From contig NZ_BJVA01000003.1 of assembly GCF_007988905.1 (NCBI RefSeq), forward strand, positions 186,001-250,000: a stretch of 64,000 nt of DNA, written 5' to 3'. A program made the translations under genes and the position numbers. The stretch comes from Gluconobacter kanchanaburiensis NBRC 103587. GTDB lineage: Bacteria; Pseudomonadota; Alphaproteobacteria; Acetobacterales; Acetobacteraceae. Of this stretch, positions 1 through 64,000 are shown piece by piece. The notes under the pieces were generated by a model, which was not told the DNA's origin, ran no database searches, and worked only from the letters and a program-made list of their open reading frames with translations. Each line of letters begins with the position of its first letter. Within the stretch, counting starts at the first letter, position 1.

Positions 1-26
1 CCACACTACCACATAATTTACCAGAC

Positions 27-40
27 TTGATTCAGGTCAA
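27..40. promoter_or_regulatory. FNR/Anr-like box upstream of the OmpW gene
   Basis: The 14-mer TTGATTCAGGTCAA matches the FNR-family consensus TTGAT-N4-ATCAA at nine of ten positions. It lies 58 bases before the OmpW-type start codon. ompW is a known FNR target in enterobacteria and Gluconobacter has an FNR-type regulator, so the link is plausible. A single near-match in isolation is weak evidence. Confidence 0.4.
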
Positions 41-98
41 GGTGATGGGGAGGAGGGAGTGCTTTGTGAGGCTCAACGAATGTTGATGGAACACTCAG

Positions 99-905
99 AT
101 GAAATTTAACGCTCTCGCTCTGGCCGCCGCAGTCGGTGCCGTTGCAACCCCGGCGTTTGCCCAGACGGTGCCCCAGGCGGCCCCTGTCACTGCTCCCCAG
201 GTCATGGTCAGCGCCCCGATGACGGCCGCTCCCGTCCCGACCGTAAACATCCATGCTCCTGCATCGGGTCACTGCGGCTTGTTCCAGACCTGCGCCAATA
301 CACGCATTGGTCTTGGCAAGGGCGATTTCATCGTCCGTCTGTCCGCTCTTGGTGTTCTGCCGGAGGACCGTGACAGCAGCCTCTCACTGAACGGCGCCCA
401 TCTTGGTGGTCGCGTGAAGGCGACGCGTCAGGTCATGCCGGAACTGACGTTTGAGTATTTCTTCACGGATAACGTATCTGTGGACCTGATTGCGGCCAGC
501 ACGCGTCATGAAATCGCTGCTGAAGGCGTTCCGGGTCTGGGTAAGGTCGATGTCGGTAGCGCCTGGGTTCTGCCACCGACGGTCACGTTCGCCTGGCATT
601 TCCGTCCACACAAGCGTTTCAATCCGTATGTGGGTGTCGGCGCCACGCTGGCATGGTTTCACAACGTGTCTCCTGCAGGTGGCCCGCTGACCCAGAAGTT
701 GAACCTCGGCGTGACCGGTGGCCCGTCCGTCAATGTCGGTTTCGACTATCAGGTTGTCGGCAACTGGTTCTTTAATTTCGATGTGAAGCAGATGTTTATG
801 CGGGTCCATGCCTGGGCGCAGAACAATGCCGAGACCACAAAGATTACGGCTCATGATTCCCTTGACCCGACCGTTGTCGGCGCTGGTATCGAATACCGCT
901 TCTGA
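99..905 (+). CDS. OmpW family outer membrane protein
   Basis: Predicted eight-stranded OmpW-type beta-barrel porin of the outer membrane. The 268-residue product begins with a clear signal peptide (cleavage after AFA, residue 21). A proline/alanine-rich linker of about 45 residues follows, which E. coli OmpW lacks. The barrel then carries family hallmarks: a GDFIVRLSALGV first strand, FTDNVSVDLIAA, LPPTVTFAWHF and PYVGVGATL, ending in a C-terminal Phe (GIEYRF) as expected for BamA recognition. A GGAA element lies about eight bases before the ATG. The gene stands alone and is closed by a strong terminator at 931-969. Family assignment is firm; the small hydrophobic substrate is unknown. Confidence 0.9.
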   Translation: MKFNALALAAAVGAVATPAFAQTVPQAAPVTAPQVMVSAPMTAAPVPTVNIHAPASGHCGLFQTCANTRIGLGKGDFIVRLSALGVLPEDRDSSLSLNGAHLGGRVKATRQVMPELTFEYFFTDNVSVDLIAASTRHEIAAEGVPGLGKVDVGSAWVLPPTVTFAWHFRPHKRFNPYVGVGATLAWFHNVSPAGGPLTQKLNLGVTGGPSVNVGFDYQVVGNWFFNFDVKQMFMRVHAWAQNNAETTKITAHDSLDPTVVGAGIEYRF

Positions 906-930
906 TTCTCAGGTCAGGATACGGATCTTG

Positions 931-969
931 AAAAAAACGGCCCCTCTCCTGAGAGGGGCCGTTTTTTTT
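931..969. terminator. Rho-independent terminator after the OmpW gene
   Basis: An A-tract, then ACGGCCCCTCTC paired with GAGAGGGGCCGT, then eight T residues. The stem is about 11 GC-rich pairs extended by A-T pairs, and the flanking A and T tracts make it usable in both directions. It separates the porin gene from the efflux operon. Confidence 0.93.
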
Positions 970-1081
970 CATTTTTGTGGCAATCTCATAAAACTTTTGC
1001 AATGAGATCATTCGGGAAGTGCAAAAGTCCCTTCATTTCCTTATGTGACATCTGTCGTGCTACCATGGGCATGGTCAGGCC

Positions 1082-1114
1082 ATCTGCCATGAAAATGTCT
1101 GACTGGTGGCAGAT
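1082..1114. promoter_or_regulatory. Spaced inverted repeat upstream of the RND efflux operon
   Basis: Perfect 8-base arms ATCTGCCA (1082-1089) and TGGCAGAT (1107-1114) separated by 17 bases, so the centres of the arms are 25 bases apart. It lies 72 bases before the adaptor start codon, where an operator for a dimeric repressor or activator would be expected. No regulator gene is adjacent and no known consensus was recognised. Confidence 0.4.
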
Positions 1115-1185
1115 ATATCATCTTTCAGACGTTCCGGACGAAACGGGTCGTCTGTTCTGACAGAGTTACGGGGTTTTCTATCAGC

Positions 1186-2322
1186 ATGCGCGTTCCACGC
1201 GTCGGCGCGCTGGCCATAGGCCTGCTATGCCTGGCCATTCTTCTTGTCGTCGTCGTGCGGTTCCGCACCCCGCACTCATCCGTTGCCACGGCCGAAGCCC
1301 CAATGGTGATGCAGTCGCAGGGCAGACTTGTCGTGCGCGACGGCAGCCCTCTTGCCAAACGCCTGACCATTCAGCCGGTTGCCAGTGTTTCCCGGGGCCA
1401 TGACCTCACCTTGCCCGCACAGGTCATGGCGGAGCCTGATCGTCAGGTGAATGTCTATGCGCCCGTCACCGGACGGATCACAGGTGTTCAGGTCCATCTG
1501 GGGGAGAAGGTCCATCGGGGACAGGTTCTCGCCACGATTGCCGCCAGTGATCTGGATCAGGCCTGGGCTGACGACAGCCGTGCCCGCGCGGCCCTCGATT
1601 TCGCTCGACGGGCCTATACCCGCGCACAAGGAGTTCAGGCGATCGGCGGTAACGCTGTGAAGGATCTCGAATCCGCCCGCAACGATCTGGCACAGGCTCA
1701 GGCAGAAGCCGAGCGGACGCAGCGCAGACTTCAGGTTCTTGGCGCACGGCCAGGCTATGCAGCACAGGGCGAAGCGCCGCTGGTTTCCCCGGTAGATGGC
1801 GTGGTGTCCATGACGACCATGGCCCCGGGCGAAAACATCACAGATGCGACAGCCATTCAGATGACGGTTCTGGATCTTTCGGAAGTCTGGATCGCAGCCG
1901 CCATTCCGCAGGACAACCTGTCCCAGATCAGCGATACGAACGTTTTGTCCGTCGGTTTCGACGCCTTCCCCGGTCGGACCTGTTCAGGACGCGTGGTGAG
2001 TTTTGATCCAACCCTTCACGCCGACACGCGTCGGGTCAACGCTTATGTTGCCTGTCCGAACACCGACGGTGCCCTGCGTCCCGGCATGTTCGTGAACGCG
2101 ACCCTGAACGTGCCCCAAGGCAGTGACATCATCATCCCCAAGTCCGCTCTCCTGATGAACAACGATCAGGTCTCTGTTTTTGTTGAGACCGCCCCCCGCG
2201 CCTTCCAGAGGCGCGACATCGTCATCAGCTACGATGAGGGCGACAGTGTGCGTGTTCTCAATGGCCTTTCCGCAGGCGAACGCGTCGTGACGAGCGGTGC
2301 CATTCTCCTGAATGATGACTAA
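1186..2322 (+). CDS. RND efflux periplasmic adaptor subunit
   Basis: Membrane-fusion protein of a tripartite RND pump, linking the inner-membrane permease to the outer-membrane channel. The 378-residue product has an N-terminal hydrophobic anchor at about residues 7-25. It then shows the split lipoyl halves (VYAPVTGRITGVQVHLGEKV near 90-110 and PLVSPVDGVVSMTTMAPGE near 200-220) on either side of an alpha-hairpin rich in Ala, Gln and Arg. Beta-barrel and membrane-proximal domains end the protein. There is no His-rich metal-binding extension. It ends 18 bases before the permease gene, so the three genes form one operon. The CzcB/CusB-type assignment follows from the HME permease next to it. Confidence 0.88.
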   Translation: MRVPRVGALAIGLLCLAILLVVVVRFRTPHSSVATAEAPMVMQSQGRLVVRDGSPLAKRLTIQPVASVSRGHDLTLPAQVMAEPDRQVNVYAPVTGRITGVQVHLGEKVHRGQVLATIAASDLDQAWADDSRARAALDFARRAYTRAQGVQAIGGNAVKDLESARNDLAQAQAEAERTQRRLQVLGARPGYAAQGEAPLVSPVDGVVSMTTMAPGENITDATAIQMTVLDLSEVWIAAAIPQDNLSQISDTNVLSVGFDAFPGRTCSGRVVSFDPTLHADTRRVNAYVACPNTDGALRPGMFVNATLNVPQGSDIIIPKSALLMNNDQVSVFVETAPRAFQRRDIVISYDEGDSVRVLNGLSAGERVVTSGAILLNDD

Positions 2323-2340
2323 TCCGGTGGCCCTGAGCTG

Positions 2341-5300
2341 ATGATCGAACGTTTCATCTCCTGGTGCTTCAACCACCGGAATATCGTTTTCTTTTCCGCC
2401 CTGATCCTTGCCCTTCTTGGCGGACTTTCATGGAAGATCCTGCCGGTCGAGGCTTACCCGGATCTGGGCGCTGTCAGCGTGTCCATCACGACCCAGCAGG
2501 AGGGTCTGGCGGCTGAGGAAATGGAGCAGCAGGTCACGATCCCGCTCGAGCGGACGCTGGCCAGCGTTCCGGGTGTGACGGACAGCCGCTCGACCAGCAC
2601 CTTCGGCCTGTCGCTGATCACACTGATCTTCCGTGAAGGCACGAATGTCTACGCGGCGCGTCAGCTCGTCGAGACGCAGCTCGCCAACAATCCATTGAGC
2701 AACGGCGCCATGCCGTCGCTGGGCCCGATTTCAGGACCGAGCGGCGAGATCTACCGCTACACGCTGGAATCCGACGACAAGAATCTTCTGGAACTGTCGG
2801 ATCTTCAGCGCTGGACCGTCATCCCCGCGATCCAGCACGTTCCCGGTGTGGTCAGCGTGGATAATTTCGGCGGTCTGACGCGCGAATATCAGCTCGTTCT
2901 CGATCCCGCCTCCCTGATGCGCTACCACGTCGGCCTTGAAGACGTGCTGACGGCCATCCGCAACAGCAACGTCAATGCCGGTGGCGGCCGCGTCAGCCGG
3001 GGCGAGCAGTCCTATATTATCCGCGGGATCGGCATGATCCATACGCTGGATGATATGGGCAACGTCGTCGTTGCCAGCCATGGGGGCGTACCGGTCTTCG
3101 TCAAGGATCTGGGACAGGTCCAGTTCGGGCATCAGGTGCGGCAGGGTATTCTTGGCAAGGACAAGAACCCTGATACCATCGAAGGCGTGGTGACCATGCT
3201 GAGCGGGGAAAATCCCTCGCTCGTGCTCGACGGTCTCCACAGCACGGTGGCGAAGCTCCAGAAACAGCTTGCGCCAAGTCATGTCCGTATCGTGCCGTAT
3301 ATGGACCGTGACCATCTCGTCCTGTCCACGACCCACAAGGTCACGGAAACGATGATTGAGGGTATCGTCCTCGTCGGTGTGATCCTCACCCTGTTCCTTG
3401 GCAGCCCCCGCAGTGCCATCGTCACGGCCGTGACCATCCCGCTGGCGCTGTCGGTTGTGTTCGTGCTGATGCACAGCTTTGGGATGTCAGCGAACCTGTT
3501 CTCGCTGGGTGCCATCGATTTCGGCGTGATCGTGGATGGTGCGATCGTCATCACCGAGACGATTCTCCGCATCCGCGAGGAGCGCCCGACCGAGGCGCTC
3601 GATCCTGTTGAGGTCCTGCCGGTCGCGCAGCGTGCGGGACGGGCGATTTTTTCGTCCACGCTCGTCATCATTGTGGCCTACAGCCCGCTTTTCGCGTTCG
3701 AGGGCAGCGAGGGTAAGCTCTTTCGTCCGATGGCCTATACCGTCAGCTTCGCGCTGCTGGGTGCGCTGCTCTGCGCTCTGACACTCATTCCAGCTCTGAC
3801 CTATCTGGCGCTGCGCAAGCCCAAGCATATCTGGCACAATCGACCACTTGAATGGCTGCATGCACGGTACACGCACTGGCTCGGCCATTTCATTGACCGT
3901 CCGCTGATCGCCTATGGCGCCGGTGTTGCGGCCACGGTCGCGGTCGTGATTCTGGGGGTCTCGATCGGGCGCGAGTTTCTGCCGGATCTGGATGAAGGCT
4001 CGCTCTGGCTTCAGGTCCAGATGCCAACCGGAATTTCGCTGGAGAAAGGCGAGTCTATTGCCAACGAACTGCGGCATGCCGTCCGCGAGTTCCCTGAAAC
4101 CTCCTATGCTCTGACGCAGCTTGGCCGTTCCGACGACGGGACCGACCCCTGGACACCGTCCCATATCGAAATGCCGGTCGGTCTCAAACCCTATGACCAG
4201 TGGCCGTCCGGAGAGACGAAGGCGCAGTTCGTCGAACGTCTGCGCGCGCGTCTGTCCCGTATTCCGGGCATCGATTTTGGCATCAGCCAGCCGATTCAGG
4301 ACAATATGAGCGATCTGGTCGGCGGTGCACACAGCCCGCTCGTCCTGCGCGTCTATGGTAATGACTTCCAGGAACTGCGCCGCATCGGCCAGCAGATCGT
4401 GGACATTCTCCATCATGTCCCGGGAACGGCGGAAGCGTCGATCTTCCAGGAGCCTCGCATTCCACAGATCGATGTGCAGGCCGACCGTCTGGCCGCGGCT
4501 CGCTACGGCATCAGCATTTCGAATATTTCTGATGTCGTGTCGAACGCGATCGGCGATGCCCCGATCACGACCGTCTATGTGGATGACCGTTTCTACAACG
4601 CGACACTCCATATCCGTCGCAAGGATCTGCAGGACATGCAGGCTCTGTCGCAGATCCCGCTTCTGGATGCGGAAGGCGCCTATATTCCGCTGTCTCAGGT
4701 CGCCCATGTCGGGCTGCATATGGGTGAGAGCAATATCGCCCATGAAATGAGCCATCGCCAGATCACCATCCGCGTGGACAACGGCAAGCGACCGCTCTCG
4801 CAGTATCTGGCGGAAGCGCAGACCCGCATCGACCAGCAACTGCACTACGACAAGGAAAAATATACGCTCGAATGGGCCGGTTCCTTCCAGCAGGAAGAAC
4901 GGGCCCAGAAGCGCCTGATGATCGCGCTGGGCGTGATGTTCGCCGTCATGCTGGTCCTGCTCTTTGCCGAGTTCCGCAAGATCCGTCAGGCTCTGCTGAT
5001 CCTCAGCGTCGTGCCGCTGGCGACGCTGGGTGGCCTGATCGCGCTGCATGTCCGGGGCGAGACGCTGAACATCGCCACCGCCGTGGGCTTCATCGCCCTG
5101 TTCGGGGTGGCGGTGCAGAACGGCATCATCATGATTGCCAGCATCAACCGTCACCGGGTGGAGGGACTTGCCGTAAGAGACGCGACCATTGCAGGTGCCG
5201 CCGAACGTTTTCGTCCCGTTCTCATGACAGCGACTGTGGCAACGGCCGGCATGTTGCCGGCAGCCCTCGCCACGGGTGTGGGCACGGACGTACAGCGCGG

Positions 5301-5451
5301 ACTGGCGACGGTTGTGGTGGGCGGTCTGGGCATTGCCACGCTGCTGACGCTGTTCGCCCTGCCGGTTTATTTCAGTGAGCTTGAGATGTGGGTTGAACGC
5401 CGGGATGCGAAGAAGCGTCCGCAACCTGCCACAGAGGGAGTCGGATCATGA
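2341..5451 (+). CDS. HME-type (CzcA/CusA family) RND efflux permease
   Basis: Proton-driven inner-membrane RND pump of 1036 residues, the normal length for the heavy-metal efflux branch. Membrane segments sit near residues 15-30, 335-500, 525-545 and 860-1020, with two large periplasmic loops. The fourth membrane helix carries DFGVIVDGAIVITE at about residues 394-407, the acidic D...D...E motif of the CzcA/CnrA/NccA subgroup that relays protons. This motif favours divalent-cation or small-organic export over the multidrug HAE1 class, whose motif is GxxVDDAIVVxEN. The cation cannot be told from sequence. Translation is probably coupled to the next gene, whose ATG overlaps this stop codon by four bases. 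Confidence 0.9.
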   Translation: MIERFISWCFNHRNIVFFSALILALLGGLSWKILPVEAYPDLGAVSVSITTQQEGLAAEEMEQQVTIPLERTLASVPGVTDSRSTSTFGLSLITLIFREGTNVYAARQLVETQLANNPLSNGAMPSLGPISGPSGEIYRYTLESDDKNLLELSDLQRWTVIPAIQHVPGVVSVDNFGGLTREYQLVLDPASLMRYHVGLEDVLTAIRNSNVNAGGGRVSRGEQSYIIRGIGMIHTLDDMGNVVVASHGGVPVFVKDLGQVQFGHQVRQGILGKDKNPDTIEGVVTMLSGENPSLVLDGLHSTVAKLQKQLAPSHVRIVPYMDRDHLVLSTTHKVTETMIEGIVLVGVILTLFLGSPRSAIVTAVTIPLALSVVFVLMHSFGMSANLFSLGAIDFGVIVDGAIVITETILRIREERPTEALDPVEVLPVAQRAGRAIFSSTLVIIVAYSPLFAFEGSEGKLFRPMAYTVSFALLGALLCALTLIPALTYLALRKPKHIWHNRPLEWLHARYTHWLGHFIDRPLIAYGAGVAATVAVVILGVSIGREFLPDLDEGSLWLQVQMPTGISLEKGESIANELRHAVREFPETSYALTQLGRSDDGTDPWTPSHIEMPVGLKPYDQWPSGETKAQFVERLRARLSRIPGIDFGISQPIQDNMSDLVGGAHSPLVLRVYGNDFQELRRIGQQIVDILHHVPGTAEASIFQEPRIPQIDVQADRLAAARYGISISNISDVVSNAIGDAPITTVYVDDRFYNATLHIRRKDLQDMQALSQIPLLDAEGAYIPLSQVAHVGLHMGESNIAHEMSHRQITIRVDNGKRPLSQYLAEAQTRIDQQLHYDKEKYTLEWAGSFQQEERAQKRLMIALGVMFAVMLVLLFAEFRKIRQALLILSVVPLATLGGLIALHVRGETLNIATAVGFIALFGVAVQNGIIMIASINRHRVEGLAVRDATIAGAAERFRPVLMTATVATAGMLPAALATGVGTDVQRGLATVVVGGLGIATLLTLFALPVYFSELEMWVERRDAKKRPQPATEGVGS

Positions 5452-6968
5452 AGATGCGCTCCATGAAGTACGGTCATGCATCGCTTCTGCTGTGCCTGAC
5501 AGCGCTTTCCGCCTGTGCGGTCGGGCCGGATTTCCACCGCCCGGACCTGCCGAAGAACGCGGCCTATCAAGGCCAGCCCCTGACCGCGACCGTCGGACAC
5601 GGTGTCACAGGTGCGACCGTACCGCAGCAGTTCCAGTCGGGCGTGGATATTCCGGGACAGTGGTGGACGGTGTTCGGTAATTCGTCCCTGAATGCGCTCG
5701 TTGATCAGGCTCTTGCCAACAACCAGTCGCTGCGCGCTATGCAGCAGGGGCTGAAATCGGCCTGGGAACAGCGCCGGATCGAGGGCGCTGGCCTGTATCC
5801 GACGCTGTCCGCCTCGTTCAACCCGACACGCAACAAGACCTCGCGCGTTTATTCGCCGGTTCCGAACTCGAATGTGTGGCTCTATAACGTCCACACCGCG
5901 CAGTTGAATATCGGCTATGTGCCGGATCTCTGGGGCGGGACACGCCGTGCGATCGAGGCCGCCGGAGCGCAGGCGGACCTGCAGAAGTTCCAGCTTGAAG
6001 CCACAGCGCTGACCATGATTTCCGATCTCGTGAACGCGACGATCGAGGAAGCCACGATCCGGGCCGAGATCGACGCTACGAACGAACTCATCCGCAGCCA
6101 GCGAGCCGTGCTGAAGATCGTGACGGCCGAGCAGGGCATCGGCAACGCATCCCGACAGGACATGGTCCAGCAACTGGCGTCTGTGGCCCAGCTTGAGGCG
6201 ACGCTGCCGGGCCTGAACCTGCAACTGGCCCAGACCCGGGACCAGATGGCGGTTCTGGTAGGCGTTACGCCTAACTCGCCGCTGCCAGAGTTCCGTCTGG
6301 AGCAGTTTACCCTTCCGAAGGTGCTCCCGGTCTCGCTCCCGTCTGACCTGCTGAACCAGCGCCCCGACATCCGCGCCGCGCAGGCGCAGATCCAGTCCGC
6401 TAGCGCCCAGATCGGCGTGGCCATCGCCAACCGTCTGCCGAACGTGCAGCTCAGCGCAACGCCGGCGCAAGCGGTCGGGGTTATGAGCGACTTTTTCAAG
6501 CCCGGCTATGGCAACTGGACGATTGCTGCGACCGTCATGCAGCCGATCTTCCAGGGTGGTTCGCTCCTGCATGCCGAGCGTCAGGCGCGCGACAACCTGC
6601 TTCAGGCCAACGAGACCTACAAGGCGACCGTCCTGTCCGCCATTCAGGACGTGGCGGACAGCCTGCATGCCGTCACGTTCGACGCCGATGCCCTGAAGGC
6701 CGACGAAGACCTTCTGAAGGCCACGACGCAGAGCATGACGATTGCGCGCGGGCAGTTGCGTCTGGGAGATGTCAGCGAGCTTGTGCTGCTGCAAGCCCAG
6801 CAGACGGATGCGCAGGCGCGTCTGGCCTATGTTCAGGCCGAGGGCGCGCGTTTCTCCGACAGCGTCGGGCTGTTCCAGTCTCTTGGTGGAGGATGGTGGA
6901 ACCGCAATGACATGGGCATGACGCCAGCGGCCCAGAAAGCGCTCGGGAAGTCTCTGCTGCCTTGGTAA
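5448..6968 (+). CDS. NodT-family outer membrane efflux lipoprotein
   Basis: TolC-like outer-membrane factor that completes the tripartite pump. The 506-residue precursor has a lipoprotein signal ending in LSAC near residue 22, followed by the typical AVGPDFHRP start of NodT/OprM proteins. Two OEP repeats follow: the first contains WWTVFGNSSLNALVDQALANN, the second the conserved LNQRPDIRAAQAQIQSASAQIGVAIANRLP segment and the LRLGDVSELVLLQAQ hairpin. The ATG overlaps the permease stop (ATGA). A three-hairpin repeat at 6995-7084 follows and may end transcription. Confidence 0.92.
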   Translation: MKMRSMKYGHASLLLCLTALSACAVGPDFHRPDLPKNAAYQGQPLTATVGHGVTGATVPQQFQSGVDIPGQWWTVFGNSSLNALVDQALANNQSLRAMQQGLKSAWEQRRIEGAGLYPTLSASFNPTRNKTSRVYSPVPNSNVWLYNVHTAQLNIGYVPDLWGGTRRAIEAAGAQADLQKFQLEATALTMISDLVNATIEEATIRAEIDATNELIRSQRAVLKIVTAEQGIGNASRQDMVQQLASVAQLEATLPGLNLQLAQTRDQMAVLVGVTPNSPLPEFRLEQFTLPKVLPVSLPSDLLNQRPDIRAAQAQIQSASAQIGVAIANRLPNVQLSATPAQAVGVMSDFFKPGYGNWTIAATVMQPIFQGGSLLHAERQARDNLLQANETYKATVLSAIQDVADSLHAVTFDADALKADEDLLKATTQSMTIARGQLRLGDVSELVLLQAQQTDAQARLAYVQAEGARFSDSVGLFQSLGGGWWNRNDMGMTPAAQKALGKSLLPW

Positions 6969-6994
6969 AATTCAGGTCTCTGCCCTGAAACCCG

Positions 6995-7084
6995 CCAAAG
7001 GCCGGGGGCCTTTGGAAACCGCTTTATTGGAATCGGGATCAAAGGGACCGCGTCCCTTTGCGGGGTTCCGGGGCAGCGCCCCGG
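6995..7084. repeat. Intergenic three-hairpin repeat, copy A
   Basis: Three perfect stem-loops in a row: CCAAAGGCC/GGCCTTTGG (6995-7015), CAAAGGGAC/GTCCCTTTG (7040-7060) and CCGGGGC/GCCCCGG (7068-7084). It sits between the convergent efflux operon and M61 peptidase gene. A related element in the same orientation is at 54812-54914. No T-tract follows, so termination would be atypical. Confidence 0.75.
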
Positions 7085-7095
7085 CATAGTCAGTC

Positions 7096-9036
7096 TTACG
7101 GACGCGGAGCGTAAATCGCGCTCAGACGATCCGGCGTACCTGCGATGCGCTCCAGATGCGGGTAACGCAGACCGTCGTGATAGGGGATGGAGACCGTGGT
7201 GACATGGTCGCCGGACTTCACGATCAGACGGATATCCTGCTTCGGGTCCTTCTGCGCGTCCGTGACGGCATGAAGCAGACGCTGGGGCGTGAAGCTCATG
7301 TCGTTGACGGCCACGATCGTCATGCCGGGAACGACACCTGCCTTGAAGGCCGGGCTCATCCAGTGCTCACGTCCCACACGTCCGGCACCGTTCACAGTCA
7401 GTCCCAGAGAAAAGGACAGGTCGGTGGCGTGCCGTGCTGCTTCGCTGGCCTTGACGAAAGACGTCGGCTTGGACGTGTAGACCAGCTTGTAGCCACCATT
7501 GGTCAGACCGTTCAGCGGTGCATGCGGCTGGATCGTGTCGAGGCGCTCATGCAGGAACTTGGCCCAGTCATAGGGCTGAACGCTGTTGAGTGTGGCGACC
7601 ACATCGTCGAACTGATAGGGGCTGACGACGAAGCTGCCGCTGTTCGTACCAAAAAAGGCCTTGGCGAAATCATCCAGCGACTTGTGGTCGTTGGACAGCT
7701 TGCGGATCAGCGCGTCCGCATCCAGCCAGACGAGCTGCCCCTCGACGTAATAATCTTCTGAACGCTGCCAGTCGCGCCATGACAGCGGCGCACGCTGGGC
7801 GATAACCGGATCGTTCGTCGTGTCTTCCAGCGGACGCCACTGACGGCCCGTCTGGTTGTCATAGGACGCCGCCATATAGGCTAGCGCCTCGAGGCCCTGA
7901 TCCTTCGTCACCAGACCCGAACGTGCGGCCAGAACATTGCCCCAGTACTGCGTCTGCCCCTCATAGACCCACAGCATGGACCCGCGCTGCGCCGTGTTGA
8001 AGTTCGGCGCCCACAGATCGGCCGGGCGGCGATACTTGCCGTTCCAGGAATGAGTGTATTCGTGGGCCAGCAGATCACGCTCGGGGAATGTCTTGTCCCA
8101 TTCCGTGAAATAACCCGGAGCCGCGCTGTTTTCGCTGGACTGGTGATGCTCGAGCCCGATGCTGCCAAGTTCTTCCGTCAGAGCCAGCAGGAAGTCGTAA
8201 TGGTCATAGTGATGCGACCCGAACAGTGATGTCGCCTGACGCACGAGGTTCTGATGCGCAGCAATCTGCTGCGGCGTGGCGTCCAGTGAATCCGGATCAT
8301 CAGCCACAACGTCCAGAGAGACTGGAACATGGTCCGGCCCGGTCAGATCGAACTTGCGGAAATAGCGCCCGGCATAGATCGGGGAGTCGACGAGCGTGTT
8401 GTAGGTCGTGGCGTTGAAATGCGTCTCGTCACCATAGGTTCCGGCCCGCAGCGCGGAACCAATCTGCCAGCCATGCGGCACGCGGACGGACGGCTGGACC
8501 GTGATGCCACGCGTAAAATAGCCAGCCGGGTAGAGGGAGACCTGATCCCACTGCACATTGACGATGGACGGCGTCATGACCATCCGTCCCTGACCTGGCG
8601 CAATAGGAGTCAGAAGCTGGAAATGCAGATCCAGCGTCGGCGTGCTGGTGGAAACAGGAATGTGGAAGGCCGCCACATTGACGGTGTCACGCTTCCACTC
8701 CAGCGTCCGACCGCCGCTCTGCACACGCAGGCTGGCGAGCTGCTCGAGTACGCCGGTCGGGGAATGATCGCCCGGGATCCACATGGGGTATAGAAGGATC
8801 ATCTCACCCTTCTGTTGCGCCTCTTTTGGCACCGGCACCGTCTCGTGAATGGACATCACATGATGGACGGTATCCGTCGCATCGACCGAAACCGTCAGAT
8901 TACCGGGAAACGGCCGGTCCTGCGGTTCGGGAATGGGGGCTGGCATGGGCAGCGGCATGGGCTGGGACTGCGCAAGTGCGGGAGAAACCAGACCGCTGAA
9001 AGCCGTCAGGGCAGCCAGAAGGCGCAGAGGAGGCAT
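7096..9036 (-). CDS. M61 family (glycyl-aminopeptidase type) metallopeptidase with PDZ domain
   Basis: Secreted zinc peptidase. From the chosen ATG at 9036 the 646-residue protein starts MPPLRLLAALTAFSG and has a signal peptide ending in ALAQ. The upstream TTG at 9099 would put a charged stretch ahead of this signal, so it was rejected. The M61 catalytic core has the zinc motif HEYTH in DLLAHEYTHSWNGKYRRP at about residues 330-345, and the third ligand glutamate in VYEGQTQYWG about 35 residues later. A C-terminal PDZ-like segment (SPAFKAGVVPGMTIVAVND) is near residues 555-575. No partner gene is adjacent; the substrate is unknown. Confidence 0.9.
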   Translation of the reverse strand: MPPLRLLAALTAFSGLVSPALAQSQPMPLPMPAPIPEPQDRPFPGNLTVSVDATDTVHHVMSIHETVPVPKEAQQKGEMILLYPMWIPGDHSPTGVLEQLASLRVQSGGRTLEWKRDTVNVAAFHIPVSTSTPTLDLHFQLLTPIAPGQGRMVMTPSIVNVQWDQVSLYPAGYFTRGITVQPSVRVPHGWQIGSALRAGTYGDETHFNATTYNTLVDSPIYAGRYFRKFDLTGPDHVPVSLDVVADDPDSLDATPQQIAAHQNLVRQATSLFGSHHYDHYDFLLALTEELGSIGLEHHQSSENSAAPGYFTEWDKTFPERDLLAHEYTHSWNGKYRRPADLWAPNFNTAQRGSMLWVYEGQTQYWGNVLAARSGLVTKDQGLEALAYMAASYDNQTGRQWRPLEDTTNDPVIAQRAPLSWRDWQRSEDYYVEGQLVWLDADALIRKLSNDHKSLDDFAKAFFGTNSGSFVVSPYQFDDVVATLNSVQPYDWAKFLHERLDTIQPHAPLNGLTNGGYKLVYTSKPTSFVKASEAARHATDLSFSLGLTVNGAGRVGREHWMSPAFKAGVVPGMTIVAVNDMSFTPQRLLHAVTDAQKDPKQDIRLIVKSGDHVTTVSIPYHDGLRYPHLERIAGTPDRLSAIYAPRP

Positions 9037-9153
9037 GAACAGATTCCATGAACAGAATAAAATCCTTTCACGCCTAACGGGCTTGATCCCTATTAACAAG
9101 AGGTTGCGGTAAAGATGGACGATCCTGAAACGTTTTCGAGGAAAAGCCGCGTC

Positions 9154-10575
9154 TCAGGATGCGAGTTTTCCAAAGAACTGGATCTGATCGAAATGCAGAT
9201 AGGTCTGTCGGCCCGGGATCGTAATCCGGAGAAAACGTGCCTGGATGCCATCCTGATCAACCCATATGAAAGGAAAGCCGTCAGCCCCGCCGTAGAGAAC
9301 GCCATCGTTCTTGCGCATGATCTGGAACCATTTCTGGGCATTCACCGAACCATGCAGCACAAAATTGGCAACGCGCTCCGGAACACCGTCCAGCCTGTTG
9401 AAGAGACGCATTTCATGAACGCGGCAGAGACTGCCCAGATCGACTGTCCACCAGGGATCGTTTTCAAGCGCGGTGTGGTTCTGGGATTTGCCGCAGATAT
9501 TGCCTGACAGCACACGGGCCGCATCTTCCTCGACTGTTCCGGCGTGGGCCGTGGAGATCTGGGTGGCGCTTTTGTGCTGTGAAATATTGTCCCAACGGCA
9601 GCGCGGGAAAATACTGAAATCCCAAGCTGCTTCTCTCTGTCTCGTCCAGTAATCGTGAAGATAGAAGTCTGAAACCTGATTTGTCATTTCGTGATACGCG
9701 GTGCGCTGGTCTTGGGAATAGGTGCCCCAGACTTTCTCGCTGCCATAATCACCCTGTGTTCCACGCTGAACCCGCAGATCGAAATCGGCATCTGACTTCA
9801 TGGTGAAATGTGCGACATAAGCTACGGAAAGCATTTTCTGCCTCCGGTCGTCACTATTCAGGATTTTCCACGGAGTATCAGGAAAGTTCTCATAATATTG
9901 TCCCATGTCCTCACCGAGAACATTAATCATGTTCAGGTTGGGATCGAGGCTGTTGTATTCGTGCATGATGGGAGAGCTGGATATTCGGTAAATTTCTTGA
10001 TAGGGTATTTTTTTGCTACGAATTAGGACTTTTGTATAAGGCGTGACGCCGTTTTCACGTTTGGTATAGTTCGTAAGGACATGGCCGTCAGGGCGTTTCT
10101 GGTGCCCATTATTGCCGTAGCAGCACCAGTTGAAGTGCACACCGTCAACATCACTGGCTACATTCTGCATGAAGGCGGGTAGAAAATTTCCCGGTTTGAT
10201 GCAGAGAAATTCATCAATATCCAGAAGCATCATCCACTCGGTTTCCGTGGAGAAGTTTCTCAGGAAATGGAAATACATCTGATACTGCTGGCCGGGAATG
10301 GGATAGTGACGGAATGTCACGAATGGATCATTTCCCAAAGTGTAAGGACGGATACGATCATAAATCGTGTCCGGACAATCATCGTTCGAATAGAGGTAGA
10401 CATGGTCGAAGCCGATGGAGCGATGATAGTCGATCCACTCACAAATATATTTTTCTTCCCACCGTGCGCATGCCACAAGAGAGAATTTATATTTAGGCGC
10501 AGGCCGTATTCCCCTATTGCCTGCCGCAGCGAGCGGCTCGGTTGCATAACTTGCGATGGCATCGCTGTATTTCAC
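9154..10575 (-). CDS. Glycosyltransferase (Glyco_tranf_2_4 type) fused to an F5/8 type C-like domain
   Basis: Two-domain protein of 473 residues. Residues about 30-260 match the GT92/Glyco_tranf_2_4 pattern: KFSLVACARWEEKYICEWIDYHRSIGFDHVYLY-type opening and the DxD-like metal motif LLDIDEFL at 119-121. Residues about 335-473 resemble a discoidin/F5-8C carbohydrate-binding sandwich: the SAT segment, then DPWWTVDLGSLCRVHEMRLFNR, FVLHGSVNAQKWFQI and a closing RFLRITI strand. I chose a GTG at 10575 because GGAG lies six bases upstream; a GTG at 10587 has no ribosome site. No signal peptide is seen. Base composition is visibly AT-richer than the neighbours. The acceptor is unknown; a role in surface polysaccharide is inferred. 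Confidence 0.78.
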   Translation of the reverse strand: MKYSDAIASYATEPLAAAGNRGIRPAPKYKFSLVACARWEEKYICEWIDYHRSIGFDHVYLYSNDDCPDTIYDRIRPYTLGNDPFVTFRHYPIPGQQYQMYFHFLRNFSTETEWMMLLDIDEFLCIKPGNFLPAFMQNVASDVDGVHFNWCCYGNNGHQKRPDGHVLTNYTKRENGVTPYTKVLIRSKKIPYQEIYRISSSPIMHEYNSLDPNLNMINVLGEDMGQYYENFPDTPWKILNSDDRRQKMLSVAYVAHFTMKSDADFDLRVQRGTQGDYGSEKVWGTYSQDQRTAYHEMTNQVSDFYLHDYWTRQREAAWDFSIFPRCRWDNISQHKSATQISTAHAGTVEEDAARVLSGNICGKSQNHTALENDPWWTVDLGSLCRVHEMRLFNRLDGVPERVANFVLHGSVNAQKWFQIMRKNDGVLYGGADGFPFIWVDQDGIQARFLRITIPGRQTYLHFDQIQFFGKLAS

Positions 10576-10612
10576 AAATAACTCCACATTTAATAATATT
10601 TGTTAAAATAAA

Positions 10613-12463
10613 TTATTTGTTTTCGGCGCGTTCTTTTCTCCAGGACAGGCAGAGATTTTGCCAGGCCTGCTTGGTATCCGGATCAACGCGATTGTCCGCG
10701 AGTATGCTGTGAAGGCTTTCTTCAACAAAAGTCACCGATGCCGTGCTGTATCGAAATGCGATGTTCTGCATGGCGTCCATAACGCCCGGAAGACTGGCCA
10801 ACCGCCGGATTTCAGCCCTTACCTTCTCCGTCAGGCGGGCAGACTGCGACGTTCCCCGCACATCAAAGGTTTGCGTAAAGAGGTTGAAAATAGCGGGGCT
10901 ATTGTACCTGAAATGTTTGTTTTTCACGACGCCATGACCATCATTTTCCCCACGGGAAAATTTCCAGACATATTCCTCAAAGGAGCGAAGATGATAATGG
11001 CAGACAGAGGCCCACTGTGTGGGTTTTTGACTGAAGTTAAGATCGTCGGTGAACGTGTTGCTTTTCGAATAATAGTTTCCGTCAACAGTGGCATATTCCC
11101 TGCTGGTATAAGAACATTCCGGGTGATGGGCGTATGAATAATTGAACAGACCTGTCCTGAAGATCGATTTTACCAGAGGATGTTTTTCACCTTCTATAAA
11201 ACGTTCCGCAGAGAGCTCGTTTTTCCAGGTAAGGTGACCATTGGGATAATAAACGCGCCAGCTCAGGGAGAAACAGTCGACCCCTTGTGCATCTCGTGCC
11301 GCAATAACGGGCGCAATACTGTTGTCGACATTTTCAGAAGGTAGAATTGCTTCGTCAATATCCACGACAGCACACCAGCGGTAATCAAGAATTTCCGGTA
11401 ATGTGGTCAAGGCATGGTTATAAGCCTTGAACTGCATATTGATTCCCGGTGTATGGTTCCCGGTATTATTGATCCATGTGATTTCGTTGTTTTCGGACAA
11501 AGCCTTGAGGATCAGGTCTGATCCATCCGTATTGTCATTTGTATAAATAAAGAAGTCTTTTATGCCTATAACTCTATGGTGTGCGATCCATTCCAGCAGG
11601 TAGATGCCCTCGTCACGTGCCGTGGCGAGAAGGGCGATGTCTTTTCTGCTTCTGATGGCTTCACGCACAACGCCGAGTAGAACCGCACCCCAGTAAATAC
11701 CATTGCCCCGGTCCCGGATGTGACCATATCCCAGAAAATCGAACTCGCCTGATACATTTCTGAAGGAACGACTGGTTCTACGAATATTCCAGTGTGACAG
11801 CTCCAGAAGAGCTCTGTGTATCCAGTGTTTGTAAGGGATATGATTAATGATTTCTGAAATATTAAAATAATTATCATCAGGAAGGTTGAGAAAAGCATCT
11901 GTGACAATTTTTGAGAACTGTTTTCTCTGATCTGCATTCAGCGTGTGGCAGAACAGATTCAGAAGCTCGGCTCTCATATTCTGATGAGATTTGCTGATGG
12001 CGTGGAGTGATTGTTCAGGAGTATTTCTGGTTGAGAAAACTGAACAGATTTCGGTAAACAGACGGGAAGTTTTATCACTTACCAAGACATGGCTGGGATA
12101 CAGGGAAAAGACTTCCCACTCCTGGCTTTCGTCCCTGTTGAAGGCGACATTTCCAAAAGGATCGGCGGAAAAAAATTTTTTTCCGTCAAGCGAGATCAGC
12201 GATACTGTGTCGTCATTATGGAAGCCGGTTGAGAAGAGAAAAAACCTGTCTCTGAAAACGCTGTTTTCCTCCGGACGGGTCTGCTCGACATCCTCGTCGA
12301 GATGAACCGGAGCAATCAGGAAAAAGCCAGGATCTTCCGGAAAAGGAACAAGGACGACATCAATATATGAAGGCTGTTTCTCAAGAGAATGTTTTAAAAT
12401 CCGTTCTTCCGAGCAGAAAAATAGACTGGTTCCATGAAATGTTTTCAGATGGAACAGTTCCAT
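10613..12463 (-). CDS. Glycosyltransferase (Glyco_tranf_2_4 type) with uncharacterised N-terminal region
   Basis: Predicted 616-residue transferase. The recognisable domain starts near residue 273 (DIALLATARDEGIYLLEWIAHH), continues with a nucleotide-binding FFIYTNDNTDGSD strand and has the DxD-like motif VVDIDEA near 366. The first 260 residues do not resemble any domain I recognise. The ATG at 12463 is chosen because GAGGAG lies nine bases before it; longer forms would overlap the phosphatase gene. It ends about 37 bases before the next transferase start, so the two are probably co-transcribed. Both are AT-richer than the flanking genes, suggesting acquisition as a pair. Confidence 0.75.
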   Translation of the reverse strand: MELFHLKTFHGTSLFFCSEERILKHSLEKQPSYIDVVLVPFPEDPGFFLIAPVHLDEDVEQTRPEENSVFRDRFFLFSTGFHNDDTVSLISLDGKKFFSADPFGNVAFNRDESQEWEVFSLYPSHVLVSDKTSRLFTEICSVFSTRNTPEQSLHAISKSHQNMRAELLNLFCHTLNADQRKQFSKIVTDAFLNLPDDNYFNISEIINHIPYKHWIHRALLELSHWNIRRTSRSFRNVSGEFDFLGYGHIRDRGNGIYWGAVLLGVVREAIRSRKDIALLATARDEGIYLLEWIAHHRVIGIKDFFIYTNDNTDGSDLILKALSENNEITWINNTGNHTPGINMQFKAYNHALTTLPEILDYRWCAVVDIDEAILPSENVDNSIAPVIAARDAQGVDCFSLSWRVYYPNGHLTWKNELSAERFIEGEKHPLVKSIFRTGLFNYSYAHHPECSYTSREYATVDGNYYSKSNTFTDDLNFSQKPTQWASVCHYHLRSFEEYVWKFSRGENDGHGVVKNKHFRYNSPAIFNLFTQTFDVRGTSQSARLTEKVRAEIRRLASLPGVMDAMQNIAFRYSTASVTFVEESLHSILADNRVDPDTKQAWQNLCLSWRKERAENK

Positions 12464-12555
12464 TCCATTATTCTCCTCTGTAATCCCGCTCATAAGATCA
12501 CCATTTACGGAGGCCTTCAAGGGGATTGCCATAGGAGCTGTTCTGGCAGGAATCT

Positions 12556-13167
12556 CTAGATCCGTGCGGCCTGAAGTGGGATGATTTCGATATCCCATCC
12601 CGTTTGCTTATTAGGGGTCAGGGCAAGAGGGACAGCATTCGGGAGGCGCACATCGACAGGGAGTTGCATGGCGGAGCGCAATCCTCTGAATAGTGCACCG
12701 TGAGCAACGATCAGGGGTGTTTCGGGGCTGTTCAGGATAGTATTGACAGCCCGGGCGGCTCTTGCAGTCAGTGCGTGAAAACTTTCTGCATCCTGCGGTA
12801 CAAAACCCTCTTCGATCCAGGGTTTGTACCAGTCTCCCATCAGTGTGCCTTCCTGAACTCCGAAACAGACTTCCCGCAGCTCATCGTTCACCTCCAGAGG
12901 CACACGAAGGGCACAGGCTTCTTCGATCATTGCCTGGACCGTCTTTGCTGTCGTCAGCGCACGTGTCAGGGGTGAAGACAGGATACGGCTGAAAGGCTTT
13001 TGTCCGCTTCGAAAAAGGTCAGCCAGCGCCTTGCCTGCGAGGACGGCCTGCTGTTCGCCCGTCGCGTTAAGGGGAATATCCGTACTTCCCTGCGCCAGTC
13101 CCTGACGATTCCAATCGGTTTCGCCGTGCCGGAGGTACCAGTAGGGTCTGGAAATGAGTTGGGACAT
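12556..13167 (-). CDS. Histidine phosphatase (phosphoglycerate mutase-like) family protein
   Basis: Cytoplasmic phosphatase of the branch-1 histidine acid phosphatase superfamily, 203 residues. The phosphorylated histidine is in YLRHGETDWN near the N-terminus. The second catalytic histidine is in LIVAHGALFRGL at about residue 155, and the LSSPLTRALTTA segment follows the usual spacing. The start at 13167 (MSQLISRPYW) puts the RHG motif about 13 residues in, as normal; the longer ORF would overlap prs. It begins 46 bases after prs ends on the same strand. The substrate is not predictable from sequence. Confidence 0.87.
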   Translation of the reverse strand: MSQLISRPYWYLRHGETDWNRQGLAQGSTDIPLNATGEQQAVLAGKALADLFRSGQKPFSRILSSPLTRALTTAKTVQAMIEEACALRVPLEVNDELREVCFGVQEGTLMGDWYKPWIEEGFVPQDAESFHALTARAARAVNTILNSPETPLIVAHGALFRGLRSAMQLPVDVRLPNAVPLALTPNKQTGWDIEIIPLQAARI

Positions 13168-13213
13168 GATGGGTCCGTTCAGAAAGGCCAGACCAGGAAA
13201 CCGTCCGTGAAAA

Positions 13214-14146
13214 TCAGTCGAACAAAGAAGAGACTGAACTTTCATCGGCGACGGCGCTCATGGCCCGGGCCAGCAGGTTGGCTGTCGTGATCTGGCGGAT
13301 ATTCGGGGTCTCGAGGAGCTCCTCGGTCGCCGGAATACTGTCCGTCAGCGTCAGCATGTTGAGTGGACTGTCTTTCACGCGCTGGCAGGCATTGCCAGTC
13401 AGAACGCCGTGAGTGACATAGGCCTCCACGCCCTCCGCCCCACGGGCCATGAGGGCGTTGGCGGCATTGCACAGCGATCCGCCACTGTCGACGATGTCGT
13501 CCACCAGCACGCAGTAGCGGCCGGCGACGTCACCGATGACGTTCATGACCTCGGAAACACCAGCGCGTTCACGACGTTTGTCGATAATGGCCAGGTCCAC
13601 ATTCAGACGCTGTGCAAGCTGGCGGGCACGCACCACGCCACCCACATCGGGGGAGACGATAATGAGTTCACGGTCCGGCAGGCGTGTCTTGAGGTCACGC
13701 ACGAACAGGGGGGCGGCGTAAAGGTTGTCTGTGGGGATGTCGAAAAACCCCTGGATCTGCATGGCGTGCAGATCCATCGTCAGGATGCGGTTGGCGCCGG
13801 CTTCAGTCAGCAGGTTCGCCACAAGCTTTGCACTGATCGGTGTGCGCGGGCCGGATTTGCGATCCTGCCGGGCGTAGCCGAAATAGGGCATGACGGCCGT
13901 GACGCGACGTGCAGATCCGCGGCGCAGCGCATCCAGCATGACCAGAAGTTCCATCAGATGGTCGTTCGTCGGCATGCAGGTGCTCTGCACGACGAAAACG
14001 TCCTCACCGCGGACATTCTCCTGAATTTCAACGAAAACCTCGCCATCGGCAAAGCGCTTCACAACGGTTTTGCACAGTGGCATCCGAAGTTCATGGGCGA
14101 CCGCGCGGGCCAGCGGCAGGTTACTGTTGCAGGCTACGATCTTCAT
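13214..14146 (-). CDS. prs: Ribose-phosphate pyrophosphokinase
   Basis: Makes 5-phosphoribosyl 1-diphosphate from ribose 5-phosphate and ATP, feeding purine, pyrimidine, histidine and NAD synthesis. The 310-residue protein is the usual bacterial length. It has the ATP-contacting [16 protein letters not shown] region (about 27-42), the [10 protein letters not shown] flexible segment (about 95-105), the metal-binding [19 protein letters not shown] loop and the PRPP-binding [17 protein letters not shown] motif near residue 215-231. The gene starts a leftward set with the phosphatase; the upstream 128-base spacer should hold its promoter. Confidence 0.97.
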
Positions 14147-14274
14147 GAAAAACGGCCTCGTCCGGTGTCCGACAGGGAATTTGGTGGCCTTCTAACAGTG
14201 CTTCGCCCCCCTGTCATCCATCCTGTCTTATTCTTTATGCGTATCAGTCTCGCAGTCAGCGGATGGCTGAGCCG

Positions 14275-15165
14275 TCAGAATTGCCACGCCAGACCGGCAT
14301 GTAGTTTCAGACCATTGCTCAGAGCGCTGGATGTGGACGAATAGGAAAATGTGCTTTCCCAATCATTGCCGTAGCCAGAGTCCCGGTTACGACCGTAGGA
14401 AATATAGGAATAGTCTCCTCCGGCCGTCAGATGCAGGCGCCGGGTCATCCGGTAATCCATGCCAAGACCCCCCTCCCACAGGGGACGGGGTTGGTGGGTG
14501 TATGAAATTCCGGAATTGAGGACTTCCGCCCATCCGAAGCGTCCACGCAGCACAAGACGGGAGGACAAGGCATAATCTGCCTTCAGGCCAGCACCCGCGA
14601 AATAGCGGCCGGAACCGTAACCAAAATCGCCGTCACCACCGCTCGTTATGTAGCCCCCCTGAATGAAGGGCGTCAGAAGGAATGTGTCGGAGAGCAGAAG
14701 GAAGCCCTTGCCGATTTCTCCGCGGTTATCCGTGCCGTTGGAAGTGTCGTTTCCGCCCGCTGAATATTCATACGAACCGGAAGTGCTGGAATATCCTCGG
14801 TGGCGGGACTTGTAGTTCCTCTGTCCGTCTTCGAGCGAGAAACGCAATGCACCATAAAGGTTCTCAATCCCGAACGCATTGAACATGGCTGAGGCATCCA
14901 CCTGAAAGCCAGGAGTCCAGCCGATGGTCCGGTAGCGTGAGGAACTTGCGGTCGCTTCTGTAAAAGCATAACGGCCGAAACCGCCACTTTCCGCCGTGCG
15001 GGAATTGAAGCCTTCAACGCTGTTGCGAAACGTACCTGTCATCGAAAGGCCGATTTCACGGTTTACGGCAATGACAGGAGCCGGGTCCGCAAGGGCGGGG
15101 ACAAGCGGCGCGATGCCTGCACAGAGACCCAGACTGGACAGCAACAGGCGGAATGAAAGACGCAT
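14275..15165 (-). CDS. Predicted outer membrane beta-barrel protein
   Basis: 296 residues with a signal peptide (cleavage after ALA near residue 26). The rest is dominated by alternating aromatic and polar strands with Gly, Ser, Tyr and Asn-rich turns, and it ends LKLHAGLAWQF, with the terminal Phe of outer-membrane barrels. No enzyme motif and no plug or TonB box are seen. A GYSSTSGSYEYSAGG segment probably forms a surface loop. It lies 77 bases downstream of the lipoprotein gene, which follows a TonB-like gene on the same strand, so the three may be one envelope unit. Family not recognised. Confidence 0.7.
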   Translation of the reverse strand: MRLSFRLLLSSLGLCAGIAPLVPALADPAPVIAVNREIGLSMTGTFRNSVEGFNSRTAESGGFGRYAFTEATASSSRYRTIGWTPGFQVDASAMFNAFGIENLYGALRFSLEDGQRNYKSRHRGYSSTSGSYEYSAGGNDTSNGTDNRGEIGKGFLLLSDTFLLTPFIQGGYITSGGDGDFGYGSGRYFAGAGLKADYALSSRLVLRGRFGWAEVLNSGISYTHQPRPLWEGGLGMDYRMTRRLHLTAGGDYSYISYGRNRDSGYGNDWESTFSYSSTSSALSNGLKLHAGLAWQF

Positions 15166-15242
15166 CGAAAACTCCGGACGAAAAGACCGGAGTTATGTAA
15201 CGAAGTGTACGGGTAAAAGATACACTGTGTTACATCTTTGGA

Positions 15243-16190
15243 TCATGCTGCTTTTTGTGGAGTGTTTTTGCTGTCGGACCTGTTGTCTGGAAGCGGAGTA
15301 TGTCCGCGGCCTGAGAAATTGGTGACAATCGTCCGCACCCCCTGAGCCGCCTCCTCGGCAGCCATATCCGCCGTATCTCCCCACGCCCCGTCGAGGGAAT
15401 GGGGGGCAATATCGTGCAACTGTGTCGCGGCGCCAGCCTCTTTGCCGTCGGGTGTGAGGACATGCCAGACGATCTCGATGTGATCGACCGGATGACCGGT
15501 ATTGCCTTCGGCGCCACGCTTCAGATCGACCGTTCCCCGGACAATGAAATCGGCGCCCTTGTCGGTTGTGGTCACGGTATTGGTCTTGTCGGGAAAGGCG
15601 GAATAAAAGGCCCGCGCCAGAGACACGTTGCCGTCTCCAGGGGCGCCGCTGACTCCCTTGAAGCAGATTTTTGCCGGTCGGTTCATGAGACTGTGCGGGT
15701 CCTGTTGCATCATGCTGGCCTGAATGCCCGTCAGAAGACTCGCCAGTTTTGGCGCTTCCTGAACAGCAGCTCCCTGAAGGGCAAGCCTGTCTCCTGCGCT
15801 CCATCCGGCCATATCCACAGCCGGACCGTCCGCCTCCGCCCGGACTTTGCCTTCCGGCGTCATGACGACGTAATGGGGAACAACCGCCCCATCACGGGTG
15901 GTGGCGCTCATTTTCAGCCACCAGTCTCCCTTTTTGCGCGGCTGCGCGATGGCAGGGACAGACTGTCCGACCATGGCCTGCGCCATGTCGTGCGCCCAGA
16001 CCGCAGCCGCGTCATCCGTCAGCAGGGAGTCAGTGGGGGTCGGTACCGCCAGCCGGGCCGGGGGAAGATTGGCGGCTGTCAGATATCTGGCCTGCTGTCC
16101 GGGATCGGCGAAGGGGCGGGAAAGACTGAAACATCCGCCTAGCACAAGGGGGAAGCAGAGAGGCAGCAGGACAGGACAAAAGCGGCGCAT
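15243..16190 (-). CDS. Uncharacterised lipoprotein
   Basis: 315 residues with a type II signal ending LVLGGC, giving a lipidated Cys20. The mature part has no enzyme motif I recognise. Visible landmarks are KGDWWLKMSATTRDG and DGAVVPHYVVMTPEGKVRAEADG (an antiparallel-strand look), a CFKGVSGAPGDGNVSLARAFYSA segment and a strand-rich VDHIEIVWHVLTPDGKEAG followed by a helix (DTADMAAEEAAQGVRTIV). The second half resembles lipoproteins that bind small peptides or sugars, but this is only a shape impression. It sits between the TonB-like and barrel genes with 76- and 77-base gaps. Confidence 0.68.
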   Translation of the reverse strand: MRRFCPVLLPLCFPLVLGGCFSLSRPFADPGQQARYLTAANLPPARLAVPTPTDSLLTDDAAAVWAHDMAQAMVGQSVPAIAQPRKKGDWWLKMSATTRDGAVVPHYVVMTPEGKVRAEADGPAVDMAGWSAGDRLALQGAAVQEAPKLASLLTGIQASMMQQDPHSLMNRPAKICFKGVSGAPGDGNVSLARAFYSAFPDKTNTVTTTDKGADFIVRGTVDLKRGAEGNTGHPVDHIEIVWHVLTPDGKEAGAATQLHDIAPHSLDGAWGDTADMAAEEAAQGVRTIVTNFSGRGHTPLPDNRSDSKNTPQKAA

Positions 16191-16266
16191 CGGTGTTCCG
16201 GCAAGAGGACAGTGACCTGATGGACTGTATGGGATTGCGGCTCCGATGTCGAAGCCGCAGTCAGTC

Positions 16267-17385
16267 TTAGCGGCGGATCAGGATGTAGTTGATCGTTACG
16301 TCGATATCGAAATGGTCGCCTTTCATGTCCGGTGGCACCGGCGGAAGATGCGCGCCCTGGAACATGCCCGTCGTTGCTGCATCAAGCGAATACGACCCCG
16401 ACTGACTGACCAGCCGGACCGACTTTACATGCCCCGAACGGTCCAGCACGACATGTACGGAGGACGGTCCGTCTTCGCCAGCCCGTGCCGCTTCTTCGGG
16501 ATAGTACATATGCGACCTGATCCAGCGGTCGATTTCTCCGCCGTAATCCTCGCTGACGCCCTTGACGCTTGTCCGCGTCTGGTAGGGCGCATTGATCGCC
16601 CCGTTCATGCTGAGCGGCCCCAGTGACATGTCGATCGGACCACCCGAACCGGACGCACGCCCCCGATGGCGCCGGTAAGGCGAAGGCTGCTCGCCAAAAG
16701 ACAGATCCATCGGATGCGCGAACGGGTTGTTCCGATCGGAGCGGACGGAATGCTGGGACCGGCGCGCCTGGGGGGATGTCTGATGGCTGCGCTGGCTCGG
16801 CGCGGCTCCCGGTGTCACGGGTGCGGGGCTGGGAGCCGTCTTGGGCAGTTCGGCCGAGGGCTCTTCAGGCACGTCAGGCGCAGAAGGTGTCTCCGGGGTG
16901 GGAACGGCAGGTGTCGGCGTGGCCTGTTCTTTTTCCGGCTGCTGCTGGTTTTCCTGCGTTTCCTGAGGGCTCTGGGCGGAGGGAGGGGGAGGTGCGCCTC
17001 CTTCCTCATGTGCCCGGGGGCCGCGCATGCTGCTTTTCGACGGCGGAGCATCGAAAACCATTTCGACCTGAGGCTGTTCCTGCCCGGCAGGCGTGCCATG
17101 CATGCCGTGATGCTGCATCAGCAGAAGCGCGAGGAGTGCGATATGAAGCCCGGCCGAGAAGATGAACGGGACGGTCGGCCCGTCCTCAACGACGGTCTCC
17201 GGCCGCATCATGGGCGTCAGGACCGGACGCACCGGAACCGATGCAGGGACATAATCCCTGAGTCTCGTGCGTGTTCCCGTCGGCAGATGGGGCGGATGCG
17301 GGGATACAGTTTTCACCCGTGGGGCGAAGAGCTGGGGCTCGCGTTTCTGCGGTTTCCCTGAGGTGGAAGCGATTGTTCCGCTCAT
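16267..17385 (-). CDS. TonB-like energy transducer
   Basis: Predicted TonB-family protein, 372 residues, transmitting proton-motive energy to outer-membrane receptors. After an unusually long cytoplasmic N-terminus there is one membrane anchor at about residues 72-91 (VPFIFSAGLHIALLALLLM). A proline/glutamate/glutamine-rich periplasmic spacer spans about 95-200, then a basic linker. The C-terminal domain (about 285-372) keeps the family layout: YPEEAARAGEDG, SSVHVVLDRSGHVKSVRLVSQSG, LDAATTGMFQGAHLPPVP. ExbB/ExbD genes are not adjacent. The lipoprotein and barrel genes follow on the same strand. Confidence 0.82.
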   Translation of the reverse strand: MSGTIASTSGKPQKREPQLFAPRVKTVSPHPPHLPTGTRTRLRDYVPASVPVRPVLTPMMRPETVVEDGPTVPFIFSAGLHIALLALLLMQHHGMHGTPAGQEQPQVEMVFDAPPSKSSMRGPRAHEEGGAPPPPSAQSPQETQENQQQPEKEQATPTPAVPTPETPSAPDVPEEPSAELPKTAPSPAPVTPGAAPSQRSHQTSPQARRSQHSVRSDRNNPFAHPMDLSFGEQPSPYRRHRGRASGSGGPIDMSLGPLSMNGAINAPYQTRTSVKGVSEDYGGEIDRWIRSHMYYPEEAARAGEDGPSSVHVVLDRSGHVKSVRLVSQSGSYSLDAATTGMFQGAHLPPVPPDMKGDHFDIDVTINYILIRR

Positions 17386-17651
17386 ATGCGGGACTGCCTG
17401 TCCGGAATAATCCCGGCCGGAATGATTCCGTCTGGGACGATGCCGGCGAGCAGAGTGCGGTCAGTAAAGGGAAGGTGGCGTCGCGTCATCGCCAGACCTT
17501 TTGCACCAGGGCGGTCGGGGTTGTCATCCGGCAGGCTGGTTATCCGGGGCTGGGGGTGGGCGTTTTGTCAGCGTATCATGACAGTAATGAGCCCCCCACG
17601 AAAGATGCAAAGAGTCATGCAAACCTTAACTTCCCGAAAGACGCGTTTCCG

Positions 17652-18299
17652 ATGACGGATTCCCTGACCGTTCTTGGCGCCGATCCAGATCTCGCCGCTG
17701 TCATCGCCCGCATCGGCCCATGCACCCTGCGCGGAGACGATGGGCAGGAGCCCTATGACGCTCTTCTCAGAGCCATTGCCGGACAACAGCTTCACGGAGC
17801 CGCGGCCCGCAGGATTTTCGGGCGTCTGTGTCTGCTGGGAGAACAGGAAGACCCGGACGGTCCGCCTCCGTCTCCCGGTCGGCTTCTTGAACTGTCCGAA
17901 GAAACCCTGCGTGCCTGCGGACTGTCCGGAAACAAACTCCTTGCCATGCGTGGCGTCGCACAGGCGCGTCTGGACGGAAAGATTCCCAGCCGATCAGAGG
18001 CGCAAAGCATGACAGATGAGGACCTTATCGCACAGCTCGTGACCCTGAGGGGCGTTGGACGCTGGAGCGTCGAAATGCTGCTGATGTTTACGCTCAACCG
18101 TCCCGATATAATGCCGGTGGACGATTTTGGCGTCCGCGAAGGATGGCGCAGGATCCGCAGGCTGGAGCTGGCTCCGCGCCCGAAGGTCCTGAAAGAAGAG
18201 ACTGCCCGTTTTTCTCCCTACCGCTCCACGCTGGCATGGTACTGCTGGCGTGTGGCGGAGGAAGGAAAGAAACAGGCTCCAAATCCCCTGACGGCCTGA
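17652..18299 (+). CDS. DNA-3-methyladenine glycosylase II (AlkA/HhH-GPD family)
   Basis: Base-excision repair glycosylase removing alkylated purines. The 215-residue protein has the AIAGQQLHGAAARRIFGRL segment (41-59) typical of AlkA, the helix-hairpin-helix LRGVGRWSVEML at about 132-143 and the catalytic aspartate in MPVDDFGVREG at 157-158. The ATG at 17652 is taken because the family homology starts immediately after it; the open frame extends further upstream without recognisable sequence. The divergent TonB gene starts 266 bases away. It lacks the N-terminal domain of E. coli AlkA, as in the short bacterial forms. Confidence 0.9.
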   Translation: MTDSLTVLGADPDLAAVIARIGPCTLRGDDGQEPYDALLRAIAGQQLHGAAARRIFGRLCLLGEQEDPDGPPPSPGRLLELSEETLRACGLSGNKLLAMRGVAQARLDGKIPSRSEAQSMTDEDLIAQLVTLRGVGRWSVEMLLMFTLNRPDIMPVDDFGVREGWRRIRRLELAPRPKVLKEETARFSPYRSTLAWYCWRVAEEGKKQAPNPLTA

Positions 18300-18316
18300 C
18301 ATTCCGCTTCCCGGAC

Positions 18317-20680
18317 TCAGGATGGCTCCATGATTACAGGCGGAGAGAGCATGAACTGGCGGGTGTCTTCAGGCGAAAGTGGGCGTGACAGAAGGTAGCC
18401 CTGCACTTCCGTGCAGCCCAGACGCTTGAGATAGGAAAGCTGTTCCTGGCTCTCCACACCTTCGGCAGTTACGGCAACCCCTAGGTCGATGGACAGGTCC
18501 ACAACAGCCCGGACAATTGAAGCTGCGCGGGATTCGCGCAGCATGTCCCGCACAAACAGGCCATCCAGCTTGATTTTCGAAAACGGGAAAAACCGCAGAT
18601 ATCCGAGAGACGAAAAGCCCTTACCGAAATCGTCCAGAGCAATGGAAATACCTGCGTTCTGAAGTCGATTCAGTAGCGTGAATGTAGCGGCATCTGGCTC
18701 CATGAAGATGTTTTCCGTCATCTCGATCTGGAGGCAGCGGGCGGGAAAGCCCGTTTTTTCGAGAATGCGGAACGTATCTGTCAGGAACGCCGGAGCTTCA
18801 AGCTGACCGACCGACACATTGATGGACAGAACCAGTCCCGGCTCCCATTCATGCGCAAACTGACAGGCCCTTTCCATGACATAGACACCGAGCCGGTGGA
18901 TCAGTCCGGCTTCCTCGGCCAACTGGATGATCCGTTCGGGGGGGACGCGCCCATATTCGGGGTGCGACCACCGGATTAATGCCTCAAATCCGCAGAGCTT
19001 CTGGCTCTGGATATTGAAAAAGGGCTGGTACATGATCCCCAGCTTCCCTTCTTCCAGTGCTTCGGGAAGGGCGCGGATCAGGTCCCTGTTCCGCTTTGCA
19101 ACGGTACGCAGTTCCGGATTGTAGAAGCGATGCGTGTGACCCCCAAGACTCTTGGCTTCGTAAAGCGCCAGATCGCTGGCTTCCAGAAGGCTGCCAACAC
19201 GCTCTGACCCTCCGACCGAAAGCACAAGGCCGACACTGAGGCCAACGGCGCATCGGACGCCCTCTCCCACGCGGATGGGAACATTCGTCAGTGCATTGAT
19301 CAGCCCGGTCGCCGTAGCGGCCGCCTGGGTGGGCGTCGTCTGACGCTCGAGAAGCATGAATTCGTCGCCGCCAAATCGATAGAGTCGGTGCCGGTCACTG
19401 AGCGTACGGCTCAGAACGACCGTAACTTTTCGCAGCATCTCGTCGCCGGAAGAATGACCGTATCGGTCATTGATCTGTTTGAAGCCGTCCAGATCAAGGT
19501 TAAGCAGCGCAAAGGCCTCCCCCGTCCGCTCTGCCTCGATCAGATAGGTTTCCATATCGTCGAGGAACGCACCCCGGTTGGGCAGGCCGGTAAGAAGATC
19601 ATGTCTGGCGCGGAAGGAGGCGCTTTCCTGCGCCCAGTGGGTCTGGGTGACGTCCGTCCCGACGCCACGATATCCAATGAAAATCCGCTCCCGAAAGATG
19701 GGGCGCCCGCTCAGGGACCAGAAACGCTTCTGGCCGTGCAATGTCCCCGAGACCACGATGTCCCGAAAGAAGATCCGGTTGTCGAAACACTGTTTCAGAC
19801 GCCCGAGCCCTGTCCGTTCGTCGCCATCGAATGCTGCAGATCCTGCAAGATCGGAAAGAATGTCGGAAAAGCCACGGTTCTCCAGCCACTCCCGACTATA
19901 ACCGAAAGCCGCTGCCAGACTGGCCGAAACATTACGCAGTGTTCCCGCCGCGCAGGTCTCCCAGAGCCAGTCGCCGGTATCGTCGTCGGCATTGCGCAAC
20001 AGCAGCTGGACGATGCTGTTGCGCTGCTCAAGGGAATACCGGCTGACGAGAAACGCCGTAAACAGGGTGCGGACCGCCATCGTCAGGGATAGGACGAAGA
20101 ACAGATAGATCGTCAGTTCGATGGCGATATAAAAATAGAAGAGGCTGTGATCGATCGTCCAAGCGCTGAAAAGCGCTCCGCAGCAGGAAAGGACCAACAT
20201 GAAGGCGATAACTTCGCCAAGGCCGACCAATGGAATGAGTGTGATGGTCGTTGCAGTCAGCCCGACCATGATCCCAGCCACCAGAACTCGGTCATTGGCA
20301 TCCCCGTGCGGAAAGACGACAGGTGGCAGCGTTACCCAGCACAGGGCAAAGGCAATGTTGATGCTTTTGAGAAGCCAGGACTGTCGGGTATCGACCAGTT
20401 TTTCCGCTGGGATCGCATAAAAGCAGAGATTGTAGATGACGAGCAGAAACAGGACTGAACTGCACAGGATTATGCCATAAGCGGGATAGTTCCGCATCAG
20501 GCAGAGTCCCGCGATAGGGGCACAACTGACCTGGGGGACGAAATGGAAAAAATTCAGGCCGCGGAGCACGCGGCATCGCGACAGCCGGATTTCCTCCTCG
20601 GCGCCAGCCGGTATTTCCGTCCGGAAAGCAAAGAGCCGGTTGAGCCGCAGCCGTCTCGCAAAGCCGGACATGACGGTCAT
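18317..20680 (-). CDS. Membrane-bound GGDEF-EAL protein with a PAS-like domain
   Basis: Cyclic-di-GMP turnover enzyme, 787 residues from the ATG at 20680 (start uncertain; other in-frame starts lie at 20671 and, as GTG, 20794). Five or six membrane helices fill about residues 55-220, then a PAS-like region (about 230-345). The GGDEF domain has an intact RFGGDEF near 437 but no RxxD inhibitory site at the usual distance before it. The EAL domain starts at FEALIRW (about 566) and keeps SINVSVGQL, EMTENIF, ALDDFGKGFSSL, KLDGLF and TAEGVES. Both catalytic halves therefore look competent. The gene ends 17 bases from the convergent glycosylase gene. The signal sensed is unknown. Confidence 0.9.
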   Translation of the reverse strand: MTVMSGFARRLRLNRLFAFRTEIPAGAEEEIRLSRCRVLRGLNFFHFVPQVSCAPIAGLCLMRNYPAYGIILCSSVLFLLVIYNLCFYAIPAEKLVDTRQSWLLKSINIAFALCWVTLPPVVFPHGDANDRVLVAGIMVGLTATTITLIPLVGLGEVIAFMLVLSCCGALFSAWTIDHSLFYFYIAIELTIYLFFVLSLTMAVRTLFTAFLVSRYSLEQRNSIVQLLLRNADDDTGDWLWETCAAGTLRNVSASLAAAFGYSREWLENRGFSDILSDLAGSAAFDGDERTGLGRLKQCFDNRIFFRDIVVSGTLHGQKRFWSLSGRPIFRERIFIGYRGVGTDVTQTHWAQESASFRARHDLLTGLPNRGAFLDDMETYLIEAERTGEAFALLNLDLDGFKQINDRYGHSSGDEMLRKVTVVLSRTLSDRHRLYRFGGDEFMLLERQTTPTQAAATATGLINALTNVPIRVGEGVRCAVGLSVGLVLSVGGSERVGSLLEASDLALYEAKSLGGHTHRFYNPELRTVAKRNRDLIRALPEALEEGKLGIMYQPFFNIQSQKLCGFEALIRWSHPEYGRVPPERIIQLAEEAGLIHRLGVYVMERACQFAHEWEPGLVLSINVSVGQLEAPAFLTDTFRILEKTGFPARCLQIEMTENIFMEPDAATFTLLNRLQNAGISIALDDFGKGFSSLGYLRFFPFSKIKLDGLFVRDMLRESRAASIVRAVVDLSIDLGVAVTAEGVESQEQLSYLKRLGCTEVQGYLLSRPLSPEDTRQFMLSPPVIMEPS

Positions 20681-20849
20681 TGGGCTGTGTCGGCCGCAGG
20701 GGTGGTTGCAGAGGTGATCGAGGGGGCGACCGCAGGATCCGATGAGACAGGCAGGGGCATCATGAACCTTCCCAATAGAGGAGGAGGGTGCCACGATGAC
20801 AGGGATTTATGAAGTTTTTCTTTGCGCTGGACGAATCTGTTGCGGGCAA

Positions 20850-20890
20850 TATCTCCGTGCGTCGATCATGACCCCTTGCGCACGGAGATA
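20850..20890. other. Long perfect stem-loop in the spacer before the GGDEF-EAL gene
   Basis: Perfect 12-base arms TATCTCCGTGCG (20850-20861) and CGCACGGAGATA (20879-20890) around a 17-base loop. It lies just past the stop of the leftward 20914-21642 gene and before the next leftward gene. It has no adjoining T-tract on that strand, so it is not a standard terminator. It could be an operator, an RNA structure in the leader of the GGDEF-EAL message, or a 3-prime stabilising hairpin. Confidence 0.6.
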
Positions 20891-20913
20891 GCCGATAAAA
20901 GTTTAAGGTTTCG

Positions 20914-21642
20914 TCAATGCGCCATTTCATCTGTCGTGGCGTAAATTTCGATACCTGCTTTCTCAAACATCTCAATGCATTCGCGCATGTTGGTCGTCAG
21001 GGCCGCACGCGTGATTTCCGGATCGTTTGACGGATAATAGGCCCGCGCCAGATCCTCGTCGATCTCCAGATGGGAAGGACCGTGATGTTCATGTTCGTCA
21101 TGAGCCAGCCCCCAGGTCCAGTGCTTCTTTGCAAACAGGTTCGTGAATTTCGGTGCGTGGCAGAGATAGGCCGCCAGTTCCTCGGCGATGTATTCCACCG
21201 CTGCCAGCCAGGAGAAGAAAATCACCGGATCTTCGCTGTCGGCATTGGCAATCAGCTTCTGTACTGTCGGGAGTGTCTCGTAATGGGTTCCGAACAGGTC
21301 GAGGCCGAATTCCCGGGCTCCGTCGGCCCACAGAATGGCGTGCGAGCCTTCCTCTTCCTTCATTTCCCGGACAGCTTCGCGGGCCTCGGAGAAGAATGCC
21401 TTGATCCGTGTCTGTCCGAAGCGCTGAACAAGTGGTTTGATCGGCAGATGGCCCACGCGCACGTCAATAGCGCGCTCGAAAGCCTGAATAAAAGGCCACC
21501 ATCCAATCATCATGGCCCGAATAGTTTCCTCGTCGCCCTGGGCTGCACCCCGCGCCAGTGCGGAAGAATAGATTTTCTCCCGTGTAAAGACACGCATTTC
21601 GGCACGATTTACCAAAGGCTCGGAGAACAGTAGAGCGTACAT
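20914..21642 (-). CDS. Predicted haem-oxygenase-fold (TenA/PqqC-like) helical protein
   Basis: 242 residues, all-helical in appearance, no signal peptide. It has clusters of possible metal ligands in the order expected of the haem-oxygenase-like superfamily: EEEGSH (96-101) in one helix, AAVEYIAEE (148-155) in another, and a striking HWTWGLAHDEHEHHG...H (174-191) with D195. The opening segment (TREKIYSSALARGAAQGDEETIRAMMIGWWPFIQAFE) is unlike TenA. The exact spacing of the described haem-oxygenase-like diiron oxygenases (E-x6-H, H-x3-D-x2-H) is not met, so diiron chemistry is only a possibility. An AGGA element precedes the ATG by about eight bases. The upstream spacer is very AT-rich. Confidence 0.6.
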   Translation of the reverse strand: MYALLFSEPLVNRAEMRVFTREKIYSSALARGAAQGDEETIRAMMIGWWPFIQAFERAIDVRVGHLPIKPLVQRFGQTRIKAFFSEAREAVREMKEEEGSHAILWADGAREFGLDLFGTHYETLPTVQKLIANADSEDPVIFFSWLAAVEYIAEELAAYLCHAPKFTNLFAKKHWTWGLAHDEHEHHGPSHLEIDEDLARAYYPSNDPEITRAALTTNMRECIEMFEKAGIEIYATTDEMAH

Positions 21643-21863
21643 CCGCCTAATCCTGATGAAGTTTATTGCATTCGCCGGTCTGGCAGGGATGTTTTAGTCG
21701 TTAATTTTTCGAAAAAGTAATATTTTTACTTTAATTTTAATTGAGTTTTATTAAATTATTAAAAAATTAATATATTATATTTTTATATGTTGCTTAATCG
21801 TAACTATTTAAGTGATGTGGATGGCTGCCTGTAAGGTTTGGTCCGTTTGTGTAACGTCTATAG
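21643..21863. other. AT-rich spacer upstream of the haem-oxygenase-fold gene
   Basis: The stretch 21694-21812 is almost entirely A and T, with runs such as TTTTAATTTTAATTGAG and ATTAAAAAATTAATATATT, in strong contrast to the surrounding coding DNA. It lies between the start of one leftward gene and the end of the next, so it should hold the promoter of the 20914-21642 gene. No gene is seen in it. Confidence 0.7.
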
Positions 21864-22631
21864 TCAGTCCGACTGGTGGAGAAATGCCATCATTTCCCTC
21901 AGAAAGGGTCGGGGCTGTTCGGCATGGAGCCAGTGTCCGGCCTCAGGCAGGGAATGGATCAGGGCCTGCGGGAAAAGATCCCGGATCAGATCATGATGTT
22001 CGGGTCGAACATACGGCGATGCTCCCCCCCTCAGAAAGAGGACAGGTCCTTCATAAGGAGCGATCTGAAGATCGGGCCAGCCTTCGATTTCATGAATATC
22101 GCGGGCGATGTCATCAAAACCGATACTCCATCCCGGAGAATCGCCAAGCCGGATGTTTTGGAGCAGGAGTTCCGCGACGGCTCTGCTCCCGGCAACCGGC
22201 TCCAGAAGATCCAGTCCTTCGCGACGTTGTAGGGCAGAGGGAAACGAAAGCGCTCCGAGCCGGTCCAGCATGGCACCATGCCCATGACCGGTCCTGGCAG
22301 GAGCAATGTCTGCGACCAGAAGCCTGCTGACCCGTTCGGGTGCAGCAAGAGCGAGCATCATCCCGACTTTTCCACCCATCGAGTGCCCCACCACTGCAAA
22401 ACGATCGATCTCCAGATGGTTCAGCGTTTCCAGAACATCCTGCGCCATGAGGGCGTAGCTGACCGGACCGTGCGGACTGTCACCGTGATTGCGAAGGTCG
22501 AGGGCGATGGTCCGGAAATCGGCGGCTGCCCCGCGCTGAAGGAAACCGAGATTCCGCGCCCGCCCGAACAGACCATGAAGAAACACGACAGTCTCCGGAC
22601 CTTCGCCGCGTTCGATGACATGTAGTTTCAT
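21864..22631 (-). CDS. Alpha/beta hydrolase, YbfF-like esterase
   Basis: 255-residue cytoplasmic esterase. The start at 22631 (MKLHVIERGEG) has GAAAGGATC seven to eight bases upstream and begins at the first beta-strand; the longer frame is not supported. Visible elements are the oxyanion HGLFGRARN (about 20-28), DLRNHGDSPH, the nucleophile elbow VVGHSMGGK (about 88-96), a SPYV/DLI acid region near 215 and the catalytic histidine in PEAGHWLHAEQP near 235. The combination HGLFG, DLRNHGxSPH and GHSMGGK is characteristic of YbfF and its relatives, which hydrolyse short acyl esters and acyl-CoA. Confidence 0.88.
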   Translation of the reverse strand: MKLHVIERGEGPETVVFLHGLFGRARNLGFLQRGAAADFRTIALDLRNHGDSPHGPVSYALMAQDVLETLNHLEIDRFAVVGHSMGGKVGMMLALAAPERVSRLLVADIAPARTGHGHGAMLDRLGALSFPSALQRREGLDLLEPVAGSRAVAELLLQNIRLGDSPGWSIGFDDIARDIHEIEGWPDLQIAPYEGPVLFLRGGASPYVRPEHHDLIRDLFPQALIHSLPEAGHWLHAEQPRPFLREMMAFLHQSD

Positions 22632-22880
22632 CAAAGATCCTTTCGTGACCGCTCTTGCCAGACCATGTGTTGACCGTGACATCTGTTGATCGTCGGCGCA
22701 CTTGCCGTCAAACAGGATCACACCTGCCGCCCGGGAGATCTCTTGTCCACCAGCCCCGCCCTGCCCCCTGGCTCTGCTCATAGTTTGCCGGATGCTCCTT
22801 CTTCTGGCTCGAATCCGGGTAGAGAAGCTTACAGGGGCTACGGCAGTGACCCCGGCAAGGCCCACGCATTACGGCACCGG

Positions 22881-24659
22881 ATGAACCGTTTTCAGGCCCG
22901 CCTGTTTCCTCACGCTCCACCGAATCTACGAAATCTTGTCCGTGGCAACGAGATCTGGCTGAGCGTACTGGCAGGATTCGTGGGGCTGGTGTCCGGTCTG
23001 TGCGTTTTTGTCATGACTCATCTGACCTTTCTGATGCACCGACTGCTGTTTGGTGTCTCGGGTCTGTCCGGTGGACATCTCTCGGGACTGACTGTCCTGC
23101 CGCCTGTGCGGACGGTTGCCGTTCTGACGGGAGGCGGTCTGATGATCGGCCTGTTCGGTGTCGCGATCTCGAAAATCATGCCACGCAGTCCCGTTGACCC
23201 CATCGAAGCGAATGCGCTGCATGGCGGGCGTATGTCTGTACGGGATAGTCTGGTCATCGTCTGTCAGACCGTTCTGTCCAACGGCGTTGGCGGCTCCATC
23301 GGGCTGGAAGCCGGTTTCACCCAGATCGCCGCGGCTTTTGGGTCCCGGATCGGGCGCTCCTTCCGGGTTCGTCGGGAGGATCTGCGCGTGCTGGTCGGGG
23401 CCGGAGCCGGGGCCGCGATCGGAGCCGCATTTGACGCCCCTGTTGCGGGAGCGTTTTACGCCTTTGAACTGGTGATCGGGTCGTATTCGCTGGGCAGTCT
23501 CTCCCCAGTCGCGGTCGCTGCTCTTTCAGGTGTGAGTGTGACCCGGTTTCTAGGCAGCGTTCCGCCCGGAATCATCATCCCTTCGCCGGGAAACCTGTCA
23601 TGGGAAGGAACCGCAGGGGCGGTCCTCATCAGCGTTCTGACCGCCCTGACCGCCATCGGTCTGATGTTCTGCGTCACCCAGACGGAGTCGCTTTTCCGGC
23701 GTCTGCCTGGCCCTGTCTGGCTGCGACCCGCCGTGGGCGGCCTGATCGTAGGCGGACTTGCCACACTGCATCCCTCCGTCCTGTCCGCAGGGCACGAGGC
23801 GATGCGGGCGGTTTTTGCGGGCAATGTCACGGCCCGGGCAGCCGTGATCCTGCTTCTGCTCAAAGCTCTGGCCTCCTGTCTGTGCATCGGCTCGGGCTTT
23901 CGCGGAGGGCTGTTTTTCGCATCCCTTTATCTCGGTTCTCTGGCGGGCATGATCTACGGCACCCTGCTTGATCCGCTCGGGGTCGCACCGGATTCCGGGA
24001 CAGCCTGCGCCCTGGTCGGAATGAGTGCCATGGCTGTGGCCGTTATAGGCAGTCCGATGACGATGATCTGCCTGATGCTGGAACTGACCGGCAGCGTGTC
24101 GATGACCGGGGCCACGCTGGTGGCCGCCGTTCTATCGCTCCTGACCGTTCGTCGCCTCTTCGGCTACAGCTTCGCGACCTGGAGGTTTCACCTGCGTGGT
24201 GAATCGATCCGCTCGGCTGTCGATATCGGCTGGATGCGGTCTCTCAATGTCCGGCGCATGATGCGCGGGCAGGTCCGCACGCTGCCGGCTGAAACGCCAG
24301 TCAACCGCGCGCAGGCCCTGTTTCCGCTCGGCTCCGCACAGCGGATCGTCCTGCTGGACGGAACAGGTCGGTATGATGGCATCGTCCATCTGGCGGAGCT
24401 GCACGCCGTGCCCTCATCGCAGACACCCATCGGCACGATGGCCCTGTTCCGCAACGCCATGCTGACACCGCTCATGAACATCCGCGAGGCGATCGAACTG
24501 TTCGAGAAAGCCGAGGCCGACGCCCTGGTAGTGGTCGAGGACCCGCAGTCCCGACAGGTGATCGGAACCCTGACCGAACAGCATGCTTTACGACGCTACG
24601 CCGAAGAACTGGAACGCAGTCGTAGAAATCTCGCGGGCGAGGAAAGCCTGCCCACCTGA
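22881..24659 (+). CDS. ClC-type chloride channel/transporter with C-terminal CBS domains
   Basis: 592-residue membrane protein with about ten to twelve hydrophobic segments (35-430) and two CBS-like motifs at about 455-575 (LNVRRMMRGQVRTLPAETPVNRAQALF and MLTPLMNIREAIELFEKAEADALVVVED). The second ClC signature is GSIGLEAGFTQ, with the gating glutamate at Glu143; in most family members this reads GREGP. The third is SGFRGGLFFASLYLGSL. The classical GSGIP stretch is not obvious (SNGVGGS is in its place). The ATG at 22881 gives a short basic N-terminus before the first helix; upstream frame is unlike the family. RidA and FemAB-like genes follow on the same strand. Confidence 0.85.
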   Translation: MNRFQARLFPHAPPNLRNLVRGNEIWLSVLAGFVGLVSGLCVFVMTHLTFLMHRLLFGVSGLSGGHLSGLTVLPPVRTVAVLTGGGLMIGLFGVAISKIMPRSPVDPIEANALHGGRMSVRDSLVIVCQTVLSNGVGGSIGLEAGFTQIAAAFGSRIGRSFRVRREDLRVLVGAGAGAAIGAAFDAPVAGAFYAFELVIGSYSLGSLSPVAVAALSGVSVTRFLGSVPPGIIIPSPGNLSWEGTAGAVLISVLTALTAIGLMFCVTQTESLFRRLPGPVWLRPAVGGLIVGGLATLHPSVLSAGHEAMRAVFAGNVTARAAVILLLLKALASCLCIGSGFRGGLFFASLYLGSLAGMIYGTLLDPLGVAPDSGTACALVGMSAMAVAVIGSPMTMICLMLELTGSVSMTGATLVAAVLSLLTVRRLFGYSFATWRFHLRGESIRSAVDIGWMRSLNVRRMMRGQVRTLPAETPVNRAQALFPLGSAQRIVLLDGTGRYDGIVHLAELHAVPSSQTPIGTMALFRNAMLTPLMNIREAIELFEKAEADALVVVEDPQSRQVIGTLTEQHALRRYAEELERSRRNLAGEESLPT

Positions 24660-24758
24660 TCCGGTTCCGGCCTTACCCTCTTGGCAGTAGGCTGTTCCCG
24701 TTTCAACATGCGGCCCCATAGATGCCCGTTTCGGGTGCCCCAACCGGAGATTTTCCCT

Positions 24759-25226
24759 ATGACTGCGACCCCAGATTCCCGCCTTGCCGCCCTCGACATC
24801 ACGCTGCCGGTCGCAGCCGCTCCGGTTGCGAATTACGTCACGACCGTCCGGACGGGAAACCTGCTCGTCGTGTCCGGACAGCTCCCTCTGGTGGACGGCA
24901 AGCTGCTCATCACCGGCAAGCTCGGTGACGAAGTTTCGGCCCATGCTGGTGTGGCCTGTGCCCGCGCCTGCCTCATCAATGTTCTGGCACAGGCCAAGGC
25001 CGCGCTCGACGGCGATCTTTCCCGCATCACGCGCGTTGTGCGTCTGGGCGGCTTCATCGCCTGCACACCGGAATTCACCGATCATGCTACTGTCATGAAC
25101 GGCGCTTCAGATCTGGCTGTCGAAGTGTTCGGCGATGCCGGACGTCATGCGCGCTCCACCATCGGCGTGCCGAGCCTGCCCGTGAATGCACCGGTCGAGG
25201 TCGAGGCCCTGTTCGAAATCGCCTGA
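24759..25226 (+). CDS. RidA family protein (YjgF_endoribonc type)
   Basis: 155-residue Rid superfamily protein of the longer subgroup (PF14588-like) that differs from archetypal RidA. It has LVVSGQLPLVDGKLLITGKLGDEVSAHAGVACARACLINVLAQAKAALDGDLSRITRVVRLGGFIACTPEF and the closing SLPVNAPVEVEALFEIA strand. The archetype arginine for imine hydrolysis is not clearly in place (RHARSTIGVPSLP holds candidate Arg residues), so deaminase activity is uncertain. Start at 24759: GGAG lies ten bases upstream. The next gene begins 22 bases after the stop. Confidence 0.88.
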   Translation: MTATPDSRLAALDITLPVAAAPVANYVTTVRTGNLLVVSGQLPLVDGKLLITGKLGDEVSAHAGVACARACLINVLAQAKAALDGDLSRITRVVRLGGFIACTPEFTDHATVMNGASDLAVEVFGDAGRHARSTIGVPSLPVNAPVEVEALFEIA

Positions 25227-25248
25227 TACCCTGGATGGGAGAAACCGA

Positions 25249-26430
25249 ATGGGAGAAGCGGAGAACCTACCGTCCTCCGACTGGAGCCTGAGCCTTCACG
25301 CCTCGATCCATGAGATCGGGGCGGAGGCCTGGGATGCCTGTGCGGGAGTGGACAATCCGTTCGTCTCTTTCGGTTTCCTGTCCGCTCTTGAAGATAGCGG
25401 TTCCGTCGCGGACCGCTCCGGTTGGCTGGTTCGTCATGCCGCCTTGCGCGCGCCGGACGGCACGATCGCGGCTCTCGCCCCACTTTACGGAAAAGCCCAT
25501 TCCTGGGGCGAGTATGTCTTCGATCAGAGCTGGGCCCGTGCCTATGAGGCGGCGGGCGGCCGCTACTATCCCAAATTCGTCTGCGCCGTTCCGTTCTCGC
25601 CAGTTCCAGGACCGAGGCTGCTGCTGCGCCCCGATCTACCTGATGCACAGGGTGTGGCGCAGGCCCTTGCCGCCGCGCTCATTCAGGCCACGGCCCAGCT
25701 TGGCCTGTCCTCCCTGCATGCCAATTTCTGCGATGCGGCTTCGCTCGAGGCCTTCACCGGGGCCGGCTATCTGCCACGCACAGGCCTTCAGTATCACTGG
25801 CAGAATAACGGCTACACGACGTTCGACGATTTCCTGTCCGCCCTGTCTTCCCGCAAACGCAAATCCATCCGCAAGGAACGCAGCGCCGCCCAGTCCTGCG
25901 GTCTGACCTTCAGCACGCTCCGAGGAAATGACATCACGACAGAGGACTGGAAAGCATTCTATCGCTTCTACCAGTCCACGATCGACCGCAAATGGGGCAG
26001 TGCCTATCTGACTGAACGCTTCTTCTCCATGCTGTCCGAACGGCTCGGCAACCGTGTGGTCCTGATGATGGCCCACCATGACGGAAAAGCCGTTGCCGGT
26101 GCTCTGAACCTTATGGGGGCGGATGCGCTGTTCGGTCGCAACTGGGGTTGCGAGGGAGACTGGCCCTTCCTGCATTTCGAGCTGTGTTATTATCGTGCAA
26201 TCGAGTTTGCCATCGAGAACCGTCTCGCCCGCGTTGAGGCCGGCGCGCAGGGCGAACACAAGATCCAGCGCGGCTATCTGCCAACGTTTACCCGTTCCGC
26301 CCATGCCATTCTCGATCCAGGCCTGCGGCAGGCCGTGGCCGCTTTCGTGGAAGAAGAGCGCGCTGCCATGGAGGCGGAAGCGGCGGAACTGCTGGCTCTT
26401 TCACCATATCGTCACGGCGAGTCGGGGTAA
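25249..26430 (+). CDS. FemAB-like (peptidoglycan biosynthesis/recognition) acyltransferase, DUF482 type
   Basis: 393-residue protein with the GNAT fold duplicated, as in FemAB-like proteins of PF04339. The start at 25249 follows a GGGAG element. Landmarks are ACAGVDNPFVSFGFLSALEDSGSV, the aromatic GEYVFDQSWARAYEAAGGRYYPKFVCAVPFSPVPGPRLL block (about 90-125), RKRKSIRKERSAAQSCG and the late RVEAGAQGEHKIQRGYLP. The protein lacks a signal peptide. Its biochemical role in the family is poorly defined; peptidyl or aminoacyl transfer is inferred from the fold. It follows the RidA gene by 22 bases. Confidence 0.88.
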   Translation: MGEAENLPSSDWSLSLHASIHEIGAEAWDACAGVDNPFVSFGFLSALEDSGSVADRSGWLVRHAALRAPDGTIAALAPLYGKAHSWGEYVFDQSWARAYEAAGGRYYPKFVCAVPFSPVPGPRLLLRPDLPDAQGVAQALAAALIQATAQLGLSSLHANFCDAASLEAFTGAGYLPRTGLQYHWQNNGYTTFDDFLSALSSRKRKSIRKERSAAQSCGLTFSTLRGNDITTEDWKAFYRFYQSTIDRKWGSAYLTERFFSMLSERLGNRVVLMMAHHDGKAVAGALNLMGADALFGRNWGCEGDWPFLHFELCYYRAIEFAIENRLARVEAGAQGEHKIQRGYLPTFTRSAHAILDPGLRQAVAAFVEEERAAMEAEAAELLALSPYRHGESG

Positions 26431-26512
26431 CCCTGTTCGTTTAACGATTAGGAAAGCATTGCGGCGTTAGGTTGAGCTCCGAAATCGGGATTGACCGGAG
26501 CCTGTAAAGCCC

Positions 26513-27253
26513 ATGGAGAACAGTACCTATATCGCGCTTTCGCGCATGGATGCCCAGCAGCGTGCCATGTCGGTGGTTGCGGCCAACATGTCGAACGCTT
26601 CAACCGTGGGCTACAAACGCGAGAGTGTTCTCTTCAGCGACTTTCTGTCCCACCAGCACGGTTCGAAACAGACACAGGGCGCGGACACGGAAGCCTATAC
26701 GCAGGATCGCGCCACATATCGCGATTTCCAGCAGGGCGACATGCAGTCGACCGGCAACCCCCTTGATCTGGCGCTGGGCGGCGAGGGATATTTTCAGGTC
26801 CGTACCACCAATGGCGTCCGTCTGACCCGCGCCGGCCGTTTCGAGGAACAGCAGGACGGCGCGGTGGTGGATGAAAACGGCAATGCGCTTCTCGATCGTG
26901 ATGGCCAGCCGATCGAAATTCCCCAGACCGATCACCGGATCACCGTTTCCGCAGATGGCGTGATTACGACCGAAACCGGCGAGCAGGGACAGATCGGTAT
27001 CGTGACCGCGCAGGACAACAACAAACTCCAGGCCGAAGGTGGCAGGCTTCTGCGAACCGATCAGCCCACCACGGCTGTCGAGCGGCCCAACATCGTGCAG
27101 GGCATGGTGGAGGGCAGTAACGTCCAGATGATGACAGAAGTCACGCAGATGATGGAAATCCAGCGGAACTTCGACTTCATGGCACAGTTCGTCGACGCCG
27201 AAGCCACGCGCCAGAAAAACGCCATCGATAAGATCGTTCAGGTCTCGGCCTGA
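26513..27253 (+). CDS. flgF: Flagellar basal-body rod protein FlgF
   Basis: Proximal rod component, 246 residues. The N-terminal rod motif ALSRMDAQQRAMSVVAANMSNASTVGYKRE (9-38) and C-terminal NVQMMTEVTQMMEIQRNFDFMAQFVDAEATRQKNAIDKIV helix are the conserved coiled-coil ends of rod and hook proteins. The D1 region carries GDMQSTGNPLDLALGGEGYFQV. A GGAG element precedes the ATG. It is the first of three genes, flgF-flgG-flgA, separated by 33 and 2 bases. Confidence 0.95.
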   Translation: MENSTYIALSRMDAQQRAMSVVAANMSNASTVGYKRESVLFSDFLSHQHGSKQTQGADTEAYTQDRATYRDFQQGDMQSTGNPLDLALGGEGYFQVRTTNGVRLTRAGRFEEQQDGAVVDENGNALLDRDGQPIEIPQTDHRITVSADGVITTETGEQGQIGIVTAQDNNKLQAEGGRLLRTDQPTTAVERPNIVQGMVEGSNVQMMTEVTQMMEIQRNFDFMAQFVDAEATRQKNAIDKIVQVSA

Positions 27254-27286
27254 TTGCTGATCCTGACGGGACAAGGATAATTTTTC

Positions 27287-28078
27287 ATGCGCGCACTCGA
27301 CATCGCCGGAACGGGCATGCAGGCCCAGCAGACCAACGTCGAAACCATTTCCAACAATATCGCGAACATGAGTACGACGGGCTACAAGCGCTCGCGTGCG
27401 GAATTTCAGGATCTGATCTACCAGAACATCCGTCGCGTGGGCGCCAGTTCGTCCGATACGGGCACGACCATTCCCGCCGGTGCACAGGTCGGTCTCGGCG
27501 TGAAGACGGCTGCAATCTATCGCATCAACGATCAGGGCAGTCTTGAGCAGACGAGCAACTCCCTCGATCTTGCCGTACAGGGAAGGGGTTATTTCCAGGT
27601 CCAGCTCCCCTCAGGGCAGCTTGCCTATACCCGCGACGGCACGTTTTCGATGGATAATAACGGTTCCCTCGTCACGGCGGATGGTTATCTCATCAGCCCG
27701 ACCATTACGATTCCCAACAATGCCCAGAGTATTTCCATCGATCAGTCGGGACAGGTCAGCGTTCAGATCGCCGGGCAGAATAATACAACCCTCGTCGGAC
27801 AGCTTCAGCTCGGGATCTTTACCAACGAAAACGGCCTCGCCGCGATGGGACAGAACCTGTTTACCCAGACCACGGCGTCTGGTGATGCCATGATGGGAAA
27901 TCCCGAAGCCGTTGGTTACGGCAGCATCATGCAGGGGTACGTCGAGAACTCAAACGTCAATGTCGTGACGGAAATCACCGATCTCATCACGGCCCAGCGC
28001 GCCTACGAGATGAACAGCAAAGTCATTACGGCTTCTGACGACATGATGAAAACCGTAACCAATCTGGGTGGTGCCTGA
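27287..28078 (+). CDS. flgG: Flagellar distal rod protein FlgG
   Basis: Distal rod subunit, 263 residues, about the E. coli length of 260. The N-terminus MRALDIAGTGMQAQQTNVETISNNIANMSTTGYKRSRAEFQDL is the signature of FlgG, including the segment unique to the distal rod (QNIRRVGASSSDTGTTIPAGAQVGLGV). The C-terminal helix ends in EITDLITAQRAYEMNSKVITASDDMMKTV. An AAGGAT element lies ten bases before the ATG. flgA begins two bases after the stop. Confidence 0.97.
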   Translation: MRALDIAGTGMQAQQTNVETISNNIANMSTTGYKRSRAEFQDLIYQNIRRVGASSSDTGTTIPAGAQVGLGVKTAAIYRINDQGSLEQTSNSLDLAVQGRGYFQVQLPSGQLAYTRDGTFSMDNNGSLVTADGYLISPTITIPNNAQSISIDQSGQVSVQIAGQNNTTLVGQLQLGIFTNENGLAAMGQNLFTQTTASGDAMMGNPEAVGYGSIMQGYVENSNVNVVTEITDLITAQRAYEMNSKVITASDDMMKTVTNLGGA

Positions 28079-28080
28079 GC

Positions 28081-29073
28081 ATGATCCGTGTCCTGCGGAC
28101 AGGCGGTATTCTCTTGCTGGCAGGATGGAGTGTCTTGTCGTCCGTATCGGCCGCAACCCTGCGGACGAACGTCAATGTCGATCATCCGCACGTGCGTCTT
28201 TCCGACCTCTTCGCCGATTTGGGCAAAGGACAGGATACGGAAATCGGCGACGCACCTGCGCTGGGTGCAAGTTATATCGTAGGCGGTCCCCAACTGACGG
28301 CCATTGCCGCGCAGTTCGGTGTAGACTGGCCTGACGCGTCGCCGCTGGTGTCCGCCGTTGTCACGCATGCAGCGCGTACGATTACGGTGGATGATGTCAT
28401 TCCGGTCGTGCGTCAGAGTCTCGAACTTCCTTCGGAAGCCCGTGTGGAAGTAGCGCTGACAGGCTTCAAGCCTGTAGCCGTGCCTGTTGCGGACAAGAGC
28501 GCTCCGGTTGTTTTGCATATCGACCATCCGCCTCACGGCAGCGAGCATTTCACTGCCCGGCTTGAAGTGCCTTCCGCAAATGGCGGACAGGGAACCGCCT
28601 TCAATGTGAGCGGTACGGCGACTATGGAAGTCCGTGCGGTGACCCTGCGTCATACCATGCGACTGGGGCAGCCCATTCTTCCTGAAGACGTCGCTATGAC
28701 GTTCGTGCGCGTGGGACTGGTACCGGATGATGCTCTTCAGTCGCCTGAGGATGCCGTGGGACTGGAAGTCCGTGGCGTGCTTGCGGCAGGACAGGTTCTG
28801 AGTGTCTCCCAGCTTGCACATCCCCAGCTTGTGCATCGCGGCTCACCCGTCGTCGCTACATTTTCCGGGCCAAGCCTCCATCTGACCGTCTCCGGTACGG
28901 TTTTGGAAGCTGGAGGGAAGGGAGATACTGTGCATGTCTACAATGCCAGCAGTCACATGGTCCTGACCGGGCGGGTGATGGACCGGACGGAAGTCGAAGT
29001 CATTCCCGGTATCATGCCGCTCTCCGCAGATACACGGGCGCGTCAGCAGACCACGGCTCTGCCATCCCTCTAA
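28081..29073 (+). CDS. flgA: Flagellar P-ring assembly chaperone FlgA
   Basis: Periplasmic chaperone for FlgI P-ring assembly, 330 residues with a signal peptide (ending VSAA near 24). The SAF domain and preceding linker occupy the C-terminal half: RHTMRLGQPILPEDVAMTFVRVGLVPDDAL, then LEVRGVLAAGQVLSVSQLAHPQLVHRGSPV and the closing VEVIPGIMPL strand. It is about 100 residues longer than E. coli FlgA; the extra part is the N-terminal half with HVRLSDLFADLG, as in other alphaproteobacteria. The usual next gene, flgH for the L-ring, is absent; a leftward peptidase gene follows at once. Confidence 0.9.
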   Translation: MIRVLRTGGILLLAGWSVLSSVSAATLRTNVNVDHPHVRLSDLFADLGKGQDTEIGDAPALGASYIVGGPQLTAIAAQFGVDWPDASPLVSAVVTHAARTITVDDVIPVVRQSLELPSEARVEVALTGFKPVAVPVADKSAPVVLHIDHPPHGSEHFTARLEVPSANGGQGTAFNVSGTATMEVRAVTLRHTMRLGQPILPEDVAMTFVRVGLVPDDALQSPEDAVGLEVRGVLAAGQVLSVSQLAHPQLVHRGSPVVATFSGPSLHLTVSGTVLEAGGKGDTVHVYNASSHMVLTGRVMDRTEVEVIPGIMPLSADTRARQQTTALPSL

Positions 29074-29103
29074 CGGCGGGTGCAGAGCTGTCGCTGGCTG
29101 CTT

Positions 29104-31029
29104 TTACTTCATCAGGTAACGGCTGAACCAGCCGACTGTGCGCTGCACGGCGTCGTTCCAAGCTTGCGGATTATGCATCCCGTGCCCCTGTCCCGGATAG
29201 ATGACCAGGGAACTCGGAACATGTAGCGTTTGGAGAGCGTGGAAAAACTCCTGACTCTGGGGCATCGGGCATTCTTCGTCGGCTGAGCCGACGAAAATGA
29301 AAGTCGGGGTGTGGACCTGTCGGACATACAGGATCGGCGATGAATGGGCGTAGATGTCCGGATCGTCGTAGACTGATTTCCCGAAGAACGGCAGCATCCA
29401 GCTATCAATGTTGTTCTCGCCATAATAGGAGAGCCAGTTCGCAATTCCGGCTCCGGCGACGGCTGCGTGAAAGCGGTCTGTCTGGGTGACGCTCCACATG
29501 GTCATGTAGCCGCCATAGGAAAAACCCGTCAGCCCGAGCCGACGGTCATCAACAGGCGCGCTTTTCTCTACGGCATCAATACCGCGCAGAATGTCACGCA
29601 GGTCTCCATGTCCGAAATCCCGGCGGTTTGCGAGAGTGAACGCTTCGCCCTGACCGTAACTTCCGCGGGGATTGGGCATGAACACGTCATATCCTGCATC
29701 CAGCAACGCCATTTCCATACGGTCATGATCGTGAAGATAGCGGGGGACAGAAGCGCTGGACGGGCCCCCATGGACGTAGACGATCATCGGAACTTTCCCA
29801 TTCCGCTCCATGCCCTCTCTGCGTTTCAGAGGTTCCAGAAGCCATCCCTGTACGGAATATCCATCGCTTTTCCATGTCAGGCTTCTGGCCGTGAGGTGAG
29901 GCGGCTGCAGGGCATTGTCCCGGCTGACGGGTTTCCAGAGCGCAATGGGGCCCGCCGCGATTTCCGGGGCTTTTTCGAAGCTCTGCCGGACGATGGCGGT
30001 GTGATGCGCCGCGCAGGCCAGGCCGGGTTCGGACCGGCCATCCGAAATCGTTTCCGCAGCTTCCCAGACGGATCTCAGACCATCCTGCAAGGACCAGATG
30101 ACGCTCCGGTCTCCCTTCAGACCCGTCGCCACCAGTCCCGGCCCGCAGTCCCAGGACAGATCCGTTACGGTAGCTTTCAGTCCCGCTGTCAGATTGACGG
30201 GCCGGGCGCCGGGCTTCGTCAGGTCCAGACTATAGGCGTCCCCACCAACTGCTCCGAAATCGCTCATCAGGCCCCCGATGAAGGAGAGCTGTTTTCCATC
30301 CGGAGAGAGGCGTGGCAGATTGATCTGCTGTTGCTGGGGTGGCGTGTAGAGAACCGTATCCGTGCCCCTGGAGAAAGCATGAAGTCTGGCAATCCACCAG
30401 TGATCGTCTCCATTTCCGGGTGCAGCAGTTGCGATGAAGCCCTGTCCGTCCGGTCGCCAGTCATATTCATAGACGTAAAGGTCTGCCGGAGATTGCCAGT
30501 TCAGGCGTCCGTTCTCGAGTGTTGCGATCCGCTGTTCGTCGACCTCCGCATTGATTTCGCCCGATGGAGGGGCGCCGGCTTCCAGTGCTCCGGGCTGGCG
30601 ATGGGCATTTTCGATGGCCAGAACACCCAGCCGCCCGTCTGGTCCGTAGGAGAGAGACTGAAGCGTTCCCGTGAAGGTCAGGAGCTGCGTGGCATGATGG
30701 CCGTTCCGGTCCGTCTGCCAGACCGACAGGGTTTTCGCAGAGGGATCTTTCAGGACATACGCCATTGCCTGCCCGTCCCGTCGCCATGCGAAAGAGGTCG
30801 CCACGCAGTCGTGGCACAGGGTCAGTTCACTGCGGGAGCCGGAGGGAAGGGAATAGATGACGGGCTGGGATGGTACGGCCTGTCCCGGCGCGCCGGCCGG
30901 ATGCTCCAGCGACAGAAGCCGCGTTCCGTCCGGCGATATGGCGAGATGGGTGTAGATCTGAACGGGCGCGGAGAGGGCCGTTGTCGGAAGGGCGGCGATC
31001 AGCAGGGCAAGGCGAAGGGAAAAGGGCAT
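29104..31029 (-). CDS. S9 family (prolyl oligopeptidase/acylaminoacyl) serine peptidase
   Basis: Secreted or periplasmic peptidase, 641 residues with a short signal peptide (ending ALSAP near 21). Residues about 25-370 form a WD/beta-propeller-like region (repeats such as GTRLLSLEHPAG, SWDCGPGLVATG). The hydrolase domain has the catalytic serine in GFSYGGYM (Ser504), aspartate in GSADEECP (Asp584) and histidine in GQGHGMHNP (His616). HGGPSSASVPRYLHDHD supplies the oxyanion loop. This is the normal triad for the family. It ends 33 bases after flgA on the opposite strand. Confidence 0.93.
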   Translation of the reverse strand: MPFSLRLALLIAALPTTALSAPVQIYTHLAISPDGTRLLSLEHPAGAPGQAVPSQPVIYSLPSGSRSELTLCHDCVATSFAWRRDGQAMAYVLKDPSAKTLSVWQTDRNGHHATQLLTFTGTLQSLSYGPDGRLGVLAIENAHRQPGALEAGAPPSGEINAEVDEQRIATLENGRLNWQSPADLYVYEYDWRPDGQGFIATAAPGNGDDHWWIARLHAFSRGTDTVLYTPPQQQQINLPRLSPDGKQLSFIGGLMSDFGAVGGDAYSLDLTKPGARPVNLTAGLKATVTDLSWDCGPGLVATGLKGDRSVIWSLQDGLRSVWEAAETISDGRSEPGLACAAHHTAIVRQSFEKAPEIAAGPIALWKPVSRDNALQPPHLTARSLTWKSDGYSVQGWLLEPLKRREGMERNGKVPMIVYVHGGPSSASVPRYLHDHDRMEMALLDAGYDVFMPNPRGSYGQGEAFTLANRRDFGHGDLRDILRGIDAVEKSAPVDDRRLGLTGFSYGGYMTMWSVTQTDRFHAAVAGAGIANWLSYYGENNIDSWMLPFFGKSVYDDPDIYAHSSPILYVRQVHTPTFIFVGSADEECPMPQSQEFFHALQTLHVPSSLVIYPGQGHGMHNPQAWNDAVQRTVGWFSRYLMK

Positions 31030-31062
31030 GAGGCGTTTTATCGTCCGGGTTCAGATTTCGAC

Positions 31063-34000
31063 TCAGATTTCTGTGGCGGAATGCGCGGCTCTGTCATGGC
31101 GGCGCAGCAGGCCCAGAATCCGGTGGCAGAAACGTCGTGTTCCGGCGCCGATGGCGTCCATCCACAGATAGACGATCGGCGTGGTGTAAAGGGTCAGAAG
31201 CTGGCTGACGATCATGCCACCCAGAATGGAAACGCCGAGCGGACGACGCATTTCTGCTCCGTAACCGTTGCTGATGATCAGGGGGACGGCTCCCAGTGCA
31301 GCGGCAAGGGACGTCATCAGAATGGGACGGAACCGGGTGATCGAAGCCTTGAAGATTGCTTCTTTCGGAGAGAGTTTTTCAACGCGCTCGGCATGGATGG
31401 CGAAGTCGATGACGAGAATGGCGTTTTTCTTGACGATGCCTGTCAGCAGGATGATGCCGATCATCGCGATGATGCTGAACGACTCTCCTGCAATCCATAG
31501 TCCCAGAACTGCACCAATGCCCGCAGAAGGCAGGGTCGAGAGGATCGTAATGGGATGGATCAGGCTTTCGTAGAGGATTCCGAGCACGATATACATCACG
31601 GCAATCGCGGCCAGGAAGGCCAGCGCACCATTGATCATGAGCTTCTGCGTATCGCCGGCGGTTCCCGTGAAATCGCCAAGAACTCCATCCGGAGCATGCG
31701 TGTTCTGCATGGTCTGTTTGATAAGTTCGACGGCCTGATTGTAGCTCACGCCGGTCGCCAGATCGAAGGAGATGTTGGCGGAGTAGTAACCACCGCGGTG
31801 GGTGATATCGAGCGGCTGCGGCTTCCACAGAATGGATGCCACATTTGTCAGCGGGATCATGGTTTCCATCGAGGACGAGACTGCGGCACCGCTGGAGGTG
31901 TTGCCCGAAATCTGGTTGGCGAGGGAGTTCTGGATCGATGCCGTCGCAAGGGATGTGAAACTGTTCGCGGATGTGCTGCCAGTTGTGCGGACCCGGATAA
32001 GATTCGACGCTACGCCGCCTGCCGCCGTACCGGCAGATGTTGAAATCCAGACCTGACGGAGCGTTTCGGGATCCATGCGGTATTGAGGCGCCAGAACCAT
32101 GATCACGCGATGTTCGGTGGTGGGCAGATGGATCGTGGAGGCGATCGCCTGTCCGTACGAATCATATAGTACGTTCTGGATAAGCTGCGGGGTGACGCCA
32201 TACCGTGCCTCCGTGTCACGATCGACCGTGACGTAGGCGGCGACGGACTGACCTTCCGTCGTGGAGGACACATTGACCAGCTTGCCCGATGCCCGCAGGG
32301 CGCTCAGAAGAGTTGGAATATAGCCGAACAGATCGGAGACATTTTCTCCCCGCAGCACATACCGGTAACTGCCGGTATTCTTGGAGCTGCTGCCGCCCTG
32401 GCTGCTTCCTCCCACATTCCAGAACGAGACGTCGGCACCGGGCTCGTTCGGAAGGCGCTTGCGGATGCGGTCCAGAATGGTTTCGGCGGAGGCTCGCTGA
32501 TCTTTCTCCTTTAAATGCAGGTATAGCTCACCGCTGTTCTTGTCGTTGCTGAAGATGGTGGTGGAGGTGACATCCGGATCCGTCTGGGCGATGGCCCCTA
32601 CTTCCCTCAGACGCCGGTCGATTTCCTGAAAGGACATGGTGGCGTCGCCCTTGACGTGCCCCGCCAGCAGCGACATGTCCTGCGTGGGAATGAACTCCTT
32701 GGGCATCAGGACCACGGACCCGATTAGCACCACGAAACTGAGCGGAAGGGTCAGTCCCATCAGGATCGGATGGCGCAGGCACCAGTGCATGGAGCGGCCA
32801 TACTGCTTGAGCGTCCAGTCCAGCGACGTTTCCGTAAGAACGGCGATACGGCCGATGATTCCTTTTCTCGGCTGCTCTCCATGATCGATTTCCAGAAGGT
32901 GGGCACACATCATTGGCGTCAGGGTCAGGGAAAGCCACATCGAGATCACGATGGCGGAAATCATCGTCATGCAGAACTCGAACATGATCGAGCCTGCTCC
33001 CCCCGGAAGGAACAGCAGCGGAATGAAGACCGCCACCAGAGAGGCACTGATGGACAGCACGGTAAAGCCGATTTCCGAAGCGCCGATAAGGCTGGCTTCG
33101 TAGCGGTCTTTTCCTTCCTCCATATGGCGGGCAATGTTTTCCAGAACCACGATGGCGTCATCGACCACGAAGCCCACAGCGATCGTCAGGGACATGAGCG
33201 ACAGAACGTCGAGCGTGAAGTTGAAGGCCGACATCGCTGCCAGCGTGCCCGAGAGGGCGATCGGGACAGTGACGGCGGGAATGAGTGTCGTCACCATCTT
33301 GCGGAAGAACAGCAGGATGACGAGAACGACCAGTACGACCGACAGGATCAGGGTCAGCCGTGCGTCCGCCAGAGATGCTCGAATGGAGCGCGATGTATCA
33401 AGCCCCACGACCAGATTGACGTCAGCGGGAAGCGCATCCCGCAAATGCGTCAGGTTGGCGTTGATCCCGTCCACGATGGCCACTGTGTTGGCGTGCGGCT
33501 GCGCGGTGACGACGAGGGTCACGGCACGATGACCATTGATATAGCTGGCCTGGTAGACGTCCTGAACGCTGTCGGTGATGGTGGCGATATCGCTCAGCCG
33601 GACGGGATAGAAATCGTTCCGGTATCCGACGATCAGGTCCCGGTACTGGGCTGCGTTGATGGCCTGATCGTTGGTGGACAGCATCATCCGCTGGCCGTTG
33701 CTGTCGATGAAGCCCTTGGGCGTAAAGGCGTTGGCGGAGGCCAGCGCGGTACGGACGTCCTCAAGACCGATTCCCCATTTGTAGAGAGGGCCGGGATTGA
33801 GTTCGACGCGCACAGCGGGATTTGTTGATCCCACGACCTCCACGCGTCCCACGCCTTTGACCTCAGCCAGCAGCGGTTTGATGCGGATATTGGCGATGTC
33901 GTAAAGCTGGGCCTGTGTCTTTTGATCTCCGGTCAGACTCATGAGATAGACAGGAAAGCCGCCGCCATCCATTTTGAACGCCTGTGGATCGGCATCCATC

Positions 34001-34368
34001 GTCCCGGTCGGCAGGTCCGCTCGCGCCGCGCGCAGCGCTGCCTGTGTGTCGCGCAGGGCACCGTCGATGTTTCGCGACGACGAGAATTCGAGGAAAATCT
34101 GCGCCTGCCCCGCACTCGTGTCGGATTCGATGCTTTCCAGATCCGCGATGGACCCCAGCCTGCGCTCCAGAGGCGTGGTTACGGATGTCGCCATCTGCTG
34201 CGGGTCAGCGCCCGGCTGTGTCGCCACGACCATGATAGACGTCGTGGTCATATCCGGCATCGTTGCGACCGGTAGCAGCGGATAGCAGATGAGACCCGCC
34301 ATGAAGATGGCAATGGACATCAGGGTCGTCGCAACGGGACGGTCTATGAACAGGCGGCAGAAATTCAT
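31063..34368 (-). CDS. HAE1-type multidrug RND efflux permease (MdtB/MdtC-like)
   Basis: Proton-drug antiporter of 1101 residues, 60 to 75 longer than MdtB/MdtC. The motif VGFVVDDAIVVLENI near residue 403 is the HAE1 proton relay (two Asp), with the partner lysine in GIVKKNAILVIDFAI late in the protein. The extra length is explained by a Ser/Gly/Thr-rich stretch in the second periplasmic loop (about 655-670) and another (about 775-835, TAAGGVASNL to SSSMETM). No adaptor or outer-membrane gene is adjacent, so it would have to borrow partners. The upstream SDR gene ends 80 bases before its start. Confidence 0.9.
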   Translation of the reverse strand: MNFCRLFIDRPVATTLMSIAIFMAGLICYPLLPVATMPDMTTTSIMVVATQPGADPQQMATSVTTPLERRLGSIADLESIESDTSAGQAQIFLEFSSSRNIDGALRDTQAALRAARADLPTGTMDADPQAFKMDGGGFPVYLMSLTGDQKTQAQLYDIANIRIKPLLAEVKGVGRVEVVGSTNPAVRVELNPGPLYKWGIGLEDVRTALASANAFTPKGFIDSNGQRMMLSTNDQAINAAQYRDLIVGYRNDFYPVRLSDIATITDSVQDVYQASYINGHRAVTLVVTAQPHANTVAIVDGINANLTHLRDALPADVNLVVGLDTSRSIRASLADARLTLILSVVLVVLVILLFFRKMVTTLIPAVTVPIALSGTLAAMSAFNFTLDVLSLMSLTIAVGFVVDDAIVVLENIARHMEEGKDRYEASLIGASEIGFTVLSISASLVAVFIPLLFLPGGAGSIMFEFCMTMISAIVISMWLSLTLTPMMCAHLLEIDHGEQPRKGIIGRIAVLTETSLDWTLKQYGRSMHWCLRHPILMGLTLPLSFVVLIGSVVLMPKEFIPTQDMSLLAGHVKGDATMSFQEIDRRLREVGAIAQTDPDVTSTTIFSNDKNSGELYLHLKEKDQRASAETILDRIRKRLPNEPGADVSFWNVGGSSQGGSSSKNTGSYRYVLRGENVSDLFGYIPTLLSALRASGKLVNVSSTTEGQSVAAYVTVDRDTEARYGVTPQLIQNVLYDSYGQAIASTIHLPTTEHRVIMVLAPQYRMDPETLRQVWISTSAGTAAGGVASNLIRVRTTGSTSANSFTSLATASIQNSLANQISGNTSSGAAVSSSMETMIPLTNVASILWKPQPLDITHRGGYYSANISFDLATGVSYNQAVELIKQTMQNTHAPDGVLGDFTGTAGDTQKLMINGALAFLAAIAVMYIVLGILYESLIHPITILSTLPSAGIGAVLGLWIAGESFSIIAMIGIILLTGIVKKNAILVIDFAIHAERVEKLSPKEAIFKASITRFRPILMTSLAAALGAVPLIISNGYGAEMRRPLGVSILGGMIVSQLLTLYTTPIVYLWMDAIGAGTRRFCHRILGLLRRHDRAAHSATEI

Positions 34369-34448
34369 GCGGGCAGTTTATCTACAAAACTGCGTTTCGG
34401 GTCATTACTGATAGGACACAAAATGTCAGCGCTCCGTCATGCGGGGGA

Positions 34449-35264
34449 TCAGAAGTCGGGCATTCCTGCTGGTTGCGCGGAAGGCTGGGTTCCATAATAC
34501 CGTTCCGCGAGCCGGGGCGGGAGCAGATCCATCAGGCGCGATCCCATAACCAGCCAGGCGGGAAAGATCACGCGCCGGGTTCGGCGGAGTGTTCCGCGCA
34601 GGATTTGCCGGACAGCTTCTTCCGTGGATACCAGACCAGGCATCGGAAAACGGTTCTGGCGCACCATGGGCGTATCGACGAAGCCGCAGCACACACTGGT
34701 CAGGCTGATGCCGGAACGTTCGAGACAGGATGCGTTAGCTACGATGAACCGGTCTAGCGCGGTCTTTGAGGCGGAATAGGATGGTGTGCCGGGATAACAG
34801 ACAAATCCTGCCACCGACGCCATGACGCAGATCCGCCCGCGCAGATTGGCGCCGCTGTGGTCATGCCGCCGTTCCTGCTGGCGCATGGCCGTCACGACCG
34901 GAAAGAAGGTGTTGAGCGTTCCGGTCAGGTTGATGTCAATCATCTCCCGGACCCGCTCTTCGCGCTCCATGACCCATCCGTCATCAGATGCAGGCGGCAG
35001 ACCTCCCGTAATGCCTGCGCACAGAAACGCCATGTCCAGCCGCTCTCCTGCTGCCCCCGAAACCCAGTCGGCCATTCCCTGCCTGTCGCGGATGTCCAGA
35101 ACTGCCGGAAAAGTGCGCGCCCCTTTTTCAGTGCACAGGGCAGCAGTTTTCATCAGGTCGTCTTCCACGCGGTCACATAGATGCAGGGAGACGCCCGGAC
35201 GGGCCAGTTTTAACGCAAGGCCGCGCCCGATGCCGGACGCGGCGCCTGTAATCAGGATATTCAT
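34449..35264 (-). CDS. Short-chain dehydrogenase/reductase
   Basis: Rossmann-fold NAD(P)-dependent oxidoreductase, 271 residues. From the ATG at 35264 it starts directly with MNILITGAASGIGRG, the classical nucleotide-binding motif. The active site is YSASK (about 150-154) after VMASVAGFV, giving the usual Ser-Tyr-Lys set. An alternative ATG at 35324 overlaps the stop of the upstream lipase-like gene (ATGA), so translational coupling with a 20-residue extension is possible. Substrate unknown. Confidence 0.88.
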   Translation of the reverse strand: MNILITGAASGIGRGLALKLARPGVSLHLCDRVEDDLMKTAALCTEKGARTFPAVLDIRDRQGMADWVSGAAGERLDMAFLCAGITGGLPPASDDGWVMEREERVREMIDINLTGTLNTFFPVVTAMRQQERRHDHSGANLRGRICVMASVAGFVCYPGTPSYSASKTALDRFIVANASCLERSGISLTSVCCGFVDTPMVRQNRFPMPGLVSTEEAVRQILRGTLRRTRRVIFPAWLVMGSRLMDLLPPRLAERYYGTQPSAQPAGMPDF

Positions 35265-35320
35265 GAAAAAGACTGTAACAGAGCGCTGTCCGGACGTGAT
35301 CCCTTCATGAGCAAAAAGGA

Positions 35321-36517
35321 TCATCCCGGCGCATTGCAGTCCGAACGCGGGGTGACGCCCTTAAGAAGCTGCCCCGCGAAGCCATGGGCGTCCGTAATCA
35401 TGGCTGCGAGAGTACCGTTATGACTGGCGTCATGAATGCGGTGCGTCACGGCCGTTCCCGCCGCACAGAGCCGCGCAACAAGGCGTTTCTGCTGCCGCGT
35501 CGAGGTATGCAGATCCTGCGCGCCGGATTCAATCAGCACGGGAGACGGTAGGGAAAAGGCAGGATATTTCGCCCAGTCGAAAGCTGGCGCCAGCACACGG
35601 GCTGCATCGGGCTCAAGCAGAGTTGCAGGTGTCAGCCCGGAGCGTTTTGCGATCGGGAAAAAATCCGAGGCGCACATGGTGCCCGCGTCATGCAGTAGAC
35701 GCTGGCCGCGTGGCGTGAAAGCTTCGTTGATGTCTGTGGAGGGATCGGCCTCGGTCAGAGACTGTCCTAAAGTCAGGAGTTCCGGCACGGCGGGAGAAAA
35801 ACTGTGCGGACTGGCGGGGTGCAGCAGTTCCTGCACGGCTTCCTCGTCGAGATAGGGTGGAGCCGCGGCGATCGTGCCCAGAATCCGCAGATGGGGGGCA
35901 TAGGTCGCGGCCATGCCCGCGGCCGCCAGAACCGCCTGTGCGCCCTGCGCATGTCCGTTCAGAACCACCCGTTCCGAGATGTCCGGCAGGCGCTCGCGGG
36001 CTGCACGAACGGAATCGAGCACGCTCATGCCTTCCGAGCGTGCGTTCAGCAGAAGGGGTGCGCCGGGTTCTCCCATGCCGGGATAGTCGGTCGCGACAAT
36101 GGCGAAGCCCTGACGCAGCCAGCCGTCATAAAAACGGGCCTGGACGGTGCCGATCCCCATGACTGACGGGGCGCAGGTCAGATGCAGGCCGCTTTCGCCA
36201 TGCGCCCAGGCCAGAACCGGCCAGCCTCCCGCCGGCGCATGACCGTGCGGGATCAGAACCTGGGCCGAAACGCGGACGAGCTGCTGCGGATTACGCGCAT
36301 CCGTGCTGCGATAGGTCAGGCGATAAACGGAGGCCGGTTCATGGGATGGAACGGAATCCAGCCGGATCGCCTGCCCTGCAGAGACGGGAGCACTGACGGA
36401 CCAGTTATCGCCATCATCATCCGAAGCACATCCGGACAGGACGGCGCCCGTTGCCAGAAGCATAACAAGGGAGGCCAGAGCGGTGAGCGGTCTATGACGA
36501 AAAGGGCGGTGCGGCAT
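35321..36517 (-). CDS. Lipase-like (secretory lipase family) lipoprotein lacking the nucleophile serine
   Basis: 398 residues with a type II signal ending LSGC (Cys30), so probably outer-membrane anchored. The fold and order match the secretory lipase family (PF03583): WAHGESGLHLT oxyanion segment, LRQGFAIVATDYPGMGEPG, the elbow, then LIESGAQDLHTSTRQQ acid and HRIHDASHNGT histidine. The elbow reads VVLNGHAQGAQAVLAA where G-x-S-x-G is expected; the codon at residue 190 is GCG (Ala). Asp and His appear retained, so it is probably a pseudo-lipase or binding protein. It shares a four-base overlap with a possible start of the downstream dehydrogenase gene. Confidence 0.78.
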   Translation of the reverse strand: MPHRPFRHRPLTALASLVMLLATGAVLSGCASDDDGDNWSVSAPVSAGQAIRLDSVPSHEPASVYRLTYRSTDARNPQQLVRVSAQVLIPHGHAPAGGWPVLAWAHGESGLHLTCAPSVMGIGTVQARFYDGWLRQGFAIVATDYPGMGEPGAPLLLNARSEGMSVLDSVRAARERLPDISERVVLNGHAQGAQAVLAAAGMAATYAPHLRILGTIAAAPPYLDEEAVQELLHPASPHSFSPAVPELLTLGQSLTEADPSTDINEAFTPRGQRLLHDAGTMCASDFFPIAKRSGLTPATLLEPDAARVLAPAFDWAKYPAFSLPSPVLIESGAQDLHTSTRQQKRLVARLCAAGTAVTHRIHDASHNGTLAAMITDAHGFAGQLLKGVTPRSDCNAPG

Positions 36518-36699
36518 GGGCGGTCTGTCTCCGACAAGAAGCCCTCCTCATAGCAGTGCTCAGCTTCCTGTGGGAGCGGTCATGTCCTGCATCGGGTCAT
36601 CCCCGGACTTGGAGAGCCGCCAATCCGGCGCTACAGAGAAAAGTTCTGACGGACCGGTCAGCCATGACCGGACCTGATAAAAGCGAGGATAACCCTGCC

Positions 36700-36951
36700 A
36701 TGACCGACACCATTCCCGATCGTCTCTCCGCCAGCCCGGACAGCCCGTATTACAACGAAGAGCTGCTGTCGCGTGGCATTGGCGTCCGCTTCAAGGGCGA
36801 AGAGCGTACCACCGTCGAGGAATACTGCATCAGTGAAGGCTGGGTGCGTTTGGCCGTGGGCAAGTCCATGGACCGTCGCGGCCGCCCGATGACGATCAAG
36901 GTCACGGGACCGGTGGAAGTCTGGATCAAGGACTCCGAAGAAAACGCATGA
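36700..36951 (+). CDS. DUF3297 family protein
   Basis: Small conserved protein of 83 residues matching the proteobacterial DUF3297 family. Recognisable stretches are TDTIPDRLSASPDSPYYNEELL, RGIGVRFKGEERTTVEEYCISEGWVRL and RRGRPMTIKVTGPVEVWI. It has no signal or membrane segment. The function of the family is unknown. The ATG at 36700 has GAGGAT about ten bases upstream. Its stop overlaps the nucleoside hydrolase start by four bases, so the two are probably translated together. Confidence 0.9.
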   Translation: MTDTIPDRLSASPDSPYYNEELLSRGIGVRFKGEERTTVEEYCISEGWVRLAVGKSMDRRGRPMTIKVTGPVEVWIKDSEENA

Positions 36952-37916
36952 TGACGCAGGCCAGCCCCACCGGCTCCACACCGCGCCGCATCGTCATTGA
37001 TACTGACCCCGGTCAGGACGATGCCGTGGCCATCCTGCTGGCGCTGGCCTCGCCTGAACTGAAAGTTGAGGCCATCACGACCGTCGCGGGTAATGTTCCC
37101 GTTGCCCTGACGACAAAAAATGCCTGCGCCCTGCTCGAATTGGCAGGCCGCCGCGATATTCCCGTATTCGAGGGCGCGGCCCGTCCGCTGCATCGTGCGC
37201 CCATCAGCGCCGAACATGTCCATGGTGAGACGGGAATGGCCGGTGCCAATCTCCCGCCTCCGAAACTGCGCCCGCAGGCGATCGATGCTGCGACCCATCT
37301 GATTGATTTGCTGCGGCGCGAACCGGCAGGGACGATCACGCTGGTCTGCCTTGGTCCGATGACGAACCTGGCGCTTGCTCTGACCCATGCACCGGATATT
37401 GTGTCCCGGATCGCGCAGATCGTGGCTATGGGCGGGGCGCAGCGCGAAGGTGGCAATATTACCCCGACCGCCGAATTCAATTTTTTTGTGGATCCGCATG
37501 CCGCCAGGATCGTCATGCGTTCGGGAGTTCCGATCACGCTTCTGCCGCTGGACGTAACGCACCGCGCCATTGCGACTCCTGCCCGCCTGAAGCCGATTGC
37601 GGCGATCGGTTCGCGCGTAACCGACATGGTGGTGCGGATGCTGGGTGCGGAAGACCGGTTCGAAAAGCTCAAATATGGCTGGGAGGGCGGTGCATTGCAC
37701 GACCCCCTCACGATCGGTTTTCTGTTGCGGCCCGACTTGTTCTCAGGGCGGACCTGCAATGTGGACGTGGAGGTCGATGCGCCACTCTGTCTGGGGCAGA
37801 GTATTGTCGACCTGTGGGCCGTAACCGATCGGGTTCCGAACGCGCTATGGATAAATGACGTTCAGGCAGATGCCTTCTATTCCCTTCTGACGGAAAGACT
37901 TGCCCTTCTGGACTAG
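36948..37916 (+). CDS. Nucleoside hydrolase (inosine-uridine type)
   Basis: Cleaves the N-glycosidic bond of ribonucleosides, freeing base and ribose for salvage. The 322-residue protein has the calcium-binding signature VIDTDPGQDDAVAI (16-29; Asp18, Asp20, Asp24, Asp25) and the second metal contact in GGALHDPLTIGFLL near 248. The family loop ENFFV is represented by TAEFNFFVDPHAA near 180. The ATG overlaps the stop of the DUF3297 gene. Nucleoside specificity cannot be read from the sequence. Confidence 0.94.
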   Translation: MMTQASPTGSTPRRIVIDTDPGQDDAVAILLALASPELKVEAITTVAGNVPVALTTKNACALLELAGRRDIPVFEGAARPLHRAPISAEHVHGETGMAGANLPPPKLRPQAIDAATHLIDLLRREPAGTITLVCLGPMTNLALALTHAPDIVSRIAQIVAMGGAQREGGNITPTAEFNFFVDPHAARIVMRSGVPITLLPLDVTHRAIATPARLKPIAAIGSRVTDMVVRMLGAEDRFEKLKYGWEGGALHDPLTIGFLLRPDLFSGRTCNVDVEVDAPLCLGQSIVDLWAVTDRVPNALWINDVQADAFYSLLTERLALLD

Positions 37917-37955
37917 ACTCTTTGCCGTCAGACAATGACGTAGGAGTAACCGAAC

Positions 37956-39203
37956 ATGGCAGACCCGATTACAGACCTAACCGGGAACGACCGCTTTTCA
38001 GTGGTTATCGTAGGCGGTGGTGCCGCCGGAATCACAATCGCAGCCCAGCTTCGGCGTGAACGCACCAACCTGTCGATCGCCATCATCGAGCCCTCCACGA
38101 CCCACGCCTACCAGCCCGGCTGGACCCTTGTGGGCGCGGGCGTGATGACGTTGCCCGAGACCCTGCGTCAGGAAGGCGGCCTGATTCCCCGCAATGTCAC
38201 TTGGCTGCGTGACAGCGTCGAAAGCTTCCAGCCCGAAGCCAATACCGTAATGCTGAAAAGCGGCCGCGTCGTCGAATATCGTCGTCTGGTCGTCTGCCCC
38301 GGCCTTCAACTCGACTGGGACAAGATCGAAGGTCTGCCCGAAACGCTGGGCCGCAATGGCGTGACGTCCAATTATTCACGCGAAACGGCCGCCTACACCT
38401 GGGAATGCATTCGTCATCTCGATGGCGGCAAGGCAATCTTCACGCAGCCGCCCATGCCCATCAAATGCGCCGGCGCTCCGCAGAAGATCGTCTATCTGGC
38501 CTGCGATCACTGGCGCCGGGAAGGGTCGCTCCATCGTACCGACGTCGATTTTTCGATGGCGGGCAATGCGCTGTTCGGCGTGTCCTATTACGTCCCGTCA
38601 CTTCAGCGCCAGATCGACTATTACGGTGTGAACCTTCACAAGCAGGAAAATCTGATCAAGGTGGATGGCGAGAAGCGCGAAGCCACTTTCCAGATCGTTG
38701 GAACGGATCAGACCGTCGTGCGTCCGTTCGACATGCTGCATGTCGTGCCGCCGCAGAGTGCTCCGGATTTCGTCAAGAAAAGCCCCCTTGCCAATGAAGC
38801 CGGCTGGCTGGATGTCGATCCGACCGTCCTGCGTCACAAGACCTATGACAATATCTTCGGCGCGGGTGACGTTTTGGGCACCACCAATGCCAAGACAGCC
38901 GCCGCAGCCCGCGAACAGGCTCCGGTCGTTGTGGAAAACCTGCTGGCTTCGCTTGATGGCCGTCCGCAGACAGGCAGCTATGACGGTTACGGCGCCTGCC
39001 CGCTAACGGTGTCTTACGGCAAGGTCGTGTTGGCTGAGTTCCTGTATGGCGGCAAGGTCGCGCCGAGCTTCCCCTATGACCAGCGTAAGCCCAGCCGCTT
39101 TGCCTGGTTCCTCAAGACGGAAGTCTTTCCGAAACTCTACTGGTACGGAATGCTCAAAGGTTACAACATCAAGGTGAAGCACACGCCCAAAGAGACTGGT
39201 TGA
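37956..39203 (+). CDS. Sulfide:quinone oxidoreductase (two-cysteine type II form)
   Basis: Membrane-associated flavoenzyme that oxidises sulfide and passes electrons to quinone; in this setting probably detoxification. The 415-residue protein opens with a dinucleotide motif VIVGGGAAGITIA (17-29) and an EPSTTHAYQPGWTLVGAG segment typical of the group. The two redox cysteines are in MPIKCAGAPQK (Cys171) and YGACPLTVSYGK (Cys348); the third cysteine of type I enzymes is absent. FGAGDV (302-306) is the second FAD contact. It follows the nucleoside hydrolase by 39 bases and is closed by a terminator at 39237-39267. Confidence 0.85.
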   Translation: MADPITDLTGNDRFSVVIVGGGAAGITIAAQLRRERTNLSIAIIEPSTTHAYQPGWTLVGAGVMTLPETLRQEGGLIPRNVTWLRDSVESFQPEANTVMLKSGRVVEYRRLVVCPGLQLDWDKIEGLPETLGRNGVTSNYSRETAAYTWECIRHLDGGKAIFTQPPMPIKCAGAPQKIVYLACDHWRREGSLHRTDVDFSMAGNALFGVSYYVPSLQRQIDYYGVNLHKQENLIKVDGEKREATFQIVGTDQTVVRPFDMLHVVPPQSAPDFVKKSPLANEAGWLDVDPTVLRHKTYDNIFGAGDVLGTTNAKTAAAAREQAPVVVENLLASLDGRPQTGSYDGYGACPLTVSYGKVVLAEFLYGGKVAPSFPYDQRKPSRFAWFLKTEVFPKLYWYGMLKGYNIKVKHTPKETG

Positions 39204-39236
39204 CCTTTGCCCTTACCGGGAGCTGGAACCGAAGAT

Positions 39237-39267
39237 GGGGCGGATGAAAATCCGTCCCGTTTTTTTT
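39237..39267 (+). terminator. Terminator after the sulfide:quinone oxidoreductase gene
   Basis: Stem GGGGCGGAT/ATCCGTCCC (39237-39258, one G-T pair) closed by a GAAA tetraloop and followed by eight T residues. It reads rightward and ends the DUF3297, nucleoside hydrolase and SQR transcript. Confidence 0.93.
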
Positions 39268-39290
39268 GCCTGCGTTTGGGACGACAGACA

Positions 39291-39318
39291 AAAAAAGAGG
39301 GGCCGAAGCCCCTCTTTT
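39291..39318 (-). terminator. Terminator for the TonB-dependent receptor gene
   Basis: On the minus strand AAAAGAGGGGC and GCCCCTCTTTT pair around a TTCG tetraloop, followed by a T-tract. It lies 25 bases past the receptor stop codon, back to back with the rightward terminator. Confidence 0.93.
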
Positions 39319-39342
39319 CCAGTGTTCTAGCTGATCAGAGGA

Positions 39343-42300
39343 TCAGAAATGAACGCCGAGGTTCATCTGGAACGAACGGCCGATGATCGCGTCGTAGTAG
39401 CGATTCAGGCTGACCGTACCGGGATACTTTGGCAGCGCATTGGTGATGTTGTCCACCATGAAGCTGGCGCTGAAATTTTTGGTAATTTCGTAACCAACCG
39501 TCAGGTTGAACATGGCAAAGGACGGACGTTTGTTGGCAAAGTACTGGGTGGCCGGCACCTGCACTGCGTAGTGCGAAGGACCATACCAGAGGGTCTGCCA
39601 CTGCAGGCTGAACGGACCACGGATATAGTTCGCATTCAGCGTGAAGTTGTCGTTGGGTGCTGCTGTCGTACCGCTGAGCAGATAGGTGTTGCCCAGGTAG
39701 CTCTGCTGGCTCTTGAGATAGTGAACATAGGTGCCTGTCAGGCCGACCTCACCCGCAGATGATGGCAGACCAAAGCGCGACAGTGGGCTGTTATATTCGA
39801 GATGAGCTTGCAGAGCCTGTGTCTCGTAGTTGGCAATATTATAATAACCAGCTTGGAAGTTCGTGAGCTGGCCATCTGTTCCACGCGTAAAGCCGGCGCA
39901 ATAGGCATTGCCTGGCCCGTAGGACGTCGAGTCGTAGCAACCGTCCATGATATCTTCAGCACCAAGATATGTGATCGCGTTGTTGATCTTTACGTCTACG
40001 AAGGAGCCCATAAAATCGAGGCCGCGAATAAAGTGCGGATGGAATTCAAGGTTGCCGGTATAGCTGGTGGAAACTTCGTTTTTCAGCTTGTTATTGCCAC
40101 CTGCGGTGCCCTGAACAGTGAAGTTGTTGAAGTTTGACTCGAACGGCTGCTTGATCCCCGCTTTCGCGCAGTTGGCGGCACGCACAGCGGGATTCGGACC
40201 AGCATCAATACCAGCCGACGAGCAGGGGTCGATACCATCTTCGTAATCTGTGCTCTTGGGCGCGAACAGTTCGGTGACGGACGGATTACGGACCGAACGG
40301 GAATAGTTACCGCTCAGGCCGAAGTCTTGTGTCGGCCACCAGGCACCACCGAACATATAAGTCCAATAGCCACCGGTCATGCTGTTATTGATGTAACGAC
40401 CGTTTGCTGAAGCAGACAGGTTATAGATGCCAGGCACATGCATGCTCGGTGAGACCAGCGGAACTTCAAGTTCCCCGAAGACTTCATGCGTGTGATAGGA
40501 GCCGCCTGTGGGCGGCAGTGAGGTTGAGTTGCCATACTGCAGATATGAACCGTCAGACTGTTCCCATCCGCGGGAGAATGCGCCTGGATTGAAGCGATAT
40601 CCTTCCCGTCGATGTTCGTAACCGATATCCCAGCGGACATCGCCAGCGGGAAGGCGCATGACTGTGCTGGAAATTTCAGCCTGAATGTCGCGTTGTGCGT
40701 TGGCATTCTTCTGGTGGGCATCAGCCAGGATGTAATTCCGTGCTGCAGCTGTGGACTGACCGGTGCCGAACGGGTTGAACGGTGCGCAGGTGGAGCTGCG
40801 GGTCTTGATGGGGGCGCTGGTGTAGCCGGGGGCGCAGACGATATTGCCGCCGGCGTCCGTCGTGGCGTCAAGCGCGTTGATGAGGTTCTGTGTGACGATG
40901 GAAGGCTGCCATGTATCGTTCAGATAGCGGCTGTATTCCCCACGAACTTTCCAGTTGAAGTGACGACCGACGGCATCGAAGTCACCGTTCAGTCCTCCTT
41001 GAAAGCGATACATCTGCATCGTCGTTTGATACATGCCCGCATCCAGATCCTGATTTAGGCGCGACATGTAGAACGTATCGGTCGGTAGACCCGCTGCAGA
41101 CAGGGCATTGACGATTGTCGTGCGTTCCGCGGAGGACAGATATGGGTTGTTGGTGCTCAGTGCGTAGGCACCGTTCACTTCAGCATTGTTGTGGTAGTTG
41201 TCCATCGTCAGCGGATCAGCAAAGAGCGGGGTGCTCCAGGTGCCCTGTCCAACTTCACTGGATGCTGTACCGCGTGCGTACCAGCCCTGCCATGTTGCGT
41301 GAATGTGATCGGTGATGTCGTAGTGGCCAAGAAGCGTCAGATTGAGCTTCTGGGTTGGGGTATAGAGCTGACCGTAATCCTGAAGTGCAGTTCCGTTACC
41401 GCCAACCACCGTTGTGGGGCTCTTGGTAGCATAGTTCCACGTCAATGGAACGAGAGACTGACCATTGCCGCTGAACATCAGGGGTTGACCGGCGGCATTG
41501 GAGATACCATCCAGAACCTGACCGCTATAGACGGGCGGATTTTCGCCTGTGAGCTGTGGAACACCTGTAACTGATGCTATGATGTTACGAGCGCCTTGCG
41601 CAAGATTGTAAGTGTATTTCCCTGTCCCGCCAATTGGCTGGCGAACATATGTTGTGGCGTTTCGACCAGTCAGATAAGGCCGGTCATTGTCGAGCATGCC
41701 GCCGTTATTTCGGTATTCAACATCGAATACCATGCCGCCTTTGCCGTGATCGAAGTCGTGACCAACTTTGAAGGTGATTTTCTCACCAGGGGCATCGAGC
41801 TTCTGGCTCCAGTTGCCCTGGGCATTGAAGTCTACGCCAGTGAAGTGATCGTCAAGTTGGTAGTTGACCACACCAGCCACAGCGTCCGCGCCATAGGCTG
41901 CGCCTGCGCCACCCAGCTTGGTTTCCACACCTTTTAGGAGTGAGGTCGGAATGGCGCTGATATCAACCTGCGACCCTGATCCCGCACCGTAAAGGGATGC
42001 CGTCGAGCCGCCGACCATGCGCATACCGTCGACCAGCGTCAGGGTTCGGTCACTGCCGAGATTGAGCAGGGAGGTGAAGGACTGACCTGCACCGAAGCTG
42101 CCCTGAGCACCGATCGGCGTATTGTCGCCGACACCGAAAGCGGGATTTTCACGCATCAGCGCGATACCGATATCGGTGTAGCCACGCTTCTTGATCTGGT
42201 CTGCACTGAGTGTTGTTCCAGCCATGACATTTGTCAGGCGCGTCTGGGACAGACGCGTACCGGTGACCGTGACAACTTCAGCTGCGTTTGAAGCTTCCGT

Positions 42301-42618
42301 GCCCTGCTGCAGCACCTTGCTGTTCGACTGGGTTGCGGGAGCCGTCGCCGTCGCGGTTGCAACCGGGGCTGCTGCAGTGGCTGCCGGAGTTGCGACGGGT
42401 GCAGTTCTGGCTGTCGTGGCAGCTTTTACCGGAGTCTTTTTCTTAGCTGCGCTCTTGTGAGCGGAAGCGTGTTTTGCGGGTGCGGTCGTGGTGCTCTGGG
42501 CATGAGCGTTCACGCAAGGCAGGACACTGTAGGAAATGCCGGCCATCAGGAACATCCGGACGACTGTCCGGGGCGCAGGAGTGCGCTTTTTCAATGAATG
42601 TAGCACAGAGGTGGTCAT
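39343..42618 (-). CDS. Large TonB-dependent outer membrane receptor
   Basis: 1091-residue receptor, longer than the usual 700-900. From the start at 42618 (MTTSVLHSLKKRTPAP, AAGGGA about 12 bases upstream) there is a basic signal region, cleavage near NAHAQ, then an Ala/Lys/Pro/Thr-rich low-complexity linker (about 40-115). A TonB-box-like AEVVTVTGTR (near 115-125) leads into a plug domain (SFTSLLNLGSDRTLTLVDGMRM, GAAYGADAVAGVVNYQL). The remainder is a long aromatic-rich barrel with a C-terminal Phe (FQMNLGVHF). This plug type is common in receptors for iron chelates and oligosaccharides, but the ligand is unknown. Possible operator half-sites lie at 42732-42796. Confidence 0.93.
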   Translation of the reverse strand: MTTSVLHSLKKRTPAPRTVVRMFLMAGISYSVLPCVNAHAQSTTTAPAKHASAHKSAAKKKTPVKAATTARTAPVATPAATAAAPVATATATAPATQSNSKVLQQGTEASNAAEVVTVTGTRLSQTRLTNVMAGTTLSADQIKKRGYTDIGIALMRENPAFGVGDNTPIGAQGSFGAGQSFTSLLNLGSDRTLTLVDGMRMVGGSTASLYGAGSGSQVDISAIPTSLLKGVETKLGGAGAAYGADAVAGVVNYQLDDHFTGVDFNAQGNWSQKLDAPGEKITFKVGHDFDHGKGGMVFDVEYRNNGGMLDNDRPYLTGRNATTYVRQPIGGTGKYTYNLAQGARNIIASVTGVPQLTGENPPVYSGQVLDGISNAAGQPLMFSGNGQSLVPLTWNYATKSPTTVVGGNGTALQDYGQLYTPTQKLNLTLLGHYDITDHIHATWQGWYARGTASSEVGQGTWSTPLFADPLTMDNYHNNAEVNGAYALSTNNPYLSSAERTTIVNALSAAGLPTDTFYMSRLNQDLDAGMYQTTMQMYRFQGGLNGDFDAVGRHFNWKVRGEYSRYLNDTWQPSIVTQNLINALDATTDAGGNIVCAPGYTSAPIKTRSSTCAPFNPFGTGQSTAAARNYILADAHQKNANAQRDIQAEISSTVMRLPAGDVRWDIGYEHRREGYRFNPGAFSRGWEQSDGSYLQYGNSTSLPPTGGSYHTHEVFGELEVPLVSPSMHVPGIYNLSASANGRYINNSMTGGYWTYMFGGAWWPTQDFGLSGNYSRSVRNPSVTELFAPKSTDYEDGIDPCSSAGIDAGPNPAVRAANCAKAGIKQPFESNFNNFTVQGTAGGNNKLKNEVSTSYTGNLEFHPHFIRGLDFMGSFVDVKINNAITYLGAEDIMDGCYDSTSYGPGNAYCAGFTRGTDGQLTNFQAGYYNIANYETQALQAHLEYNSPLSRFGLPSSAGEVGLTGTYVHYLKSQQSYLGNTYLLSGTTAAPNDNFTLNANYIRGPFSLQWQTLWYGPSHYAVQVPATQYFANKRPSFAMFNLTVGYEITKNFSASFMVDNITNALPKYPGTVSLNRYYDAIIGRSFQMNLGVHF

Positions 42619-42731
42619 CGCGGCCGTTGTCCCTTCTCGATAAGGTCGCAAGAAAACATGTATCTCTGCGCTTACTTTCATCGGAAATCGAAACGGTGTG
42701 CAACGGTTTTGCTACGAGAATGCAACACTCC

Positions 42732-42796
42732 TGACATATGTCACCAAAGGCGTTGCGCTTATGTCACATTTCTCAGTTTTAATTGAATTGTGACAA
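42732..42796. promoter_or_regulatory. Repeated TGTCAC half-sites upstream of the TonB-dependent receptor
   Basis: A perfect 12-base palindrome TGACATATGTCA (42732-42743), a second ATGTCACA at 42761-42768, and TTGTGACAA at 42788-42796. The ATGTCAC units begin 23 bases apart (two helical turns). They lie 115-180 bases before the receptor start. A regulator binding TGTCAC/GTGACA half-sites is possible, but no known consensus was identified. Confidence 0.4.
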
Positions 42797-43052
42797 TATA
42801 ATTCTTGAAATAATAAAACAATATAAGAAAAAACTTTTTGAACAATAGAAGATTTTTCAATAATAAAAATAACAATTAATGAAGATATTTTCGGTAAACG
42901 GACGCCGCCTTAATGATAAGGCTTTTCATGAAAATAAGTTAATTAAGTATATTTACGAAACAAATATTATAATTCAAAATTATCACATTCCGGAATTTAA
43001 ATTTCTCTTATCTGAGGGCATTTTTGCACTATATAAATGTGCATTTTAGTTT

Positions 43053-43077
43053 AAAAAACTAAATAAAATAGTTTTAT
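43053..43077. repeat. AT-rich motif shared with 47736-47760, copy 1
   Basis: Holds ACTAAATAAAATAGT, an inverted-repeat-like core with ATAAA in the middle, followed by TTTT. The copy at 47740-47754 differs at one of 15 positions (ACTATATAAAATAGT). Both are intergenic and upstream of outer-membrane protein genes. Confidence 0.4.
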
Positions 43078-43257
43078 GTCTTTGTGGTGGGTTTCCTACT
43101 TATGAAATGGTTTTCCGGTCAGTCCACGATTCCATCCCGATATCTCTCCGACGTAGAGCGGGCGCCGCGATCCGAAAAATGAAACCGTCCGTCGCGCGTT
43201 TGCCCAATGACAGAGGCTGCCGGTTACAATCAGATTTGTTTCAGATGATTGTTTAAC

Positions 43258-43803
43258 TCAATGAAAGCGGCAGGGCTGATTGACTGTCGGTTTTTCGTCT
43301 GTCTGGATGACCATCAGCGTGACCGGACCGTCACCGATATTGCCTGCGAAATGTCCGATATGACCCTTGGCATCCCGCCGGCTCATCTGGTCCTCTCCGA
43401 GAGAAACATCTCCGGGACCCATAACCGCTCGTTTCCCATCCATGGCCGTAACATACCAGGATCCTTTGAGCGGAATGATCCACTGGACTTTCGGATCAGG
43501 GTGCCAGGTCCCATCCCAGTGAGCGGGCTGGACGGTGGAAATGATCTCGGCATTTCCCTGATGGACATGGTCCTGCCATTGCGGCCCCGCGGGCTTGGAC
43601 ATGGTTTTCAGATCATAATTATGAAACGGGCAATGGGTCATGTGACTGATGCCGTCATTATCCGTCCAGTTGTGCCAGTACCAGGCCGTCGGTGGGGTGG
43701 GGTCGGCAGCATTGGCAACCCCGAATGTCGGGGTCGTGAGCAGCGCATAGGCCAAGGGAAGAAGGACTAAAGGAAAAGAGGCCCGTAGAGGAAAGCGGGT
43801 CAT
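43258..43803 (-). CDS. Periplasmic cupin-domain protein
   Basis: 181 residues with a signal peptide (cleavage near ANA, residue 32). A single cupin barrel follows: HVHQGNAEIISTVQPAHWDGTWHPDPKVQWIIPLKGSWYVTAMDGKRAVMGPGDVSLGEDQM, with GHIGHFAGNIGDGPVTLMVIQ as the second cupin motif. Histidines in these motifs could bind one metal. Substrate unknown. The ATG overlaps the stop of the VOC gene by four bases, so the two are probably coupled and may act on related compounds on either side of the inner membrane. Confidence 0.8.
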   Translation of the reverse strand: MTRFPLRASFPLVLLPLAYALLTTPTFGVANAADPTPPTAWYWHNWTDNDGISHMTHCPFHNYDLKTMSKPAGPQWQDHVHQGNAEIISTVQPAHWDGTWHPDPKVQWIIPLKGSWYVTAMDGKRAVMGPGDVSLGEDQMSRRDAKGHIGHFAGNIGDGPVTLMVIQTDEKPTVNQPCRFH

Positions 43804-44363
43804 GCGTCTGATCCTTTGTTCGGGGAGGAAAGCGGTGGCGGCTGATAACGATCCATGGGCGCGATGTCGTTGAAGCGTTCCTGATGCGGGGTGCAGACGA
43901 GTTCCACGATCATGCCCCAGGGTGTGCGGCCATAGCAGAACATGTTGCCCGGTGCGGCTTCCAGCGAGGGCTGACCCTGTGGTTCGGTCAGGAGGGTGCC
44001 GCCCGCTTCACGGAAACGATGGCAGGCGGCATGGATGTCATCGACATAGACCGCGAAATGCTGAAGGCCCCAGTCGCAGGCGCGCGCGGCCTCGCGCTGG
44101 TCGGGGCCTTTCATTTCAAAGAGTTCGATACCCGGTCCATGCCCTAGTGCCATCATGCACATTTCGATAACGACGGTACCGCCCGGAAGACCGAGAATCT
44201 TTTCCGTCTCCGGGCCTTTCTGCGGCTTCGTGCGGGTGACGTTGCGATAGAGCGCGACAGCGCCGAAAGCTTCTTCAAGAAAGCGGACGGCGACGTTGAT
44301 GTTCGGGACGGTGACGCCGACATGATCGATGCCACGCGGCAGGCCTGAGTGTTCTGTGGTCAA
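43800..44363 (-). CDS. VOC family (glyoxalase/dioxygenase fold) protein
   Basis: 187-residue vicinal-oxygen-chelate protein, no signal peptide. The start is a TTG at 44363, chosen because a full AAAGGAGG ribosome site lies eight bases before it; no ATG in the frame is as well placed. The two VOC halves are GIDHVGVTVPNINVAVRFLEEAFGA with H as first metal ligand, MCMMALGHGPGIELFEMKGPDQ, then GLQHFAVYVDDIHAACHRFREAGGT and WGMIVELVCTP, whose glutamates and histidine complete a metal site. Substrate unknown. Co-translated with the periplasmic cupin gene. Confidence 0.85.
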   Translation of the reverse strand: MTTEHSGLPRGIDHVGVTVPNINVAVRFLEEAFGAVALYRNVTRTKPQKGPETEKILGLPGGTVVIEMCMMALGHGPGIELFEMKGPDQREAARACDWGLQHFAVYVDDIHAACHRFREAGGTLLTEPQGQPSLEAAPGNMFCYGRTPWGMIVELVCTPHQERFNDIAPMDRYQPPPLSSPNKGSDA

Positions 44364-44480
44364 GGGGCGATCCTCCTTTGCAGAAGATCTCAACCCCTGA
44401 GGAAACGCACGGTTGCCGTAATGCGGGTCACATTGCCGCAAACCGTGTCAGTAGATGTCCGTCTCGGGGATATCCGGGAA

Positions 44481-47069
44481 TCAGGCCTCGTCGATCGACC
44501 GTTTGGGAAGCAGGGCCGGAACAAAGACCATTGTGCAGAGCAGTGTGCAGCCGAGGGACATTAACAGCAGTCGGCCCATGCTCGCCGTGCCCGGATGCCC
44601 GGAGCGCGCCAGCGAGCCGAAAGCCGTGGCGGTCGTTAGGGCTGAAAACAGCACCGCGCGTGCTGTGGGAGAAGTCAGCGGACCCTTCACGCCCTCACGC
44701 CAGTTCATGACGAAATAGATGTTGAACGATACGCCCACACCCAGCAGCAGCGGCAGGGCGATGATGTTGGCGTAGTTCAGCGTCTCGGGAACGGTGACGA
44801 CAAGGATGACGGTCAGCAGCGCCGACATCAGAAGCGGTGCCATGACAAGCGCCGCATCCAGCAGGCGGCGCAGAACCACGAGTAGGATGATGGCAATCAT
44901 GATGAGTGCACAGATTGCCGCCACAGTGAAAGCGTGAACAATCGTATTGGCACTCTCTGTGATCTCCATCGCGGGGCCCGCGACATCCGGATTGACCGAG
45001 CGCAGTTCGCGGACGAAGCGGTGCAGCACCGGCGTTTCGGACATCTGGCCCTTGGGGTGGATCGTCAGGCGGGCGCGACCATCGGGCAGGACATAGTCCT
45101 GACGCACATCTTGCGGGATGCTGTCCATCGTGACCGACGTGGGCTGTAAAGCCGTACGCAGCATTGACAGTTCGTCCGGCAGGAACCGCGTCAGGGACGT
45201 GCTGGCCTGAAGAAGCGTGGTGTCGGAGGCTGTGGAGAGCGTGTGCAGCGCCTGGCGGATTTTTTCCAGAGGGGCAGGGAGCTGATCCTTCACGGCATCC
45301 AGCTTCTGTGCGGCCGTAACAGCTGCGGCGCGAATGGCTGCGGCGTCCGGTGCTGGCGCAGGATTAGCCACCGTAATGGTCGGCAGCAGGATGGAGGCCG
45401 TGTCCTCGATCATGGCCAGCTTGGTCTTCTGATCATCGGGGACCAGAGCGCCGAGCCAGAGCACGTCGTGTACGCTCGGCAGTTTCGAGAACGCTGCAGC
45501 CTGTCGGGCGGCGTCTGTCAGGTTCGGAGTCAGGACCTGCGCACTGTAAGGCGTGGTGAGCGGATTGGCTTCCAGCAGATGGAGCGCGCGCATACCCTCG
45601 GTGTTGGGGTCTTTGGTGTGCAGCGGATCGGCGTCGAATTTCAGGAGCGGCATGAGAGCCAGCCCCACGATACCCAGAAGTGCGAAGACACCGACGACCT
45701 TGTGGCGTTTATGGCGCAAGAAGGCGTCTGCGGGCGCCATGAAAGCAAATCCCGGTGTTCCGCTACCCAGCTTCGCGCGGAAGACGGACAGCAGGGCCGG
45801 AAGCAGCGTCATGGTGCAGAAGAAGGCGATCAGCATGCCGAAGCCCGCGATCAGCCCGAGCTGCGCCACGCCGATGAAACTTGTGGGATAGAACGCCAGA
45901 AAGCCCGCCGCCGTGGCAAGGGCTGCGACAAGAATTTGTGCTCCGCTTTCCTGACCCGTGAGGGTGATGGCGTCATGCAGGGAAGGGTGGGACCCGTCGT
46001 TATTGCGCTGTCCGCGCAGACGCACAGTATACTGAATGGCGAAATCGACCGCGATGCCGACGAACAGGATCGCGAAGGCTACCGAAATTAGATTCAGTTC
46101 GCCAACCGCCAGAGCTGCGAAACCCGTCGTCAGAAGAAGGCCGCCGATCAGGGTGAGCAGGATCGGAATGATGACGCGAGGAGAATGGACGGCAAGAATC
46201 AGCCAGACTGCAACCAGAATCAGCGAAATGATGAGCCCCAGCACCATGCCGTGCGCAACGGTGAAGAACTCTTCGTCCGACAGTTTCACTTCACCGGTAA
46301 TGATGCCCGAAGCCTGTTTCGTCTTCACGAATTCAAGGTTGTTGATCGCCTGACGCATGGCGGTCGTGGCGCCTTCGCCGGGCTGGAAGGAGCTGTAATC
46401 GAGCTTCGGCTGCGTGACGACGAACTCATATTGCGTGCCCAGTTCAGCCAGCTTGCCGATCAGCAGGTTCTGCCACGACATATCCTGCGGATGGCCGTTT
46501 GCCGCCGCCGTCAGGGAGTTGGCGAAACCGTCCAGCGCCCCATTGAAGCCGCTGGGGATGCCTTGTCCGGCTTTGATGCCTTCACCAATCAGGCCAAGAG
46601 CGCCGAACAGGCCGCGGGCGGACGGATCGGCGGCCAGCGTACCAAGGAAAGGCTGGGCGGAGACGATCGAGTCTAGCAGCGGCTCCAGATCCTTTGTGTC
46701 GAGGAACAGGAAGCCGTGACTGTTATAGAAGGCATTGTCTCCGGGCAGGCTGACTGTCTTGAAATGCGTATGGTCCTGACTAAGCGCCGCGGCGAGTTCC
46801 CGTGCGGCCACACGCCCCTGTTCAGGGATGCGGCTGTCGATGATGGCGACGAGCTGGTTGCTGTCCTGCGGGAACAGGCGCGTCAGTTCCATGCTTCGTT
46901 TTTTCCAGGGCAGACTGTTGGCAAACATCTTGCTGGTGTCCGTTGTCACGCTGATACGTGTGACACTCAGGGCGATGGAGCCGGCACAGAGCAGTGCGAA
47001 CAGGGCCAGGACGAGGGGCGCACGACGCGCGCAGACGGCATTGAGCCGACCGGTCAGATCCGAAAACAT
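44481..47069 (-). CDS. hpnN: Hopanoid biosynthesis-associated RND transporter HpnN
   Basis: MMPL/RND-like transporter that in other bacteria moves hopanoids to the outer membrane. The 862-residue protein has about twelve membrane helices in two sets (15-35 and 270-430; 490-510 and 700-850) around two periplasmic domains with HpnN features: SVTTDTSKMFANSLPWKKRSMELTRLFPQDSNQLVAIID near residues 40-80 and the LPLLLGVGVSFNIYFVMNWREG segment late in the protein. The start at 47069 is preceded by an AAGGGTAGG stretch; the longer frame runs into the divergent IMPACT gene. Other hopanoid genes are not in the window. Confidence 0.9.
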   Translation of the reverse strand: MFSDLTGRLNAVCARRAPLVLALFALLCAGSIALSVTRISVTTDTSKMFANSLPWKKRSMELTRLFPQDSNQLVAIIDSRIPEQGRVAARELAAALSQDHTHFKTVSLPGDNAFYNSHGFLFLDTKDLEPLLDSIVSAQPFLGTLAADPSARGLFGALGLIGEGIKAGQGIPSGFNGALDGFANSLTAAANGHPQDMSWQNLLIGKLAELGTQYEFVVTQPKLDYSSFQPGEGATTAMRQAINNLEFVKTKQASGIITGEVKLSDEEFFTVAHGMVLGLIISLILVAVWLILAVHSPRVIIPILLTLIGGLLLTTGFAALAVGELNLISVAFAILFVGIAVDFAIQYTVRLRGQRNNDGSHPSLHDAITLTGQESGAQILVAALATAAGFLAFYPTSFIGVAQLGLIAGFGMLIAFFCTMTLLPALLSVFRAKLGSGTPGFAFMAPADAFLRHKRHKVVGVFALLGIVGLALMPLLKFDADPLHTKDPNTEGMRALHLLEANPLTTPYSAQVLTPNLTDAARQAAAFSKLPSVHDVLWLGALVPDDQKTKLAMIEDTASILLPTITVANPAPAPDAAAIRAAAVTAAQKLDAVKDQLPAPLEKIRQALHTLSTASDTTLLQASTSLTRFLPDELSMLRTALQPTSVTMDSIPQDVRQDYVLPDGRARLTIHPKGQMSETPVLHRFVRELRSVNPDVAGPAMEITESANTIVHAFTVAAICALIMIAIILLVVLRRLLDAALVMAPLLMSALLTVILVVTVPETLNYANIIALPLLLGVGVSFNIYFVMNWREGVKGPLTSPTARAVLFSALTTATAFGSLARSGHPGTASMGRLLLMSLGCTLLCTMVFVPALLPKRSIDEA

Positions 47070-47149
47070 GGGGCCTACCCTTAACAGAACGGGCAGCGTT
47101 TCCCTACCCCATCCTGACATTTCAGCGATCCTGATGCAGAAGGAAAGCC

Positions 47150-47737
47150 ATGACATGGACTCTGCCCGGCCTCGCGACCTACGAAAGTATGATTAAGAAC
47201 AGTGTTTTCCGGGCTTCCGCAGCTCCTGTGGAAGACGAGGCCGCCGCCATGGCCTTCTTCCGTGAGGTCGCCGTTCTGGAGGCGACGCATAACTGCTGGG
47301 CTTTCAAAACCGGCCAGCGCTTCCGATGCAGTGACGACGGAGAACCCGGCGGCACGGCAGGACGGCCGATTCTGTCCGCCATTGAGGGGCAGGACTTTGA
47401 TAACGTCATGATCGTCGTGACGCGGTGGTATGGCGGTGTGCAGCTTGGCGCTGGAGGGCTGGTGCGGGCTTATGGCGGCGCGGCGTCGGCCTGTCTGCGC
47501 GAGGCGGAGCGGATTGAGCGGATTGAAACAGTATCCCTGCGTTTTCACTGCCCGTTCTCCAGCTTTGCGATGGTGGAATCGAAGATCGAAAGCTGGCGTG
47601 CGAACCGGACGGAATGTGACTTCGATGCCGAGGGTGCCTGGATGACACTGGCTGTACCGGCCGAGGACGCTGAGGCCATCACGGACTGGCTGCGGGATCT
47701 GACGCGAGGGCAGATGGAGATTACCCGATGGGATTAA
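47150..47737 (+). CDS. IMPACT (YigZ) family protein
   Basis: 195-residue protein of the YigZ/IMPACT family (UPF0029), a conserved regulator-like fold. It has AMAFFREVAVLEATHNCWAFKTG, the signature DDGEPGGTAGRPILSAIEGQDFDNVMIVVTRWYGGVQLGAGGLVRAYGGAA (about 60-110) and a C-terminal DUF1949-like half (FSSFAMVESKIESWRANRTEC, ITDWLRDLTRG). AAGGAAAG lies just upstream of the ATG. It is divergent from hpnN. Molecular function is not settled for the family. Confidence 0.92.
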   Translation: MTWTLPGLATYESMIKNSVFRASAAPVEDEAAAMAFFREVAVLEATHNCWAFKTGQRFRCSDDGEPGGTAGRPILSAIEGQDFDNVMIVVTRWYGGVQLGAGGLVRAYGGAASACLREAERIERIETVSLRFHCPFSSFAMVESKIESWRANRTECDFDAEGAWMTLAVPAEDAEAITDWLRDLTRGQMEITRWD

Positions 47738-47760
47738 AAACTATATAAAATAGTATTTTT
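47736..47760. repeat. AT-rich motif shared with 43053-43077, copy 2
   Basis: ACTATATAAAATAGT (47740-47754) directly after the IMPACT stop codon and 83 bases before the alginate-export-type porin. ACTAT and ATAGT form a 5-base inverted repeat around ATAAA. May be part of the porin promoter region. Confidence 0.4.
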
Positions 47761-47836
47761 TATTTAAAACTATGGAGATTGATGTTTTTGGATCTCTGAA
47801 TAATGTTCTGCGAACCCCGTCTGGAGTTTTCAGGGC

Positions 47837-49537
47837 ATGTCGCGTCATCTTTCATACCGCAACCGGTCCTTTTTTGTCCTGATGGCAGTGGAAATCTGCA
47901 TGCCGTACAGGGGCATGGCCGCTGAGACCACAGTGCCCGTGACTGCTCCGCAAATCTCCGCTGCGCCTCAACCTCTTAAAACAGAAGAATGGATCCGGGT
48001 GCCTTCCACGGAGCGGCCGCCCATCCAGAATTATCCCCACGCCGGTGTCGTAGGGCAGCCGCGTCGTGTGGTTGCCAGTCAGAACCACGCGCCGCAGGGT
48101 CGGCAGGGGCCATGGGGCGCCTTCAGCTATGGTAACGGCGAAGCAGCGGGTTTTGGGCCAGTCGGCCGCTATGGTGTGGCGCCTTGGGCGGAGGACTGGA
48201 GTTTCCTGCGCGATAAAAGTCGTCGGGATGATCCGTTCGACCCGCTCAAATTCATTGCCTTGAACGATGCGGGAACAATCTGGTTGTCCTTTTCCGGCGA
48301 GACGCGTCTGCGGAACTGGTATGAGGAAGCACCTTTTCTCGGAAAGAAGGGCAATAGCAATTCCGGCCGGTTCGGTGTGCGAAATCTCTACGGCGCAGAC
48401 CTGCATCTGGGCGAGCACGTCCGACTGTTTGGACAGCTTATCAACGCGGATGCCGGGGGCTGGAAAGGCTTTGGCTACAACACCACCTATCGCAAGCGGC
48501 TGGACCTCCAGCAGGCTTTCATTGAGTTCAAGGGCAAGCTCGCAGGGGCGCAGACCGGCTTCATGTTCGGGCGACAGCAGTTCCTCGATGCCCCGTCTTA
48601 CGTGCTGTACAATCGCGAGACGCCCAATGTGCCGTTGTCGTGGAATGGCGGGCGCATTTATGCGATCTGGCCCAATATCCGCGTGGATGCGTTTGATTTC
48701 GTCCAGACCAAAACGGACGCGACCCTGATGTTCCACGACACGGAAGATTACGGAACCCGCCTGTATGGCGGGGACATTACGGCTCTGGTGCCGCAGTTCT
48801 CGATTGGCGGTGAGACGGTCCATTCGTTTCTGGACATTTTCTATTATGGCTACCGCTATGGCGGCAGTCTGTCCGTCGTGCCGCTTGCCTCGGGTGCAAT
48901 GAAAGGCACGTCTTCACGCGGAAATGTTGGTTTCCGCTGGTACGGCACGGCTGCGTCGTTCGAATATTCGTTTGGTGGTCTGTATCAGGACGGGACGTTC
49001 CAGAAATCGGGAAGCGAACGCAAATTTTCGGTTCAGGCCTATTCGGTCAATACAATCGTGGGATACCGGCATACGCCCTCACCACTGCACCCGTTCATCG
49101 GCGTTCAGGCAGATCTGTATTCCGGCGGTGCCAACGGAACGGACGGCCCGGTCAGGACCTATATGGCGCCCTTCAACCCGCAGACGAACTATCTGGACAC
49201 CACGACCTATATCCAGCCGTCCAATCTCGTGAGCCTCTCCCCGGTTCTCAGCATCACACCGTGGAAAGGCTTTGCGAGTATCCAGTTCAAGGTGCCGTTC
49301 ATGTGGCGGGAGAACGCGGACGGAGCGATCTGGAATTCGTCGGGCCCCTACACATTCTCGAAAACCTATCACGGCGGCTATATCGGCGTGGTGCCGCAGG
49401 CGTCCCTCAAACTCCAGCTCAACCGGCACTTGACCTGGCAGATCTATGGCGCGCGGTTCATGGCCTCGAACGGCCTTCACGCGGCAGGCGGGAAAAGCGG
49501 CAGCTATGCCCAGTCCAATGTGATTTTCAGGTTCTGA
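47837..49537 (+). CDS. Alginate-export-family outer membrane porin
   Basis: 566-residue barrel of the alginate export (AlgE-like, PF13372) family. An N-terminal signal (MSRHLSYRNRSFFVLMAVEI...AAE) is followed by a proline-rich stretch, then SGETRLRNWYEEAPFLG (about 155-171), LQQAFIEFKGKLAGAQTGFMFGRQQFLD (about 218-245) and many aromatic strands, ending in SNVIFRF with a C-terminal Phe. AFIEF-FGRQ is the typical core of this group. No alginate synthesis genes are nearby, so the transported molecule is probably a different polysaccharide or organic acid. Convergent with the glycosyltransferase gene, seven bases apart. Confidence 0.82.
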   Translation: MSRHLSYRNRSFFVLMAVEICMPYRGMAAETTVPVTAPQISAAPQPLKTEEWIRVPSTERPPIQNYPHAGVVGQPRRVVASQNHAPQGRQGPWGAFSYGNGEAAGFGPVGRYGVAPWAEDWSFLRDKSRRDDPFDPLKFIALNDAGTIWLSFSGETRLRNWYEEAPFLGKKGNSNSGRFGVRNLYGADLHLGEHVRLFGQLINADAGGWKGFGYNTTYRKRLDLQQAFIEFKGKLAGAQTGFMFGRQQFLDAPSYVLYNRETPNVPLSWNGGRIYAIWPNIRVDAFDFVQTKTDATLMFHDTEDYGTRLYGGDITALVPQFSIGGETVHSFLDIFYYGYRYGGSLSVVPLASGAMKGTSSRGNVGFRWYGTAASFEYSFGGLYQDGTFQKSGSERKFSVQAYSVNTIVGYRHTPSPLHPFIGVQADLYSGGANGTDGPVRTYMAPFNPQTNYLDTTTYIQPSNLVSLSPVLSITPWKGFASIQFKVPFMWRENADGAIWNSSGPYTFSKTYHGGYIGVVPQASLKLQLNRHLTWQIYGARFMASNGLHAAGGKSGSYAQSNVIFRF

Positions 49538-49543
49538 GGCGCG

Positions 49544-51514
49544 TCAGTTCAGAAGGGCGGGGTCTTCATGCTCCGTGCCCTGAAGAACAGGTGGCACAAG
49601 CGGCGAAAGAGCCGAAAGGACAGCCTCCCGTGAAAAGCGCGTTCTAAGCAGTTTTCGTCCAGCCGTAACCTGTTTGCGGGCGGTGGCCGGGTCCAGACAT
49701 GCGACAATCCGTTCCACGAATGCAGAGGGCGTATCGGCAATGCTGTCCCGCCATGTCTTGTCGTCCGGGTTCACCAGTCCTTCGGCGGCGATAGTGGTCA
49801 TGACGACGGGCAGACCGGCAGCCCAGGATTCAAGAACCTTGCCCTTGATCCCCGCGCCGAAACGCAGCGGCGCCACGCAGAGGGCAATATTTGTCAGTGC
49901 ATCGGCCAGGTCCGGGACGGCGCCCACGATTTCCACATCCTCCGCTGCCAGCGTATGAACGGCATGAGGCATGGCGCTCCCGATCAGGCGGCACCGAAGC
50001 CCCGGAACAGCCTCCCGCAGAAGCGGCATGATCGTTAGAACCAGCCATTTCGCCGCATCCAGATTGGGCTCATGCGCGAAGTGTCCGATAAAGGCGATGA
50101 CAGGGGCCTGCGGGCGCACGCGTCTGCGGGACGATACTGGCACATCCCACGGAACGACATGGATGTTGGCGGTGGGAACCGTCCGGCCAAGGCGCCCAGC
50201 CTCTACGGAAGAATGGGTCAGTACGAAATCCGCCAGCCAGGCGCACATATTTTCCCGGACTTCAAGGCGGCTGGCAAAGCGTTCAAGTTCCGGGCGTGAT
50301 TCGACGGCGGCCTGCCGGTGAAGGCGCAGGGATGTCAGGTCCGCAACGCTCCAGATCAGCGTTGCGGCGGGAGCAAATGCCCGCGTAAGCGCCGCATAGC
50401 TTTCCGCGTTGTTGAGGCGGTGCAGATAGACCACCTCAAGTCCTTCGCCCAGTCGCCGGAGTGCTTCTTCGGGGCAGGGGAAAACCGGGGGCATCAGGCA
50501 GTCGATCCCCAGATGTTCCAGCCGTGCGCGATCCTGCTCGTCCGGCGGAAAGCGGGAGGCCATGAAACAGCACCTATAGCCAAGGTCACGGGCGGCCTGG
50601 ATATGGGACAGGAAGGCGACCGAACCAGCATCGCGCGCCGGATCGGGTGCACGGTCATCGACAAACAGGGCCACCGGACGTGGCATCGGGACACCGACCG
50701 CTTCGGCTCTGGCCTCGGACGGTTCATGCCCCAGACGTCGCGCCCGCCGGATCTCCATGCGTTCACGAAGGGCCGTCACGTCCGCACCCTCCCGCGTTCG
50801 GAGCGCGCTGGCTTCCGAGACCAGAAAAGCCAGGGCTTCTGCTCGGGCATTCGGGGTGTCCAGTCCACACAGAATGCTGGAGACATGGTCTTTGAGTTCG
50901 GCGGACAATGCGCCCGTTCTGCGCAGCGTGTGCGGTGTGCCGAAGCGCTCCTCACCGTAGCGGAGTTCGATGACATGATCCGTCAGGGGATCGATCGCGG
51001 CTGTAAAGGCATGGTGAAATCCATGGCGCCCCGTACCAAAACCCGCGTCGCGCAGATCTGCGCGGAAACGGTTCGCCGCGATGCGTCCGGCGGGTCTGCC
51101 GTCCACCCAGACTGTCAGCCAGACAGTTCGGTCCGGGTTGTCGCTATCCCGGACCCAGCCCGCGATGTGATAGCGGTCTGCGACATCGATCGCCCCTTCA
51201 AGGGAAGCGGGCAGTGGAGGAATCCGAACCGGAGAGCCATTCAGGGGGCGGTCTTCCCGCGTATCCGTGAATTCGATCAGCGCTCCTTCATGCGGTAGCG
51301 GAAAAGGCCATGTCCTGCTGAAGGCGCAGCACCCCTGTCGTGCCGTGCCATCAAGATCGGCACGGAAGGTGTCGGCATCCGTTTCATCCACCAGTTCGCC
51401 ATCGACCCGTACCTGAATCCGCACGGGCATGTCCGGTGTGGCGAGATCAACCGCCCATCCGGCAAAACGTTCACGGTCGCAGACGTCGACATAGCCGACA
51501 AGAGGAGCTGTCAA
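49544..51514 (-). CDS. GT-B glycosyltransferase with two N-terminal beta-sandwich-like repeats
   Basis: 656-residue protein. Two related segments open it: GYVDVCDRERFAGWAVD...VRVDGELVDETDADTFRADL (about 5-60) and GAIDVADRYHIAGWVRD...VWVDGRPAGRIAANRFRADL (about 90-145). The C-terminal half is a GT4-like transferase: PVIAFIGHFAHEPNLDAAKWL, RLIGSAMPHAV, then APLRFGAGIKGKVLESWAAGLPVV (about 550-575). The start is uncertain; TTG at 51514 follows GGGGA and lies 20 bases past the upstream stop, whereas ATG 51589 would overlap the Hint gene. Immediately downstream of the AIDA-repeat Hint gene on the same strand, it may modify that protein. Confidence 0.78.
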   Translation of the reverse strand: MTAPLVGYVDVCDRERFAGWAVDLATPDMPVRIQVRVDGELVDETDADTFRADLDGTARQGCCAFSRTWPFPLPHEGALIEFTDTREDRPLNGSPVRIPPLPASLEGAIDVADRYHIAGWVRDSDNPDRTVWLTVWVDGRPAGRIAANRFRADLRDAGFGTGRHGFHHAFTAAIDPLTDHVIELRYGEERFGTPHTLRRTGALSAELKDHVSSILCGLDTPNARAEALAFLVSEASALRTREGADVTALRERMEIRRARRLGHEPSEARAEAVGVPMPRPVALFVDDRAPDPARDAGSVAFLSHIQAARDLGYRCCFMASRFPPDEQDRARLEHLGIDCLMPPVFPCPEEALRRLGEGLEVVYLHRLNNAESYAALTRAFAPAATLIWSVADLTSLRLHRQAAVESRPELERFASRLEVRENMCAWLADFVLTHSSVEAGRLGRTVPTANIHVVPWDVPVSSRRRVRPQAPVIAFIGHFAHEPNLDAAKWLVLTIMPLLREAVPGLRCRLIGSAMPHAVHTLAAEDVEIVGAVPDLADALTNIALCVAPLRFGAGIKGKVLESWAAGLPVVMTTIAAEGLVNPDDKTWRDSIADTPSAFVERIVACLDPATARKQVTAGRKLLRTRFSREAVLSALSPLVPPVLQGTEHEDPALLN

Positions 51515-51534
51515 GGCGAAGGATATCCCCGGGT

Positions 51535-53133
51535 TCAGGCCGCGCTGATCTCTGCGATCCCATCTTCCAGACGTCCGGCCCGGAGACATAGCCGGCGGTA
51601 AATGGCCTCAAGCTCTGCACCCTCTTCGAGGCGCGGGGCGCAGTAGCGTGGCGGCTGGGGAGGAGAGTCGGGGTAAAGGGCCGCGTAATCATCAGCATTA
51701 TGGAACATTCCACGGGAGCCGTCATCAAGGAAACTTTCAGACGGCGCGCCTTCCGCCAGCAGCAGATCGTGGCTTTCAAGCTCGACATGGATGTAGCGGA
51801 TCGTCTCTGGACGCAGGATCTGAAGAATGGATGTTCCGTTTACGAGATGAAGGGCCGGGATCAGGAAACCATCGATGAACATGGCGTGCAGTGGCGAAAC
51901 CATCAGATCGCGCCTTGGCAGCCCTTCTTCCAGTGCTCCCGCCCGGATGAGAACCGGCAGGATATCCCGGTTGCCGTAAGCGAACAGGGGATCGTAGGCG
52001 CGGCGTCCAATCCAGTGTACGGTCCGGATCTTGCCGTTGGCCGTTAGGATGGCGTCTCCGATCTCCAGATTTTCTACCGGCCGCTCTCCGTCTGGCGTCG
52101 CGATCAGCGTTCCCGGGCAGTAACAGGGCGTTCCAAAACCCATTTCGAGATAATTTCCGCTGGCCGCCTGCGTAAAATAGAGCGGCGAGGTAAAGTCACC
52201 CTGAATGGCGATGTCCTTAACCATCGTCGTTCCGGAAAAGACTTCCAGTCTCCCGCTTGTCCCGTCTTCATCAGGGATGACAGTTGCCCTGACTGTTCCT
52301 CCTGAGGGACTGATATCGGTGAAAACGAGGGCTGCGGATGTCTGGATCGTTACGGGGTTTTCCAGGGATACGCCTGAATCGAGTTGGAGCACCCCACCGC
52401 TGCTGACCGAGATATCAGACAGTATGGCCCCACTATGGGCGATTACCATGCCGCCACTGGACACCGTGGCATTCCGGACTGTGCCGTCAACCACAAGCAC
52501 GCCATCGGATTGAACGGTTACATTCTCGCTCGTCCCCTCCACATCCTGCTCTGCCTGGAAGTGGAGTGTCTCATAGTGCCAGTCATTCCCGCCGCTCCCG
52601 AGGAAGAAAATTGCAGACGAACCCTTAAGAACCGTGTCAGTGGCGGAGCCGCCTGCCTCGATTGTGGAAAGGGCGTCATTCTCCACATGAACGCCGCTGA
52701 CATACCCGCCGCTTTCGACCGTCTGGTAAGCTTTTATTTCCTGATCATAGTATTTGCCAACACCGACATAGGCATTCACGGCCGATCCCTGGACGGTCGT
52801 GTCAAAGGCGCTACCCCCATTTTGAATGATCTGGTTGGCAGGAGCGTCCAGCGCGGTCCAGCCATTAGCTTGATAATAGAATTCGGACAGGATCTGAGTG
52901 TGATCAGCGACGCCACCAGATTGCACAATCTGAGTACCTGCTGAGGTAGGAATATATTCGCCGTAGCTGCTACTATCTTCATAGCCGTGCACGATCGTAT
53001 CGACTGCCGAGCCGAGCACATATTCCGTTACGCCATTGATGGTCAGTCCCGAGACCGTGGCGCCCGCGACAACGGTGATGGAGCCATCGGTCCCGGTTTC
53101 AGTTCCGGACGAAGCCTGAGAGGAAGAAGACAT
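51535..53133 (-). CDS. Hint-domain protein with AIDA-like repeats
   Basis: 532-residue protein. Residues about 10-330 are Gly/Ser/Val-rich strand-loop-strand repeats of AIDA type: QIVQSGGVADHTQI, QIIQNGGSAFDTTVQG, QTVESGGYVSGVHVE, TIEAGGSATDTVLKG, VTVQSDGVLVVDGTVRNATV. This pattern is found in autotransporters that are heptosylated. A Hint_2 domain starts at Cys336 (CYCPGTLIATPDGE), has the DAILTANGKIRTVHWIGRRAY core and SPLHAMFIDG, but no clear C-terminal HN, so autocleavage is possible but splicing unlikely. No signal peptide and no outer-membrane translocator domain are seen, so the export route is unknown. Confidence 0.82.
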   Translation of the reverse strand: MSSSSQASSGTETGTDGSITVVAGATVSGLTINGVTEYVLGSAVDTIVHGYEDSSSYGEYIPTSAGTQIVQSGGVADHTQILSEFYYQANGWTALDAPANQIIQNGGSAFDTTVQGSAVNAYVGVGKYYDQEIKAYQTVESGGYVSGVHVENDALSTIEAGGSATDTVLKGSSAIFFLGSGGNDWHYETLHFQAEQDVEGTSENVTVQSDGVLVVDGTVRNATVSSGGMVIAHSGAILSDISVSSGGVLQLDSGVSLENPVTIQTSAALVFTDISPSGGTVRATVIPDEDGTSGRLEVFSGTTMVKDIAIQGDFTSPLYFTQAASGNYLEMGFGTPCYCPGTLIATPDGERPVENLEIGDAILTANGKIRTVHWIGRRAYDPLFAYGNRDILPVLIRAGALEEGLPRRDLMVSPLHAMFIDGFLIPALHLVNGTSILQILRPETIRYIHVELESHDLLLAEGAPSESFLDDGSRGMFHNADDYAALYPDSPPQPPRYCAPRLEEGAELEAIYRRLCLRAGRLEDGIAEISAA

Positions 53134-53337
53134 GGCGCATGTATTCCTTTATCGGGAAAGGACAATACTTACGCCGCGGCAGGTGCGAGCGGATGTCCGG
53201 ATTCCAAGATGGTTGCTGTGTAACCATAAACAATCCGGTTCTGGAGATCGCGCAAATAAATCGTTAAAATCGATCAACGCAAATGGAATAAAATAAAGAT
53301 CAATTCAACGTTATTTACTGTATTTTGACTCAGTTAT

Positions 53338-54741
53338 TCACGATTCTGTTTTTTCAGTGAAAAGTCCGACTAGATCCGTCAGATGCCCGATTTCGCGCAG
53401 TTTCAGCCCAACGGGCGGTTTAACACGGGCAGACGCCGCAGAGACGCGTCGCGGTAGGATTGCCTCGCCAAAGCCCAACTTGGCTACTTCTTTCAGGCGC
53501 AGATCGGCCTGACTAACCTGCCGGATTTCGCCTGACAGGCCCACCTCGCCGAAATAGGCGGCGTTGGGTGAGGTGGGGGTGCCGGTTGCCGCCGAGACGA
53601 GCGCTGCTGCGACGGCCATATCGGCGGCAGGTTCGTTCACGCGCAGACCACCGGCGATGTTCAAATAGACGTCCATATTCGCCAAATTGAGGCCGCAGCG
53701 GGAATCCAGAACAGCCATGAGCATGTTCAGTCGCGACGTGTCCCAGCCCACGACAGCCCGGCGCGGCGCCCCGTCCCCTGCCTTGGGTGACAGCAGCGCC
53801 TGGATTTCGAGCAGAACGGGGCGTGTGCCCTCCAGACCGGCAAAGACTGCCGAACCCGCGATATTGCCGCGACGTTCTGCCAGAAACAGCGCGGAAGGAT
53901 TGGGCACTTCGGTGAGGCCAATATCGGTCATGGCAAAGACGCCGATTTCGTCGGTCGCACCAAAGCGGTTTTTGGCCGCGCGCAGGATGCGGAACTGGTG
54001 CCCGCGATCACCTTCGAAATACATGACCGCATCGACCATGTGTTCCAGCACACGCGGCCCGGCGAGGGAACCTTCCTTCGTGACATGCCCGATCAGGATC
54101 AGTGCAAAACCGAGTGTCTTGGCCAGCCGGATCAACTCAAACGCACTTGCCCGCACCTGCGAAACCGACCCCGGCGAGCTTTCCACGCTTTCCAGCCACA
54201 TCGTCTGGATGGAATCGATGACCACGACCGTATGCGCCCGGTCCTGCTCCAGAGAGCCCACGATCTCGCCGACATTGATCGAAGCGGCAAGATCCAGAGA
54301 GTCCAGCATTTTGGGATCGCGGTCCAGACCCAGCCGCTGGGCGCGGATGCGGATCTGGTCCACCGATTCTTCGCCCGAAACATACAGGACGCGATGCCCC
54401 GAACGCGCCAGAGCGCAGGTCGTCTGCAGCATGAGCGTGGATTTGCCGATGCCCGGATCACCGCCGACCAGCACGACCGACGCCGGAACAAGCCCGCCAC
54501 CCAGAACACGGTCCAGTTCGGTAATGCTGGTCGTGATGCGCGGGGGCGGGCGGGTTTCGCCATCCAGCCGGACGGTCTGCAAACGCCCTGAACTCAGCTT
54601 GCCGGTTTTGCGGGCTGTCGGTTCGGGAGTTTCCTCAGTCAGCGTATTCCATTCGCCGCAGGCTTCGCACTTCCCGTTCCATTTCGGATAGGTAGCGCCG
54701 CAGTTCTGGCAGACGTAACGGGTGGTCGGCTTTTTGGCCAA
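53338..54741 (-). CDS. radA: DNA repair protein RadA
   Basis: Branch-migration helicase and RecA paralogue, 467 residues. N-terminal C4 zinc finger (Cys11, Cys14, Cys25, Cys28), RecA-like ATPase with Walker A GGDPGIGKST near 92-101, the RadA-specific KNRFGATDE motif (about 258-266) and a C-terminal Lon-protease-like domain (LNMLMAVLDSRCGL through AAYFGEVGLSGEIRQV). The length and all motifs are as in the family. The hairpin repeat at 54812-54914 lies upstream, between radA and the preceding small membrane-protein gene. Confidence 0.97.
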   Translation of the reverse strand: MAKKPTTRYVCQNCGATYPKWNGKCEACGEWNTLTEETPEPTARKTGKLSSGRLQTVRLDGETRPPPRITTSITELDRVLGGGLVPASVVLVGGDPGIGKSTLMLQTTCALARSGHRVLYVSGEESVDQIRIRAQRLGLDRDPKMLDSLDLAASINVGEIVGSLEQDRAHTVVVIDSIQTMWLESVESSPGSVSQVRASAFELIRLAKTLGFALILIGHVTKEGSLAGPRVLEHMVDAVMYFEGDRGHQFRILRAAKNRFGATDEIGVFAMTDIGLTEVPNPSALFLAERRGNIAGSAVFAGLEGTRPVLLEIQALLSPKAGDGAPRRAVVGWDTSRLNMLMAVLDSRCGLNLANMDVYLNIAGGLRVNEPAADMAVAAALVSAATGTPTSPNAAYFGEVGLSGEIRQVSQADLRLKEVAKLGFGEAILPRRVSAASARVKPPVGLKLREIGHLTDLVGLFTEKTES

Positions 54742-54811
54742 GGCTGGGTCTCATGGGTCGGAAGGGGGGGGAACAAACCCAGTATATAGGGGGTGCTTAG
54801 CCGTTGATCCA

Positions 54812-54914
54812 GCCGGGGCTTTACCCCGGCCCCCACCAAAGGTTGTGACCTCTGCAAACCTTTAGAATCAGGGTGCAGGGATCGCGATCCCTGCCGGGCC
54901 CGGGCAGAGCCCGG
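54812..54914. repeat. Intergenic multi-hairpin repeat, copy B
   Basis: Stems GCCGGGG/CCCCGGC (54812-54830), AAAGGTT/AACCTTT (54838-54863), the perfect palindrome GCAGGGATCGCGATCCCTGC (54875-54894) and CCGGGC/GCCCGG (54900-54914). The order of the last three and the linkers (a CTTTA..GAATC-type segment between stems) match copy A at 6995-7084 in the same orientation, while the paired bases differ and still pair. It separates the small membrane-protein gene from radA. Confidence 0.75.
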
Positions 54915-54919
54915 AATCC

Positions 54920-55126
54920 CTACTCCCGTGTCCGCAGGATCAGCCGCGCCAGAAGCCGCGAGACCACAATAATCAGCAGAAATCCGAGAAGCTGAAGCAC
55001 CATGTTTGGATGGGCGGGCTGACGGCGGAACATGATGAACAGAAGCGGCAGAGCGATCAGATAGCTCAGCCCGATGCGCTTCCAGATGATGGGATCGGTT
55101 TTCGGAAAACGGGGCAGAAGGCTCAT
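54920..55126 (-). CDS. Small two-helix membrane protein
   Basis: 68 residues with two predicted membrane segments (about 19-34, RIGLSYLIALPLLFIMF, and 43-62, VLQLLGFLLIIVVSRLLARLIL) and a charged tail. No family recognised. Its ATG overlaps the MlaF stop by four bases, so it is very likely translated with the lipid-transport genes and may be an accessory subunit. It could equally be an unrelated passenger. Confidence 0.7.
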   Translation of the reverse strand: MSLLPRFPKTDPIIWKRIGLSYLIALPLLFIMFRRQPAHPNMVLQLLGFLLIIVVSRLLARLILRTRE

Positions 55127-55950
55127 TTGCGCAACTCCATGCTAATGGGACCTTCGCGCCGTCCATGGGTGAACTGATCGACCATGGCGTTGCCTGAATT
55201 CATGAGTTCGGATGCCTCGCCCTGCCAGATCAGCTGCCCGCGATAGAGCATGGCCGCACGGTTCCCGATCCGCTGGGCCGAGGCCATGTCATGGGTGATG
55301 GCAATGGCGGTCGAGCCGAGCTTCTGTACGCAGTCCACGATCAGCCCGTCGATGACGGCGCCCATGATCGGGTCCAGTCCGGTCGTGGGTTCGTCGAAGA
55401 ACATGATGTTGGGATTGCCCGCAATGGCACGCGCCAGACCAACGCGTTTCTGCATGCCACCCGAAAGTTCGGATGGGCTCAGATCGCCAACGGACGGGTC
55501 CAGCCCGACCTGTTTGAGCAGGTCACCAGCCATCTGGAGCGCCTGCGCGCGGGATGGGGTGGCGCCATTACGGTCGGAATGTTTGGCGCGGATGCCGAAA
55601 GCCACGTTCTCGCCGACGCTCATGCTGTCGAACAGGGCAGCGTTCTGGAACAGCATCCCGATCTGCCGGCGCAGGGCGTCCTGTCGGGAGCGCGAAGCCG
55701 TCAGGAGGTTTTCACCATCGATCTCGATGCTACCGGCGTCAGGTTCGATCAGGCCGAGGATGCAGCGCAGCAGGACGGATTTGCCTGAGCCGGACCCGCC
55801 AATGATGACCATGGACGTGCCGGCCTCGACATCAAGGTCCACGCCATCGAGCACGATCTTGGAGCCGAAAGCCTTGTGCAGACCCCGGATGCGGATCTTC
55901 GGGGTGCCCAAGGGAGTGCTTGGGGAAGTGCTTACGGGGGGAGTGCTCAT
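55123..55950 (-). CDS. mlaF: Mla-type ABC transporter ATP-binding protein
   Basis: 275-residue ATPase that energises the MlaE permease for phospholipid traffic across the envelope. Walker A GGSGSGKSVLLR (about 55-66), Q-loop region MLFQNAALFDSMSVGENVAFG typical of the MlaF subgroup, signature LSGGMQKRVGLARAI (about 160-174) and Walker B IMFFDEPTTGLDP. An N-terminal extension of about 20 Ser/Thr/Pro-rich residues precedes the core. ATG overlaps the permease stop; a 68-residue membrane protein gene overlaps its own stop. Confidence 0.92.
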   Translation of the reverse strand: MSTPPVSTSPSTPLGTPKIRIRGLHKAFGSKIVLDGVDLDVEAGTSMVIIGGSGSGKSVLLRCILGLIEPDAGSIEIDGENLLTASRSRQDALRRQIGMLFQNAALFDSMSVGENVAFGIRAKHSDRNGATPSRAQALQMAGDLLKQVGLDPSVGDLSPSELSGGMQKRVGLARAIAGNPNIMFFDEPTTGLDPIMGAVIDGLIVDCVQKLGSTAIAITHDMASAQRIGNRAAMLYRGQLIWQGEASELMNSGNAMVDQFTHGRREGPISMELRK

Positions 55951-56732
55951 TGTGAGAAGAACAGGTCCGTCAGGAGGTAATCGAACAGCAGCAGCAGGAT
56001 GGACGCGCCGACGACGGCGGCCGTCGTGGCCGAGCCCACGCCTTCCGCCCCGCCCCGGCTGTTATAGCCGTTATAGCAGCCCAGCAGAGCGATCAGGAAT
56101 CCGAACACTGCTGCTTTGACGAGGCCCACAACGACATCCATCGTCTTGAGCGAGTCCAGCGTGGCGGTGATGTAGGTCGAGGGCGAGAAGCCGAGTTTGG
56201 CGACCGAAACAGTGAAACCACCCATCACGCCCAGAATATCCGCGACCAGCACGAGGCAGGGCAGCGCGATCGTCCCGGCTAGAAGGCGCGGCGTCACGAG
56301 ATATTTCATCGGATCGGTGGAGAGCGTGGTGAGCGCGTCGATCTGGTCGGTCACGCGCATGGTGCCGATCTGCGCAGACATAGCCGCGCCCACACGTCCG
56401 GCCACCATCAGTCCGGCCAGAACCGGGCCAAGCTCGCGGGTTACGGCCAGCACAACGATCCCGGCAATGGCGCTCTGAACGTGATACTGCCCGAAGCCCA
56501 CATAGGACTGAAGCGCAATTACGGCCCCAGAGAACAGGGCGGTGAGGGCCACGACGGGCAGGGAGAAAAACCCCGTCTCGATCAGGCTGGAGAAGAAAAT
56601 CCGCCAGTAAAAAGGCGGTCGCACCAGATGCGACAGAGCCTCCAGCGCGAACAGGGCCAGAGCACCTGCCTGCTTGATAAGGCCGAGAGCGGCGCGGCCA
56701 AGGGCCGCTATGGGGTCAAGAACGGCATTCAC
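55947..56732 (-). CDS. mlaE: Mla-type ABC transporter permease
   Basis: 261-residue permease of the MlaE/YrbE family, with about five membrane helices. The conserved block LAGLMVAGRVGAAMSAQIGTMRVTDQIDALTTLSTDPMKYLVTPRLLAG (about 105-153) is the family signature. An N-terminal helix (about 25-50) precedes the core. The following MlaF gene overlaps by four bases. Unlike the E. coli mla operon, no substrate-binding MlaD, MlaC or STAS-domain MlaB gene is adjacent. The preceding toastrack gene ends 71 bases upstream on the same strand. Confidence 0.92.
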   Translation of the reverse strand: MNAVLDPIAALGRAALGLIKQAGALALFALEALSHLVRPPFYWRIFFSSLIETGFFSLPVVALTALFSGAVIALQSYVGFGQYHVQSAIAGIVVLAVTRELGPVLAGLMVAGRVGAAMSAQIGTMRVTDQIDALTTLSTDPMKYLVTPRLLAGTIALPCLVLVADILGVMGGFTVSVAKLGFSPSTYITATLDSLKTMDVVVGLVKAAVFGFLIALLGCYNGYNSRGGAEGVGSATTAAVVGASILLLLFDYLLTDLFFSQ

Positions 56733-56803
56733 TCTTCAGCCCCTACCCTGCCAGCCTCCGGACGTCAAAGTTTCCGTCGTGCGCAGTCTCTGTGTGGAGT
56801 AGT

Positions 56804-58228
56804 TCAGGCGCGGCGTCCGTTAGTTCGCTCCAGATCCCGGAACTGCCGTTCCAGACTGAAATTGGGCGATGTGACGAACTGCTCCATCAGGCCCAGCCGA
56901 CGCTCCATCCGGGCCAGACGGTCCTGAAGGCGGGCCAGCGGATGGCCAGGGGGAACCGAACGGGAGAAATCCTCTGTCGGTTCAGAAGGCTGCCGGAAAC
57001 CCGAAAGGACATCTTTCACCACAGCGCTCGCGCTCGCGGCTGGTGTTTCCCGCCAAGCCGCGCGGTGTTGCGACCAGCTTCGTACGCCCTCGGCATATCC
57101 CGCGGCAGCTTTGTCCAGCGTGGCCCTGAACGGCAGGACGCCCGTCCGGCGATAGCGCCGGAAGAGACGCACGGCCCAGACGATCAGGGCGATTTTCAGT
57201 AGAAGTCCAATCAGGCCGTGGCCACCTGAATGATGGCTGCCGCCACGGGAATGCGTCTGCGATGACGCGGCGGATGCGGCCTCCGGGTTATCTATCTGCA
57301 CATGCAGCCGCCCGAGGATTTTCTGCGTGGCATCGGAAAGAATGGCCGACCCGTCCGGTGCGCTGGTGGTCGTCACCCGTGCCCCGGAAGTTTCCCCTAC
57401 GGAAAGCGTTCCGGATCCGAGGGGGCGTTTCCTGAGGGCCTCACTCACTTTCTTGATGGTAATGTCGCCGCTGCCCAGTAGCGTTACATCTGCATCCCGG
57501 GCGGTGGCGTTCAGCTCGATATCGGACGAGCCGTAATCGCGGACCGTAAGGACGTCCGTATTGCCTTGCCTGACATCAATGTCACCCGAGGACATGGATA
57601 TGAAACTGGCGCTGGATGTGGCGAGATTACCGATGTCCAGATCGCCGCTCGCGAAACTCTGTACTGCCAGCCGCCCGGTCACGAGACCGACAGAGACGTT
57701 TCCGTCTCCTTCCATGTTCAGGGTCAGGCTGTTCGCCTGATCGATGTCCAGATCGCCGCTCCCGCTGGTGGCTGTGATGTCACCGCTGATGCCGCTGACC
57801 CGATATGCCGTGGCATGGCTGTGCGGGGGCTGGATCTTGATGTTTGTCTGGGCTGGTACCATCAGGACCGCACTGTCCTGAGCCGCGCAGTTTTGTGCGG
57901 ATGTCGTGAAGGTCAGCCGATCTTCCTGCATGTCTAGTGTTCCGTGCCCAGCGACGATCCGGGCATCCGTTCCGCCGGTGACAGTCAGATGGTCCAGGCA
58001 GGTTTCCGGGATGACAAGGGTTGCGGCAGCGGTCCGGGTTTCAACGGGTGGAAGCGGTGAGCGTGGCGCGGGAGGGGCCGGGGGCACCGGAGGGACAGGT
58101 GGCACCGGGATAGCTGATGGTGCCGCGACCGGTGCAGCCAGAGCGCTCCCTGCCATTCCGGCGCTTCCCAGTAGAAATGTACAGAGGGCAAGGCGTGAGG
58201 CACGGCGTCGGATCGGTCGAGGGGACAT
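56804..58228 (-). CDS. Toastrack/GIN-like secreted protein with a PspC-like C-terminal tail
   Basis: 474 residues. Signal peptide (cleavage near ALAA, 31-32), a Pro-rich linker (40-60), then a beta-repeat domain (about 65-300) in which SGSGDLDI, ASGDLDIG, SSGDIDVR, GSSDIELN, GSGDITIK and GSGTLSVG recur at about 20-residue steps from residue 192 on. One membrane helix (about 337-354) is followed by a basic, probably cytoplasmic part. The last 44 residues include MEQFVTSPNFSLERQFRDL (447-465), closely similar to the PspC C-terminus of E. coli. It lies in the psp operon after pspA, pspB and another beta-repeat gene, and appears to stand in for PspC. The N-terminal PspC domain is missing. Function is inferred. 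Confidence 0.75.
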   Translation of the reverse strand: MSPRPIRRRASRLALCTFLLGSAGMAGSALAAPVAAPSAIPVPPVPPVPPAPPAPRSPLPPVETRTAAATLVIPETCLDHLTVTGGTDARIVAGHGTLDMQEDRLTFTTSAQNCAAQDSAVLMVPAQTNIKIQPPHSHATAYRVSGISGDITATSGSGDLDIDQANSLTLNMEGDGNVSVGLVTGRLAVQSFASGDLDIGNLATSSASFISMSSGDIDVRQGNTDVLTVRDYGSSDIELNATARDADVTLLGSGDITIKKVSEALRKRPLGSGTLSVGETSGARVTTTSAPDGSAILSDATQKILGRLHVQIDNPEAASAASSQTHSRGGSHHSGGHGLIGLLLKIALIVWAVRLFRRYRRTGVLPFRATLDKAAAGYAEGVRSWSQHRAAWRETPAASASAVVKDVLSGFRQPSEPTEDFSRSVPPGHPLARLQDRLARMERRLGLMEQFVTSPNFSLERQFRDLERTNGRRA

Positions 58229-58231
58229 GTC

Positions 58232-59590
58232 TTATTCTCCCTTCGAACTGTCGCTGGTCGTTGGAGCAGAGTTGGAAGTTGCGGTATTTGCCGAGGGGGA
58301 GGCAGTGTGCGGCGTTCCGCTGTCGGCCGTCGTCGTCTGCTCCGTCTTCGGTACCGAAGCGTTCGGCCGCGAAGCAGGCTGGACGGCTGCCTGTTGTTCT
58401 GTCTGTGCCTGATTCTGAATTGTGGTCTGTGAAGTAGGCTGCCCGGCAGACCGTGCTGGCGCGGAAGCTGTGTTTTCCGGCGTAGTGTTGGCTTCCTGCG
58501 TGACTGACGGACCTGATGTCCCCGGAGAAACCGGCGCGGCGGGCAGCGCGGCTGGCTGCTGACGATCTGTGGAGTGGTTCGACGGCGCGTCCGGCTGTGA
58601 CGGTGCCGACGGGGCAGGGACGTCGTGTGGCTGAGGAACGGAAGGATTAATAGGAGCCGCCGGAGCCACGGGGGCTGGAACAGGCGGAGGAGCCGTCGTC
58701 ACGGGAGTGGTGGGAGTAACGTCTGTCACAGGCGGCTGAACCGGCGTGGCCGGCAAAGGTGCTGGTGTGGCTGCTGCCGGAGGGGCAACGGGAGGCGGTG
58801 GCGTCTGGCGATAGATTACGCCGTTCTGGGCACCGACGCGGACCGTGCCTTTTCCCGATCGGACCATTGGCCCCGATACGGACTCGATATTGACGTCGCC
58901 CGTGCCATTGGCCGCGACCGTCGCAACTGTTGCCTGCCCAAGAATGGTGGCGCTCGCCTGATCGGCCGTAATCAGCGTCAGCGCATCAATGGTGCCACCA
59001 GAAAGCGTCATGCCCGCATTCTGGGTCAACTGTGCGGAAAGGGCCGCAAGCTGCGCGGTATCGGCGGTCAGGGTCGAGGTCCCAGACGCCACGATCTGAG
59101 CCGCGCGCTCGAGGGATTTGATGTGGACGGTGGAGGCACCCTGCATGTCCAGATCCAGAGACTGGGTATTTTCGATGTCCATGGTCGTGGAATTGAGGCT
59201 GGCGTCCAGTGAGGCGAGCTTTCCCGTGATGATGAAATGGGTGTCGTGGCTGTCGTGGATCGTCAGGCCGGTACTGGGGGAGATGCTGATCGTCAGCTTT
59301 CCGTTGGGGGCGCAGGACTTCGTGGCGATGGAGATGCGGCTTTGCGCTTCTTCCTTGCCAGTATGCATGGAGACCTGTGCAAGGCTGCTTGAATCAAGCG
59401 TTGCCCCGTCCTTCATGCCGGGATCGACCACGACCCTGACCTGTCCGGTGCAGGGGATCGACAGGTCCAGATCTTCTCCGGACAGGGTCATGCGCGCGGC
59501 GTGGGCTGCGGGCGACAGCAGGACGGTACCCGCCAGCAGGGCCAGAAGCGCCGGGCGACGGCCGGAAAAGGGGACGGGGCGGCGTGTCAT
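58232..59590 (-). CDS. Secreted toastrack/GIN-like beta-repeat protein with a long Pro/Thr-rich tail
   Basis: 452 residues with a signal peptide ending AHAA (about 32). Residues about 35-260 are strand-rich, with short repeats such as GASTVHIKS, GTSTLTADT, GGTIDALTL and NGTGDVNIE. From about residue 265 to the end the protein is a low-complexity Pro, Thr, Ser, Ala and Gln tail with no membrane helix, which looks like a flexible periplasmic linker. Its ATG overlaps the pspB stop and the next gene starts two bases after its stop, so it is part of the psp operon. No enzymatic motif. Probably a periplasmic partner of the PspC-like protein that follows. Confidence 0.7.
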   Translation of the reverse strand: MTRRPVPFSGRRPALLALLAGTVLLSPAAHAARMTLSGEDLDLSIPCTGQVRVVVDPGMKDGATLDSSSLAQVSMHTGKEEAQSRISIATKSCAPNGKLTISISPSTGLTIHDSHDTHFIITGKLASLDASLNSTTMDIENTQSLDLDMQGASTVHIKSLERAAQIVASGTSTLTADTAQLAALSAQLTQNAGMTLSGGTIDALTLITADQASATILGQATVATVAANGTGDVNIESVSGPMVRSGKGTVRVGAQNGVIYRQTPPPPVAPPAAATPAPLPATPVQPPVTDVTPTTPVTTAPPPVPAPVAPAAPINPSVPQPHDVPAPSAPSQPDAPSNHSTDRQQPAALPAAPVSPGTSGPSVTQEANTTPENTASAPARSAGQPTSQTTIQNQAQTEQQAAVQPASRPNASVPKTEQTTTADSGTPHTASPSANTATSNSAPTTSDSSKGE

Positions 59591-59826
59591 CGTGCGTTCC
59601 TTGCTCTCCAGCCCGGGATATCCTCGTCGAGGATGCGTTCGAGCTGGTCGATCCTTTCTTCCAGACGCGTAGCATGGGCTTCGGCCTGTGTCAGGGCGGC
59701 CTGAAGCATGGGGTCCTGCTGTGGTCCGCCTTTCGGCGTGCCATTGGCATGTTTGACCATGCTGACGATGGACCAGCAGATAATGGCCGTGATGGGAACA
59801 AGGAAGGGAAAGATGGACGAATTCAT
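59587..59826 (-). CDS. pspB: Envelope stress response membrane protein PspB
   Basis: 79-residue single-pass inner-membrane protein, which in enterobacteria controls PspF release by PspA together with PspC. The N-terminal helix is at about 4-22 (IFPFLVPITAIICWSIVSM) and the C-terminal amphipathic segment THATRLEERIDQLERILDEDIPGWRAR-type tail (about 54-77) matches the RIxxLExILDxExPxWR motif of PspB. Its length is close to that of E. coli PspB (74). A GAAAGG element precedes the ATG. It starts 27 bases after pspA. Confidence 0.87.
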   Translation of the reverse strand: MNSSIFPFLVPITAIICWSIVSMVKHANGTPKGGPQQDPMLQAALTQAEAHATRLEERIDQLERILDEDIPGWRARNAR

Positions 59827-59853
59827 GCCTTGGGCCTTTCGGTCAGCCTTTTC

Positions 59854-60537
59854 TCAGCCTGCGTTTTTCTTTTCGGCCACACGGCGCTTGAGGGCTTCGA
59901 ACTCGTTTTCCACGACGGCATCGGTTTCCAGCGCCGCGAGTTCTTCCTGAAGCGTCGGGTGGCCGGTGCGGCGGCCCAGATCATAAGCCTCCGCCTTGCC
60001 TTCGAGTTCATCAAGAGCGCGTTCCACCTGATCGAAACGGTTGAGCGTGTCGTCGATGCGGCTGTCGTAGAGCTTTTCGCGGGTTTTCAGGCGGCCCTGT
60101 GCGGTGCGGGCGCGGATGGAGAGCGCCTTTTCGCGGGATTTGGCGTCGGCGATCTTGGCCTGAAGTTTGGAGATGTCGTCGTTCTGCTGGTCCAGGCCGT
60201 CCGAGATCTGGGCGATCTGCTGTTCGAGTGCCTCACGGGACTGCTCGACGCTGTGGCGGGCAGCGAGGGCGGCCTTCGCCAGATCGTCACGGTCACGTTC
60301 GATGGCGAGGCCGGCCTTGCGGTGCCATTCGTCTTCTTCGTGCATCATGGTGCGGACGCGGCGTTCGAGCTGCTTGCGCTCCGCGATCGTCCGGACGGCC
60401 TGACTGCGGACTTCAACCAGCGTGTCTTCCATTTCCTGAATGACCAGGCGGATCATTTTCTGCGGGTCCTCGGCATTGGCGAGAATCGCATTCAGATTGG
60501 AGTTCACGATATCGGCGAGACGAGAAAAAATACCCAT
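59854..60537 (-). CDS. pspA: Phage shock protein A
   Basis: Peripheral membrane ESCRT-III-like protein that binds PspF to silence the operon and stabilises damaged membrane. 227 residues, nearly entirely coiled coil. The N-terminus MGIFSRLADIVNSNLNAIL is the amphipathic membrane-binding helix, followed by EDPQKMIRLVIQEMEDTL, the family signature. AAGGA lies eight bases before the ATG. It is the first gene of the leftward operon and diverges from pspF; the 114-base gap contains no recognisable sigma-54 site. Confidence 0.95.
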   Translation of the reverse strand: MGIFSRLADIVNSNLNAILANAEDPQKMIRLVIQEMEDTLVEVRSQAVRTIAERKQLERRVRTMMHEEDEWHRKAGLAIERDRDDLAKAALAARHSVEQSREALEQQIAQISDGLDQQNDDISKLQAKIADAKSREKALSIRARTAQGRLKTREKLYDSRIDDTLNRFDQVERALDELEGKAEAYDLGRRTGHPTLQEELAALETDAVVENEFEALKRRVAEKKNAG

Positions 60538-60651
60538 GATGCTTTCCTTCCTGCTGGAGAGATTTAGGACAGAATGCCCACACTTGTCAGCGAGGCTGTT
60601 TTGAGGGTGTTATGAACTTAAGACCGAAACAGGGGCGTGAGAGACCATAAA

Positions 60652-61707
60652 ATGGCGAGAAGCACCGATATGGACGAGGTGCCGACCCCGATCGGGCGGG
60701 CTCCGGCATTTCTGGGGATGCTGGATCAGGTCTCCCGTCTGGCGCCCCTGCGACGTCCGGTTCTGGTGATCGGGGAGCGCGGGACCGGCAAGGAACTGGT
60801 GGCGGCGCGTCTGGCCCTGCTGTCGGAGCGCTGGGACCGGCCGCTGGTGAAGCTCAACTGCGCGGCGCTCCCCGAAGCGCTGCTGGATAGCGAACTGTTC
60901 GGCCATGAGGCGGGCGCTTTCACCGGGGCGCAGAAGCGTCGTCTGTCGCGCTTTGAGCGGGCGGACGGGGGCACGATGTTTCTGGATGAGATCGGCACCG
61001 CATCTCAGGCTGTGCAGGAAAAGCTGCTGCGGGTGATTGAATACGGCAGCTTCGAGCGTGTGGGCGGCAGCGAGACCATCCGGGTGGATGTGCGGTTGAT
61101 CGGGGCGACCAATGCGGACCTGCCAGCCATGGCGCGGGAGGGACGTTTCCGGGCGGATCTGCTGGACCGGCTGGCCTTTGATGTTGTGAACATTCCGCCG
61201 CTGCGGGCGCGTCCGGAAGATATTTCCCTGCTGGCCGAGCATTTCGCCACCCGTATGAGTGCGGAGCTGGGGCGGAAGATGTTTGCGGGGTTCACGGAGC
61301 GCGCGCTGGTGCGGTTGCAGGCCTATGACTGGCCCGGCAATGTCCGCGAGTTGCGTAATGTGGTGGAGCGCAGCGTTTACAGGATGGATCGGCCCGAAAA
61401 GGCGCTGGACGAGATTGTGCTGGACCCGTTCGTAGCGCCGGACTGGCCGAGCGTTCAGGGTTCGCACGCGGTGGCGCCCCGGGCGGCTCCGGCGGCGAGA
61501 GAGGTGCTGAGTTTTCCCCGTGACTTTGAGGCTGATGTCCGGACGCATGAGCGCAGTTTGCTGGAAGCGGCTCTGCGCGAGGCGCAGTTCAGCCAGCGGC
61601 GCGCGGCAGAGCTGCTGGGCCTGACTTATTACCAGTTCCGCCACCATCTGCGGTTGCATGGTCTGGCGGACAAGGAGGCTCGCAAGGCGCTGGGTGGGAA
61701 GGGGTGA
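60652..61707 (+). CDS. pspF: Sigma-54-dependent psp operon activator PspF
   Basis: 351-residue enhancer-binding protein that acts on sigma-54 RNA polymerase. It begins with the AAA+ domain, without the usual N-terminal receiver, as is typical of PspF. Walker A GERGTGKE (41-48), the sigma-54 contacting loop GAFTGA (88-93), Walker B GGTMFLDEIG (106-115) and the R-finger region RADLLDRL are present. A C-terminal Fis-type helix-turn-helix (QRRAAELLGLTYYQFRHHLRLHGL, about 318-342) binds DNA. The ATG at 60652 is preferred over the GTG at 60637 because a GAGAG element lies eight bases before it. Divergent from pspA. Confidence 0.93.
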   Translation: MARSTDMDEVPTPIGRAPAFLGMLDQVSRLAPLRRPVLVIGERGTGKELVAARLALLSERWDRPLVKLNCAALPEALLDSELFGHEAGAFTGAQKRRLSRFERADGGTMFLDEIGTASQAVQEKLLRVIEYGSFERVGGSETIRVDVRLIGATNADLPAMAREGRFRADLLDRLAFDVVNIPPLRARPEDISLLAEHFATRMSAELGRKMFAGFTERALVRLQAYDWPGNVRELRNVVERSVYRMDRPEKALDEIVLDPFVAPDWPSVQGSHAVAPRAAPAAREVLSFPRDFEADVRTHERSLLEAALREAQFSQRRAAELLGLTYYQFRHHLRLHGLADKEARKALGGKG

Positions 61708-61731
61708 TGGCATATCCATGAAAATGGATGA

Positions 61732-61747
61732 TGCATGAACCGTGCCA
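61732..61747 (-). promoter_or_regulatory. Sigma-54-type -24/-12 promoter match, reading leftward
   Basis: On the minus strand TGGCACG-GTTC-ATGCA. The -24 GG and -12 GC lie ten bases apart, as required, and only the first base of the -12 element differs from the TTGCA consensus. Predicted start is near 61721, so the transcript would run antisense across pspF towards pspA. No RpoN gene is in the window. Confidence 0.45.
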
Positions 61748-61766
61748 AATTTGAGAGGACAAGATT

Positions 61767-61885
61767 TTTGTAAAGAAGGTTACGTTCTGTAGGGGGTCAG
61801 ATTGGTTTGTGGCACCATTTTATGGGTTGATACACCATGTGTTGCGGAGGGTGCTTCTTCAATTGGACGAATTTTTCTTTACAAA
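61767..61885. promoter_or_regulatory. Spaced inverted repeat in the cysH upstream region
   Basis: TTTGTAAAGAA (61767-61777) and its exact complement TTCTTTACAAA (61875-61885), 97 bases apart. It could bracket a structured leader, bind a looping regulator, or mark an unrecognised short element. Confidence 0.35.
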
Positions 61886-62013
61886 GACGTAATATGAACT
61901 AAAAATAAAAGTTATATCAAACAAAATAGTTTATTTTCCCAATTGATGCGCCTATGTCTCGGGTCGTGTCGCGAGGGCGGCATGACCGATCTGGACACGG
62001 ACAGGTGCAGCTT

Positions 62014-62694
62014 ATGTCGCTTTCACAGATGGAACTGGACCGTCTTCGCCGAATCCCTGAAGAGCGGGTTCTGGAGGAGACGCTGGATCTGTTGCAGGGG
62101 CGTGTGGCCGTCATTTCGTCATTCGGAGCGGAGTCGGCTGTCCTGCTGGACCTGGTGGCACGGGTTGATCCCTCCGTTCCTGTCTTCTTTCTGGATACGA
62201 AGCGGCATTTTCCTGAAACGCTGGAGTATCGCGACAGACTGGCCCGCAGGCTGGGTCTGACGGATGTCCGGACGCTGTCGCCGACGCCCAAGATGCTGCA
62301 CGACCGTGATCCACAGGATCAGCTTGCGGATTTCGATCCGGATGCGTGCTGTGCGCTGCGCAAGGTCGAACCTTTGGAGCTGGTGCTGCCGGATTTCGAT
62401 GTCTGGATCACGGGGCGTAAGCGCAGTCAGGCTGCGACGCGTGCTGCTTTGCCTCTGGTTGATCCCCAGCCTGATGGCAGCGTGAAGCTTAACCCGCTTG
62501 CGGGGTGGGGGCCGGAGAAGATCGAGGCGCAGATGCAGCGCCGGGATCTGCCGCGGCATCCCCTGGTTGCAAAAGGTTACACCTCGATCGGTTGTGCTCC
62601 GTGCACAAGGGCGGTCAAGGATGGTGAAGATGGACGGGCGGGCCGATGGGCCGGTCTGGCCAAGACGGAATGCGGCATTCACAGGCCGGCATGA
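62014..62694 (+). CDS. cysH: Adenylyl-sulfate (APS) reductase, 4Fe-4S type
   Basis: Reduces APS to sulfite in assimilatory sulfate reduction. From the ATG at 62014 (AGGTG seven bases upstream) the protein is 226 residues. The cysteine pairs CC (112-113) and CxxC (194, 197) give the 4Fe-4S cluster of the APS-specific branch, which PAPS reductases such as E. coli CysH lack. The catalytic cysteine is in ECGIH (Cys220). The PP-loop region is VAVISSFGAESAVLL (about 31-45) and VFFLDTKRHFPETLEY follows. cysD begins within 15 bases, so the genes are co-transcribed. Confidence 0.93.
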   Translation: MSLSQMELDRLRRIPEERVLEETLDLLQGRVAVISSFGAESAVLLDLVARVDPSVPVFFLDTKRHFPETLEYRDRLARRLGLTDVRTLSPTPKMLHDRDPQDQLADFDPDACCALRKVEPLELVLPDFDVWITGRKRSQAATRAALPLVDPQPDGSVKLNPLAGWGPEKIEAQMQRRDLPRHPLVAKGYTSIGCAPCTRAVKDGEDGRAGRWAGLAKTECGIHRPA

Positions 62695-62708
62695 CTACGG
62701 AGCGGATA

Positions 62709-63569
62709 ATGACGCAGACACCGATCCTGTCCCGGGATCAGTCCTCCACCCCAAGCTTGGCGCAACCGCGTATCATGGATGATCTGGACCAGCTTGAGGC
62801 CCAGAGCATTTTCATTCTGCGCGAGGCCTATCGCAAGCTGAAGCCCCTGTCCCTGCTGTGGTCGCTGGGCAAGGACAGCAACGTGATGGTGTGGCTGGCG
62901 CGCAAGGCGTTCATGGGGCACGTTCCGTTCCCGGTCATGCATGTCGATACCGAGAAGAAATTCCCGGAAATGTATGCGTTCCGCGACGAATATACGAAGA
63001 AATGGAACCTCGACCTGCTGCTGGGCTACTGCCCGCCGGTTGAGGAAATTGACCCGTCGCTTCCCCCTGCCGCCCGGTCTGCTGCGCGCAAGACGGCTGG
63101 TCTGGCCGCGATGATCGACAAGCACAAGTTCCGGGGCGTTATCGCCGGTATCCGCCGTGACGAGCAGGCGACGCGGGCGAAAGAGCGCGTGTTCAGCCCG
63201 CGCGGGGCCGGGCATCGCTGGGACGTGCGCAACCAGCCGCCCGAGTTCTGGGACCAGTATGCGACGCCGTATGAAGACGGCATGCATATCCGTGTTCATC
63301 CGCTGCTGTCGTGGCGCGAGATCGACATCTGGCGCTACATCGAGCGCGAGAACATCCCGCTGGTGGATCTGTATTTTGCTAAAGACGGCAAGCGGTATCG
63401 CTCGCTGGGCGATCAGGACATCACCAGTCCGGTCGAAAGCAATGCCTCCACAGTGGCGGAAGTGATTGCGGAACTGGAAACCAGCCGGACGTCCGAGCGT
63501 GCGGGGCGTGCGATGGATCATGAATCCGAAGACGTGTTCGAGCGTCTGCGTGTGGCGGGGTATCTGTGA
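62709..63569 (+). CDS. cysD: Sulfate adenylyltransferase subunit 2
   Basis: Catalytic subunit of ATP sulfurylase, forming APS from sulfate and ATP. 286 residues. PP-motif [20 protein letters not shown] (about 50-69), [37 protein letters not shown] and [17 protein letters not shown] are the family landmarks. ATG 62709 has GGAG six bases upstream; an alternative ATG at 62691 overlaps the cysH stop (ATGA), so a six-residue longer form is possible. cysN follows after two bases. Confidence 0.95.
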
Positions 63570-63571
63570 CA

Positions 63572-64000
63572 ATGGGCGACAATATCGTGACCGGACAGTA
63601 TTCTGAGACCCATCGTGCTGCGGCAACGCCCATCGTCATCGTCGGGCATGTCGATCACGGTAAGTCCTCGCTGATCGGGCGTCTGCTGTATGACACGGAC
63701 AGCCTTCAGGACGGCAAGCTGGCGCAGATCGTCGAGAGCAGCCGCAAGCGTGGTCTGGCGGTGGAGTGGAGCTTCCTGCTCGATTCCCTTCAGATCGAGC
63801 GTGACCAGGGTGTGACTGTTGATTCCACGCGGATTCCGTTCCGTCTGGGGTCGCGGGAATTCGTGATCGTCGATGCGCCGGGCCATCGTCAGTTTCTGCG
63901 CAACATGATTACCGGGGCCGCCGATGCGGAAGCGGCTGTGCTGGTTGTCGATGCCAAGGAAGGCGCGCAGGAGCAGACACGGCGTCATGCCATGTTGCTG
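63572..64000 (+). CDS. cysN: Sulfate adenylyltransferase subunit 1 (partial, cut by window end)
   Basis: The first 143 codons of the GTPase subunit of ATP sulfurylase, or of a CysNC fusion with APS kinase, whose C-terminus is outside the window. The P-loop is [15 protein letters not shown] (25-39). [12 protein letters not shown] marks the switch I region and [28 protein letters not shown] the G3/switch II region and strand (about 96-123), as in elongation-factor-like GTPases. It starts two bases after cysD. Whether it carries a fused kinase cannot be seen. Confidence 0.92.

Follow-up and report, generated by a model that had tools for sequence, protein, structure and literature searches.

A toastrack beta-helix protein with a PspC C-terminal tail in the psp operon of Gluconobacter kanchanaburiensis and related acetic acid bacteria

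In Escherichia coli and Yersinia, PspC carries a C-terminal tail preceded by a membrane helix, and its gene follows pspB in the psp operon. In the sections of the published work cited here, the tail was reported to bind PspA in both organisms, a contact made inside the cell (PMC5596341, PMC3068692). The E. coli study, in the same sections, assigned the contact with PspB to the membrane part of PspC (residues 40–68) and found no two-hybrid interaction between PspB and residues 69–119 (PMC3068692). It also placed the PspC C-terminus in the periplasm, with topology programs disagreeing and a switch between two topologies proposed, and the Yersinia work calls the C-terminus cytoplasmic (PMC5596341). 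The pspFAB operons of some Alphaproteobacteria encode multiple Toastrack proteins in place of PspC (for example ANQ40502.1), according to the main-text parts of Ravi et al. (2024, PMC11237479), who also argue that Toastrack is intracellular. Toastrack proteins wired to PspA homologues further include LiaG and YvlB (DUF4097) of Bacillus subtilis, and the DUF4097 domain of LiaG is described as extracellular in the portion of PMC9239133 drawn on here.

Here, we analyzed TR2, in which a toastrack domain is combined with a PspC tail. TR2 resembles canonical PspC in its tail, in having a membrane helix before it and in its operon position downstream of pspB, and it resembles LiaG and YvlB in its connection with PspA. 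In contrast to canonical PspC, TR2 has no 58-position N-terminal domain and begins instead with a signal-peptide-like start and a beta-helix of ~220 residues. The Lia system differs from TR2 in being controlled by LiaFSR, not PspF, and the same portion of PMC9239133 mentions no PspC tail.

TR2 lies in the window, the whole 64-kb stretch of G. kanchanaburiensis DNA that was analyzed (64,000 nucleotides). In transcription order, the operon comprises a divergent pspF and pspA-pspB-TR1-TR2-mlaE-mlaF, with the following features:

55123..55950, minus strand: mlaF-type ABC ATPase (PF00005; PRK11831 MlaF, 170 bits, below cut-off)
55947..56732, minus strand: mlaE-type lipid ABC permease, the next gene downstream of TR2 (PF02405)
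56804..58228, minus strand: TR2, toastrack protein with PspC tail, 474 aa (ORF, profiles and model)
58232..59590, minus strand: TR1 (toastrack-1), 452 aa (DUF2807 at E 0.28, under cut-off)
59587..59826, minus strand: pspB, 79 aa (PF06667; TIGR02976, 77 bits, cut-off 51.7)
59854..60537, minus strand: pspA (TIGR02977, 283 bits)
60538..60636, minus strand: pspF-pspA intergenic region, with no sigma-54 −24/−12 element recognized and with GCTGACAAG, common to relatives
60637..61707, plus strand: pspF, divergent, with the GAFTGA motif (TIGR02974, 509 bits; motif)

The pspB gene and the start of TR1 share 4 bases, and TR1 and TR2 are separated by 3 bases. TR2 has the operon context of a PspC, with pspA and pspB beside a divergent pspF. 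TR1, which sits between pspB and TR2, is toastrack-like and tailless: it has a signal-peptide-like start, a toastrack-like beta-helix and a long Pro-rich C-terminal part, and neither a membrane helix nor a tail was found in it by eye. The DUF2807 profile matched 5 of 18 relatives of TR1 at E ≤ 0.01. The operons of Ravi et al., as given in the main-text parts of their paper, are probably of the same kind as that in the window, having pspF, pspA, pspB, several toastrack genes and no PspC. Further along the window, a 532-aa protein (51535–53133, minus strand) shows repeats and a CPGTLIATPDGERPVENLEIGDAILT stretch that by eye resembles a Hint-type domain.

ORF calling in the window gave TR2 as a real ORF of 474 codons on the minus strand, with these parts:

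58133..58228, minus strand: signal peptide, residues ~1–32 (hydropathy and eye)
57359..58030, minus strand: toastrack beta-helix, residues 67–290 (DUF2807/DUF4097; model; Foldseek to 3pet and 4opw)
57143..57217, minus strand: membrane helix, residues 338–362, followed by a positively charged stretch (model; hydropathy and charge)
56831..56974, minus strand: PspC C-terminal tail, residues 419–466 (TIGR02978; tail HMM)

An earlier note on this DNA had claimed a signal peptide, a toastrack-like repeat with a step of about 20 residues and a single membrane helix, and all three were recovered. Hydropathy and inspection by eye showed positive residues at the start, a hydrophobic core and an ALAA end, a signal-peptide-like arrangement. 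Both Pfam DUF2807 (E 3e-9, 37.3 bits vs. gathering cut-off 24.2) and Pfam DUF4097 'Toastrack' (E 1.1e-7, 31.9 bits vs. gathering cut-off 22.9) matched TR2 over their cut-offs, within residues 97–260, and the LiaG model NF049997 matched at E 1.1e-5, below its whole-protein cut-off. The AlphaFold model, computed as a single chain from a 30-row alignment, had a mean pLDDT of 78, with values mostly above 90 in the toastrack and of ~60–80 in the tail. Its strands are stacked, with six beta-helix steps that begin near residues 178, 197, 217, 237, 256, and 275; one membrane helix spans residues 338–362, and two tail helices span residues 430–453 and 455–471. In a Foldseek search of the PDB, the top matches of the model were mostly DUF2807-type structures (3pet, 3jx8, and 4opw), with E values of 1e-3 to 1e-2, probabilities of 0.99–1.00 and target TM-scores of 0.36–0.61, and the second-ranked match was a Legionella Dot/Icm chain. 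These Bacteroidales 'putative adhesins' are the best PDB matches of TR2 in both sequence and fold; by their titles, they are a putative lipoprotein, lipid binding protein or adhesin. The absence of the N-terminal PspC domain, also claimed before, was confirmed in that PF04024 had no match in TR2 at E ≤ 1. TR2 therefore belongs by profile to the Toastrack family and, judged by the defining N-terminal domain, is not a PspC.

The tail of TR2 is homologous to that of PspC. The NCBIfam PspC model TIGR02978 aligned residues 419–466 of TR2 with its positions 74–121 of 121 (E 1.4e-6); confined to these positions, the match reached 28.2 bits vs. the full-length equivalog score of 104. A second PspC model, NF007973, matched at E 2.8e-4, likewise under its whole-protein cut-off. 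In addition, an HMM was built from 43 canonical PspC tails with no fusion included. Its loci came from TIGR02978 searches: among 54 sampled, 48 held a match to the TR2 tail at E ≤ 0.01 and 5 with a doubtful best ORF or end were dropped, the resulting set leaning slightly towards TR2 because the ORF of each locus was chosen by its phmmer match to the TR2 tail. TR2 scored 53.9 bits with this HMM (E 1.2e-15 among 5058 ORFs), whereas the maxima were 10.1 bits for 5000 shuffles of the protein and 11.6 bits for 5000 shuffles of the tail (2110 and 4955 of them, respectively, being reported by the HMM program). All matches at E < 1e-4 among the 5058 ORFs were canonical PspC or toastrack fusions, that of G049 being split between frames. 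Thus, the profile check proposed for the tail gave significant matches to TIGR02978 and to the canonical-tail HMM alike. Moreover, the TR2 tail shares 16 of 38 residues with E. coli K-12 PspC, and their local alignment scored 73, against 49 for the best of 2000 tail shuffles. The likeness to the E. coli tail described in the earlier note therefore stands, with 10 rather than 11 of 19 positions identical. The region is short and PspB tails are likewise coiled-coil-like, features that would suit a chance or generic coiled-coil likeness; however, PspB proteins matched the canonical-tail HMM only at E 0.2 or worse, and the shuffles stayed at or below 11.6 bits. We rejected this explanation, to which we give practically no credence.

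Similar proteins were sought in other genomes. With TR2 as the query, 25 of 150 family genomes gave matches at E ≤ 0.001, including toastrack-only and Pro-rich matches. TIGR02978 matched 44 of 249 family genomes, and these matches comprised canonical PspC (model 3–121 and similar) in frames of ~110–340 aa and, in frames of ~400–790 aa, partial matches ending in the tail, with a few fitting neither class. Thirty fusions representing 11 genera of the family were aligned, taken from the family TIGR02978 matches and nine named Gluconobacter loci, the latter being among or close to the 26 genomes of the genus and not independent of them. The genus of the window entered this alignment through G000, G218, and the nine loci, its other genomes being left out, as were G128 (L079), with its uncertain start, and G049 (L088), whose tail is out of frame with the toastrack. 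At E ≤ 0.01, TIGR02978 matched all 30 fusions and DUF2807 matched 28.

The fusions occur in two types of loci, each of which groups in the toastrack tree. The first type has the order pspF|pspA-pspB-TR1-fusion(s)-mlaE-mlaF and is found in genera g1, g9, g26, g38, g49, g79, and g85, with a tandem pair of fusions in g9 and g85; genus g23 (G022) has the first type without pspF and pspA. The second type is pspB-fusion alone (six genomes of genera g44, g50, and g80). Wherever the locus stretch extends far enough, pspB lies directly upstream of TR1 in the first type or of the fusion in the second. Replacement of PspC is not universal, because a separate pspF-pspABC operon of the canonical kind accompanies the fusion (frame-split in G049) and PspB in the second-type genomes G043, G049, G080, and G178. 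The other two, G128 and G145, have no canonical psp operon at a completeness of 85% and 66%, respectively. In genera g2, g56, g71, and g86, a canonical pspC is followed by a tailless toastrack gene.

A draw of 385 genomes from the class contained 49 with TIGR02978 matches, among which no fusion was recognized outside the family. None of the five odd TIGR02978 cases inspected in the class and family draws (G473, G506, G308, G591, and G021) contained a toastrack, and no similar genes were matched in the PLSDB plasmid collection. In one odd case, L195 (G308), the PspC N-terminal domain and tail share one frame but are separated by ~70 residues more than in the model. In another, L197 (G591), small membrane proteins whose tails resemble those of PspB/PspC are lined up beside pspABC, and partial TIGR02978 matches like those of G591 occur in G413 and G281. 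PspB duplicates in psp operons were reported previously, in the main-text parts of PMC11237479.

A canonical pspC elsewhere in the genome of the window, the counter-case raised in the earlier note, was not found: PF04024, the PspC N-terminal domain, had no match at E ≤ 1 in this genome (2.92 Mb, 99.97% complete). Nor did PF04024 match any of the 30 aligned fusions at E ≤ 0.01. In line with the Acetobacteraceae survey that the note had called for, first-type, second-type, and canonical control genomes were searched at E ≤ 0.1. No PF04024 match passed the cut-off in 20 of 20 first-type genomes, seven of which gave sub-threshold matches (E 0.03–0.09); in contrast, matches over the cut-off were present in four of the six second-type genomes, as in all six canonical controls.

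Comparison of the fusions identified the tail as the most constrained region, under strong purifying selection. The mean pairwise identity among the 30 fusions was 0.57 in the tail, 0.34 in the toastrack, 0.33 in the start, 0.30 in the membrane helix, 0.27 in the cytoplasmic spacer, and 0.26 in the linker. Furthermore, in ten Gluconobacter-type genes, pN/pS was 0.07 for the tail, 0.23 for the membrane helix, 0.30 for the cytoplasmic spacer, 0.37 for the toastrack, 0.45 for the linker, and 0.49 for the signal/Pro-rich part.

The topology of the fusions was assessed from hydropathy and charge, a simple calculation rather than a trained predictor. Near its start, each of the 30 fusions has a hydrophobic stretch, and a single strong membrane segment follows the toastrack, with one extra hydropathy window over the threshold in L071. 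In all 30, the 15 residues after this segment carry a net charge of +1 to +6; compared with the 15 residues before it, the charge is higher in 26, equal in 3, and lower in 1. The positive charge after the membrane segment therefore favors a cytoplasmic tail. An intracellular Toastrack, as argued for other families, would put the tail on the opposite side. Ravi et al. base their argument on fusions in which Toastrack is C-terminal to membrane helices (main-text parts of PMC11237479), and four of the 30 fusions here have a neutral or reversed charge balance. However, in the present fusions the toastrack lies without exception between a hydrophobic, signal-peptide-like stretch and the membrane helix, and the positive flank lies on the tail side in 26, which makes an intracellular Toastrack very improbable in this case.

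The earlier note knew of no description of the arrangement. Novelty seems confined to the retention of the PspC tail and the probable outward orientation, since the exchange of PspC for Toastrack proteins at the operon level has been published for some Alphaproteobacteria (PMC11237479). The main-text parts of PMC11237479 make no mention of a PspC tail on a toastrack protein or of a periplasmic facing, and the words periplasm and Gluconobacter are absent from its main text. In the open-access literature, judged mostly by title and abstract, we recognized no description of a PspC tail on a toastrack protein.

PspC seems to have been rebuilt in acetic acid bacteria, its front half gone and its tail placed on a probably outward-facing beta-helix, which amounts to a natural domain swap. 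Both the topology of PspC and the cue sensed by PspBC are disputed, and the same tail welded to a signal-peptide-led beta-helix makes a natural topology reporter. The fusion speaks in favor of a cytoplasmic location of the tail and points to the tail as the portable signaling part of PspC. Moreover, the view of a plain replacement of PspC in these bacteria is refined by the fusion, which also casts doubt on the intracellular placement of Toastrack domains in this class of Psp systems.

We consider it probable that TR2 is the PspC equivalent of the operon, with a periplasmic toastrack, one inner-membrane helix, and a cytoplasmic tail that works PspA. The signal peptide would place the toastrack beta-helix in the periplasm, and the single helix would cross the inner membrane, so that the C-terminal tail would lie on the cytoplasmic side. 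The toastrack may read a periplasmic cue, or a partner (soluble TR1, for example), and relay the signal through the helix. The tail might then take PspA, perhaps leaving PspB, and this capture of PspA would release PspF and bring PspA to the membrane. The data themselves give the anatomy of TR2, the homology and constraint of its tail, the operon, the lack of ordinary PspC, and the joint absence of the tail protein and PspA; we infer the cellular location of the TR2 domains as well as the sensed cue. A binding switch of the tail is likely by analogy with the work on E. coli and Yersinia: the fused tail corresponds to the E. coli PspC fragment 69–119, and in Yersinia the PspC C-terminal domain reportedly holds PspB in the off state. 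By the same analogy, TR2 would work like PspC. The failure of PspB to interact with this fragment in the E. coli two-hybrid tests, and the periplasmic or switching C-terminus considered in that study (PMC3068692), speak against so simple a picture. The fused sensor proposed in the earlier note is thus supported, the signaling itself being the part that we infer.

The pspA promoter bears on a different reading, in which TR2 is a membrane scaffold and not a sensor, its tail docking PspA or PspB at the membrane for repair and its toastrack anchoring to envelope complexes, with induction decided elsewhere. In all 15 canonical loci, a −24/−12 sigma-54 element (8 or more of 10 positions, GG and GC fixed) was recognized at most 200 bases from pspA; it was recognized in none of the 23 first-type loci and in none of the four canonical operons that second-type genomes carry, these counts and those for sigma-54, activators, and the RpoN box being uncorrected for kinship. 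The classic induction route is therefore uncertain in the fusion genomes, consistent with a scaffold. CTGACAAG is found upstream of pspA in 11 of the 15 first-type loci inspected, and sigma-70-like matches upstream of pspA in fusion operons are mostly weak, with no common spacing.

The activator and its sigma factor argue against the scaffold. PspF retains GAFTGA in 11 of the 12 fusion operons read, the remaining one having GSFTGA. Sigma-54 was present in 19 of 24 genomes tested and absent from G054, G131, G261, and G267, which are the psp-less members of the genus (all but G180) among the genomes tested, and from G022. The absence of PspF coincides with that of sigma-54 in the five genomes tested for both. 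The kept GAFTGA motif and this joint absence therefore indicate regulation, and we regard the scaffold as unlikely. Two members of the activator family (E ≤ 1e-20) were found in 12 of 13 first-type genomes with pspF, with a third, weak match in G048. The second activator, located by a loosened Walker-A pattern in six genomes (four with pspF), lacks GAFTGA in all six. On this sample, PspF looks like the only GAFTGA-type sigma-54 activator left where a first-type fusion keeps sigma-54. In addition, the RpoN box (L165–L183) reads Q/M-RRTVAKYRE in 12 of 12 first-type genomes, beginning with Q in eight and M in four, and A-RRTVAKYRE in 7 of 7 other genomes.

Natural deletions within the genus provided a further comparison. 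Among its 26 genomes, PspA and the tail protein occur in the same 21, and neither occurs in the other five. These five psp-less genomes keep a toastrack match, which is TR1 by its neighborhood. Of the 24 genomes that could be mapped, 17 show the complete gene order, 2 are truncated by contig ends, and 5 have cysH-TR1-mlaE-mlaF-radA, with the psp genes gone on one side of TR1 and TR2 gone on the other. As the five form a single clade (support 0.975), they count as one lineage. TR1, which is probably secreted, stays beside mlaEF in all five (L085, L086, and L141–L143), a survival after psp loss that hints at a role of TR1 with MlaEF.

Such a role could be taken further, with TR1 and TR2 as accessory parts of the MlaEF lipid transporter, the tail recruiting PspA to transport sites and Psp control being secondary. 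This would agree with the position of mlaE-mlaF directly downstream of the fusion in the mapped first-type loci and with the persistence of TR1 beside mlaE in the five psp-less genomes. However, mlaEF is kept in those five genomes while TR2 and pspA are absent, so MlaEF does not need TR2 there, and the stretches around second-type fusions gave no mlaE or mlaF match. We therefore hold the accessory reading to be distinctly improbable. A broader and tentative picture, which is possible but rather doubtful, is that acetic acid bacteria rebuilt the Psp system into a receptor system facing the periplasm. TR2 would read an envelope cue, perhaps one of lipid transport, with its toastrack and work PspB and PspA by means of the borrowed PspC tail, and TR1 would link the system to MlaEF. 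Sigma-54 would have become a one-client factor serving only PspF, its RpoN box drifting from A to Q/M together with the pspA promoter.

G022 (L077/L184; 100% complete) lacks PspA, PspF, and sigma-54 but keeps pspB, TR1, TR2, and mlaEF. In its tail, the first helix is kept, and SRGS stands where relatives have FRDL. A frameshift behind the altered tail was rejected, as no other frame restores the FRDL tail. The change suggests F463 and L466 as candidate PspA contacts, on the sequence of a single genome that cannot carry the claim. Since G022 keeps the fusion without PspA, PspF, and sigma-54, the protein has some use beyond PspA there.
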